A DNA stretch of 41,577 bases. Source: a virus. The position numbers and the translations under genes were made by a program. This document shows positions 1-41,577 of the stretch, piece after piece (position 1 is the first letter of the stretch; each line of letters begins with the position of its first letter). The notes under the pieces are model-generated. The model worked only from the letters and a program-made list of their open reading frames with translations. It was not told the DNA's origin and ran no database searches. The stretch is taken from positions 1 to 41,577 of the IMG/VR virus record IMGVR_UViG_3300032820_000028; one strand, written 5' to 3'.

Positions 1-177
1 GGGAGAGAGATACAATTAGAAGCAGGAAAATGGGTACAAACAGTATTCAATAAAATAAAAAAGAAACCAACATGGGAAGAATATGATATTAATACAAAAT
101 ATTATATGCAGGCCATAGAAAAAGAAATAAATAATATTCTAGGTACATTTAACAACCAATTGAAATTATTTAAGTAA
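1..177 (+). CDS. 3' end of a replication-type protein with clamp-binding-like C-terminus (partial)
   Basis: An open frame enters from the left edge and stops with TAA at 175-177, giving 58 residues. The end is rich in Lys, Asn and aromatic residues (a WEEYD segment followed by KYYMQAIEKEINN). The last residues are NNQLKLFK. QLxLF is the pentapeptide that many bacterial and phage replication proteins use to bind the DNA sliding clamp, and it commonly sits at the very C-terminus. I infer a DNA polymerase or other clamp-bound replication protein; the general look recalls the end of phage DNA polymerases, but no catalytic domain is visible here. The next gene starts 26 bases downstream on the same strand. 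Confidence 0.6.
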   Translation, partial: GREIQLEAGKWVQTVFNKIKKKPTWEEYDINTKYYMQAIEKEINNILGTFNNQLKLFK

Positions 178-182
178 ATTTG
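175..182 (+). promoter_or_regulatory. Possible Bacteroidota -7 box (TAAATTTG)
   Basis: TAAATTTG matches the TAnnTTTG -7 consensus of the Bacteroidota housekeeping sigma factor. It overlaps the stop codon of the upstream gene and lies 21 bases before the ATG at 204. No TTG -33 element is visible at the expected spacing, so the call rests on the octamer and its position only. The same octamer occurs on the minus strand at 8566-8573, before the other operon. Confidence 0.3.
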
Positions 183-203
183 TTTAATTAAAATCATAAA
201 AAT

Positions 204-1133
204 ATGGGACATAAAAAGTCAACAGCAACAACCAAATCTTATCTTGAATCAGCTCCTTTACCACAACATGCTAAAACATATACAGTGGTATCACATAAAG
301 AAGTTATGGATTTAACAGAAACATTATTAAATAAACAAGGTTTTACAATAACAACAGAATTGTATAAAACAAATATGAACGCTAAAGTAGCCCAAGGTAT
401 TTATCATATAAATCATGATACAGCATCTAATGATTCTGAAATGGGTATGATGTTTGCTTGGACAAATTCATATGATAAGAGTACTAGGTTCCAATGTGGA
501 ATAGGCGCTCATGTATTTGTATGTAATAACGGATTGATCCACGGGGATTTAGCAACATATGGTAGAAAACATACTGGGACAGCAAATGCTGATATTTCAT
601 CACATATTGTATCTCAAATAGGTATGGCTAATCATAAGTTTAATGAATTAGTGAAAGATAAAATTGCTATGAAAGATTTCTCTTTAAATAGGAAACAACA
701 AGCAGAATTATTAGGAAGATTATTTGCAGATGAGAAAATCCTTGACACACAACAGTTATCTTGTGTTAAAGCAGAAATGGATGACGTTTCTTATAATTAT
801 AATGTTGATCCTAATACTGCATGGGCATTTTATAATCATGTAACACATGCTTTAAAATTAACCCACCCAAGAAATTGGATGGATAGTCAAGGTAAATTCC
901 ATACATTTATGTCTTCAGAAATTTATAGTGCAGTAGGAATTAAACCACAAGATACACCAATTGTTATTGATGAAGATGATTATGATTTAGATGCTAAAAG
1001 AATTCCTAAACAAACTTTAGATGCAAATGACCTTGATTACAATAAACCATTGGAAGAAAATATAGATGAAATTGCAGAAGTAAGTTCAATTATTGAAGTA
1101 GATGAGGATATAAATGATACCTTTACATTATGA
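204..1133 (+). CDS. DUF932-like phage/plasmid protein
   Basis: 309 residues. The middle carries the signature I associate with the DUF932 (phage/plasmid-like TIGR03299) family: an aromatic/charged strand followed by FQCGIGAHVFVCNNGLIHGD around residues 97-116, a His-rich segment, and a helical region with SLNRKQQAELLGRL. The C-terminal 60 residues are strongly acidic (DEDDYDLDAKR and EENIDEIAEV...DEDIND), which is usual for proteins that bind DNA-binding partners or mimic nucleic acid. The function of DUF932 is not firmly established; it is common in phages and plasmids. The ATG at 204 has an A-rich leader with no Shine-Dalgarno, as expected for Bacteroidota. Its stop overlaps the next gene by 4 bases (ATGA). 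Confidence 0.65.
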   Translation: MGHKKSTATTKSYLESAPLPQHAKTYTVVSHKEVMDLTETLLNKQGFTITTELYKTNMNAKVAQGIYHINHDTASNDSEMGMMFAWTNSYDKSTRFQCGIGAHVFVCNNGLIHGDLATYGRKHTGTANADISSHIVSQIGMANHKFNELVKDKIAMKDFSLNRKQQAELLGRLFADEKILDTQQLSCVKAEMDDVSYNYNVDPNTAWAFYNHVTHALKLTHPRNWMDSQGKFHTFMSSEIYSAVGIKPQDTPIVIDEDDYDLDAKRIPKQTLDANDLDYNKPLEENIDEIAEVSSIIEVDEDINDTFTL

Positions 1134-1561
1134 GCAAAAAAAAGAAAGATAAAAATAAACATTATTGGGATACTGATCGTAATTATCCCTATAATTATGT
1201 TACTCCAGATAAATTTAAAGTTAAAATGTCTGTACCAGATGGATTAGAATTTAATAAACCTTATGTACTACAAGATTTAGCAGAAAATAATCTTTCAAGA
1301 AAAGATTTCCCTATATATACAGGAGTAGTTAAATACTTTCCTGATGCATTAATGGAATTATCAAGAGTTTCGTTATCAGGTAATAAACAACATCATCCAG
1401 ATGAACCTTTGCATTGGGATAAAAGTAAGAGTCCTGATCACTTAGATGCTTTAATGAGACATCTATTAGAAGCAGATGACTTAGATGATGATGGAATATT
1501 ACATCTTTCAAAAGTAGCTTGGAGAGCATTAGCAGCTCTTCAAGAGAAATTGGAAAAATAA
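1130..1561 (+). CDS. dATP/dGTP diphosphohydrolase N-terminal-like (DUF5664) protein
   Basis: 143 residues, starting inside the stop of the preceding gene (ATGA), so translation is probably coupled. The N-terminus is a Lys-rich tail (MSKKKKDKNK). Residues about 65-143 fit the MazG-like all-alpha fold that Pfam names dGTP_diPhyd_N/DUF5664: a YFPDALMELSRVS helix, a short loop with W, then SPDHLDALMRHLLEADDLDD and GILHLSKVAWRALAALQEKL, which keep the usual HLDAxxRHLL and HLxxVAxxAL pattern. Family members hydrolyse deoxynucleoside triphosphates and are found in phage nucleotide-metabolism modules; in 2-aminoadenine phages related enzymes purge dATP or dGTP. Nothing else in this window indicates a modified genome. 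Family membership is from motif memory; catalytic metal ligands cannot be assigned with certainty. Confidence 0.6.
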   Translation: MSKKKKDKNKHYWDTDRNYPYNYVTPDKFKVKMSVPDGLEFNKPYVLQDLAENNLSRKDFPIYTGVVKYFPDALMELSRVSLSGNKQHHPDEPLHWDKSKSPDHLDALMRHLLEADDLDDDGILHLSKVAWRALAALQEKLEK

Positions 1562-1570
1562 TACTTGTGA

Positions 1571-1767
1571 GGGCTGTTTCAGGAACAGCCTCTTTGGGGA
1601 GAAGTGTTTGTGTACCGGGATGTCTTCCGGTCTGAAGATAAGATGTCAATATATTGATCTAATGAGGTACTTCTCCGGGAGTTTTTGTTTATAAAAACAT
1701 TTTATCCTTTCATACCTCTCAATCTTAATCAAGACTGACTGATGGAAAGACATCACCCCTTTGGGGT
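1571..1767 (+). ncRNA. Candidate structured RNA element in a gene-free stretch
   Basis: The 231 bases between the genes at 1561 and 1793 hold no plausible plus-strand gene and are more GC-rich than their surroundings. Perfect stems are visible: 1572-1578 with 1584-1590 (GGCTGTT/AACAGCC); 1598-1605 with 1669-1676 (GGAGAAGT/ACTTCTCC), enclosing two inner hairpins at 1614-1631 (ACCGG/CCGGT, 8-base loop) and 1641-1660; 1681-1686 with 1693-1698 (GTTTTT/AAAAAC); and 1755-1759 with 1763-1767 (ACCCC/GGGGT). The 8-base loop GATGTCTT (1619-1626) is perfectly complementary to AAGACATC at 1747-1754, just before the last hairpin, so a pseudoknot or long-range tertiary pairing is possible. It may be a stable ncRNA, a leader regulator of 1793-2271, or an origin; the sequence alone does not decide. 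The strand is assumed from the neighbouring genes. Confidence 0.45.
1755..1767 (+). promoter_or_regulatory. Short GC hairpin in the leader of the small-gene cluster
   Basis: ACCCC-TTT-GGGGT is a perfect 5-bp stem 25 bases before the ATG at 1793, followed by an AT-only stretch. CTTTGGGG also occurs at 1592-1599. It could be the 3' boundary of the structured element or a weak terminator; it is followed by TAATTAAATAAATA rather than a T-run. Confidence 0.35.
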
Positions 1768-1792
1768 AATTAAATAAATAAAATAATAAGAT

Positions 1793-1981
1793 ATGACAGG
1801 AACAATAATATTAATAATTGTGTTAATAATAACATTTTTATTAGGTAAATATGCTCTCTCAGAAGGACGTAAAATAGAACGTCAAAAAAAATTTATGAAA
1901 AATTTCTCAAAAAGAAAAGGATCTGACTTTGATGCAGATATGGATGCACAAGATCCTAAATGGAGAAAATATAAAATTTAG
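1793..1981 (+). CDS. Small N-terminally anchored basic membrane protein
   Basis: 62 residues. Residues about 4-22 form one strongly hydrophobic transmembrane segment (TIILIIVLIITFLLGKYAL), followed by a Lys/Arg-rich cytoplasmic tail (RKIERQKKFMKNFSKRKG) and a short Asp-rich end. The ATG follows an A/T-only leader. No family is recognised. It is the first of three tiny genes that run head to tail (next gene 5 bases on), all downstream of the structured RNA region. Small one-pass proteins of this kind in phages often modulate the host envelope, lysis or superinfection, but nothing here shows which. Confidence 0.6.
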   Translation: MTGTIILIIVLIITFLLGKYALSEGRKIERQKKFMKNFSKRKGSDFDADMDAQDPKWRKYKI

Positions 1982-1986
1982 TTATT

Positions 1987-2190
1987 ATGGAAAAAGAATT
2001 AGAAGAATTATTACATATAGGTTGGTGGTTTAGTTTATCACCAAAAGGAAAACAATGGACATCTAGAATTTATAGAAAAAATAATAAAACTAAAAAATGG
2101 GTAACTATAGAATCTAAAACCCATAGAGATGTAGAAAAAGCTATGACTTGGGTATCAAATAAACTAGCACCTAAATTAATACCAGAATAA
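1987..2190 (+). CDS. Small hypothetical protein
   Basis: 67 residues, lysine-rich, beginning MEKELEELLHIGWWFSLSP. The pattern of a Trp-rich start, two short beta-like stretches (WTSRIYRKN, KKWVTIESKT) and a helix (DVEKAMTWVSNKL) suggests a compact alpha/beta fold. No family is recognised. It begins 5 bases after the preceding stop, and the following 26-residue gene starts at the base after its own stop, so the three are probably co-translated. Confidence 0.6.
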   Translation: MEKELEELLHIGWWFSLSPKGKQWTSRIYRKNNKTKKWVTIESKTHRDVEKAMTWVSNKLAPKLIPE

Positions 2191-2271
2191 ATGACAGCAT
2201 TCAATCTGGTATTAATATTTTTTGCTTTATTATTTTTTTATGCTAAAAGTACAGAAGATAAAAATAATTAA
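2191..2271 (+). CDS. Tiny single-span membrane protein (26 residues)
   Basis: ATG at 2191 directly abuts the TAA of the preceding gene. The frame gives 26 residues: MTAFNLVLIFFALLFFYAK and a short polar tail STEDKNN. The hydrophobic stretch of about 14 residues between Asn5 and Tyr17 can just span a membrane. Its TAA (2269-2271) overlaps the stop codon of the convergent gene on the other strand (2268-2270). The abutting start, the clean hydrophobic/polar partition and the presence of another small one-pass protein two genes upstream support it as real. Function unknown. Confidence 0.5.
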   Translation: MTAFNLVLIFFALLFFYAKSTEDKNN

Positions 2272-2522
2272 GCTTTTTTTCTTTTACTACCTTTTAGTCT
2301 TGATTTTTCTCTAATACCTCTATTCTTAGAACGGGACAATACTGTTGTTCTACTAGAGTTAATACCCTTAGAGTGATGTATATCTTTATTATCTCCTTTT
2401 CTTACCTTACCAACTTTAAGAGCAGCCCTACGGGCCTTATTTCTTTTAGCTCTATTTTTCTTTGAGGTAGTAGAAGATTGAAACTTTTTGTATTCTTTTT
2501 TATAGTTTCTTTTAGCCGCCAT
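2268..2522 (-). CDS. Small highly basic (histone-like/DNA-binding type) phage protein
   Basis: 84 residues from the ATG at 2522 (MAAKRNYKKEYKKFQ). An upstream TTG at 2540 in the same frame is rejected because the ATG sits inside the stop of the preceding gene (11-base overlap 2512-2522), which fits coupled translation. About one third of residues are Lys or Arg. The order RNYKKEY, KKNRAKRNKARR, KVRKGDNKDIHHSKG, SSRTTVLSRSKNRG recalls a widespread small phage protein in which the central D-x-DHxxG segment looks like a worn HNH element. Here only HHSKG remains, so I call it nucleic-acid-binding by charge, not a nuclease. It is the last gene of the minus-strand operon. Confidence 0.6.
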   Translation of the reverse strand: MAAKRNYKKEYKKFQSSTTSKKNRAKRNKARRAALKVGKVRKGDNKDIHHSKGINSSRTTVLSRSKNRGIREKSRLKGSKRKKA

Positions 2523-2676
2523 GACAGATGCAAACTCCAAAATTTAATACCATCAATTCATACTCATTACCAAAATCTAACATTAATTTTAGAACTGTAA
2601 TTCTACCAAGTCTAACTTCAATATCAATCTTAGTACTTTTTTTGTTTCCTTTTGCCCAACTGTTTATAAAATTCAT
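2512..2676 (-). CDS. Small hypothetical protein (54 residues)
   Basis: ATG at 2676 follows a run of A residues on the coding strand, the local start pattern. The frame gives 54 residues: MNFINSWAKGNKKSTKIDIE, then VRLGRITVLKLMLDFGNEYE and a hydrophobic end with GVCICHGG. The middle looks like two or three beta strands. It fills the gap between the outer-membrane-like gene (ending 2687) and the basic protein and overlaps the start of the latter by 11 bases. No family is recognised. The good leader, the operon spacing and the coupling overlap argue that it is a real gene. Confidence 0.5.
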   Translation of the reverse strand: MNFINSWAKGNKKSTKIDIEVRLGRITVLKLMLDFGNEYELMVLNFGVCICHGG

Positions 2677-2686
2677 AATTTTTTTT

Positions 2687-3103
2687 TTAAAGTTTATAGG
2701 ATAGACCTAAATTAAAAATACCTTCTCTTTCACCATTCTCATCTTCTTTTATACCTACCATATAGTTTGGTTCAATATTAAGACCTTTCCATATATTATA
2801 AGAATAACCAATACCAATTGTTAAATTATCTGTTATATCTTTCATTGAAGACTCTGCTTTAATATATACATTTTCATTTATAGAATATGTACCCCAAAGA
2901 TTTAATGAATCTTCTGCAACTTTAACTACACCAACTACATATTTATCATTTAAAGTATATCCTACTCCTATCTTATCAGTTAAACTAGTAGTTTCCCAAT
3001 CTGCACCGTCTTCTGGCGCTACATATGTTGTTATTACTACAAATTGTGCAGAAGCTACTAAAGTTGATAAAGCTATTACTGCTGTTAAAAATAATTTTTT
3101 CAT
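2687..3103 (-). CDS. Secreted outer-membrane-barrel-like protein
   Basis: 138 residues. A signal peptide is clear (MKKLFLTAVIALSTLVASAQ, cut expected after ASA). The mature part alternates polar and hydrophobic residues in repeated strands (KIGVGYTLNDKYVVGVVKV, LNLWGTYSINENVYIKAE, NLTIGIGYSYNIWKG, IFNLGLSYKL) and ends in a strand, as in small porin-type beta-barrels, although the C-terminal residue is Leu, not Phe. The length would suit about eight short strands. Phage-encoded outer-membrane proteins can change receptor display or block superinfection; that role is inference. It lies after the holin in a late operon, 25 bases downstream. Confidence 0.6.
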   Translation of the reverse strand: MKKLFLTAVIALSTLVASAQFVVITTYVAPEDGADWETTSLTDKIGVGYTLNDKYVVGVVKVAEDSLNLWGTYSINENVYIKAESSMKDITDNLTIGIGYSYNIWKGLNIEPNYMVGIKEDENGEREGIFNLGLSYKL

Positions 3104-3128
3104 TTTTTTTGTTTTTTAATTATTAAAT

Positions 3129-3548
3129 TTATTTTATTGTATCTGTATTACTATTATTGTTCTTTACTTTTTCTAGTGATCTACCACCAAAATAAGCACC
3201 TATTACTGTTATTAATACTATTTGTAATAGATTTGTCCATTTTTCTTCAACTACAAAATCTATTGTCCCAGCATCAATAAAAATCATTAACACTGTGCTT
3301 ACTACTAAAAATATTAAAGTCATTGGTCTAACATTTTTACTCAACCATGAATCTGAAGCCATATCAGATTTCCATCTATCAGTTACTGTCTTCTCCATTT
3401 CTACTTCATAATTGGAGATTAATTCTTTTACTTTTAACTCTGCAGCTAGCTTCTCTTCTTTAGATGTATGTAATTCATCTATAACATCTCCTACTCCCTT
3501 TACTAACTCTGTAGCCCCGCTACTAAATATGTTTGTTAATATACTCAT
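3129..3548 (-). CDS. GTA-type holin (3TM holin family)
   Basis: 139 residues. Residues 30-60 are an amphipathic, charged helix; DRWKSDMASDSWLSKNVRP (57-75) matches the conserved segment just before the first membrane span in the gene-transfer-agent holin family (GTA_holin_3TM). Two spans follow: about 76-93 and 104-121, ending GAYFGGRSLEK. Holins form membrane lesions that let the endolysin reach the wall. No endolysin was recognised in this window. It lies 17 bases downstream of the fibre-like gene and 25 bases upstream of the outer-membrane-like gene. The match is by motif and topology. Confidence 0.7.
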   Translation of the reverse strand: MSILTNIFSSGATELVKGVGDVIDELHTSKEEKLAAELKVKELISNYEVEMEKTVTDRWKSDMASDSWLSKNVRPMTLIFLVVSTVLMIFIDAGTIDFVVEEKWTNLLQIVLITVIGAYFGGRSLEKVKNNNSNTDTIK

Positions 3549-3565
3549 AATTTTATATTTTTATT

Positions 3566-4879
3566 TTATATTTGTGCATGCATATAAAAAGTTAACTGTT
3601 CTATTTCAGTATCAGTTAACTCTCCTTTATATACTATAATTTCGTGTATTCCTCCTAACATACCAAGTTGTCCACCATTTTTAGCACCTATTTCATCTAA
3701 CTCATGAAAATCATAACCATCAGGGAATGTAAACCCATCAGTTTGTTTTTCTCCATTAATCCATAGAGCAGCATCATTAGTAGTAGGATTCATATTAATG
3801 ATAAATACATATGGAGTACCTTGCGCAAGAACTGCTGGATTATTAATAGTAACTCCTTTAGTACTTGAAGTTGCTAGTGTTGGATTATATAATTTCAAAT
3901 GAACTGCTGTTTCTGAATCAAATTTAATTAAATTATTATTAGAATCTTTATCACCAATTATTACTTCAGTATTGTTCCAATCTTCCATATATGTTGTTAC
4001 TGCAATACACCATCCCAGATCTGTTTCTGTATCTAAATTTATTGTATCTGCAGTCTGCATAAAATCAGCTCCATCAAATGTAACCCATCCATTATTTAAA
4101 CCATTCCAAGATGGATAAGTATCATCACCAAGTCCTAGTGCCCCAAATTCAAGCGCTGGATTAGGCCATCTGTGATCTTTCCATTTAGAAATATATGGGC
4201 CACCAAAAGCAATTAAAACATCATCTTCACTAGCATGTAACCATAATGTCATACCCTCAATAGCTCCTGGACCAAATTCACAACCTGAATCTGTACACTC
4301 TGCAATAGTAGAATAATCTCCACTTCCATCTCCAGGATCAAGACATATATAAGTTGATGATCCAGTAGAACTACATTGACAAGGATTAGCATTTATTGCT
4401 ATGTATGTTGATTCATCCATACATACAAGAAGTTCAGCACTAACTTGTGCAAAATCCATACCTAAAGTTACTGATGTACAACCATCTGCAATTACCCAAT
4501 TAATCAAATCATTCCAAGATTGATTAGGGGGGCCACTAAAGTTTGGAGAGTATGCTGCTCCATCTCTATAAATAATGACTGCATTGAAAAAATAATAAGG
4601 TTCTCCATTAGGGTCTAAACAGGGAGTTTTACTAGTGCCCTGACCAGTGAATGCAAACTTCCAACTCCTTATAGGGGTTGACGGTTGATTTGCTATATAC
4701 CAATCCCGGAAAGCACCAAAGCTAGTTTGGCCGCTATCAGTCATACTAGAACAAGTATTTGTTCCTGAATTTATAACACAATCATAACTAACAGCTATAC
4801 CACTTCCTTCACATTGGCCTATGATATTATCAATCTTATTCCCTACTCTTTTACAATTATTTATATTTGTTCTTTTCAT
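3566..4879 (-). CDS. Lectin/LamG-like fibre or adhesin candidate
   Basis: 437 residues, rich in Gly, Ser, Thr, Asn, Asp and Trp, with about ten Cys in the first 200 residues (for example CQCSSTG and CTDSGCEFG). The C-terminal 230 residues look like a concanavalin/LamG jelly roll of the type found in Bacteroidota adhesins and phage fibres: MTLWLHASEDDV, ISKWKDHR, FDGADFMQT near the start, LGWCIAVTTYMEDW in the middle, then WINGEKQTDGF, IHEIIVYKGELTDTEIEQL at the end. There is no signal peptide. The start overlaps the stop of the secreted T9SS-type gene (ATGA, 4876-4879). Receptor binding is the likely role; whether it is virion-borne is inference. Confidence 0.6.
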   Translation of the reverse strand: MKRTNINNCKRVGNKIDNIIGQCEGSGIAVSYDCVINSGTNTCSSMTDSGQTSFGAFRDWYIANQPSTPIRSWKFAFTGQGTSKTPCLDPNGEPYYFFNAVIIYRDGAAYSPNFSGPPNQSWNDLINWVIADGCTSVTLGMDFAQVSAELLVCMDESTYIAINANPCQCSSTGSSTYICLDPGDGSGDYSTIAECTDSGCEFGPGAIEGMTLWLHASEDDVLIAFGGPYISKWKDHRWPNPALEFGALGLGDDTYPSWNGLNNGWVTFDGADFMQTADTINLDTETDLGWCIAVTTYMEDWNNTEVIIGDKDSNNNLIKFDSETAVHLKLYNPTLATSSTKGVTINNPAVLAQGTPYVFIINMNPTTNDAALWINGEKQTDGFTFPDGYDFHELDEIGAKNGGQLGMLGGIHEIIVYKGELTDTEIEQLTFYMHAQI

Positions 4880-5367
4880 CTAATATATTTCTTTCTATTC
4901 TTAATATATATTGTTCCTGTTGATACTTCAAATAATTCTCTACCTAATAAATCATACATTTTACCATCATTAATTTTATCAACTATTAATTCTTTAATTC
5001 CTACTGGTTGCGCTGACATTAGTTCCCATTGATATGAATTTGGATTATATACTAATGAATCACAATCCATACAAATATAAGTTGCTCCCATAAAACATAT
5101 GTAAGCATCATAACATACTTTAACTGTATCAGTTGATAATATATTTACAAATGATGCTGTATCACCTGATCCTGAATAGCATAATGTTGAATTACATGCT
5201 TGCCAACTCCATGTTATAGAATCTACCATATTAGATAATGATGAATTCCCAATTACAGTTAATGTTTGTTGTGGTAATGTTGTGTATGATACTGAATCAC
5301 ACCAGTTTACTTGTGCTTGTGTTTGTAAACCAAAGATTACTAATAATATAAATAATAATTTCTTCAT
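4876..5367 (-). CDS. Secreted protein with type IX secretion-like C-terminal tail
   Basis: 163 residues from the ATG at 5367, chosen over an in-frame GTG at 5376 because it overlaps the ferredoxin stop as ATGA and starts the signal peptide cleanly (MKKLLFILLVIFGLQTQAQ). The mature part is Ser/Thr/Cys-rich with eight Cys and several beta-strand-like segments. The last 40 residues (GIKELIVDKINDGKMYDLLG, then RELFEVSTGTIYIKNRKKYI) match the general form of T9SS sorting domains: a bit of linker, a K-x-YD-x-xGRE-type strand and a G-x-xYIKN-x-KKY strand. In Bacteroidota that tail directs export across the outer membrane. A phage carrying it would use the host type IX machinery. The inference rests on motif form. 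Confidence 0.55.
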   Translation of the reverse strand: MKKLLFILLVIFGLQTQAQVNWCDSVSYTTLPQQTLTVIGNSSLSNMVDSITWSWQACNSTLCYSGSGDTASFVNILSTDTVKVCYDAYICFMGATYICMDCDSLVYNPNSYQWELMSAQPVGIKELIVDKINDGKMYDLLGRELFEVSTGTIYIKNRKKYIR

Positions 5368-5672
5368 CCTTCCCACGTTTGACTAAAAAATTCATAATTC
5401 TTTTTAACTGATTCATCATTACCTTCATGATCTATACATGTATCTTCATCTTCATATATTGCATCAGGAGGACAAGCGGGAACACACGCATCACATTCAA
5501 TGCATTCATCTGGATTGATATAAAGCTGTAAACCTTCTATACTATCTAATGTAGCTACCTCAGCACCTGCACCATCAATATCTATTGGTCCATGTATGCA
5601 ATCTACTGGACAAGCATCTACACATGCTGTGTCACATGTACTTATACATTTTGTTCCTATAATAAAACTCAT
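5364..5672 (-). CDS. Bacterial-type 7Fe/8Fe ferredoxin
   Basis: 102 residues. Cysteines fall at 9, 13, 17, 21, 25 and at 57, 60, 63, 67, plus 79. C9-x7-C17-x3-C21-P and C57-x2-C60-x2-C63-x3-C67-P is the spacing of seven- or eight-iron bacterial ferredoxins, with C25 and C67 placed to complete the crossed clusters. The segment between the halves (26-56) is longer than in the classical short ferredoxins. Such proteins carry low-potential electrons. Its start lies in the stop of the tiny lysine-rich gene (ATGA) and its end in the start of the secreted gene (ATGA), so it is embedded in a translationally coupled late operon. The partner is unknown: host metabolism or a phage redox enzyme. Confidence 0.85.
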   Translation of the reverse strand: MSFIIGTKCISTCDTACVDACPVDCIHGPIDIDGAGAEVATLDSIEGLQLYINPDECIECDACVPACPPDAIYEDEDTCIDHEGNDESVKKNYEFFSQTWEG

Positions 5673-5836
5673 TTTTTCTTTTTTCTTTTTTTAGCCATCT
5701 TTTTAAAAGTCTTAGCAAGAGTTTTAGCTTTTCCAGTGCAACCTTTTTTAGTTATAGGCGTACACTTCCCTTTAGTACCTCTCTTCTTAATGGATTTATT
5801 TACTTTTTGTATCCAATTTTTCTTCTTAGTTGCCAT
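5669..5836 (-). CDS. Tiny lysine-rich phage protein (55 residues)
   Basis: ATG at 5836 inside the last codons of the thioredoxin-like gene; TGA at 5669-5671 overlaps the ferredoxin ATG. The 55 residues begin MATKKKNWIQKVNKSIKKRG, contain two Cys in KGKC and KKGC contexts, and end KTLAKTFKKMAKKRKKKK; nearly half are Lys or Arg. The pattern WIQKxxxxIKKxG near the start and a LAKTxKKMxKK end recalls a small conserved protein (DUF5872-like) seen in phage virion operons and in large DNA viruses. Charge points to nucleic-acid contact, perhaps packaged DNA. Family assignment is tentative. Confidence 0.6.
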   Translation of the reverse strand: MATKKKNWIQKVNKSIKKRGTKGKCTPITKKGCTGKAKTLAKTFKKMAKKRKKKK

Positions 5837-6230
5837 CTATTAAGAGATCATTTATTAATTCTTGTACATCTTCTCGTTTAACTCCTATTTTAAATCTTAA
5901 ACAAGCTTGATATCTTTCAACTTCTTCTTCCCTAAAAATTATTATTGTAGGTACATTCTGTATCTTATATTTCTTTTGGACTTTTGCTAGCATTTGTTTA
6001 TCTGTTACGAGTATTCTTGTTACTCCACAGTTTTCTAAACTATCTAACCAGGGAACACTATTATCTTTATTCCAATAAGCATTAAACTCTACAACACAAA
6101 TTTCTTGTTTACAGAATTTTGTTTGCCCAAGAGCATTCCCAGACATTAATAGTAGTAGAAATAATACTAGTAAATAACTAGCAAATAATTTCCAAACAGG
6201 ATTTCTAAGTTCTTTAATTAAATGCTCCAT
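5826..6230 (-). CDS. Membrane-anchored thioredoxin-fold protein without CxxC
   Basis: 134 residues. One transmembrane or uncleaved signal segment at about 13-30 (KLFASYLLVLFLLLLMSG). Residues 45-120 follow a thioredoxin fold: CVVEFNAYWNKDNSVPWLDS in place of the usual VDFWAxWCGPC, then RILVTDKQMLAKVQKKYKI and NVPTIIIFREEE with the cis-proline at 94. The active-site CxxC is absent (WNKDN instead), so a disulfide-exchange role is unlikely; a binding or scaffold role is more probable. Four other Cys remain (40, 45, 68, 110). It starts 17 bases inside the preceding gene and its end overlaps the tiny basic gene by 11 bases. Confidence 0.65.
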   Translation of the reverse strand: MEHLIKELRNPVWKLFASYLLVLFLLLLMSGNALGQTKFCKQEICVVEFNAYWNKDNSVPWLDSLENCGVTRILVTDKQMLAKVQKKYKIQNVPTIIIFREEEVERYQACLRFKIGVKREDVQELINDLLIDGN

Positions 6231-6612
6231 ATTCTAATGTTGTATCAACGTCACTAGCAAAAACTTTTATATCATTTTGACCAGTATTCTCTTCAGGACA
6301 CTCTGCTGTCCAAGGAAAAAATGCAGCTTGACCAGGAGTTAAAGTTATTTGATGATCTGTAGCATTAATACTAGAAAGTTTAAACTTTAGAGTATTTGTA
6401 GTATCTTTATTCTTTAGATATATATATGTTCCCAGTGGATAATCACAAGCACCAAATATTGATACTGCAGTTGATTCTAATACTGCATCAATTTCTGTTA
6501 CTAAAATCCCTCCTTCAGTAACTGTAAGATCTTTTTTAATTGTTGTAATTAAATCTACTACAGATGTTACTTTTTCTGAGCCTAATACAAGAGTTGTTTT
6601 TAAAGTTGCCAT
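6214..6612 (-). CDS. Minor virion protein, paralog of the upstream gene
   Basis: 132 residues, beta-rich and acidic. It shares with the gene at 6634-7041 a GxYIYLKN-type strand (residues about 61-68), an L-x-PGQAAFFPWTA strand (about 91-101) and the ending xLEYGAF, and both have the same length and order of strands. This pattern is typical of a small beta-sandwich that decorates or fits into a virion (head decoration, fibre-neck or baseplate element). The exact site cannot be told. Its end overlaps the thioredoxin-like gene by 17 bases. No signal peptide. Confidence 0.55.
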   Translation of the reverse strand: MATLKTTLVLGSEKVTSVVDLITTIKKDLTVTEGGILVTEIDAVLESTAVSIFGACDYPLGTYIYLKNKDTTNTLKFKLSSINATDHQITLTPGQAAFFPWTAECPEENTGQNDIKVFASDVDTTLEYGAFN

Positions 6613-6633
6613 ATTATATTTTCATTTTTTTAA

Positions 6634-7041
6634 TTAAGCTGGTTTACCAAATACACCATATTCAAATATATTTCCAGAAGTTCCTGCAGTTACATTTATA
6701 TCATCACCAGATTGTCCAGCAGACCATGGAAAAAGCGCCCAATCTCCTGCTGCTAATGTCATAATATCTTGACCTCCAATCTCTATTGTTATATTTCCTG
6801 TTGCTTCTGTGTCAGTACCTGGATTATATACATATATAATAGCACCTTCTTCAAAATGAGTTTCTTCAGCAATTTCTTCTGCAGATCCAGTTCCAGTAAC
6901 TCTATATGCCATTCTTCTAAGTATGCCTCCCATAGTTATAGGAGCTACATCTATATATGTTACAAGAGATAACGCATCTGTTGTTAAATCAGTTGATTCT
7001 AATGTTATACTTACATTTACTGCTGTTTCTGCTACTGCCAT
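6634..7041 (-). CDS. Minor virion protein, paralog of the downstream gene
   Basis: 135 residues. It carries GAIIYVYNPGTDTEATGNIT, then LAAGDWALFPWSAGQSGDDI and the end FEYGVFG, matching GTYIYLKN, LTPGQAAFFPWTA and LEYGAFN in the neighbour. The rest is diverged. The pair probably arose by tandem duplication. Strand-rich, acidic, without export signal: a virion surface or tail-associated protein is the best guess. It starts with ATG at 7041, 12 bases after the previous gene, with an A-rich leader. Confidence 0.55.
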   Translation of the reverse strand: MAVAETAVNVSITLESTDLTTDALSLVTYIDVAPITMGGILRRMAYRVTGTGSAEEIAEETHFEEGAIIYVYNPGTDTEATGNITIEIGGQDIMTLAAGDWALFPWSAGQSGDDINVTAGTSGNIFEYGVFGKPA

Positions 7042-7053
7042 AGTTTTATATTT

Positions 7054-7329
7054 TTATCTTAATTGATCTATTTTATCTTCCATACGTTTTAAATCTTCTT
7101 TAATTTCCTTAACATCTTCCAAAGTATTCATAATAGTTTGACGTATTAATTCATCTTTCATATCAAATTCTATCCTAGTTATACTTGGTTTTGGTAACTC
7201 TTTAGCATCAGCTATATCACCCTGAAGTATAAACCACATACTAATAACTGTAGCCATAGCAGCACCAATAGCAATAAGTGTTTTAAAACTTATTTTAATT
7301 CCTGTAGGTTCATTAAAGAATTTTACCAT
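7054..7329 (-). CDS. Single-span membrane protein with coiled coil
   Basis: 91 residues. A hydrophobic span at about 15-36 (FKTLIAIGAAMATVISMWFI) is followed by a charged heptad-like helix from about 53 to the end (MKDELIRQTIMNTLEDVKEI, KEDLKRMEDKIDQLR). The topology, with a short N-terminal tail, one span and a coiled coil, is common next to holins and may serve as a spanin-like, antiholin or virion-anchor protein; none of these is proven. Its start overlaps the stop of the preceding gene (TAATG). Confidence 0.55.
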   Translation of the reverse strand: MVKFFNEPTGIKISFKTLIAIGAAMATVISMWFILQGDIADAKELPKPSITRIEFDMKDELIRQTIMNTLEDVKEIKEDLKRMEDKIDQLR

Positions 7330-7868
7330 TATCCAAAAATATTTTTTATTGCATCATTACAATGATCAACAAATGATTTACCGTCATTATCTACTGCTTT
7401 AGTATCTATATTAATGTCCACATCTCCTTTAAGGCCAATTAAAGCTGCTACCTTTCCTTTAACCCCTACACTTAGTACACCATCCTTCATAGTAGCATGA
7501 CAGCTTCCTGTAGCTCCTATTTGATCTCCTACACTTACATTACTTGATACATCAACTTTAGTTCTACCATACTTAACACCACCACTTGCTCCTGCTGTTA
7601 CTCCGTCACCTGCTATAGCTCCACCACCAACACTTACTCCATCTTTTAAAGATGCATGCCCACCTGCTTTAGTTTCTTCATAAACACCTACATGTTCATT
7701 AGCATTATCAGTAACTCCATCATAACCACCTTGTTCAGTTGCACCAACATTAGCTTGAGCACTTTGACCTACTTCATCTTTATTAAGTTCTCCTTTTACT
7801 TGTCCTGACGCATCAACATCAAGTCCTGGAACTATTTCTTTTTTTGATTCTGTTTTATCTTCTGACAT
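7329..7868 (-). CDS. Glycine-rich hypothetical protein
   Basis: 179 residues from the ATG at 7868, 1 base after the TAA of the preceding gene; an earlier in-frame TTG at 7892 is rejected. The N-terminal 50 residues are acidic and polar. Residues about 70-155 are a Gly/Ala/Val-rich run with alternating pattern (SVGGGAIAGDGVTAGASGG, KVDVSSNVSVGDQIGATGS, GVLSVGVKGKVAALIGLKGD), then a short helical end FVDHCNDAIKNIFG. The run looks like glycine-zipper or amphipathic beta material, as found in membrane-active and secreted proteins. No family recognised. Confidence 0.5.
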   Translation of the reverse strand: MSEDKTESKKEIVPGLDVDASGQVKGELNKDEVGQSAQANVGATEQGGYDGVTDNANEHVGVYEETKAGGHASLKDGVSVGGGAIAGDGVTAGASGGVKYGRTKVDVSSNVSVGDQIGATGSCHATMKDGVLSVGVKGKVAALIGLKGDVDINIDTKAVDNDGKSFVDHCNDAIKNIFG

Positions 7869-7869
7869 A

Positions 7870-8178
7870 TTACCAAAATAAAATTTTAACAATCCATGCT
7901 GTTACCGCTGCATATAATCCCCATAATGCTTTTGTTACCGTACCCTTCCATCTTTGTAGTTCTTTAAACTCACTTATTATTTTATTATATCCTGGCATAG
8001 ATTCATCATGAGATTTCCTAAATGCTGTATTCTTATTCACTCTAGATACTACTCCATCATCCGGATCTAATAACTTTAAAGTTAAGTTATCAATCTTTTG
8101 ATTAATTTCTTTTACCTCTTGACTAAGACTCTCAATATCTTTCTTCATAAGTGCTATTTCTTGTTTAGTAGTAGACAT
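7870..8178 (-). CDS. XhlA-like coiled-coil protein with C-terminal membrane anchor
   Basis: 102 residues. Residues 5-37 are a heptad-rich coiled coil (IALMKKDIESLSQEVKEI and on), the middle is polar, and the last 20 residues form a membrane anchor (ALWGLYAAVTAWIVKILFW). This coiled-coil-plus-C-terminal-span layout is that of the haemolysin XhlA family, which works with holins in some phages. The resemblance is of layout rather than firm identity. It starts 3 bases after the upstream stop. Confidence 0.5.
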   Translation of the reverse strand: MSTTKQEIALMKKDIESLSQEVKEINQKIDNLTLKLLDPDDGVVSRVNKNTAFRKSHDESMPGYNKIISEFKELQRWKGTVTKALWGLYAAVTAWIVKILFW

Positions 8179-8181
8179 CTC

Positions 8182-8457
8182 TTAATATGTTCCTGCAACA
8201 ATAGCATCTGCTGCATCAACAGTAAACATTCCTGAATCATATCTATTTATTACACTTTCTTCAGTAGGTGCATCCCAAGTTACAGTTACACCTACAGGAA
8301 CAGCTACAGTATTAGGACCAACTGTTACTGAACATGATCCTGTATTATTATACACAGAAAAAGATCTAAATTTTTGAAGATATTTAACAGCCTCTATAGC
8401 TCCTGATTCACCAAAAGCTCTTACAACATTATTTAATTTATTTTTTTTAACTAACAT
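8182..8457 (-). CDS. Small beta-rich minor virion protein
   Basis: 91 residues, the first gene of the minus-strand late operon. A basic helical start (MLVKKNKLNNVVRAFGESGA) is followed by short strands typical of phage virion domains: FSVYNNTGSCSVTVGPNTV, VPVGVTVTWDAPTEESVINR and a final FTVDAADAIVAGTY. Proteins of this shape (about 90 residues, N-terminal helix, small beta-sandwich) occur among head or tail minor proteins. No family name can be given. Its leader lies in the 196-base divergent intergenic region. Confidence 0.5.
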   Translation of the reverse strand: MLVKKNKLNNVVRAFGESGAIEAVKYLQKFRSFSVYNNTGSCSVTVGPNTVAVPVGVTVTWDAPTEESVINRYDSGMFTVDAADAIVAGTY

Positions 8458-8653
8458 AAGTGTTTATTTTTTTTAATTACTTTTGTGAACTCTCTAATAT
8501 ACATATATAATATACTAAATATTTATCATAAAATAAAGTAAAAATTACATGAAAAATTATTTTTACAAATTTACTGCATTTCCCTTTTAAATAAGATTAT
8601 CTTTTACTATCTTGTTTTTATTCCTATAACTCTATAATATAAAACTAACTAAT
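8458..8653. promoter_or_regulatory. Divergent intergenic control region (196 bases)
   Basis: This gap separates the minus-strand late operon from the plus-strand reductase operon and must hold both promoters. It is nearly all A/T. On the minus strand a TAAATTTG octamer at 8566-8573 fits the Bacteroidota -7 box. On the plus strand TTGTTT (8612-8617) and TATAAT (8633-8638), 15 bases apart, look like a conventional promoter with a very short leader to the ATG at 8654. No strong hairpin is seen. Confidence 0.5.
8566..8573 (-). promoter_or_regulatory. Possible Bacteroidota -7 box for the late operon (TAAATTTG)
   Basis: The octamer on the minus strand reads TAAATTTG and is identical to the one at 175-182. 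It lies 108 bases before the ATG at 8457, leaving a leader of about 100 bases. No TTG at -33 spacing is visible upstream, so it stays a candidate. Confidence 0.3.
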
Positions 8654-10513
8654 ATGAAAATAAACAACAAAATTCTAAGTGACATCACTGTTCACATGAA
8701 ATATGCAAGATATATACCAGAACTAAACAGAAGAGAGACGTGGGAAGAACTAGTGAATAGAAATATATCAATGCATTTAAAAAAATATCCTAAACTACAG
8801 GATGAAATTAAAAATGCATATGAATTTGTTTATGATAAAAAGATTCTTCCATCAATGAGATCTATGCAATTTGGTGGTAAACCAATTGAAATATCCCCAA
8901 ATAGAATTTATAATTGTGCCTACATGCCAATTGATTCAGTTGATTCATTCTCAGAGTGCATGTTTCTACTATTAGGGGGAACCGGAGTAGGTTACTCTGT
9001 ACAAAAACATCATGTTGTACAATTACCGTCAATTAATAAACCTTACACAAAAAGAACAAAAAGATTTTTAATTAGTGACTCAATAGAAGGATGGGCTGAC
9101 TCAGTAAAGGTTCTTATTAAATCATACCTTAATGGTAGATCATCTCAAATTGAATTTGATTTCTCAGACATTAGACCTAAAGGTGCTAGACTAGTAACAT
9201 CAGGAGGTAAAGCCCCTGGACCTCAACCACTTAAGGAGTGTCTAGTTAAAATTGAAGGTCTTTTAAATGCTAAAGAAAATGGTGATACATTATCTACATT
9301 AGAAGCTCATGATATTGTGTGCCACATTGCTGATGCTGTATTAGCGGGTGGCATAAGAAGAGCTGCATTAATTAGTTTATTTTCAGCATATGATGAAGAA
9401 ATGATTTCATGTAAAACTGGAAACTGGTGGGAAACAAATCCTCAGAGAGGAAGATCTAACAATTCTGCCGTATTAATGAGACATAAGATAACTAAAAGAT
9501 TCTTTATGGATTTATGGAAACGTATAGAGTTATCTGGATCTGGTGAACCGGGTATTTACTTTAATAATGACAAAGATTGGGGTACTAATCCTTGTTGTGA
9601 AATTGCTTTACGTCCTTATCAGTTCTGTAACTTATGTGAAGTAAACGTTTCAAATGTAGAATCACAAGAAGACTTAAATGAAAGAGTTAAGAGAGCAACA
9701 TTCATTGGAACACTCCAGGCCGGGTATACTAACTTTCATTATTTAAGAGACGTATGGCAAGAGACTACTGAAAAAGATGCACTGATTGGTATATCAATGA
9801 CTGGAATTGCAAGCGGTAAAGTATTAAAGCTTAATATGTCTGAGTCAGCAGAAATAGTAAAGAAAGAGAATACACGTGTAGCTAAACTAATAGGCATTAA
9901 AAGATCTGCAAGAACTACTGCTGTTAAACCTGCTGGGACAACATCATTAACATTAGGAACAAGTTCAGGTATCCATGCTTGGCATTCTAATTATTATGTA
10001 CGTAGATTACGTGTAGGTAAAAATGAGTCAATATATACTTATCTTTCAGTTAATCATCCTGAGTTAGTTGAAGATGAATACTTTAGACCACATGATACAG
10101 CAGTTATTAGTATTCCACAAAAAGCTCCAGAAGGAGCTATCTTAAGAACAGAGTCTCCATTTGAACTATTAGAAAGAGTAAAAAGAGTTGCTACAGAATG
10201 GGTTAGACCAGGGCATAGGAAAGGATCTAATACTCACAATGTTTCAGCTACAATTTCCTTAAAGGAAAATGATTGGGATGAAGCAGGAGAATGGATGTGG
10301 AAAAATAAAGACTACTATAATGGGTTAGCTGTTTTACCTTATGATGGTGGTAACTATACTCAAGCACCCTTTGAAAGTATACCAAAAAGAAAATATATAG
10401 AAATGTTAAAACACTTAGTAGATATTGATCTATCTAAGATAATAGAAAAAGATGATAATACAGATCTTAAAGGTGAACTAGCTTGTGCTGGCGGATCCTG
10501 TGAAGTTAGATAA
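8654..10513 (+). CDS. nrdJ: Adenosylcobalamin-dependent class II ribonucleotide reductase (monomeric, NrdJ type)
   Basis: 619 residues; the enzyme reduces ribonucleotides to deoxyribonucleotides using adenosylcobalamin. The landmarks of the monomeric Lactobacillus leichmannii-type enzyme are present with the right spacing: C88 in YNCAYM (equivalent to C119), N312-P-C314-C-E316 (N406/C408/E410), C325 (C419, again 11 residues after the catalytic cysteine), and a C-terminal pair C611-x4-C616 in ELACAGGSCEVR (C731/C736). LLLGGTGVGYSV and TAVKPAGTTSLTLGTSSGIH are the usual core loops. It is about 120 residues shorter than the bacterial enzyme, as phage forms often are. B12 must come from the host or its surroundings. 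It opens a two-gene plus-strand operon; the next gene starts 29 bases on. Confidence 0.93.
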   Translation: MKINNKILSDITVHMKYARYIPELNRRETWEELVNRNISMHLKKYPKLQDEIKNAYEFVYDKKILPSMRSMQFGGKPIEISPNRIYNCAYMPIDSVDSFSECMFLLLGGTGVGYSVQKHHVVQLPSINKPYTKRTKRFLISDSIEGWADSVKVLIKSYLNGRSSQIEFDFSDIRPKGARLVTSGGKAPGPQPLKECLVKIEGLLNAKENGDTLSTLEAHDIVCHIADAVLAGGIRRAALISLFSAYDEEMISCKTGNWWETNPQRGRSNNSAVLMRHKITKRFFMDLWKRIELSGSGEPGIYFNNDKDWGTNPCCEIALRPYQFCNLCEVNVSNVESQEDLNERVKRATFIGTLQAGYTNFHYLRDVWQETTEKDALIGISMTGIASGKVLKLNMSESAEIVKKENTRVAKLIGIKRSARTTAVKPAGTTSLTLGTSSGIHAWHSNYYVRRLRVGKNESIYTYLSVNHPELVEDEYFRPHDTAVISIPQKAPEGAILRTESPFELLERVKRVATEWVRPGHRKGSNTHNVSATISLKENDWDEAGEWMWKNKDYYNGLAVLPYDGGNYTQAPFESIPKRKYIEMLKHLVDIDLSKIIEKDDNTDLKGELACAGGSCEVR

Positions 10514-10542
10514 ATAAATTTAGTTTAATTTAAAATTATTAA

Positions 10543-10875
10543 ATGGAGAAATGTAAGAAAGAACGTTACAAACCCTTACCTGATTATCTTGCTATAGGTC
10601 CTTCTAGTATACATGGAGCGGGTATATTTGCTACAGAAGATATACCAAAAGAAATAATTATAGGTATAACTCATATATATGACCCAGAATTTCAACATAA
10701 CTTTATAAGAACTCCTTTAGGAGGATTTGTTAATCATTCTGAGTCAGCTAATTGTGAATTGATTGAAGAAGATAATGATTACCATTATAAGAAATTAAAA
10801 ACACTTAGAAAGATAGAACATGGAGAAGAACTTACATTAAAGTATTCTCTTTATGATATATGTGATTACTTATAA
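10543..10875 (+). CDS. Small SET-domain protein (putative lysine methyltransferase)
   Basis: 110 residues, almost all of it a minimal SET domain. HGAGIFATEDIPKEIIIG (24-41) is the N-terminal SET strand pair, GGFVNHSESANCEL (60-73) holds the NHS motif that binds S-adenosylmethionine, and GEELTLKYSLYD (94-105) is the usual C-terminal EELTxxY segment carrying the catalytic tyrosine. There is no pre-SET or zinc-binding post-SET region. Such short SET proteins are found in some bacteria and viruses, where the substrate is generally unknown; host chromatin proteins, ribosomal proteins or a phage protein are all possible. It follows the reductase gene and meets the convergent giant block with only 3 bases between the stops. 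Confidence 0.8.
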   Translation: MEKCKKERYKPLPDYLAIGPSSIHGAGIFATEDIPKEIIIGITHIYDPEFQHNFIRTPLGGFVNHSESANCELIEEDNDYHYKKLKTLRKIEHGEELTLKYSLYDICDYL

Positions 10876-10878
10876 TAA

Positions 10879-13800
10879 TTACTTTATATAGAAACTTTTT
10901 CTTCGTTTAAATGATTCCCACTTATTATAGGTATACCAAATTGGGACAACGTCTCCCCATTCTTTGTTTAATTTCATCATACCTTTCTTAGGTTTTCTTT
11001 GATAGTAGAATCTCTTATCATTTAACATTTCTTCTTCTGTATTCCATAATGAGTATAAAGGATGTCTAAAAGTTAATGAGACAGCACCACCAATTTCTCC
11101 TAAAGTTCTTGTAGCCGCAATAGGGGATTTCATCATCTGCATTACTTGCTCATATGATTCACTTGCAAGAGGCCAAAATAATACTTGTTCTTTATATAAT
11201 CTATCTGTTTGATATAATGCTACATTCTGTAGTCTTCTTCCAAAGGTATCTGCTTTACACTCTCTACCTTTTCCTTCACAATCCCACATATGCATCATTA
11301 AAGATTTTAAATAGAAAGTCATATAGAATAACATAACTTCTGCAGCAGTTCTCATAATATTCCTCATATCATTCTTTCCTCTTTCACCTCTAAACTCTTT
11401 ATAGTTCTGACCCATATTCATAAGAGTCTCCATTGATCTTACAGTTTTTATAGAATATAAAAGGAATTTACCCGTGGTTATATATCTTCCTTCTAACCAA
11501 CCTAAATTCTCATCAAAGTATTCTGATCTAAATCTTGCTTTTATTGCTGGAGCAACCCACTTGTGAAACTGTGCAGCTAATTGACCAAGAGCATATTGTT
11601 GAATAGCCATTCTATCTTCCTTAGCATAGTTACCATGAACTTGTTTATTTACTTCTCTTATATAATTTCTTAACTCATGTCTTGCAGCAGAATTCCAATC
11701 CATCTTTTTATCTCTTCCATATATTTGGATTTGATCATATCCCTCTTTCATTTTAAATTCTCCTGTCTGATTATTATAGGTAAGAGCTTTATATAATGAA
11801 TCACTTTCTCCTGTTTCAGAATTCCAAGCTTTAGAGCTTAATACAATAGCAAGTCCAACTTTACTTTGTACATTCCATTCTCCAGCATCTTGAAGAATAT
11901 ATCCAAAATTCATAAATTTTTGCCAATAAGAGTCTCTACCTGTTGTTCTTGCTGTCTCACGCATATCTGACTTTAAATCCAACATTCTAAGATATTGTAT
12001 AAAAGCTATAGTTTTATTAGGTGCTGCAGATTTATTATTACCCTTCCCTACTTCAGCTATACTTTGGAACATACCTTCTATACCGTGTGTATTAAGTAAA
12101 GCAACTGCTTCAATATGTGCTTTAGTTCCAAAATATCTTCCCCCTAAACCTTCAATAGCATTATTTGCTCTACCCATTAAATAGTTATTAAGGTTACCAA
12201 ATACATTAAATGCTACATAAGTTGCTGATGAAACTTGTATAAGTCCTGCTGAAACCTTATCCATAAATTTCTTTGTTTGCTTGTCATTATCATAAAATAC
12301 CATTTTCATCCATTGCTTTGCTTTCCGTACAGTACGTGCCTCAGTTCTAGTTGTAGATGTACCCTGTCTTCCTACAACAGCACTTGCTTTATTTTTAGTC
12401 CATGCTAATCCTTGATCAGTTAGATCCGCCCCAAGATTAAATGTTCTATTAACTAAATTCTCATCTTTATTATTAAATGTTTTTCTCTGAAGAACTTCAA
12501 TCATGGCTTTATATGTATCTTCTAACTCAGACATAACATGATAATTTTCAGTCATACCAATCATAAGTTTTAAGCTTTCTCCCATATCCTGACTAATCTC
12601 AGACTTTAAAGGTGTTTCTTTTCTTCTTCTTACTTCTCCTCTAAGAAAAGATAATTGGTCAGCATATCTTTTTGACATTTCTTCAGATTTTGCTTTACTC
12701 TTTTTATCTTTGAGTATTTCAATATTTTTTTCCAATTCAGCTATATCTCTTTCTTCTCTTGCACTACCAACATAATATAGTGGTAAATTATCTTCTGTTA
12801 TATTACCATGCTCATCAACAAATACTTTAGTGACATTAGTTGTTGTTCTAAAAATATTTCTAACACCTCCAGGTAGATCTTTAATTGCTCCCATTGTTTT
12901 AGCCCACATGTGTGCTATAATGTTAGGTTTTGTGGATAACTCTTCTGTCATAGCTGCAGCAACTGTTGGTGCTTTACCAAGCATATGTAGTGTCTCAGGA
13001 AGTTTCTGCAATAGATCATCTTCATACATCTTTACAAATAAACTATAAAACTCTGTTTCTGCTCTCTCAACTTCAGTAACAGGATTTTGTAATTTAACCC
13101 ATTTCTCACTTAACATACTTTTCCCATCAACTGATGTTTGTTCTGTTACCCAATCCTTTTTAACTATTCGTAATGGTCTATCTTTTGTTCTTTCTACTTG
13201 ACCAGTAAAATCATCATTCTCTCTAGTGACTCTATCATAGTCTACAAATTCATAATATTTATTTTCATATTCATCAAAAGCTTCATCCTCAATTCCTGCA
13301 CGTCTTGTCCAATATCCACCATAAGTAGTAGAAACAAATCTTTCAAATTGATGTCTTTCATCTTTAAACTCTTCTGTAAATTTATGATACTTCCCATCCT
13401 TATATCCTTCAGGACTTCTGATTTCAGCTCTCATAAAATCAGTTTTTTCTTGACGATTCTTATATACCTTTTTATTGTGTGCTATCTCTTCATCCGTAGC
13501 ATCCTCTAAGTTTTCAATATAATTATATTTTATCCAATCACCGTTTGAATTTTTTAGTTTTTTATCAATAGAATTTAATATATCATAAAATTGCTTACCT
13601 ATTTTCTTTACATAACTACCATCAAAAGTACCATCATCATTATAATTTAACATCCAAGTAAATATATTTCCTTTGGTTTTACCTTTAAGTCTTTCTAGTT
13701 TTCCTAGGGCTCTATTAACCATTTCAACTTTTAAAGCAATCTCATCCAACATCTCCTGTCTTTTAGATTTAAACATCTTATCCATTACAGCAAGTATTGT

Positions 13801-16506
13801 GTCAGACGATGTTGACATATCACCCGTCATAGCCTCCATAACACCTATATCTTGACCTTCAATAGATCTTACACCTTTTATAATATCATGTAATGTGTCT
13901 TCATCAAGATCAGTTCTCATTGATTTCTCCTTTATAACTGCTTTAACATAGTTATCAATAGCAATATCAAACACACCTTCTGTTCTAGTAAGCTTGCCAT
14001 CTACAGATTTAATTCCTGATAGCATATCAAGCGCATTTGTTAATTTTAATATTAAAGTCTGTTGCTCCTTAGAAAGACCTTCTACATATTTAAGTTGTGT
14101 AAGACCCCTATAATTCTCTATCATACGTCTAAAATTAAGAATTCTATTTATGTATTCTTTCTTACCAAAGTTATCCGGATTTGCAGCATACTCAGTAAAT
14201 TCCTTAACATGATTAATACTGCTTTCTAAAAACTCTGTATACGTTGAGTCAACATGATTAGCTCTTAATGCAGCATTAAGCGCTGATATTTGAACATCTA
14301 TTTCTCTTATTACTTCTTTCTTAGTATTATCTAATGATAAATAACCTTTATTCTGTTTAGTAACTTCATTAAGAGATACCAAACCAGAACTAAGATTTGT
14401 TAATGCATCAACCATTGCATCATATAAATCTATAGATAAACCTTCTGAGTCAGCATATAATTCTTCTTCACTTAAGAAATCATCTAGAGCAACAACATTT
14501 AATCTTGAATCAGATTCTTTTTGAAGATCATCTCTTTGCGTATTGTTTACACTCTCAGGAACAATATCATGTACAAGATCTTCATTCTTCATCAATGAAT
14601 GAAATGTAGTACCTTTTATTGTAAACTTACCTGAAAACTCTTGGCCTTCTTTAGTGTTTGCAACATCTACTAATACATGATATGTTTGTGACTCATCATT
14701 AACCTTATATCCTTGGTTAAGAAGTATTTGAGCATAAGTATTAGTTTGTATAGAATGCTTCATCTTTGTAGTTAACTTGAACTGTTCTTCTTTATTTCTA
14801 CTTGCTCTATACCAAACACTTCCTTCATTAACTGGGAACATTGATCTTCTATACATATTACTTAAGTAATCATGCTTGCTACTCTTTAGATCTATTATAG
14901 TAAGTTTACCATCTCTATCAATTTTAAGTAAATCAATTGTACCTGCAACCTTGCTAATTTCATCTGCAACCACAACCTGTGGTAATAGAATAGCTCCACT
15001 TCCTAATAATCCATCTACATAACTGCTAAGGGTGTTAAAAGCTTCTCTTCCTTGTTCTTCTGTTAATACCGCTCCCTCAAGGACTATATCTTCATAGACT
15101 TTACCAGACACAACACCATTGAGTATAGAATCAAAATCATTGCCCAGGTCCCTACTTAGTTCATACATTCCTTGATCCTCAAACTTACCACTTATCTTTT
15201 CTGTAGTTGATGCATAAATATCACCCGTGTCTATATTTACATATGTATGGGAATCTCTATCTAAGATTACAGGAGTAGTATTAAGATCAATAAATACATC
15301 CTCAGATTCAATAGCTACTTTAAAGAGGTTATCAATAATATTTTTTTGTATCTCATTTGCCTGACCCTTTGCGTTATCTACAATACGTTGTGTCTCAGTG
15401 GATAATGAGTATTGTATCTTCTTAGACTTTTCAATCTTCATATCAAATTGAAGATTCTTTGTATTAAGCATCTTAGCTAATTCAGTCATTGACATTGACT
15501 TAATATTAGCCGGGTTGACCTTTAGAGTTCTACCTGTATAAGAAACAAGATAAGAAGAAACAAGATCTGCAAACCATTGCAATAACTCAGCAATCTTATC
15601 TGTCCATGATCTAGTTGGCGTTGTTTCATATTCTTTATTAAAATGTCTTGAGAGAGCCTGTGTTACTAATTCAAGATCTCTTTCTGTCTGATCAATGATT
15701 CTCTTATCTCTATATGAGTCATTAATCTCTTGCTTCAATTGAGGGAAATTCTTCCCAGCTTCATTTAAAAGAGAGTTAAACAGTTGTCTATTCCCACTTC
15801 TTACTGAGTTAATAAAAGGATGCAATACTTCTTCTACTGCTGTCTCAGTTGTTACTCTCCCTTTTATCAATATTACATTACCCCCAAAATAAAAACTTTT
15901 AACTTTATCAAATCGTACTTTCCTTCCTGGAAGTTGTTCGTGAAGTTCTTCAGCTTCCTTAACTGTCATCCAATATGATTTTACATTTGGAAATAACTTT
16001 AATAGATGTCTAACAAGTTCGTATATGTATGTCTTATCTTTATTGTTTCGTTCTTCTATAATGTCTTGTGTGGTAAACATATTGTTGTTAACCGTGACTC
16101 TGTATGTCTTTTTACTTCTGATTCGTTGTAGATTAATGGTATCTGCACTAATATTGTTATGTATAAGATATTTAGTTAATCTATTTAAGTTGTGTTCTAA
16201 TACAACCGGGTCATGTGCTCTAGTTTCTTTATTACCGTGTACAACAAAAAATTCTCCTTGATGATTTGTTATGATACCATTTCTAGATAAGTTATTTAAT
16301 AAAGCTTCTCCAAACTTACTCTTATCAAGAGAATATAAAACTTGCGTGTCATTTATAAGATCAGAAGCTTCCTCAGCAGATGGTATTTCATCTGTTTTAG
16401 CAGATTTTTGAAATCTGTCAATAATACTGTCAACAATTAAGTTATTGCCGTAGACCTCTTTTAAAGCCTTGTATTCAGTTGTATTTTTATTAAAGCACTT
16501 TGCCAT
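10879..16506 (-). CDS. Giant virion-type protein with PD-(D/E)XK nuclease domain and degenerate peptidase motif
   Basis: 1,875 residues, last gene of the giant block and 11 bases after the 5,806-residue gene. Residues about 200-250 carry TAVEEVLHPFINSV with E225-E226-x-x-H229, positioned like HExxH of the peptidase in the neighbour but with the first His replaced by Glu. Residues about 470-620 form a PD-(D/E)XK nuclease: VAGTID525LL, IID539LK541SS and, later, a QTNTYAQIL helix (the QxxxY element of RecB/Cas4 types). Residues 700-1350 are mostly helical and charged. Residues about 1380-1850 are Ala/Met/aromatic rich with possible membrane-active helices (VAFNVFGNLNNYLMG, VMLFYMTFYLKSLMMHMW) and end in a basic tail. 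An ejected virion protein with nuclease activity is the likely role; inference. Confidence 0.65.
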   Translation of the reverse strand: MAKCFNKNTTEYKALKEVYGNNLIVDSIIDRFQKSAKTDEIPSAEEASDLINDTQVLYSLDKSKFGEALLNNLSRNGIITNHQGEFFVVHGNKETRAHDPVVLEHNLNRLTKYLIHNNISADTINLQRIRSKKTYRVTVNNNMFTTQDIIEERNNKDKTYIYELVRHLLKLFPNVKSYWMTVKEAEELHEQLPGRKVRFDKVKSFYFGGNVILIKGRVTTETAVEEVLHPFINSVRSGNRQLFNSLLNEAGKNFPQLKQEINDSYRDKRIIDQTERDLELVTQALSRHFNKEYETTPTRSWTDKIAELLQWFADLVSSYLVSYTGRTLKVNPANIKSMSMTELAKMLNTKNLQFDMKIEKSKKIQYSLSTETQRIVDNAKGQANEIQKNIIDNLFKVAIESEDVFIDLNTTPVILDRDSHTYVNIDTGDIYASTTEKISGKFEDQGMYELSRDLGNDFDSILNGVVSGKVYEDIVLEGAVLTEEQGREAFNTLSSYVDGLLGSGAILLPQVVVADEISKVAGTIDLLKIDRDGKLTIIDLKSSKHDYLSNMYRRSMFPVNEGSVWYRASRNKEEQFKLTTKMKHSIQTNTYAQILLNQGYKVNDESQTYHVLVDVANTKEGQEFSGKFTIKGTTFHSLMKNEDLVHDIVPESVNNTQRDDLQKESDSRLNVVALDDFLSEEELYADSEGLSIDLYDAMVDALTNLSSGLVSLNEVTKQNKGYLSLDNTKKEVIREIDVQISALNAALRANHVDSTYTEFLESSINHVKEFTEYAANPDNFGKKEYINRILNFRRMIENYRGLTQLKYVEGLSKEQQTLILKLTNALDMLSGIKSVDGKLTRTEGVFDIAIDNYVKAVIKEKSMRTDLDEDTLHDIIKGVRSIEGQDIGVMEAMTGDMSTSSDTILAVMDKMFKSKRQEMLDEIALKVEMVNRALGKLERLKGKTKGNIFTWMLNYNDDGTFDGSYVKKIGKQFYDILNSIDKKLKNSNGDWIKYNYIENLEDATDEEIAHNKKVYKNRQEKTDFMRAEIRSPEGYKDGKYHKFTEEFKDERHQFERFVSTTYGGYWTRRAGIEDEAFDEYENKYYEFVDYDRVTRENDDFTGQVERTKDRPLRIVKKDWVTEQTSVDGKSMLSEKWVKLQNPVTEVERAETEFYSLFVKMYEDDLLQKLPETLHMLGKAPTVAAAMTEELSTKPNIIAHMWAKTMGAIKDLPGGVRNIFRTTTNVTKVFVDEHGNITEDNLPLYYVGSAREERDIAELEKNIEILKDKKSKAKSEEMSKRYADQLSFLRGEVRRRKETPLKSEISQDMGESLKLMIGMTENYHVMSELEDTYKAMIEVLQRKTFNNKDENLVNRTFNLGADLTDQGLAWTKNKASAVVGRQGTSTTRTEARTVRKAKQWMKMVFYDNDKQTKKFMDKVSAGLIQVSSATYVAFNVFGNLNNYLMGRANNAIEGLGGRYFGTKAHIEAVALLNTHGIEGMFQSIAEVGKGNNKSAAPNKTIAFIQYLRMLDLKSDMRETARTTGRDSYWQKFMNFGYILQDAGEWNVQSKVGLAIVLSSKAWNSETGESDSLYKALTYNNQTGEFKMKEGYDQIQIYGRDKKMDWNSAARHELRNYIREVNKQVHGNYAKEDRMAIQQYALGQLAAQFHKWVAPAIKARFRSEYFDENLGWLEGRYITTGKFLLYSIKTVRSMETLMNMGQNYKEFRGERGKNDMRNIMRTAAEVMLFYMTFYLKSLMMHMWDCEGKGRECKADTFGRRLQNVALYQTDRLYKEQVLFWPLASESYEQVMQMMKSPIAATRTLGEIGGAVSLTFRHPLYSLWNTEEEMLNDKRFYYQRKPKKGMMKLNKEWGDVVPIWYTYNKWESFKRRKSFYIK
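14647..15099 (-). other. PD-(D/E)XK nuclease domain inside the 1,875-residue protein
   Basis: Residues about 470-620. D525 (AGTID), D539 and K541 (IIDLK) give the metal-binding triad D-x13-D-x-K; an E in VADEIS (about 12 residues before) and the QTNTYAQIL helix complete the RecB-like pattern. All catalytic residues appear intact. Confidence 0.7.
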
Positions 16507-16517
16507 ATTATATTAGT

Positions 16518-19500
16518 TTAGTAACAGCTCTTTAGTCTGTCTATAAATTGTTTTTCATTATCCAGATTATTTTGATTTTCAAAGATAGTAAATAATTCAT
16601 TAATAGTAGTTATATCTAAAGCATCCATTAATTTAAGTTTACCTCTACTGTCAAGACTATTCCAGTATTCAGTGATAAGTGGGTATTGATCACTATCATC
16701 AGTCTGTTCACTAGTATCTTTAGACTTATTTAATATTGCATCTAAATCAACAAATCTTCTGTTATCTATTTCAAACCCTCCTTCAGCATCAGTTTCAAGA
16801 GTAGATTCAATTGAATTCTCATCTTGTTCTTCTCCTTGCTTCTTAGTTGCTGTATATCCTTTATCAGTAGCCTTTACATCATCAGTTTCAGAAAAAGCTT
16901 TATTTTCTCCTCTCTTAGCATCAAAGTCAAACATTTCTTCAAAGCCTTCACCTATATCATCTCCTATACCAAGAACAAGATCATCCCATCCTTCTGCTTT
17001 ATCTTCTTCATTCTGTCTTAATTGTTTATATGTTGGTCTTTGTCCATATAAGTAAGCCGGTCCTTTCTGTTGACGTGATCCTAATTGATCATATTTAACA
17101 TATTCAGCAATTTGACCTAAGAACTCTCCATCATTATTCATTACATCAAACATGTCTACATTAATTGTTCCATCCCCTGGTTGGATCATTCCTTCTAGTT
17201 TATAATGTCTATATTCTTTATTACCTCTTAAGTCTTCATCTATAACAGTAAGAGCATACGGGAAGTTTGCAATTATTCTAGGTCTTCCTTTTTTATCTGA
17301 TACAGTATATCCTATTCCTAAATCTTTAAGTATATCCTTAGTTGTATTAAGGGCACTCAGTTTTTTACCAGTTAATGGTTTACCATTAGCAAACATTGAA
17401 TTTTTACCTAGATCAAATAATGCGTTAATTCTAAGAGTACCCTCATCTAATCTTTCATTTGTTCTATTGTTAAATGTCTTTGATGCATGTTTAGCTCTAT
17501 ATTTCACATAATCTCTTGTTACATATCTTCCAGTTTCTTTATTAGTAACAAATTCTGTCTGAGCCATTTTTAAACCATCAAGCATTGCTCTATCAATTAC
17601 AGTAAGACCTTGACTAATTGTGAAGTCTGAATGACTCATTAACATTTTAATTAGTTTATCATTTAAATGATTCTGAGTAAGAGATGTTATTACTAACTCT
17701 CTCATTAAAGCAAGTGGATCTATATTTTCACTTGTTTCTTTGCCTTCTATAACTACACCATATCCATCCTTCTTCTTATACTTATCATATGTTTTCTGAT
17801 CAAATTCACCTGATCTTAAAGATTGAAATGCTTGTTCTACACTGCTATATTTTTTTGTTTTTCCTTTAAAGTCATATTTAAATTTACGTTCAGCAAGGTT
17901 AGATAACAATTTAGTATTAGAGTCACCTTCTTCTGCATAATAATTAATATTTATTGTTGACTCAGGAATAATAGCTTCTTCAGCATCAACAACAAATGAT
18001 TGATCTAATTTCTTTGAATTAATCTGAGTGATAAACTTATTACTATTTACACCTTCAGTAAATCCTACTATAAGTTCATATTGTAATTCTTTATATGTAG
18101 CACCAAATATACGGTCATATAGTTTATCTGAAGGTTTACTGTCTAAGAATAACTTATGAACAGGAGTAACAACATTAAGTTGATTTTGAAGTAAAGATGC
18201 AGGAACTACATTTATAAAACTTTCAGAATTAAATCTAAGACCATCTTTTACTGTTAAATAGTTAATTAAATGCATCAGATCTTGTCTTGTGTTAACATCA
18301 CTATATAACTCTAACATTGATGATTGTAAATTATTTAATTCTTCATCAGTGAATTGTGTCCAGTTACTTGTTATTAATCTACTAAACCCTTGTTTATTAT
18401 CCTCATGTTTTGTATCTATAGCTACTATATGTTCATTTAAGAAATAATTATCTCTACCTTTTGATGTGATGTATCTTCTCATCCTATCTACAACAGATAT
18501 TACTGTAAACTCTTCACCTAGTGCATCATATATATATCCATTACTTAAGGATGCAAGTTGATCAGCATGTGTGTCATCAAACTTTAACCATTGTATATAT
18601 GCTTTACCTGCTAGGTAACTTGTTATTTCACTAGATAATACTCTTCTTTGTTCAGAGTTTATTCTTCCTTGATTTAGATTATTTAATAGAGAGTCTCTTA
18701 ATCTTAAAAATGGGGTTGTTCTATTTAATAAGACTTTAGGTAAAACTTTTTCATTAATTTCTTGTAATATTTGCCAATATGTAGATTGGAATGTCTTACC
18801 ATCATTAAATATACTTCTAACATCAAAAGGTATATTTGTTTTACTAAATTCTTTATTGTTTAGATCTAATCCTAACTCTGCAGCTGCATCATAAGCATCC
18901 TCTATTGCTGCTGTATCTTGTCCAGTTCCTTTTGCAATATTAAGTAGTACACCAACATTTCTTACAAAATCTGTATATGCTTTTGCTTTTTGGAATTCTT
19001 GTAATACAGCTAAGTCAAATAATGCTTGATCATTTGTTAATACTTCAAAGTTAGATCCTTTAGCTTCTTTAACATATCCTGCTTTTGTACTTCCTGCACT
19101 ACGGTTAATTTTTGTTTCATTAATAAATTTAACCATTTCTTCTGTGGATACTTCTGGATTTGCTTGAGTTTCTTTATCAGTTGCTTTACGTTTAAGAACT
19201 GATTTTTCAATAAAAATAATTCTATCATTTAATCTCTTATCAAAACCAGCTTCCATCTTTCTTTTTGTACCCAACTCTTCGTAAATTAAATTAATAGCAG
19301 GGTGATTTATCATTACTACTGCTGTATTTATATCTACTCCCATAGCAAGTAAAGTACCTAATACTGGAAGAGCTGGTTTAACTATACCTAATTTTTGTGC
19401 AAGTTGTTCATTTGCATTATCAACAATACCAGAAATAAGTGCAGAAATAGCAAATTGTTTTCTATATAAGTTAGAATCTTCTTCTCCTGTCTCAGTATTA

Positions 19501-22500
19501 ATAGCATATTTCTTTACAAAACCCTTATATGGTTGACCATTAAGCTCAAGAACTTTAATAAATTCATCATTTCTTAATTTAATTGCATGTTCACTCAGTA
19601 CATTAAGTGGTAAGTTAGGTGCAACAATAGATCCAATTCCTCTTGAGAATTCTTTATTACTATTAAATGCTACAGCTTGCCCAAGTAAGTTATATGGATC
19701 ATATTCTTGAGCTTTTCTTTCTTCTGCTAATCCAGGCATCTGTGATTCAAAAAATTCCCAAGCTTCTTCTAATGGTGTAACTACTGCAGATTGATATGCT
19801 GGTGCAACATGATCACCTTTACCAGGTTTTGTTTTACCTGGATTACCTAATAAAGCATATTTAAGATCTAAAGCATCGTTATTAAGAGCTGCATCATATG
19901 GTTCACGTCCATATTCATCTCTATATTGATTATATTCTTCAAGAGTTGATGGTAATCCTATTAACCATAATCCTCCTTGAATATCTTCATTTCTTTTCCA
20001 TAATTTTAAAACTTGTTGATCAGTAAGAGGATCTGATATAGAAAGAGCTTCATGAATAATAAAAGCATTAATCTTTGGCTGGACTATGTTTCTATTTCCG
20101 TCATTATCAATTATCATTTCTCCATTTAATATTTCATCTACTGTGTATTCTGTACCATTCTCTTTATTAAAACTAGTAATTGTTCTCTCAGTAACTGCAG
20201 GTACAAAATCTCCTCTATCTGCCCAAACTTCTGTTGCCATGAATATATCACTCTTCTTATTTCCATATTGAGTAATTATATTTCTTATATAATCTGCATA
20301 TTGTTGTCTTCTATTTGCTCCTTTACCATACTCTTTAAACACTCCTTTCTTATAATAAAATTCTTTAAGTTGTGTATATAGTTTATCAATATCAAAATCC
20401 GCTCCTGATATTTCAATTAGTCTTTTAGAGAATATTGCTGTAGATCCCATAACTGCTGGTAAAAAGTCAACCATTATTAAATTTACAGCTGAATGATCAT
20501 CCTGTGATGGGATTCTTATTCCAAAGGCTTTAGCAATCACATCTGGAATTTTATCTCCAGGTTTAATATGATCCATAACAGATTTAAAATGAGGAGACAT
20601 CATAAATTCAGAACCTGTTACATCTGTTGGTTCACCTTTTTCATTATATATCATTACATCATGTCTAAGAACATCTAGATAAATATCACCTTCTTCCATA
20701 TTTACAAATGTCTCAGCATTTTCATCTGCAAATTCTTTATGTTGTATTTCTACTCCTTTTGGTCTATAGTTTGTTTCCCAATCCTCACTTCTAATAACAT
20801 CCCATCTAATAGGTTGACCTGTTTCTTTATCTAATTCCACAACTTTCTTAACTACTTTAAATCCAAATTCAGGCATTAATGCTAAGGATGTTCCTGGTAA
20901 ACGTTCTGATAGAACTCCTTTACTAAAGAATGTTAAAAATAATTTTTCAAAGTGTTTTTCTGTTATCTGATTATTTAAGTTAAACTTAGGTGCACCATTC
21001 TCTGTCTCAAATAGATCTAACATTTGTACTTTAGCTTGAGAAGCTTCAAGCGCATTCTGTGCATAATCCACAAAAGCTTTAAGATTTACAGTTGCTTTTC
21101 CTATTTCTTTACTTTTTGCAAGTTCATTTAAAGAACTTTCCATTGTAAATATTAAATTTCTTCTTCTAAAATATTTATTAGCTAATCTTGCTTGTACAGT
21201 CTTGTGATACTTATCCATAACTTCTCTCATGGAATATGACTTATTATCTATTTTAATAGTCTTACCCTCAATTTGTTCAGAAGGAAGCTTATGTTTCATT
21301 TGAACAGCATCTACAATCTCCAGCTTATTAGAAGGATTAATCATTTGTCTTCTTAAGTATTTAGCTTGAATAGTAGTAAACATATTAGATACATCTGTTT
21401 GACTGAATGCATCTTTAGTATCAACTACATTTATCTTAGCTGCTTTAGATGCTGACTCAAAGGCAGCCATACTAAATGTTTCTGTATCTGCTTCTTGAGC
21501 TTCTAATTTTAAACGTAGATCATGCCACTCTTCTCTACCAATTCTTGCAACCCATTCTCCATTTATTTTTACAGATGTAAGTTCTGGTATTAAAGTAACT
21601 ACAGACATTTTTAAATATGTAGTACCATCAAAATACATGAATTTCTTAGAATTTAAGAATGCATCTAGTTTCTTTAATCCTTTATTCTGTACATGAGCAA
21701 TATCAAACTTAATCATTCCACTGAGATTATTCTTATTCTCAACAAACTGTGTGTGCATTCTATCAATAACATGTTCAGGAACAACTGCTCTCTTCTTACC
21801 AGAAGCAATATCCTTCTCAATTCTTTGTTTAACTGTTACAGGATCAACATCAAACATTTCATAATATGTTGTGAATTCTTTCCCTGACATCTTTTTAAGG
21901 TTCTCTATCAAAGCTGTTCTACCAAAAGGTCCCTCTTGCATTGTATTAGTAGCATCAAATACTACTAGTTTACCTTGTCTTAATCCTGTTGCTGCTCTCT
22001 CATGTGCTAATTTAAATACTAATGCATTATTAGACTGATCAGAAACATCAGTTAATTCAGCTCTAATTGCATCAGGAGAAATAACTAATACATTTCTTCC
22101 TTCTGCTCTTAACTTGTTGATCCAAGTTGACTTACCACTCCCTGGTATTCCAATTGGTAAGATTAGACCTCCCTGAAATTTATTATCTCCAAATACTTCA
22201 CTACTAGATATTTTATCACCATTAGCTAGTTTCTTCATTAATTGTGCTTGATTCCAACTTAATCTACCATCTCCAAAAGCTGTATGTAAGAAAGCTTTAC
22301 TTGTCATTACAGCAAATGCATCAGCTGTTTGTCCTGGTTTACCAACATCACCTGTACCAAAAATATCATTATATAATTTTTGAAACTTAGGATCTCTAAT
22401 AGTTAATAAGTTAATATCCTTATTCTTATGATGAATACCTAATTCAGGAGCTATAACATCAGTTGCAAAGTTAGTACCTCCACCGTGTTCTCCTTTAGCT

Positions 22501-25500
22501 CTCTTAGTTAAATTTACAAACATATCTGTAAAACTCATTGCAGCATCACCTGTAGTATGTTTTGCAAATCTTCTTGCATTTATTGAAAAGTTAAAAAATA
22601 ACTGAGCTAAATTATATTCTCTATTTCCATGTTTAATGTTATATAGTTTTTCTAAGTAGTCTGTTTCTTGAGTTGTTGAATATGTAACACCACCTGCACT
22701 ACCTGTATCTACATCAATTAATCCTTCACGGACATCAAGAGGTAATGATGCCATGATATTTTGTTCATATAACATGTTTGTAAAGTCACCAAGTTCTTGC
22801 ATTTGTTTTTGCTTAACTCTTTCCTCAAGTGTTGTTGTTACTTTTTTACCATTTGCATCTGTATAAGTAATAGGTTCTTTAGAAGCTACTGCCCAACTAT
22901 CTCCTGCAAGAGCTCTTCTTTCCATTTCTTCTTTAACAGATGTGTCTAATGTATAAAGCTTATTTGCTTTAGATTCTGCAGTTTCTCCTACCCATGTATA
23001 TCCTATATCATCACCAACTATAGATTTTGTTTTTGCATCAACTATTTCTTGAGCTAATCCTTCTCTAACCAAGCTTTCCCAAACACGCTGTGCTTTAGCA
23101 GATACAATAAGATTGTCTGATATTAATCCACCAAGTTTTTTAGCAGCTGCTTTATAAAGTTTAACTCCTAAACCTAATCTTCTAAATTCTGGTATTATTT
23201 CTACATCAATTATTTTATTACTTCTAGAATCTACAGCTAATACTCCTATATTATTTCCTTTTACCTTTAAATTAAAAATAACTGCATTTTCAACAGTCAG
23301 TTGTTCCTCTTTGGTCATCTTAGAATTAATTGCTTTCTTAGAGATAGTATTTATAGATAATATTATAGGAGTTCCTGAATCATATGAATCTCTTAAAGAT
23401 TTTCTCTTTTCTTTATCAATTAATATACTAGATTCCTCATATTCTTTTTGAGTCAGATATTCTCCTTCTTTAATTTCAAATTCAGAAACTTCAGATCTAC
23501 TATCTAATTCATTAGTTAACTGTTGTGCTAACTCATATTCTTCTCTTTCTACAGCATCATCTCTTAGTTCTGTTAGTTCTTGAACTGTTCTTTCAGAAAT
23601 ATTATATTCAGCTGTTGGATCAATTATACCTGCTTCTCCTTCAATGTTTGTATTATATCTTAGAATATAGAAATCTTGCTTTCCATTAACAAAGTTTACT
23701 AGGTTCCAACTAAATGTCCAAAACTTCTTTTTTCTATAAGTAAAAGATAATGGTTCTTTTTTACCTCTAGCTTCTGGTCTAGTTCTATAAACCATAGTAC
23801 CAAGATCTTCTATAACTCTAGCTAAGTCAACATCTTCTACATTTGATAAACCCTTATTTGTTATTGCTACATATTCACCACCCGCTTTATCTCTTTTTAT
23901 TAATTCAACAACAGCTGTAGTTCCAACAGCTATTCTTACTTTTCCAGATTGAGCTTTACTTAATAATGTTATTTTTTGATTTCCTTCTAGTATACCTTCT
24001 ATAGTAACATCTGCTAATGAAGGAGGTTGAACTCTAATTGTTGATTTAATATTACCTTCTCTTATATTCATCAAGTTACCTGTATTAAAGAGTTGTAACC
24101 CTCTCATTTCTCCAGTATTAAATCCTTCTATAGTTCTTTCATCTTTTGTCTCAAGATCGTTTTCTTTTTGTATTCTTGCATATTCTTCTTGTATATCATT
24201 GATATATAGATCTAGTCCTTCTTCTGTTAATTCTATCTCACCCTCATCTGTTTGATGTATCATATGATTAACAGGCATAACAACCATGTCTAAAGTACTT
24301 GCATCTGAAAGAATCTTAATTGGAACAGGAGCCATTACAAATTTTTGTCCATCTTTTGTTTCAAATACAGGAGTTTTCTTTAATGGAGAAGATTTATCAT
24401 AAGTGTATGTTGCCATAGCTAACATATTCTTAATAAAATCTTTCATAGATAAATCACCATAAGATACACCATTACCAGAACCTAATTCAAATTCTCCAGT
24501 ATCCATTCCTAAAGGTGCTAGTTTATGACCACTTAATCTAATATGTCTTATCTCACCTTTTCTTACAGCTTCTAAGAATTTTTCATCTTTTATTAATGAA
24601 TTAAATGTGAAATTATCATCATCTTGAATCTTCTTAATCCATTCATTACCTCTCATTTCAGCAATTGTTTCTAAATGAAATGTTGGAACTTGATGTCCCC
24701 AAATTTGATGATTATCTGCTGACATAAATGTTGATTCCCCAACAGATTCATCAAACTGTGCATTATTTGCTGCAAGTTTTCTTATTCTTCCTTTTACTCC
24801 ACCTTTCTCAAATCCTAAACTTTCTCCTGTTTCTTCATCAAACAATTCTTGATAGTCTCTATATAGGTGTTCTCCCTTCTGAAGTGACATTTTGATTTCA
24901 CGTATTGCTTCAGTATCTACAGCTTCTATATAATTATTTAATATATACAGTGCTTGTTGTTGGTTTGTTCTGTCTTCTTCTGCTATATTATTTGTAACAC
25001 TATATTTAATGTATTCACTTCTAAGACTCATTCCTAATGCTTCATTAAGTACAGAACTAATGTAGTTTGCTCTTCCTTCAAGTGAATCATCTTTTGAAAC
25101 ATCATAATTCTTTATCTTAGATAGTTGTTCTGTTGTTAATCTATCTGCAATAGATGTCTCTTCTAGTAAGTCTATTAAATCATCTAGTGCTCTTATCACT
25201 TCTCTTTGTAATTCTGAATCTTTAAGTAATCGTGGAGCTTTTTGAATAAATTTAGCAGCCCAAACTTTTGTTTGTGAATGCTCATCATCTTGTCTATTAG
25301 CCTCATACATATAATATATACCTGATTCTCTTCCTCCTCTAATATCTCTATGTACTATTGCATTAGTGGTTCTATATAATCTAAAAGCATTTACAACTCT
25401 TTGAAACTTAATTGCATCTTTAACATTTTCACCTAATTGCCAATCATCTGATAATACTTCTGACTCAGTTAATCCTATATCAGTTAAGAATTTATCTACA

Positions 25501-28500
25501 AAAGCTCTAGTGTGTTTATTATCTGATCTTGAGAACATTACCATCTTCTTTATTAATTCTTGATCATTTCTAGAATTTTTTACAGATTTTAATATTCCTC
25601 TATATACAAACATGAAATCAACAGGAACTGTTACTCTTTCTCTGAGGTGTTGAGGTGCTTCAGGATTAATAAATTCATTACCATATTCATCAACTTCTGT
25701 TAATGTAGTTAATCCAATATATTGACGTACCCATTGACTAAGTTTACTCCAACCACCAATCATTGATTGATCCTTACTATATTGTGAAGTGGATCTTAAA
25801 CCATACTCTTGTGCTTCTTCAGATTCTTCTATATCATTTTCATTTTCTTTTACTTCAAATGCTCCTATATAACTTAATACAGCATCTTTTATTAAACTTT
25901 CATGTTCGGCTAATGCCTCATAATGTTTTTTTAATTTAGGAGCAAATTGGATAAAACCTTCTTGTTCTTGATAAAACTCAATTCTATCTGTTACATTATA
26001 CATATTTACAAAATCAGAGATGGTATTATCAAGAAGAGCTGAGTCAGCAATACTGCTCTTTTCTCTTCTATTCATAAACAATTGACCTATTGTAAAGATC
26101 ATTTTCTGAGCATCATCTGCAGGAAGATAAGATGTAACATCCATTGTTCTTTCTTCTCCTGTTCTAGCATCCGTACTAGTTGTAGTGATTACACCTGTTG
26201 GTATATTAACAATAGCAAAAGCTACAGGTTTGTTTCTATATGTATTTCCACTAGAAGATTCAGCAGCTCTGGTAAACATATTATTCTTAGTAGCTTTTGT
26301 TCTAAAAACACCTGAGTCTATTTCATTAAATAAATCATTTATAGATTTTTCACGTGTGTATCCTAAAAGATGTTTAATGAAATCCATTATTTTCTGGAAT
26401 AAACTTCTTGTCTCAGTAGATACTGATTGAGGATTCATTTTCCAGTTATCAAATTGATTAGCTAAATATTCTTCATATAAAGTTTCTTCAAGTTTTGCTC
26501 TTGTCATCTCTGCATACTTAGGATGAACTTTTCTCATTTCTTTTAGTGCATCATTGACATTTTTAACAACTACACCATGTGTTAGCTTTATCCCTCCATC
26601 TCTCATCTTAGCTCTAACTTCTTTTTTAGCTAATCCTAAATAATGTTTAATCTCTTGATCTGTAAGTAACATTCTAAATACCCCATGAAATGCCTCATGA
26701 TATTTAAGAGGAGTATATTTTCCAACAGATATCTCACCTTGCAGTTCTGAAATTGTCTCTCCATGCATCAAGAATCTCCCAACTTTATACTTTGCCTCTT
26801 TAAGTTTAATACCCAGCTCATCTATCTGCTGTAGGTGATCTACTCTCGTATACAGTTGTTCAGGTAAAGATTCCTTTGCCCAAGCTATAAAATTATCTAT
26901 TTTTTCAACATCATAACCATCCCAAACACCTGGTATAACTGCTAAAGCACTATTACTATTAAGATCTTCATATTCTTCAATTAGTTTTAAATATACTGGA
27001 TCATTCATTACAGTTAAATATGCTGCTCCTTTAGCTTGTGCGGATGTTTGACCTTGTTTTACAAGTTCCTCTATTATTTCATTTGTTTTTATATTATAAT
27101 AATCTTCAGCTTTTTGTTTTGCAATATTAACTTTTTTTCTATATTCCTCTTTTACAGATTCATCCATTGTTTCTTGTGCCTCTGCTCTAGCTAATGCTTC
27201 ATCAATTCTCTCTTTAGCAATATTTTCATATAGATTTGCCTCACCTGGATTTAATCCTTCTCCTGATTGAATTTTTCCAACAATCCCTGCAATTACATTA
27301 CTAGGTATAGATTCAGGATTTTCATATGCATCTGCTATAGTTTCTGGTGTTACTTCTGCCGTTTCTATAATTTCTGTAGGTGTCTCTTCTTCAATAATTG
27401 TTTTTGCATTTCCTTCATTTGCAAGTCTTCTTATTGTTTTTAATCTATCTGCTGTTGAATCCATACCAGCAGAATCAGAAGCTGACATAAGAAGTTTTAT
27501 ATTCTTTCTTACTCTTGCCTCATATGATGTTTCTGCAGGTAATAAATATTGTGTCAGGATCTTTTTAGAAGAAATACCTTTATCTGGAATAGACTCTTTG
27601 AAAGCATTTACTGTAAGATTTAACTTAATCTTGTTAGCTTCTTTGGTTATTGCTGTATCATTTTGTGTTTTAGCAAAATTCTTTGAATCTGTAGATAATT
27701 TATTAATATAATTTATAAGATCTCTTGCTGTTTTAATCTTAGCAAGTTCTTCTCCTTTAACTAATCTCTTTCTTTCAAATATAGCAACCTTACCATCTTT
27801 CTTTTCAAAAGCCTTTTTATTGTATAATGTTATTTCTAATTCACCATAAGGTGTAACATTGAGTTGAACATCTGTACCAACATCATTAGCTATAAATAGA
27901 GCTTCCATGAGTTTATCATTATATTCATGGTTGAATGATGTTGATTTTGGTTTAACTTTATCATCTTTTGTTTTAGTAATATTCTCATCTAATGTTTTCT
28001 CTACTTGTTTATGTATACTACTTATTATATTATTTGCTTTTTCATCAGACATTGTTGGTGCTTTCACCTCAATAAGACTATATGATCCATTTGGTAATTG
28101 TACAACGGCAACATATGCCCCTAATTTTGCTAATTGATTTCCTCTTGTACGTACTAATTCATCTACAATATCTTCATATTGTTTTCTTTGACTACGTTTT
28201 ACATTAGTTATATGTCTATCTAATGTTTTAATTTTACCACCTGATGTTATACTATAATCACGTCTATATTGTAAGATCCAATATGTACTTTTTCCATCAA
28301 TATATTTATATTCTAAATCTTCAAACTTTACTCCTTTTGTTCCTTTTTCTACAAATGCCTCATTTCCTCTTGATATTTTAATATCAATATAATCTAAATC
28401 AGATAACTTTAAATCTACGGTAGAACCTTCTCCTTTACCTTTAAGTGCATTATTGAATTGTTCATATAAATAGTATGCCTGTATATAATGATTTCTTATA

Positions 28501-31500
28501 TCCTTAGTTACTTTTGTTATATTTTGGTTACCATATGTTCTAAATAGTTTTAAAACTTGTGATTCAGTAATTACTTCTGGATGTATTGCCATATCCATAC
28601 TATCTAAAAGAATAAGTGATGTTGGTCCATTCAAGTATCCTAAACTTGTTTTTCCATTCAGAACTTCAACTGAATACTCTTGTGCATGTTTAAGAATATT
28701 TTTATTTTCAGCATATTCTTTACCATGATTATCAGCAACAGTTTTTTTATCAACTGGAACACCTTCAGCGTGTGCCCATTTAGGACCATATGATATTCTT
28801 AATGTTAACCCAGCTAATTCTGCTGGTTCTAAGTTTCTAAGCATTGTTTGTTGACGTTCATCTGCTTCTTGCTTTGTCTCAATATCTTCTAGATTATCCT
28901 CTCCTTTATAATAACCACCTGTATCTTTTTTCTTTTTTCTTGTTGAACTAATATATAATGGTTCTTCTGGTCTAAGTTGACTTACTTTTTCTTTTGCCTT
29001 TTTGTCTATAGATTGATCACTTGATCTACTCCATTCTTCACTTGTAAACTTACCTGTCTTAATTACCTTTGTTCTTTTTATTTTCTTTTTAAAGTCTTGT
29101 ATAGGTGTTACATATAAGTCATTACCATTAAATGTATCCCGTTTGCTAATCACAACCCAACTATTATCTTCTTTATCTTTAAGTACTTCTCCATGTTTAA
29201 ATGCTTTACCTTCAAATATAATACTTCCTCCTTCAGTAGATTTATTTATTAACTCTTGTTGTTTCTTTTTTGCTTCGTTTAAAGCATCCTCTCCTTCAAT
29301 GGGTTTTAATATTAAACTATTCTTATAGTCATCTGTGATGTCATACATGTGTCTTTCATTTCCATCCTCATCTACTAGTGTTTTTCTAATTATATTAACT
29401 CCTTTACCTAATAAAACAGTTTCTCTTGCACCTTTATCAAGTGTGGATTTTTGAAAACCTTTAGGTTCTTTTACTGCAATATCAGTATATGTTAATGCAA
29501 ACTGTGAATGATATATTTTTCTAACTTGTGGAGTAGTTCTATTATTTTCTAACCATTCACCGAAGTCTTCAGTGGAACGTTCTAATGCATAGATTTTATA
29601 TATTTCAGTTAAAGCTTTATATATTGCTTTTATTTTTGGTTGTTCTCTCCATTGTTCTATCTCCATATAATCCTCAGTAGTATCACTAAGTTTCCAATTT
29701 CTTATATAGTTTGCATGTCTTCTGTTTAATACTGCTTTAATAAAGGAAGGGACACGTAATCTATTATCATCAACACCTTCTTCCATCTCTTCAGCATCTT
29801 TGATACGCTGATCTAGGTTCTCTTCTTGTTTTTTTATAGGATCCTCTACTTGTTCTTCTTCTACAAAATCTTGAAATGATTTAACTTCTTTTTTGACGGT
29901 TTCCTTTTCTGCTTTTTTCTCTTCCTTCTTTTCTTCTTTTTTAAATAAACTCTCCATACTCTCTTTAAAGTTAATACGGATTGTGTTTAACTGGCTATAT
30001 TTTAAAGCATCAGTCTCTTTAGTTAACATACCATTTTCTGTTCTGTATGTTCTAGGAATATTGTTTTGTGGATCCTTTAAGAAGGCTTCCATTTCTTCAT
30101 CAATAGGATATATACCTGCATTAGCTAAATCATTTAAGAATACATTAACTGATTGTGTTCCAACCCATTTCCTTAATCTTTCCTCAATTTTTCCTCTATT
30201 CTCTCTATAAGCTTTCAGCATACCTAAGGCCATTCTGTCTTGCATTTCTAATGCGTGATCAGGATTAATCATCATGTTTATAGCCTTATTGAATTCTATA
30301 GATCTTCCTTTAAGTGCCTTATGATCCATAATACCCTTTATGAAATCCTCAAATTTAGTCATATCTACAATACCATCTCCACCTTCTTGTTTAGATAAAT
30401 ATTCTACATATGCTTGAATAACAGGTCTTAACTTACCAACCTTTCTTCTATCAAAGAATCCAAAGTTCTTCTCAACAGATTTGATCTCATACTGAAGAAT
30501 TCTTCTTGCTATTTCTTGTTTCTTTTGTTCCTCATCTAGACTGTCATCTTTATTAACCTTAGCTTTTATTAACCTTAATACTTCTTTAGAATCAGTGGTT
30601 TTAATAACATTCTCTTTATCTGTAAGAACTTCAAAAATCTCTTTTAATAAAGCTGATCTCTCTTGTTGATCTAAATATTGCTTTCTTTCATCTTCAGACA
30701 TCTGAAGCATTGCTTCATCCTCAGTTAATTCTTCTCCAGATTTTATTCTTGTTTTAGTTTCTGTAGTTTCAGCTTCAGTTTCTGAAGATTTTTCTGCTGC
30801 TCTTTCAGAATCTACTCTTTCTTTTTGATCTGCAGTTAATCTGTCCCACATTTTAGGATTCATAACTGTACTATAGTCTTCAACTTTTCCTACTGTATAT
30901 GTATCACCAGAAGGAATCATCTTATCTGTTTTAGAATCTCTTACTTTTACTTCAGTATATAATTTAATAGCTTCTTCATTAGAAATATTATCTCTCTGTT
31001 GTATTTTAGCATCAATTACAGTAGCATCTACCCAGAAGTCATCAGCTTTCATAGTCCATACTACACTACCGTCTAATCTTGTTGTAGCTCTAAATATAAT
31101 TACATCTCCATCCTCAGTAGTAACAGTAAATTCTTCTCTTTTAACAGGAACTCTATTATCATCATATCTTGGTTTTTCTTCTGTTGTTTCTTCTGCCTCA
31201 AATATTTCTCTTTCATTAAGAGCAGCTTCTTCTGCATCATATTTCTCCTGAACTTTTGTTACATTAGCATAGTCTGCCTTTCCAGCTGCCTTTAATTTAT
31301 CTAACTCAGCTTGTCGTCTTTTTGCAATATCTTGATATAGTCTTTTATACTCACTTTTACTTATCATTTCTATCTCAAAATCCTCTGTTGTTCTTGCTAA
31401 CTCCATCTCCACCTCAAGCATAGACATTTCTTTTACTAAAGCTGAAATGTTTGTTAGAACATCAATATCTTTACTTTGTATATTCTTTGATACACCACTT

Positions 31501-33938
31501 TTAAGTAAGTCCCCATAAACAGAGTTGTATCTTTCTACAGCTCGTTTCATCATCTGAGTATTAAACATAAACATCATCTTGAACTGATTATACATAACTT
31601 CATTTATATATTCATATGTATATTCATCAGTTCCTGGCTTATACTTATTTCTGTCAAAAGGGTTTGTTAATTCTTGATTTAATTCTTTCCAAGCTTTTTC
31701 AGTCTCATCTATTCTTTCTACTGATGCCACCATTCTACTTCTTACTTTATCAATACCATCCTGACTTGACTCTTCTGGAAATGCTTCAGCTAAGGCTTTG
31801 TCATCTAACTCTAAGAAATCTTGAAACTGAGCTTTAAAGAAGTGTGACTTTCCTGTCATATGCAAGGAATTTAAGTGTGAATATATTGATGCATCTTTTG
31901 CATCATGATATTCTAATGCACTATATCTTTGATCAGCTTCAAACATTATTTCACTCAAATGTTTTTGTGTAGCAGAATTCAATTTAGAAATATCAAAATA
32001 TCTACCTACTCCACTTGCAGCATCATCATACATCTCTTGTAAGTGTTTAACTGCAATATCTAAGTTTTCTTCTTGCTGTTCTCTATGTGCTTTCCATTCT
32101 TGTTTATTAGTTGCATAATGAAATCCACTAGGAATAGTCTTAAACATTATATGTTGTGGTATTTGTACTAATCCTCCCATTACAAATCCTGATGCAAATA
32201 TTTCAGCTCCTTGCTTAGTCATCATTGCACTAACACCTCTACCTTTAGAAGCACTCCATTCTGAGGAAGCTTTTTGAGCATCCCATCCTACAACTACATT
32301 ATCATTATGGAGGTTTGTATAATAATCCTTCATTGCAACTGCAAGTCCTTCTTGATAAAGTTCTTGAAACCCTTCAGCTAAATTTGCTCTACCATATAAT
32401 AATCCAGCTCCTAATATTTGTTGCATGTTACCTTTAAATCCTCTTGCCATAACTCTTGGTAACCACCATTTACTTCCTTTCTTTATTGCTTCCTTACCTG
32501 TTTTCTTCCCAGCAAAAGTAAGTACTCTTCTACCCATACCTCTTGCTGCTGCCGCAGTTGCTGCTGCTAAACCTCTAAATCCTTTTAAAGCTGTTCCTAT
32601 TACTAATTTATTTGTTAAGAATATAACAGGTGCATTATATATAACTGTCTGAAATTCAGCCTCTTTTGAATGTTTATAAACATTTTCTAATGCTTCCATA
32701 CTAGGATCTCCCCCATTTAATTTTGCTCTTTCTTCTAAATATAAGTTGTCTACCATTTCATTAAATACCATACCACCCTCAAGTTTGGATTCTGCTACAG
32801 CTAAATTTACAGCTCTAAGATCTCTGTAGAATGCTCCAAAATATTGTGCGTTTTTTGCAAAACCTTGTATACCGTTAGCAACATTTTTTGTAGTATTAAG
32901 TGTTCTCCATGCTGCAGCTGTTTCTGGAGCAATCATATGAGCACCAAATCTTAACCCAGCTCTCCAATAGTCTTTTGCATTTTCTGCTTTTCTTAATGAT
33001 CTTATTAATGCACTACCACCACTAACAGCTCTTGTTAATCCAAAATTATTATAAACTCTTGAAAAGTATTTAGGTATGTCAAATGCTCTCTTTACATTTT
33101 TACCAGTTCTTGCAACTGCTACTGCACCAACACCAGGATTTCCACCAGATAAAGCTGTAACACCTGCTAATACTAGCTCTTCTAGGGCAATACTTGTTAT
33201 AATACCCATTGTAAATCCAGTTTGTAAAAGTGTGTTATTTACCCAATCTCCACCACCTTTTCTCATTGCATCATGAAATGATACAGCACCTAAATAATCA
33301 CCTTCTAAGTAGGTTCTTTCACCACTTAGCATATCTCCTATTGCTCTCCAACCAGATGAAAATGCTGGCCAAAATAATTTACCATAATTATCTTGCATTC
33401 TAGAATTACGGTCCCAAAAGTCTTCACTTACCTTATATAATGCTTCATTATTTCTAAAAGGATGAAACCCAACTTCTTGGAAATCAGCTGATCCCTGCCA
33501 TTTATCAAAATTAAAACCTTTGGTGCTAAAATGAATAGTTTTAGGACTAGCACCAAAATAAGCAGGTGCGGTATTTGTTGAATAGGTAAGCATGTTATTA
33601 AAATCTCTTCTTCTTTGTTCAGCAATATTAGCTACTTTACTTTTTTGTTGTTGTTCTGGAAGAGGTGGAAGAAGTTCTTGATTAATTCCTGGAGCATAAG
33701 ATGTAGGAATCTGGTTAATAATTTGTGCAGTAGCTTGCCAATTATTTACCATATCATTAGCAGGACTTAATGTACCTATTGGAAAAGTAAAATAATTATT
33801 TTCAAGTGCCTCTATATCAACATTTTCCATTGATGCATCATGAAGAGGTACAGCTGTAAGTTCTTGAGTATTACTAACTGTTTCATCACTTATCCCAGGT
33901 ATTGTACTATTTGCTTGGTTTTGATCAAATTCTGCCAT
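16518..33938 (-). CDS. 5,806-residue polyvalent virion protein: RNA-polymerase-like core with peptidase, GNAT, P-loop kinase and NADAR domains
   Basis: One unbroken frame of 17.4 kb. N-terminus (1-110): Gln/Pro-rich tail. Residues about 220-620: Ala/Gly-rich hydrophobic helices (for example GITSIALEELVLAGVTALS) that could cross or disturb a membrane. Residues 620-2350: mainly charged helical sequence with Lys/Glu coiled coils. About 2395-2500: zinc peptidase with H2414-E-A-F-H2418. About 3535-3625: GNAT-like FRRLGLGVKLY. About 3925-4080: P-loop kinase (G3930-x-PGSGKST). About 4140-4890: segment resembling crAss-like virion RNA polymerase, with D4514-F-D-I-D4518. About 5335-5480: NADAR. C-terminus: acidic. 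The start ATG overlaps the upstream stop (TAATG). Polyvalent proteins are known to be carried into the cell with phage DNA and to bear many effector domains; the combination here, and its transcription role, are inferred from motifs. Confidence 0.75.
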   Translation of the reverse strand: MAEFDQNQANSTIPGISDETVSNTQELTAVPLHDASMENVDIEALENNYFTFPIGTLSPANDMVNNWQATAQIINQIPTSYAPGINQELLPPLPEQQQKSKVANIAEQRRRDFNNMLTYSTNTAPAYFGASPKTIHFSTKGFNFDKWQGSADFQEVGFHPFRNNEALYKVSEDFWDRNSRMQDNYGKLFWPAFSSGWRAIGDMLSGERTYLEGDYLGAVSFHDAMRKGGGDWVNNTLLQTGFTMGIITSIALEELVLAGVTALSGGNPGVGAVAVARTGKNVKRAFDIPKYFSRVYNNFGLTRAVSGGSALIRSLRKAENAKDYWRAGLRFGAHMIAPETAAAWRTLNTTKNVANGIQGFAKNAQYFGAFYRDLRAVNLAVAESKLEGGMVFNEMVDNLYLEERAKLNGGDPSMEALENVYKHSKEAEFQTVIYNAPVIFLTNKLVIGTALKGFRGLAAATAAAARGMGRRVLTFAGKKTGKEAIKKGSKWWLPRVMARGFKGNMQQILGAGLLYGRANLAEGFQELYQEGLAVAMKDYYTNLHNDNVVVGWDAQKASSEWSASKGRGVSAMMTKQGAEIFASGFVMGGLVQIPQHIMFKTIPSGFHYATNKQEWKAHREQQEENLDIAVKHLQEMYDDAASGVGRYFDISKLNSATQKHLSEIMFEADQRYSALEYHDAKDASIYSHLNSLHMTGKSHFFKAQFQDFLELDDKALAEAFPEESSQDGIDKVRSRMVASVERIDETEKAWKELNQELTNPFDRNKYKPGTDEYTYEYINEVMYNQFKMMFMFNTQMMKRAVERYNSVYGDLLKSGVSKNIQSKDIDVLTNISALVKEMSMLEVEMELARTTEDFEIEMISKSEYKRLYQDIAKRRQAELDKLKAAGKADYANVTKVQEKYDAEEAALNEREIFEAEETTEEKPRYDDNRVPVKREEFTVTTEDGDVIIFRATTRLDGSVVWTMKADDFWVDATVIDAKIQQRDNISNEEAIKLYTEVKVRDSKTDKMIPSGDTYTVGKVEDYSTVMNPKMWDRLTADQKERVDSERAAEKSSETEAETTETKTRIKSGEELTEDEAMLQMSEDERKQYLDQQERSALLKEIFEVLTDKENVIKTTDSKEVLRLIKAKVNKDDSLDEEQKKQEIARRILQYEIKSVEKNFGFFDRRKVGKLRPVIQAYVEYLSKQEGGDGIVDMTKFEDFIKGIMDHKALKGRSIEFNKAINMMINPDHALEMQDRMALGMLKAYRENRGKIEERLRKWVGTQSVNVFLNDLANAGIYPIDEEMEAFLKDPQNNIPRTYRTENGMLTKETDALKYSQLNTIRINFKESMESLFKKEEKKEEKKAEKETVKKEVKSFQDFVEEEQVEDPIKKQEENLDQRIKDAEEMEEGVDDNRLRVPSFIKAVLNRRHANYIRNWKLSDTTEDYMEIEQWREQPKIKAIYKALTEIYKIYALERSTEDFGEWLENNRTTPQVRKIYHSQFALTYTDIAVKEPKGFQKSTLDKGARETVLLGKGVNIIRKTLVDEDGNERHMYDITDDYKNSLILKPIEGEDALNEAKKKQQELINKSTEGGSIIFEGKAFKHGEVLKDKEDNSWVVISKRDTFNGNDLYVTPIQDFKKKIKRTKVIKTGKFTSEEWSRSSDQSIDKKAKEKVSQLRPEEPLYISSTRKKKKDTGGYYKGEDNLEDIETKQEADERQQTMLRNLEPAELAGLTLRISYGPKWAHAEGVPVDKKTVADNHGKEYAENKNILKHAQEYSVEVLNGKTSLGYLNGPTSLILLDSMDMAIHPEVITESQVLKLFRTYGNQNITKVTKDIRNHYIQAYYLYEQFNNALKGKGEGSTVDLKLSDLDYIDIKISRGNEAFVEKGTKGVKFEDLEYKYIDGKSTYWILQYRRDYSITSGGKIKTLDRHITNVKRSQRKQYEDIVDELVRTRGNQLAKLGAYVAVVQLPNGSYSLIEVKAPTMSDEKANNIISSIHKQVEKTLDENITKTKDDKVKPKSTSFNHEYNDKLMEALFIANDVGTDVQLNVTPYGELEITLYNKKAFEKKDGKVAIFERKRLVKGEELAKIKTARDLINYINKLSTDSKNFAKTQNDTAITKEANKIKLNLTVNAFKESIPDKGISSKKILTQYLLPAETSYEARVRKNIKLLMSASDSAGMDSTADRLKTIRRLANEGNAKTIIEEETPTEIIETAEVTPETIADAYENPESIPSNVIAGIVGKIQSGEGLNPGEANLYENIAKERIDEALARAEAQETMDESVKEEYRKKVNIAKQKAEDYYNIKTNEIIEELVKQGQTSAQAKGAAYLTVMNDPVYLKLIEEYEDLNSNSALAVIPGVWDGYDVEKIDNFIAWAKESLPEQLYTRVDHLQQIDELGIKLKEAKYKVGRFLMHGETISELQGEISVGKYTPLKYHEAFHGVFRMLLTDQEIKHYLGLAKKEVRAKMRDGGIKLTHGVVVKNVNDALKEMRKVHPKYAEMTRAKLEETLYEEYLANQFDNWKMNPQSVSTETRSLFQKIMDFIKHLLGYTREKSINDLFNEIDSGVFRTKATKNNMFTRAAESSSGNTYRNKPVAFAIVNIPTGVITTTSTDARTGEERTMDVTSYLPADDAQKMIFTIGQLFMNRREKSSIADSALLDNTISDFVNMYNVTDRIEFYQEQEGFIQFAPKLKKHYEALAEHESLIKDAVLSYIGAFEVKENENDIEESEEAQEYGLRSTSQYSKDQSMIGGWSKLSQWVRQYIGLTTLTEVDEYGNEFINPEAPQHLRERVTVPVDFMFVYRGILKSVKNSRNDQELIKKMVMFSRSDNKHTRAFVDKFLTDIGLTESEVLSDDWQLGENVKDAIKFQRVVNAFRLYRTTNAIVHRDIRGGRESGIYYMYEANRQDDEHSQTKVWAAKFIQKAPRLLKDSELQREVIRALDDLIDLLEETSIADRLTTEQLSKIKNYDVSKDDSLEGRANYISSVLNEALGMSLRSEYIKYSVTNNIAEEDRTNQQQALYILNNYIEAVDTEAIREIKMSLQKGEHLYRDYQELFDEETGESLGFEKGGVKGRIRKLAANNAQFDESVGESTFMSADNHQIWGHQVPTFHLETIAEMRGNEWIKKIQDDDNFTFNSLIKDEKFLEAVRKGEIRHIRLSGHKLAPLGMDTGEFELGSGNGVSYGDLSMKDFIKNMLAMATYTYDKSSPLKKTPVFETKDGQKFVMAPVPIKILSDASTLDMVVMPVNHMIHQTDEGEIELTEEGLDLYINDIQEEYARIQKENDLETKDERTIEGFNTGEMRGLQLFNTGNLMNIREGNIKSTIRVQPPSLADVTIEGILEGNQKITLLSKAQSGKVRIAVGTTAVVELIKRDKAGGEYVAITNKGLSNVEDVDLARVIEDLGTMVYRTRPEARGKKEPLSFTYRKKKFWTFSWNLVNFVNGKQDFYILRYNTNIEGEAGIIDPTAEYNISERTVQELTELRDDAVEREEYELAQQLTNELDSRSEVSEFEIKEGEYLTQKEYEESSILIDKEKRKSLRDSYDSGTPIILSINTISKKAINSKMTKEEQLTVENAVIFNLKVKGNNIGVLAVDSRSNKIIDVEIIPEFRRLGLGVKLYKAAAKKLGGLISDNLIVSAKAQRVWESLVREGLAQEIVDAKTKSIVGDDIGYTWVGETAESKANKLYTLDTSVKEEMERRALAGDSWAVASKEPITYTDANGKKVTTTLEERVKQKQMQELGDFTNMLYEQNIMASLPLDVREGLIDVDTGSAGGVTYSTTQETDYLEKLYNIKHGNREYNLAQLFFNFSINARRFAKHTTGDAAMSFTDMFVNLTKRAKGEHGGGTNFATDVIAPELGIHHKNKDINLLTIRDPKFQKLYNDIFGTGDVGKPGQTADAFAVMTSKAFLHTAFGDGRLSWNQAQLMKKLANGDKISSSEVFGDNKFQGGLILPIGIPGSGKSTWINKLRAEGRNVLVISPDAIRAELTDVSDQSNNALVFKLAHERAATGLRQGKLVVFDATNTMQEGPFGRTALIENLKKMSGKEFTTYYEMFDVDPVTVKQRIEKDIASGKKRAVVPEHVIDRMHTQFVENKNNLSGMIKFDIAHVQNKGLKKLDAFLNSKKFMYFDGTTYLKMSVVTLIPELTSVKINGEWVARIGREEWHDLRLKLEAQEADTETFSMAAFESASKAAKINVVDTKDAFSQTDVSNMFTTIQAKYLRRQMINPSNKLEIVDAVQMKHKLPSEQIEGKTIKIDNKSYSMREVMDKYHKTVQARLANKYFRRRNLIFTMESSLNELAKSKEIGKATVNLKAFVDYAQNALEASQAKVQMLDLFETENGAPKFNLNNQITEKHFEKLFLTFFSKGVLSERLPGTSLALMPEFGFKVVKKVVELDKETGQPIRWDVIRSEDWETNYRPKGVEIQHKEFADENAETFVNMEEGDIYLDVLRHDVMIYNEKGEPTDVTGSEFMMSPHFKSVMDHIKPGDKIPDVIAKAFGIRIPSQDDHSAVNLIMVDFLPAVMGSTAIFSKRLIEISGADFDIDKLYTQLKEFYYKKGVFKEYGKGANRRQQYADYIRNIITQYGNKKSDIFMATEVWADRGDFVPAVTERTITSFNKENGTEYTVDEILNGEMIIDNDGNRNIVQPKINAFIIHEALSISDPLTDQQVLKLWKRNEDIQGGLWLIGLPSTLEEYNQYRDEYGREPYDAALNNDALDLKYALLGNPGKTKPGKGDHVAPAYQSAVVTPLEEAWEFFESQMPGLAEERKAQEYDPYNLLGQAVAFNSNKEFSRGIGSIVAPNLPLNVLSEHAIKLRNDEFIKVLELNGQPYKGFVKKYAINTETGEEDSNLYRKQFAISALISGIVDNANEQLAQKLGIVKPALPVLGTLLAMGVDINTAVVMINHPAINLIYEELGTKRKMEAGFDKRLNDRIIFIEKSVLKRKATDKETQANPEVSTEEMVKFINETKINRSAGSTKAGYVKEAKGSNFEVLTNDQALFDLAVLQEFQKAKAYTDFVRNVGVLLNIAKGTGQDTAAIEDAYDAAAELGLDLNNKEFSKTNIPFDVRSIFNDGKTFQSTYWQILQEINEKVLPKVLLNRTTPFLRLRDSLLNNLNQGRINSEQRRVLSSEITSYLAGKAYIQWLKFDDTHADQLASLSNGYIYDALGEEFTVISVVDRMRRYITSKGRDNYFLNEHIVAIDTKHEDNKQGFSRLITSNWTQFTDEELNNLQSSMLELYSDVNTRQDLMHLINYLTVKDGLRFNSESFINVVPASLLQNQLNVVTPVHKLFLDSKPSDKLYDRIFGATYKELQYELIVGFTEGVNSNKFITQINSKKLDQSFVVDAEEAIIPESTININYYAEEGDSNTKLLSNLAERKFKYDFKGKTKKYSSVEQAFQSLRSGEFDQKTYDKYKKKDGYGVVIEGKETSENIDPLALMRELVITSLTQNHLNDKLIKMLMSHSDFTISQGLTVIDRAMLDGLKMAQTEFVTNKETGRYVTRDYVKYRAKHASKTFNNRTNERLDEGTLRINALFDLGKNSMFANGKPLTGKKLSALNTTKDILKDLGIGYTVSDKKGRPRIIANFPYALTVIDEDLRGNKEYRHYKLEGMIQPGDGTINVDMFDVMNNDGEFLGQIAEYVKYDQLGSRQQKGPAYLYGQRPTYKQLRQNEEDKAEGWDDLVLGIGDDIGEGFEEMFDFDAKRGENKAFSETDDVKATDKGYTATKKQGEEQDENSIESTLETDAEGGFEIDNRRFVDLDAILNKSKDTSEQTDDSDQYPLITEYWNSLDSRGKLKLMDALDITTINELFTIFENQNNLDNEKQFIDRLKSCY
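17499..17936 (-). other. NADAR-like domain within the 5,806-residue protein
   Basis: Residues about 5335-5480. INYYAEEGDSNTKLLSNLAE (L5344 on) followed by KFKYDFKGKTKKYSSVEQAF and a FDQKTYDKYKKK segment match the NADAR order: LSNxAxRxF, G-x-xY-S-VE-xA-xQ. Members of this family remove ADP-ribose from guanine bases and are found as antitoxins to guanine-modifying DarT enzymes. Confidence 0.65.
19269..21521 (-). other. RNA-polymerase-like (double-psi beta-barrel) region within the 5,806-residue protein
   Basis: Residues about 4140-4890. GIRIPSQDDHSAVNLIMVDF and ISGADFDIDKLY give a DxDxD metal loop like NADFDGD of the cellular beta-prime subunit. About 300 residues earlier VQMKHKL (K4215, K4217) is a candidate for the conserved lysines of the other barrel. 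After the DFDID come FSRGIGSIVAPNLPL and ISGIVDNANEQLAQKLG, which I recall from crAss-like giant polymerase proteins. Only motif evidence. Confidence 0.5.
21699..22166 (-). other. P-loop polynucleotide-kinase-like domain within the 5,806-residue protein
   Basis: Residues about 3925-4080. Walker A GIPGSGKST (3930-3938, K3936), then VLVISPDAIRAELT, LVVFDATNTMQ (the Walker-B-like strand with the D-x-TN signature of the T4 Pnk/AAA_33 group), YEMFDVDPVTVKQRIEKD and VVPEHVIDRMHTQF lid. Substrate cannot be told; nucleic-acid 5' ends or a small molecule are usual for this group. Confidence 0.75.
23064..23336 (-). other. GNAT acetyltransferase-like segment within the 5,806-residue protein
   Basis: Residues about 3535-3625. 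GVLAVDSRSNKIIDVEIIPE leads to FRRLGLGVKLYKAAAKKLGG, in which R3587-x-x-x-G is the acetyl-CoA-binding motif A (R/Q-x-x-G-x-G/A: RRLGLG), and a later VWESLVREGLAQEI suits the last helix and strand. Confidence 0.6.
26439..26756 (-). other. HExxH zinc metallopeptidase domain within the 5,806-residue protein
   Basis: Residues about 2395-2500. KYHEAFHGVFRMLL places H2414-E2415-A-F-H2418 in the zinc-binding helix; about 65-75 residues on, AKLEETLYEEYLANQFDNW can supply the downstream acidic ligand. This form occurs in polyvalent phage and plasmid proteins. It may trim the giant protein itself or cut host proteins. Confidence 0.65.
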
Positions 33939-36900
33939 TATTTGGATTTCTTAGCGTTATAACCCTTATCAGCTGCTTGAAGATTTAGATTCATTGTTTG
34001 TTGATTTAGAAGAAATTGAATTGTATTTTGCTCTAAATTTGCCCAAGTTTGAAAACCTTTATGATCTCCAACATCTTCTTTATATATTTGTGTTACATCT
34101 ACAGGATCATCAACATATTGATGTAAGTCAGCATCCCATGTTTGAATATATTTTTCTGCTTGAATAGAATTAATAACATTACCTTCTTCATAAATATTTC
34201 TAAAAATTACCTTACCTCCACCTGGTCTTGTAATTACAACAGGTACTCCAGATTGTAAATAGTCCTCAAAATGATGTCTTGGTTGATTATCCGCTTTATT
34301 AAAGAATTCTCCTTTTGGCCATATAACTGTTAATGTATTGGATGTTAAACCTGCTGCTTCTTTATCACCATCTTGTACTATAGGATCCATATATGCATTA
34401 GCAAACTTCTCATCTAACTGTATAACAACACCACTATAATCTGTTTCTGGATTACCATCCGCAAAAGCTAATTCCCTTCCACCTATGTTTTGATTATATT
34501 GAATAACAGCTTTTAATCTACTTTCTTTACTTTTATCAGAATCTTCATTACTAAGAGAACTTAAATATAATTGTTTTAATATTTCTTTACCGTGTGGCAT
34601 GTTACTAAGTTCTACAAATGATGATGATTTATCACCTGCCTTAATAAACATTTTTCCACTACCTTTTAAGTAGTTCTCTATAAATTGTGCCCATTGATAT
34701 TCACCAGGATTATCACCAGGAGCATTTGCTATATCCATAGCCCCACCAAATGAAGGTGATATTGATGAACCTGCACCATATTGATCTGAACCTTCATACC
34801 AAGCATCAGCATTAAATACTGGAAAACTGTCTTTAGTACCTGTTCCTTTTTCTTGTACTGCATTTACAGTCTCGGTTAATAGTTTATATTGTTCTTTAGC
34901 TTGTGCTGTTGCTCCAACTTTATCAAATGTATATTTTACTCCAGCAATATCATAAACACCTGCTTCTGCTCTTAATCCTGATTGAAGGCTTTCTTTTGAA
35001 AATAAAGATTTCTTCTTTGGTACATCTATAACACTTACCTTAAGGAATTCATCACTTTTAGGTTTAAGATCAATTAACTTTTTCTCATTCACTTCTTTGT
35101 TTGCTCCCGTGAAATAAGGTAACCATTCTCCCAGTGCTGTTAGAGTAGAACTACCTGTACCTTCAATTCGTACTTCATCAAATGCAACAGATGATACAAA
35201 ATCATTAACAAATTCAGTTTCAGTTTTATAGTTATAATTTTTATCAAAAATACTAATACCATATTCATCTAGAAGTTTTTGAAATTTTTGACCTCCTGAA
35301 TCATTCGTTACAACAAGATCATATGCTGCTTTATTTGCTTCAGCCTGCTTCTCTCTAGATGTTTTAATCATTAATTGTTTACCATCTAAGATCTCATCCA
35401 TACGTGTAATACCATTAAGCATCTCTGTATAATCTCCCAACCAACCATTAGTTCCATCAAAACCTTCTATCTGTGTCATCATTTTATCATAGAGTATATT
35501 AACATTTGCTGAATTTCCTTTATCAAGTTGTTCTTTTAATTGATCCCAGTTGTTAATTCCTAAACCTTGAAGCATGTCAGCTCCACCTGCCCCAGAAACT
35601 CCATCTACTCCTGAATCTTTTAGATTTTTATAATATTGCTGTATGATAGCTGGATCTACTTCCATATCCTTTTTTTGTTCACGAGCAGGTAATATTTGTG
35701 CAAATAACTCCTCTGTAGTAACTGGCTCACCTGTTGCAGCATTCATCTGATTGTAAAATTTTACAATCTCATTAAACATTTGTGTTTCAACATCTAATAA
35801 TTGTTTAGCATCCCTCTTCTTATTCTTTTGATCAATTGTAAAAAGAGTAAATACTTCATCATTATCCTCATCAAGAGCATAATTAGCTGTATTAGCATTT
35901 CCTTGTCCATCCCAAACATGTTGTGGTACACCTGGATTCTCTGCTTTAAGAGATGCTTCAAACGCTTTCTCTATCATTTTTAGATCACTTTTATATTTTG
36001 CTAATGATAATCTATTACTCTGTTTAACTTTTTCTAAGTAACTTTTTGTTTCATCCCATTCTGTTTTAGCATCTACACTTGCATATGAATTGGCAGCTAG
36101 ATCAACATCTTTTGCAATAAGGAAGGACATCTCTGCTATATATGCTTTTGTAAGTTGATCATTAGGTCCCATATTTTCCTTAGTTACATCATTATAATTC
36201 TTTGTAAGTGCTGCTTTTGCCTTCTTAATTGATTCTAATTCACCTAAGGTAGATAACCATTCTATTTCTTCTTTACTAGCATTTATAATACCATTTCTTT
36301 TTCTATATTGGTCCCAATGTTGTTTTTTTACCTTTTGATTTTTTTCTTTCTCTTTTAAATCATCAATTGCCTCTTGACCTTTAACTGTATATTTTTCAAT
36401 TGTATCATTTATCCAAACATCTAAAGCTGCATCTACACCTCCATATTGCTCTTGATTTTCTTCAGACCATACTCTTCCATTAACATATGATCTTGTTTTA
36501 TAGTACTCCATCATCTTAGGATTTTGTAATACAACAGCTTTAATATAATCACCTGCAGGATCTGTATATGTCATCTTACCTTCCTTATTAAGAACTCCTG
36601 TAGGTTGTGCTCTTAATAGACTACCATTTTTTTGTGTTATCTTCCATTGACCGTTAGGTGTGAATCTAACATCCTCAATATTCATATCTAATTCCTTAAG
36701 AGCAGCAATCCCATCTGTTATAAGGTCCATCTTATCCACCCATTTAGGAAGTGGTTTATTCATGGCTTCTTCATCTGTAGCATTTACAAAATCATCCATT
36801 TTAAATTGAAGAAATTGTTCAGCACCTTTCCAGTATTTTTTATTTTCATCAGGATTACTACTGTTTAATAATGATTGACCTCTTGCCATTTGTTTTTTAT

Positions 36901-37243
36901 ACTCTTTAGTATAAACAAGATCTCTAACTAGGTTTTTATTCTCATAGAATGGTTTAAACAATGCTTTAGCAGAATCAACGTTTTCTTGTAAAGAAAGATC
37001 TAATCCTGCAATTTGTTTCATTTTTGGAATTAAATGTTCAGTATATTGATCCCTTGTGCTTTTATTGTTAGCTCTTGATAAATCTGCATGAACAACACTT
37101 CCATACATGTTATTCATATGCTTGTAGTTGGTATTATATCTGTCTTGTCTAATGTCTAATACATCAGATAAAAACTTATAATCAGGAGTAAATGTCTCCG
37201 TCTGTGGTATATAATCCGTTACGTTTGGTAGGTACGTTGCCAT
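33938..37243 (-). CDS. 1,101-residue virion structural or ejection protein
   Basis: Mostly helical and polar, no export signal. The N-terminus MATYLPNVTDYIPQTETF, then FKFLSDVLDIRQDRYNTNY-type sequence and KMKQIAGLDLSLQENVDSAK, recalls a group of large proteins found next to the giant polymerase genes of crAss-like and allied Bacteroidota phages, where every member starts with a repeated NxxYxxxN helix. Charged coiled-coil stretches occur at about 285-310 (DDLKEKEKNQKVKKQH) and 330-420. The C-terminal half has beta-rich parts (VVIQLDEKFANAYMDP, GGKVIFRNIYEEGN). A capsid-internal or tail-tube cargo protein is my inference. Its stop overlaps the start of the 5,806-residue gene by one base (TAATG). 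Confidence 0.55.
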   Translation of the reverse strand: MATYLPNVTDYIPQTETFTPDYKFLSDVLDIRQDRYNTNYKHMNNMYGSVVHADLSRANNKSTRDQYTEHLIPKMKQIAGLDLSLQENVDSAKALFKPFYENKNLVRDLVYTKEYKKQMARGQSLLNSSNPDENKKYWKGAEQFLQFKMDDFVNATDEEAMNKPLPKWVDKMDLITDGIAALKELDMNIEDVRFTPNGQWKITQKNGSLLRAQPTGVLNKEGKMTYTDPAGDYIKAVVLQNPKMMEYYKTRSYVNGRVWSEENQEQYGGVDAALDVWINDTIEKYTVKGQEAIDDLKEKEKNQKVKKQHWDQYRKRNGIINASKEEIEWLSTLGELESIKKAKAALTKNYNDVTKENMGPNDQLTKAYIAEMSFLIAKDVDLAANSYASVDAKTEWDETKSYLEKVKQSNRLSLAKYKSDLKMIEKAFEASLKAENPGVPQHVWDGQGNANTANYALDEDNDEVFTLFTIDQKNKKRDAKQLLDVETQMFNEIVKFYNQMNAATGEPVTTEELFAQILPAREQKKDMEVDPAIIQQYYKNLKDSGVDGVSGAGGADMLQGLGINNWDQLKEQLDKGNSANVNILYDKMMTQIEGFDGTNGWLGDYTEMLNGITRMDEILDGKQLMIKTSREKQAEANKAAYDLVVTNDSGGQKFQKLLDEYGISIFDKNYNYKTETEFVNDFVSSVAFDEVRIEGTGSSTLTALGEWLPYFTGANKEVNEKKLIDLKPKSDEFLKVSVIDVPKKKSLFSKESLQSGLRAEAGVYDIAGVKYTFDKVGATAQAKEQYKLLTETVNAVQEKGTGTKDSFPVFNADAWYEGSDQYGAGSSISPSFGGAMDIANAPGDNPGEYQWAQFIENYLKGSGKMFIKAGDKSSSFVELSNMPHGKEILKQLYLSSLSNEDSDKSKESRLKAVIQYNQNIGGRELAFADGNPETDYSGVVIQLDEKFANAYMDPIVQDGDKEAAGLTSNTLTVIWPKGEFFNKADNQPRHHFEDYLQSGVPVVITRPGGGKVIFRNIYEEGNVINSIQAEKYIQTWDADLHQYVDDPVDVTQIYKEDVGDHKGFQTWANLEQNTIQFLLNQQTMNLNLQAADKGYNAKKSK

Positions 37244-37289
37244 ATTACAAAATTACTAAATTTATTTTATTTATAAAAATTATTGATAC

Positions 37290-37304
37290 AAACTTTTTAA
37301 GTTT
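37290..37304. other. Small AT-rich hairpin over a stop codon
   Basis: The 59-base gap 37244-37302 is A/T-rich. AAACTT-TTT-AAGTTT (6-bp stem) covers the TAA of the 1,354-residue gene. It could slow or end transcription but lacks GC pairs; not called as a terminator. Confidence 0.2.
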
Positions 37305-40300
37305 ATTTCATTCCTCCTCTCATCCATTGTCTTAATGCTGCTCCACTTCTTCGTCTTTGTCTTTCTCCTCCATATCTAGCTGGATAACCAGCTACATTTC
37401 CATCAGTTCCATATCCACTAGCAAAATTAGAACTATTGCCTTTATTTGCTGCTATATAGTTTTTTGCCCAAATATTTGCTTCTGTATTGTCTAATCCTAG
37501 ACCATCTGGTTTTGGTGTACTTGCATGTGTAAAAGCTTCTGCAAATGACATTCCAACTGTACCTCCACCTCCACCACCAACTTCATCTTGATATGCTTTT
37601 GCATTAGCAAACTCAATTAGACTTTGATTATTCCATGGTGTTGCTTGAGGATTAATATTATAGTTAGGTCTCAATTGACTCATTGCTTGAGTATTCTGTG
37701 CATTAGTAAGAAGAGCGTTTTGCATCTTTACAATATTCTCATTATCAGCTATTTGAGTATTAATTCTATTTGTTCCTACAGTATTTACATCATCTACATA
37801 TTGTTTTCTTGCTAACATATTTGCTTGATCTATAGTCTGTTTCCCTGTCATATTTGCTCTATCAAGAGCATTATATTCTGCAACATCTCTTGATTGTACG
37901 TCTGCTATTGACTTTCTGTTTTCTGCAGCAGCTTGACTAAATATTGTATAAGGATCAGCTCCAGCGTCAATAGCTGTTTGAGCAAGAGAGTTACTAGCAT
38001 GAATTCTTGATAAAGGATCATCTCTTAACATATCTGCAGGAGTGAAATTATATTGTTCCATCATAGGATAAAAGTCCTCTCTCATACTTTTATTCATAAT
38101 AGAATTTGTTAAGTTATTCTGATCTTGTCTCCATGGAATCATTGGAACTCTATCAGGTGGAATATAATCTCCAGGAGCATGTTCACATTCACAATTATGT
38201 GCATTCCACATATATGCATCAGTTACCCCTCCTTTTGTGGTACCCTCAGCATCTACAGCTAATGCATTTTTCTTTTCACATGCTATTCTAGCAGCTTCAA
38301 CATCAAAATCCATAGGTTTACCTGGACAAGGCGGATCTTTTTCAGGTGTAATAATAGGATTAACAGCTGATGAAAATTGTCTTTTACTTGTTTTTCCAAT
38401 TTTAGCATCTATACTTGATACAGGATTACCCCATTGATCACGGTGCTCATCCGTTTCCCAATCTTCTCCTTCTGGTAATGTTTCTATATTTGTAAAAAGT
38501 CCAGATGTTGCCTCAGTACGTTTAGCAATGTTTAATGCTCTATACATACCTTGGAAATTCATACTCATTGTTTTAACTTCATCTTCTGTTTCTCCATTCT
38601 GAAAATATCCTAAACTTTTTGCATGTTCATAAAACTTTCCTCCAGCATCTCCAGGATCTAAATTATGTTGATCAAGATCATGTAATATTTGATTATATAA
38701 GAAATAATTATCTATCATTTCCTCTTTAGTACCTTCTTTAAAATGTTCTTCATTATCACCTATATGAAATGATTCACCTTCACCGCTCATATCTTTTCTT
38801 CCCTTTGTATATACATCCCACCATACATCTCTAGCAGTTCCAAAATCTTCATGTCTCATAACATCTTCAAATGTTGTATGTGTTTTGTATGCTGTTTGAT
38901 ATGATATACATTCACCATTTGCATCTACATCAGTACACGTATAATCAACATCTCCTTTTGCACCATGAGATTCACCTACATGATCAGCTGCATCATGATC
39001 AGGTATTCCATCATCATTATGATCATGTGATAAATCAATTTCAGTCTCATCATCTATAACTCCACCCATAACAACACATCCAGATCCCATCCAATCTAAT
39101 CCTTCTGGACATTTACATTGACAGTTTGTACCACTTTTAACCCATGTAGCTCCCTCACTTGCAGCTGCTTCACATTTTGCTTGAAGTGCAGGATCACAAG
39201 GATCTGTTGTTTCTTCACTTTTCTGAGCTTTAGGTAATGATCCTCCATATACAAATTTATGTAAAGGATTAGTTGCAAAAGGATCTCCTCCATATTTTTT
39301 CTTGTAAAAATCCATTACTTTTTCCTTTCCACCTCCATCCCATATATGTTGATTACCAGGTCCTCCTGCACTTCCCATTCTCAACTGAGCTAAATGATTT
39401 TTTATTTGATAATACTGTTGAAGAAGTTGCTGTTTTGCCTGAATAGGCATATTAGGACTCATCTGCAGCATCATTTCTATTTGATGTATTCTTTGTACTA
39501 ATTGTAATTCAAATTGTTGTTTAGTACCTTGAAATTCTTCAGCTTCATGAAAGGGTTGCTGAATAATTTCCTCTTCCAATTGGGGTGTTACATTTTCAAC
39601 CATGCACTTCTGTATATCTCTATCTACTTGTTGTAATTTTTTATGTAATCCTTCTACAACATCTCTATTATCATTGTTCCAACCACTTTCCCTAAATGGG
39701 TCTATTTCCTGTAATAATTGTTGTCTTATTATCACTAATTCTTGACATTGTTGAGGAAGAGGATTTGCTCTCTGGTCAGTATATTCACTTGGTCCTCTTT
39801 CTCCTTGAAATTTAGGTACATGACCACCACATTCATAACATGGTTTTGCATCTCCACCATAAACAAATTCACTTAATGGAATTTGGGAACCAGTGAATGT
39901 TTTATCCCAAGGACCTGAAGGTATATATTCTTCTACATTTGTGGATGGAGTTACATTACCCCATGGATCACTAAATTGAGCTCTAGTGGCACGTCCTAAA
40001 GGTAGTCCTCTTCCTGTTGATATAGAACTTTTTAAATTAGATATAAGATCAGCACGATGCACTGGACTGTTAATTACTGATTCTGATATTGTTGGATTAC
40101 CATATTCATCTTTAATTTGATGTGATTTCTCATGTGGTATAGTTCCAAAATCTCTATTCTCTAGATTAATAGCATCTGCATTCTCTTTAGCTATTAGGTT
40201 TGAAACTGCAACATCATAATCTGCTTGAGATAAATCATGAAATTGTGCATATTTTTGTTCATCACCATGTCTGGCACTTGGTAATGATCCTCCATATCTA

Positions 40301-41367
40301 GCCATACCTGGAGGTGGTATCATTCCTGGAGGTGGTCCTTGTGGAGGCATTCCTTGACCTTGTTGTTGCATAGCCATCATCATTTCTGGTGGCATTCCAC
40401 CCTGTGATGGTCCACCTTGTGGAGGCATTGGTGGAGGAGGTCCTTGTGCTGACATACCTTGAGGTGGTCCTTGTTGTCCTTGAACATCTTGTATTACTTT
40501 TTGGAGTAAGGCCATAGCTTGTTCTTCTGGTATTCCCAATTTAACTAACTGTTGCATTATTTGTTCAGGTTGCATACCTTGTTGTAATGCTTCAATAACT
40601 CTTGCTATTATTTCTTGTACTCCTTGAGAAGGTCCTTGTTGTGGCCCTTGTGGGGGTCCCTGTTGAGGTCCTTGTGGTCCTCCTGTAAAATCTTGTAATT
40701 GTGGAGCTGGTTGTTGCATAGCCTGTTCTCTATTGTCTGGACTTTGTAATGGAGCCTGTTGTGTTTTTTCTTTAGCTGCTTTTATTTCTTCTAGTTTAGC
40801 AATAAATTCTTTTGGGTCTATTCCTTTAGATATAAGAAATGGATATGCTGCTAGTGGTACACTAATATTACCTTCTTCATCTAAAAAATCTTTTTTTGCT
40901 TCTGCCATAAAAGCAATTTTAGAAAGTTGTAATTTATTTTTATCTAACATCAATTCTGATGTCTCGTCTGATATTTTATCTGAATGTTCGCTATCCATAT
41001 TTTTAATAAATTTATTTAACTTAAACCTTTTAGATGCCCAAGCTGGTGTTTGTTTCTTCTTTGAATCAAGGCCTAATTCAGCTAACTCATCAGTGGAAAA
41101 TTTCATTTTTGCTGTATCAGAAAATATAAATGATTGAGGTGGTAAACTTAATGGAGTACCACCTTCTGAATGTCTGTTACCTCCTATATTATATAACTCA
41201 TGTGCACCATCATTATCCAAATCTGTTAATACTGTCTCACCCTTTTCTGCCTCAAGATTTGCTTTATCTCTAGGTACTCCACCTAAAGCCATTGTTTTAA
41301 TAACTTCTCCATTAGCTAGTTTATATCCTTTAGGTAATCTCTTTATTTTTATTTTTCTTTTTGCCAT
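37303..41367 (-). CDS. 1,354-residue virion protein with Gly/Pro/Gln repeat and YGG motifs
   Basis: No signal peptide; a basic start (MAKRKIKIKRLPKGYKL) leads into a conserved-looking head ALGGVPRDKANLEAEKGETV and GGNRHSEGGTPLSLPPQSF (about 28-82). Residues about 225-355 are a collagen-like GPQ/GPP and Gln/Met-rich run. Cys-rich parts occur at about 503-510 and 715-760, followed by DHNDDGIPDHD, a thrombospondin-type-3-like calcium loop. The motif [RKV]YGG recurs at about 354, 501, 691, 706 and 1333, twice as YGGSLP. The C-terminal 300 residues are helical, Asn/Gln/Ala-rich, with a basic end. A large tail or neck structural protein is likely from its place before the 1,101- and 5,806-residue genes. 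It starts 2 bases after the upstream stop. Confidence 0.6.
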   Translation of the reverse strand: MAKRKIKIKRLPKGYKLANGEVIKTMALGGVPRDKANLEAEKGETVLTDLDNDGAHELYNIGGNRHSEGGTPLSLPPQSFIFSDTAKMKFSTDELAELGLDSKKKQTPAWASKRFKLNKFIKNMDSEHSDKISDETSELMLDKNKLQLSKIAFMAEAKKDFLDEEGNISVPLAAYPFLISKGIDPKEFIAKLEEIKAAKEKTQQAPLQSPDNREQAMQQPAPQLQDFTGGPQGPQQGPPQGPQQGPSQGVQEIIARVIEALQQGMQPEQIMQQLVKLGIPEEQAMALLQKVIQDVQGQQGPPQGMSAQGPPPPMPPQGGPSQGGMPPEMMMAMQQQGQGMPPQGPPPGMIPPPGMARYGGSLPSARHGDEQKYAQFHDLSQADYDVAVSNLIAKENADAINLENRDFGTIPHEKSHQIKDEYGNPTISESVINSPVHRADLISNLKSSISTGRGLPLGRATRAQFSDPWGNVTPSTNVEEYIPSGPWDKTFTGSQIPLSEFVYGGDAKPCYECGGHVPKFQGERGPSEYTDQRANPLPQQCQELVIIRQQLLQEIDPFRESGWNNDNRDVVEGLHKKLQQVDRDIQKCMVENVTPQLEEEIIQQPFHEAEEFQGTKQQFELQLVQRIHQIEMMLQMSPNMPIQAKQQLLQQYYQIKNHLAQLRMGSAGGPGNQHIWDGGGKEKVMDFYKKKYGGDPFATNPLHKFVYGGSLPKAQKSEETTDPCDPALQAKCEAAASEGATWVKSGTNCQCKCPEGLDWMGSGCVVMGGVIDDETEIDLSHDHNDDGIPDHDAADHVGESHGAKGDVDYTCTDVDANGECISYQTAYKTHTTFEDVMRHEDFGTARDVWWDVYTKGRKDMSGEGESFHIGDNEEHFKEGTKEEMIDNYFLYNQILHDLDQHNLDPGDAGGKFYEHAKSLGYFQNGETEDEVKTMSMNFQGMYRALNIAKRTEATSGLFTNIETLPEGEDWETDEHRDQWGNPVSSIDAKIGKTSKRQFSSAVNPIITPEKDPPCPGKPMDFDVEAARIACEKKNALAVDAEGTTKGGVTDAYMWNAHNCECEHAPGDYIPPDRVPMIPWRQDQNNLTNSIMNKSMREDFYPMMEQYNFTPADMLRDDPLSRIHASNSLAQTAIDAGADPYTIFSQAAAENRKSIADVQSRDVAEYNALDRANMTGKQTIDQANMLARKQYVDDVNTVGTNRINTQIADNENIVKMQNALLTNAQNTQAMSQLRPNYNINPQATPWNNQSLIEFANAKAYQDEVGGGGGGTVGMSFAEAFTHASTPKPDGLGLDNTEANIWAKNYIAANKGNSSNFASGYGTDGNVAGYPARYGGERQRRRSGAALRQWMRGGMK
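40304..40690 (-). repeat. Collagen-like Gly-Pro-Gln repeat coding region
   Basis: Codes for two clusters inside the 1,354-residue protein: GPQGPQQGPPQGPQQGPSQG near 40630-40690 and a run of GPP/QGP/QGMPP units at about 40310-40480, separated by a helical Gln/Met segment. At DNA level it appears as repeats of the type GGTCCTTGTTG/GGTCCTTGTGG on the plus strand, a hot spot for slippage and length change. Confidence 0.7.
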
Positions 41368-41369
41368 AA

Positions 41370-41577
41370 TTATAATATTTCTATATCTGCACCAGCAGTT
41401 ATTAATTCTTGTAACAATTGTTCATCTATATCTACTTGTTCTCCACCGTATTTTTGTTCTCTATTACTAAGATTTATTCCAAGTCCAATGTTAGCACCCC
41501 AATCATTTGTAACTGGGTTATAATTTCCACTAAATCTAAAAGGTCCTGTTTGTAAATATGGACCAACAGTAAGATCT
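41370..41577 (-). CDS. 3' end of a virion protein (partial)
   Basis: A minus-strand frame enters from the right edge and stops with TAA at 41370-41372, 2 bases before the ATG of the 1,354-residue gene. The 68 visible residues are beta-rich and Gly/Asn-rich (GPYLQTGPFRFSGNYNPVTN, WGANIGLGINLSN), then EQKYGGEQVDIDEQLLQELI and the end TAGADIEIL. The KYGG motif is shared with the next gene. The strand pattern is that of a barrel or sandwich, and the acidic ELITAGADIEIL end recalls other Bacteroidota phage virion proteins. No name given. Confidence 0.6.
   Translation of the reverse strand, partial: DLTVGPYLQTGPFRFSGNYNPVTNDWGANIGLGINLSNREQKYGGEQVDIDEQLLQELITAGADIEIL

Follow-up and report, generated by a model that had tools for sequence, protein, structure and literature searches.

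A pseudoknotted RNA with a fixed-loop end hairpin in a marine flavobacterial-type phage and its relatives in many unrelated phages

Phage-encoded structured RNAs are a known kind of molecule. Group I introns are built from helices P3/P7, the P4-P6 domain, P8 and P9. The ornate phage RNAs GOLLD and ROOL are also structured and found near tRNAs, although they are far larger than the RNA described here. The theta (HDV-like) ribozymes of gut phages resemble it in being compact, pseudoknotted and sometimes placed beside tRNAs, but they differ in topology and fixed bases and are located at tRNA 3′ ends. The putL and putR RNAs of HK022 are likewise non-coding phage RNAs near operon starts, but they differ in size and topology, being ~70 nt long with two stem-loops and no crossing A/P helices described (PMC9378689). 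Finally, P22G is a 204-nt sncRNA of phage P22 (21,873-22,076), reported in 2026 from RNA-seq of infected Salmonella at 488 RPM and absent from uninfected cells, to which its authors assign no function (PMC13397905, Table 2).

The window analysed here is the whole 41,577-nucleotide stretch of IMG/VR record IMGVR_UViG_3300032820_000028, a linear virus record of 41.6 kb that encodes a ribonucleotide reductase and has very large virion-type genes. The phage is of a marine flavobacterial type, and the relatives of its RNA come from marine and flavobacterial phages. On the minus strand, 16518-33938 is a single virion-type open frame of 5806 codons with virion-type neighbours of 1875, 1354 and 1101 codons; the 1875-aa protein had no PHROG match. 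The RNA lies within 1562-1792, between the genes of a 143-aa protein (1130-1561) and a 62-aa protein (1793-1981), where a convincing reading frame was looked for and none was found. Only three tiny plus-strand genes lie 3′ of it, and gene direction switches at ~2190-2270 (plus-strand genes to 2271, minus-strand genes from 2268).

A sequence-only reading of 1571-1767 had reported five perfect stems and one exact 8-base match, all of which are present where it placed them. The ACCGG/CCGGT stem (1614-1618/1627-1631) encloses the entire loop GATGTCTT (1619-1626), of which AAGACATC (1747-1754) is the exact reverse complement. That reading considered the match unlikely by chance. The chance of a perfect complement to a given 8-base loop in the rest of the 197-base span is ~0.3%, or ~1-2% over five loops, which makes the match suggestive but not decisive. 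Of 200 dinucleotide shuffles, 195 fold less well than the whole stretch (z -2.1) under a folding model without pseudoknots.

Comparison among loci leaves little room for doubt that 1598-1754 encodes a conserved pseudoknotted RNA of ~160 bases, whatever its role. The fold is a double pseudoknot in which helix A crosses helices P and X, while strand K of the H1 loop pairs with K′ after P, and the order of parts is constant: A, H1, P, X, A′, H2, X′, P′, K′, TGACT, H3. On the plus strand of the window, helix A joins GGAGAAGT (1598-1605) to ACTTCTCC (1669-1676). Hairpin H1 (ACCGG-GATGTCTT-CCGGT, 1614-1631) has a covarying stem, seen as ACCGG/CCGGT, ACTAG/CTAGT, ACCAG/CTGGT, CACTGG/CCAGTG and CTTCG/CGAAG, and its loop holds K (GTCTT, 1622-1626). 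Compensatory changes tie K to K′, the AAGAC at 1731-1735 immediately 5′ of TGACT (AAGAC/GTCTT, AAGGC/GCCTT, GAT/ATC). Helix P pairs GATAAGAT (1637-1644) with ATCTTAATC (1722-1730), leaving one bulged base, and covaries (TAAGAT/ATCTTA, TAATCT/AGATTA, ATAGAT/ATCTAT). Helix X, which also covaries, joins GAGGT (1664-1668), immediately 5′ of A′, to ACCTC (1714-1718); elsewhere it reads ACGGA/TCCGT, GCGGG/CCCGC, GACAGT/ACTGTC or ACTTGT/ACAAGT.

Hairpin H2, GTTTTTGTTTATAAAAAC (GTTTTT..AAAAAC, 1681-1698), keeps its position and varies in sequence among loci. The element ends in TGACT (1736-1740), whose TGAC is constant in 36 loci, most search patterns having demanded TGACT, and in hairpin H3, GAT-GGAAAGAC-ATC (1741-1754), with a stem of 3-5 bp. 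Two further hairpins flank it. The terminal hairpin ACCCC-TTT-GGGGT (1755-1767) is confined to close relatives (L001, L003, L119, L127), and other loci have a T-run or a tRNA in its place. The upstream hairpin GGCTGTT/AACAGCC (1572-1590) is present in L001 and lacking in L224, and it is placed outside the conserved element because in L224 the gene upstream has its stop codon where helix A starts. The crossing-helix order resembles that of group I introns, with A/P corresponding to P3/P7, H1 to the P4-P6 domain, H2 to P8 and H3 to P9. Unlike these introns, however, the window RNA has a single short hairpin at H1 in place of a P4-P6 domain, and no guanosine site was seen, nor flanking exons or an Rfam match. 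As a side observation, H2 of Elemovirus (L273, L274, L275, ~2465-2485) and of L094 (~3780) is GGTTAA(C/T)TCATAATTGAC, with a 7-base loop resembling the tRNA-Met anticodon loop (CTCATAA). In addition, a GTGAGTCAAA-like string is conserved between P and X in L304, L285, L119, L231, L292 and L272.

Homologs were collected with the neighbouring 143-aa protein as query, which gave 80 viral loci, and in L001, L003 and L004 the window RNA lies directly downstream of the gene for this protein. Pattern scans with the end motif and the H1 hairpin gave L119, L127, L224, L231, L271, L272 and others. All five helices covary over the 36 distinct loci counted: 99.9% of cells are paired across 21 pairs, with 328 two-sided changes, compared with 35-39% and 47-67 two-sided changes in a control with the partners slid, the percentages for A and P being circular since these helices were selected for pairing. 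H1, K/K′ and H3 were set by position, with the loop register chosen by the author in L094 and L273. Helix A was picked by eye for the counts in L003 (TGAGGT/GCCTCA, over the one preferred by the search) and in L288 and L291 (TATGCC/GGCATA, TACGCC/GGCGTA).

Shuffles provide the fair test for A and P. With H1 fixed in the search, crossing A/P helices around H1 occur in 38 of the 38 family loci examined, among which there are 36 A sequences, 26 P sequences, 18 H1 stems and 12 H3 stems. The combined p of the A/P search is 1e-22 over loci that are not fully independent, and about 2-3% of shuffles score at least as high as the window itself. In a search upstream of H3 sites, the A/H1/P arrangement beats most shuffles in the window group, L201, L094, L138 and Elemovirus. 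The homologs thus bear out the earlier proposal of a structured, pseudoknotted RNA in which the ACCGG/CCGGT loop engages in long-range pairing.

The partner proposed for this loop was wrong, as homologs put K′, not AAGACATC, opposite it. Loop and K′ change together (GUC/GAC, GCC/GGC, AUC/GAU), whereas loop and AAGACATC vary independently, the very outcome that the sequence-only reading had named as its refutation. In L119, L231 and L271, K′ changes from AAGAC to AAGGC alongside a change of the loop to GATGCCTT (L119, L231) or GAAGCCTT (L271), yet H3 keeps AAGAC. The H3 stem is CTC/GAG in L281 and ATA/TAT in L314, while the loop stays ATGTCTT. Among 11 sequences with an 8-base loop, K/K′ is 100% paired versus 90.9% for the loop/AAGACATC helix, in which U8 is broken in three (the GCC members), outer positions are broken in more, and no compensation for the change to GCC was found. 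Over 36 sequences, K/K′ shows six two-sided changes and 99.1% pairing versus 94.0% in shuffles, members fetched with GACTGACT having K′ = GAC by design; the sole exception is L201, with loop UUUC.

A prediction set before two scans, that GAT-TGACT members would have an AUC loop and GGC-TGACT members a GCC loop, agreed with the outcome. All four GAT members that share the family architecture (L094, L526, L497, L525) have AUC in the H1 loop; L094 was known beforehand and L526 is close to it, and the new cases independent of L094 are L497 and L525. In the GGC group, L119, L231 and L271 have this architecture; their loop is GCC, and they were already known before the scans. The remaining GGC and GAT matches have other scaffolds and are uninformative on loop pairing, and GGAAAGAC was constant in H3 throughout, as the patterns demanded. 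A pairing of the H1 loop with AAGACATC, perhaps as a switch alternative to K/K′, would draw on the exact 8-base match in the window and in relatives with a GAT/ATC H3 stem and loop GATGTCTT. The comparative data contradict it, and it was rejected as extremely improbable. AAGAC occurs twice in the element, at 1731-1735 and 1747-1751, and AAGACATC doubles as the 3′ half of the local hairpin GATG-GAAAGA-CATC (1741-1754); the match arises because AAGAC is common to K′ and the H3 loop.

Members of the pseudoknotted family end in TGACT followed by a stem, GGAAAGAC and the second stem strand, which the window carries at 1736-1754. The H3 stem has 12 distinct versions, all paired, while the loop GGAAAGAC and the preceding TGACT are fixed. 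With the same pattern, the stem is fully paired at 35 of 44 phage sites versus 11 of 104 sites in a comparison set of 84,980 bacterial and archaeal genomes (Fisher p 3e-16). Paired stems also make up 36/50 of the phage GGC variants and 12/28 of the GAT variants, against a random expectation of about 2-5%. A single copy is present in 25 of 30 records, and exactly one in the window.

The module TGACN-[stem]-GGAAAGAC-[stem] is spread more widely than the pseudoknotted family. Its scaffolds include tRNA arrays (L118, L141, L150, L151) and a holin-leader group in Pseudomonas-type prophages (phiAH14a), and it also precedes major head protein genes by about 80-115 bases (L444 ~1003, L466 ~2327, L522, L523). 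The reading frame before the site in L444 and L466 appears to use the TGA of TGACT as its stop codon, so that these two loci would have no upstream RNA scaffold. Several contigs with H3 have other features of interest. A TGACA/TGACG hairpin variant (TGACA-GCTT-GGAAAGAC-AAGC) forms a second RNA in L124, L168, L141, L159 and L165, and permuted tmRNA genes (RF04321) occur in L141 (8755-9020), L151 (1518-1779) and L125 (1431-1783). The minus-strand annotation p55 of phiAH14a (AMW64515.1; L530, 3777-4307) runs across the H3 RNA and is probably spurious.

Members of the family are usually intergenic, enriched in phages and present once per record. Their neighbours vary and include genes for RNR, helicase, DNA polymerase, topoisomerase, chaperonin and anti-repressor as well as tRNA genes. 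Of 120 H3 sites, eight have a tRNA starting within 60 bases (22-44) after TGAC, and 12 have a tRNA ending 300 bases or less upstream. The RNA lies between tRNA and replication genes in all three Elemovirus isolate records looked at, and it is also found on Flavobacterium genome contigs (L343, L386, L401).

The lambdoid phages provide the link to a transcribed RNA. P22G carries GGACUGAUGGAAAGACAUC (PMC13397905), and GACTGATGGAAAGACATC is identical in P22G and the window, with a G before it in the former and a T in the latter. Like the window RNA, P22G and its lambdoid homologs (HK620, HK106, E. coli prophages) are intergenic phage RNAs with GACT and then GAT-GGAAAGAC-ATC near the 3′ end, but they have GGACT in place of TGACT. 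Upstream of H3, the P22G scaffold is unrelated in sequence to the window RNA, with no alignable sequence by inspection. P22G may belong to the window family or may have only the H3 module in common with it; the crossing A/P and K/K′ helices are those of window-type loci. About 125 bases hardly vary among HK620, HK106, P22-like phages and E. coli prophages; this core, which in P22 corresponds to P22G, has mosaic sequence on either side, and its end falls exactly at GGACTGATGGAAAGACATC. The lambdoid module is matched in 1104 of 5426 complete E. coli genomes, about one in five. A coding role for H3 in E. coli prophages (frame ILCGGGLMERHR) was rejected because divergence of the flanks sets in precisely at H3 and the region is expressed as RNA in P22. 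A link to terminase or packaging was also dropped, as it holds for lambdoid phages and fails elsewhere.

The family is absent from the RNA libraries searched and is spread over many unrelated phages. The window gave nothing above the gathering thresholds of Rfam 15, a search that included group I introns, hammerhead and HDV-like ribozymes, GOLLD, ROOL and tmRNA, and 1540-1800 gave only chance-level matches to eukaryotic families. In 16 related loci the only Rfam matches were tRNA and permuted tmRNA elsewhere in the loci, and HK620 matched no family even at E 1. GOLLD or another known large phage RNA was set aside on the Rfam result for these 16 loci. The hammerhead, whose core CTGATG-GAAA resembles, was also rejected: GAAA lies in a hairpin loop, the ACCGG/CCGGT stem competes and Rfam gave no match. 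A literature search for the H3 14-mer led to the P22 report alone (PMC13397905); most subscription journals and preprints were outside its scope, so an earlier description is possible.

Our leading reading, with a probability of roughly 0.4, is that the RNA acts in trans as a stand-alone molecule displaying H3 to a widely conserved host factor. A phage operon or tRNA transcript would be the source of a small RNA, either directly or by processing; the scaffold would protect it and hold TGACT and H3 out at its 3′ end. UGAC/GGAAAGAC would thereby be displayed to a host factor conserved across bacterial phyla, for which the RNA may act as a decoy or inhibitor during infection, with H3 as the presumed contact. 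The trans reading is favoured over a gene-specific leader by the single copy, the independence from neighbouring genes and the constant loops on varying stems. The sequence-only reading had offered control of the three tiny genes or a stand-alone RNA. Control of these genes is unsupported, as homologs of the RNA adjoin many different genes or tRNAs, and the stand-alone RNA is the better half of the proposal because the P22 relative, which shares the end hairpin, is seen as a discrete RNA of 204 bases. P22G is the only experimental sign of an H3 RNA as a discrete transcript, and it supports the stand-alone reading.

A cis-acting leader, promoting terminator read-through like HK022 put or serving as a translation or stability element for downstream genes, is a less probable but serious competitor. 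It would fit the frequent intergenic position of H3 30-80 bases before start codons and the L444 H3, 81 bases before the major head protein gene. Plausible operon heads are also seen, with the RNA before terminase genes in HK620 and before replication genes in Elemovirus, and a related RNA between NinG/Q-like genes and late genes in phiAH14a. Against this, neighbouring genes differ throughout, many Flavobacterium-type members have a T-run directly 3′ of H3, and in the window same-strand genes continue for only ~500 bases after the RNA before a convergent gene block. Put-type antitermination suits some loci but not the window, and put RNAs are described as ~70 nt with two stem-loops (PMC9378689); it is kept as a rival only. 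Somewhat less likely again is a self-cleaving ribozyme, a compact double pseudoknot cutting phage transcripts to release, for example, tRNAs or processed mRNAs. Fixed bases restricted to loops and joints (K, K′, TGACT, GGAAAGAC) with free helices are typical of small ribozymes, a following tRNA usually begins 3-6 bases after H3, and the theta ribozymes are a precedent for phages combining ribozymes with tRNAs (PMC10879173). However, theta ribozymes cut tRNA 3′ ends whereas tRNAs lie on either side here, no Rfam match was found with ribozyme families included, and P22G runs intact across H3, so no cut is seen near the fixed bases in P22.

Mimicry of rRNA, as a decoy for an rRNA-binding or rRNA-modifying factor, was suggested by exact 8-mers at functionally central 23S positions. 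GGAAAGAC equals E. coli 23S rRNA 2056-2063, and 23S also contains CTTGTCGG, AAGGTAGC and GATGTC of the H1 region, at 1942, 1927 and 2502; all four strings are prominent in the family, and in 23S they lie near the peptidyl transferase centre. Sharing of 8-mers with rRNA over the whole element does not clearly exceed that of dinucleotide shuffles (median p 0.22) and the 23S segments differ in secondary structure, and this reading was rejected as improbable. Counting against the leading trans reading, GUCUUU, the complement of the loop core, is absent from E. coli 16S and 23S rRNA.

That phages of distant hosts keep one loop constant while its stems vary freely implies a common target or a common chemistry. 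A tentative and broader possibility is that TGACT-H3 is the business end of a class of phage RNAs with several unrelated scaffolds that spans phages of Bacteroidota and Proteobacteria, tRNA-rich large phages and P22, and that would either catalyse a reaction or block a universal host machine such as the ribosome, RNA polymerase or an RNase. Such a class would have gone unnoticed because its stems and scaffolds vary. The end module recurs in the laboratory phages P22, HK620 and HK106, and since transcription of the P22 member is established, ordinary phage genetics can address its function.
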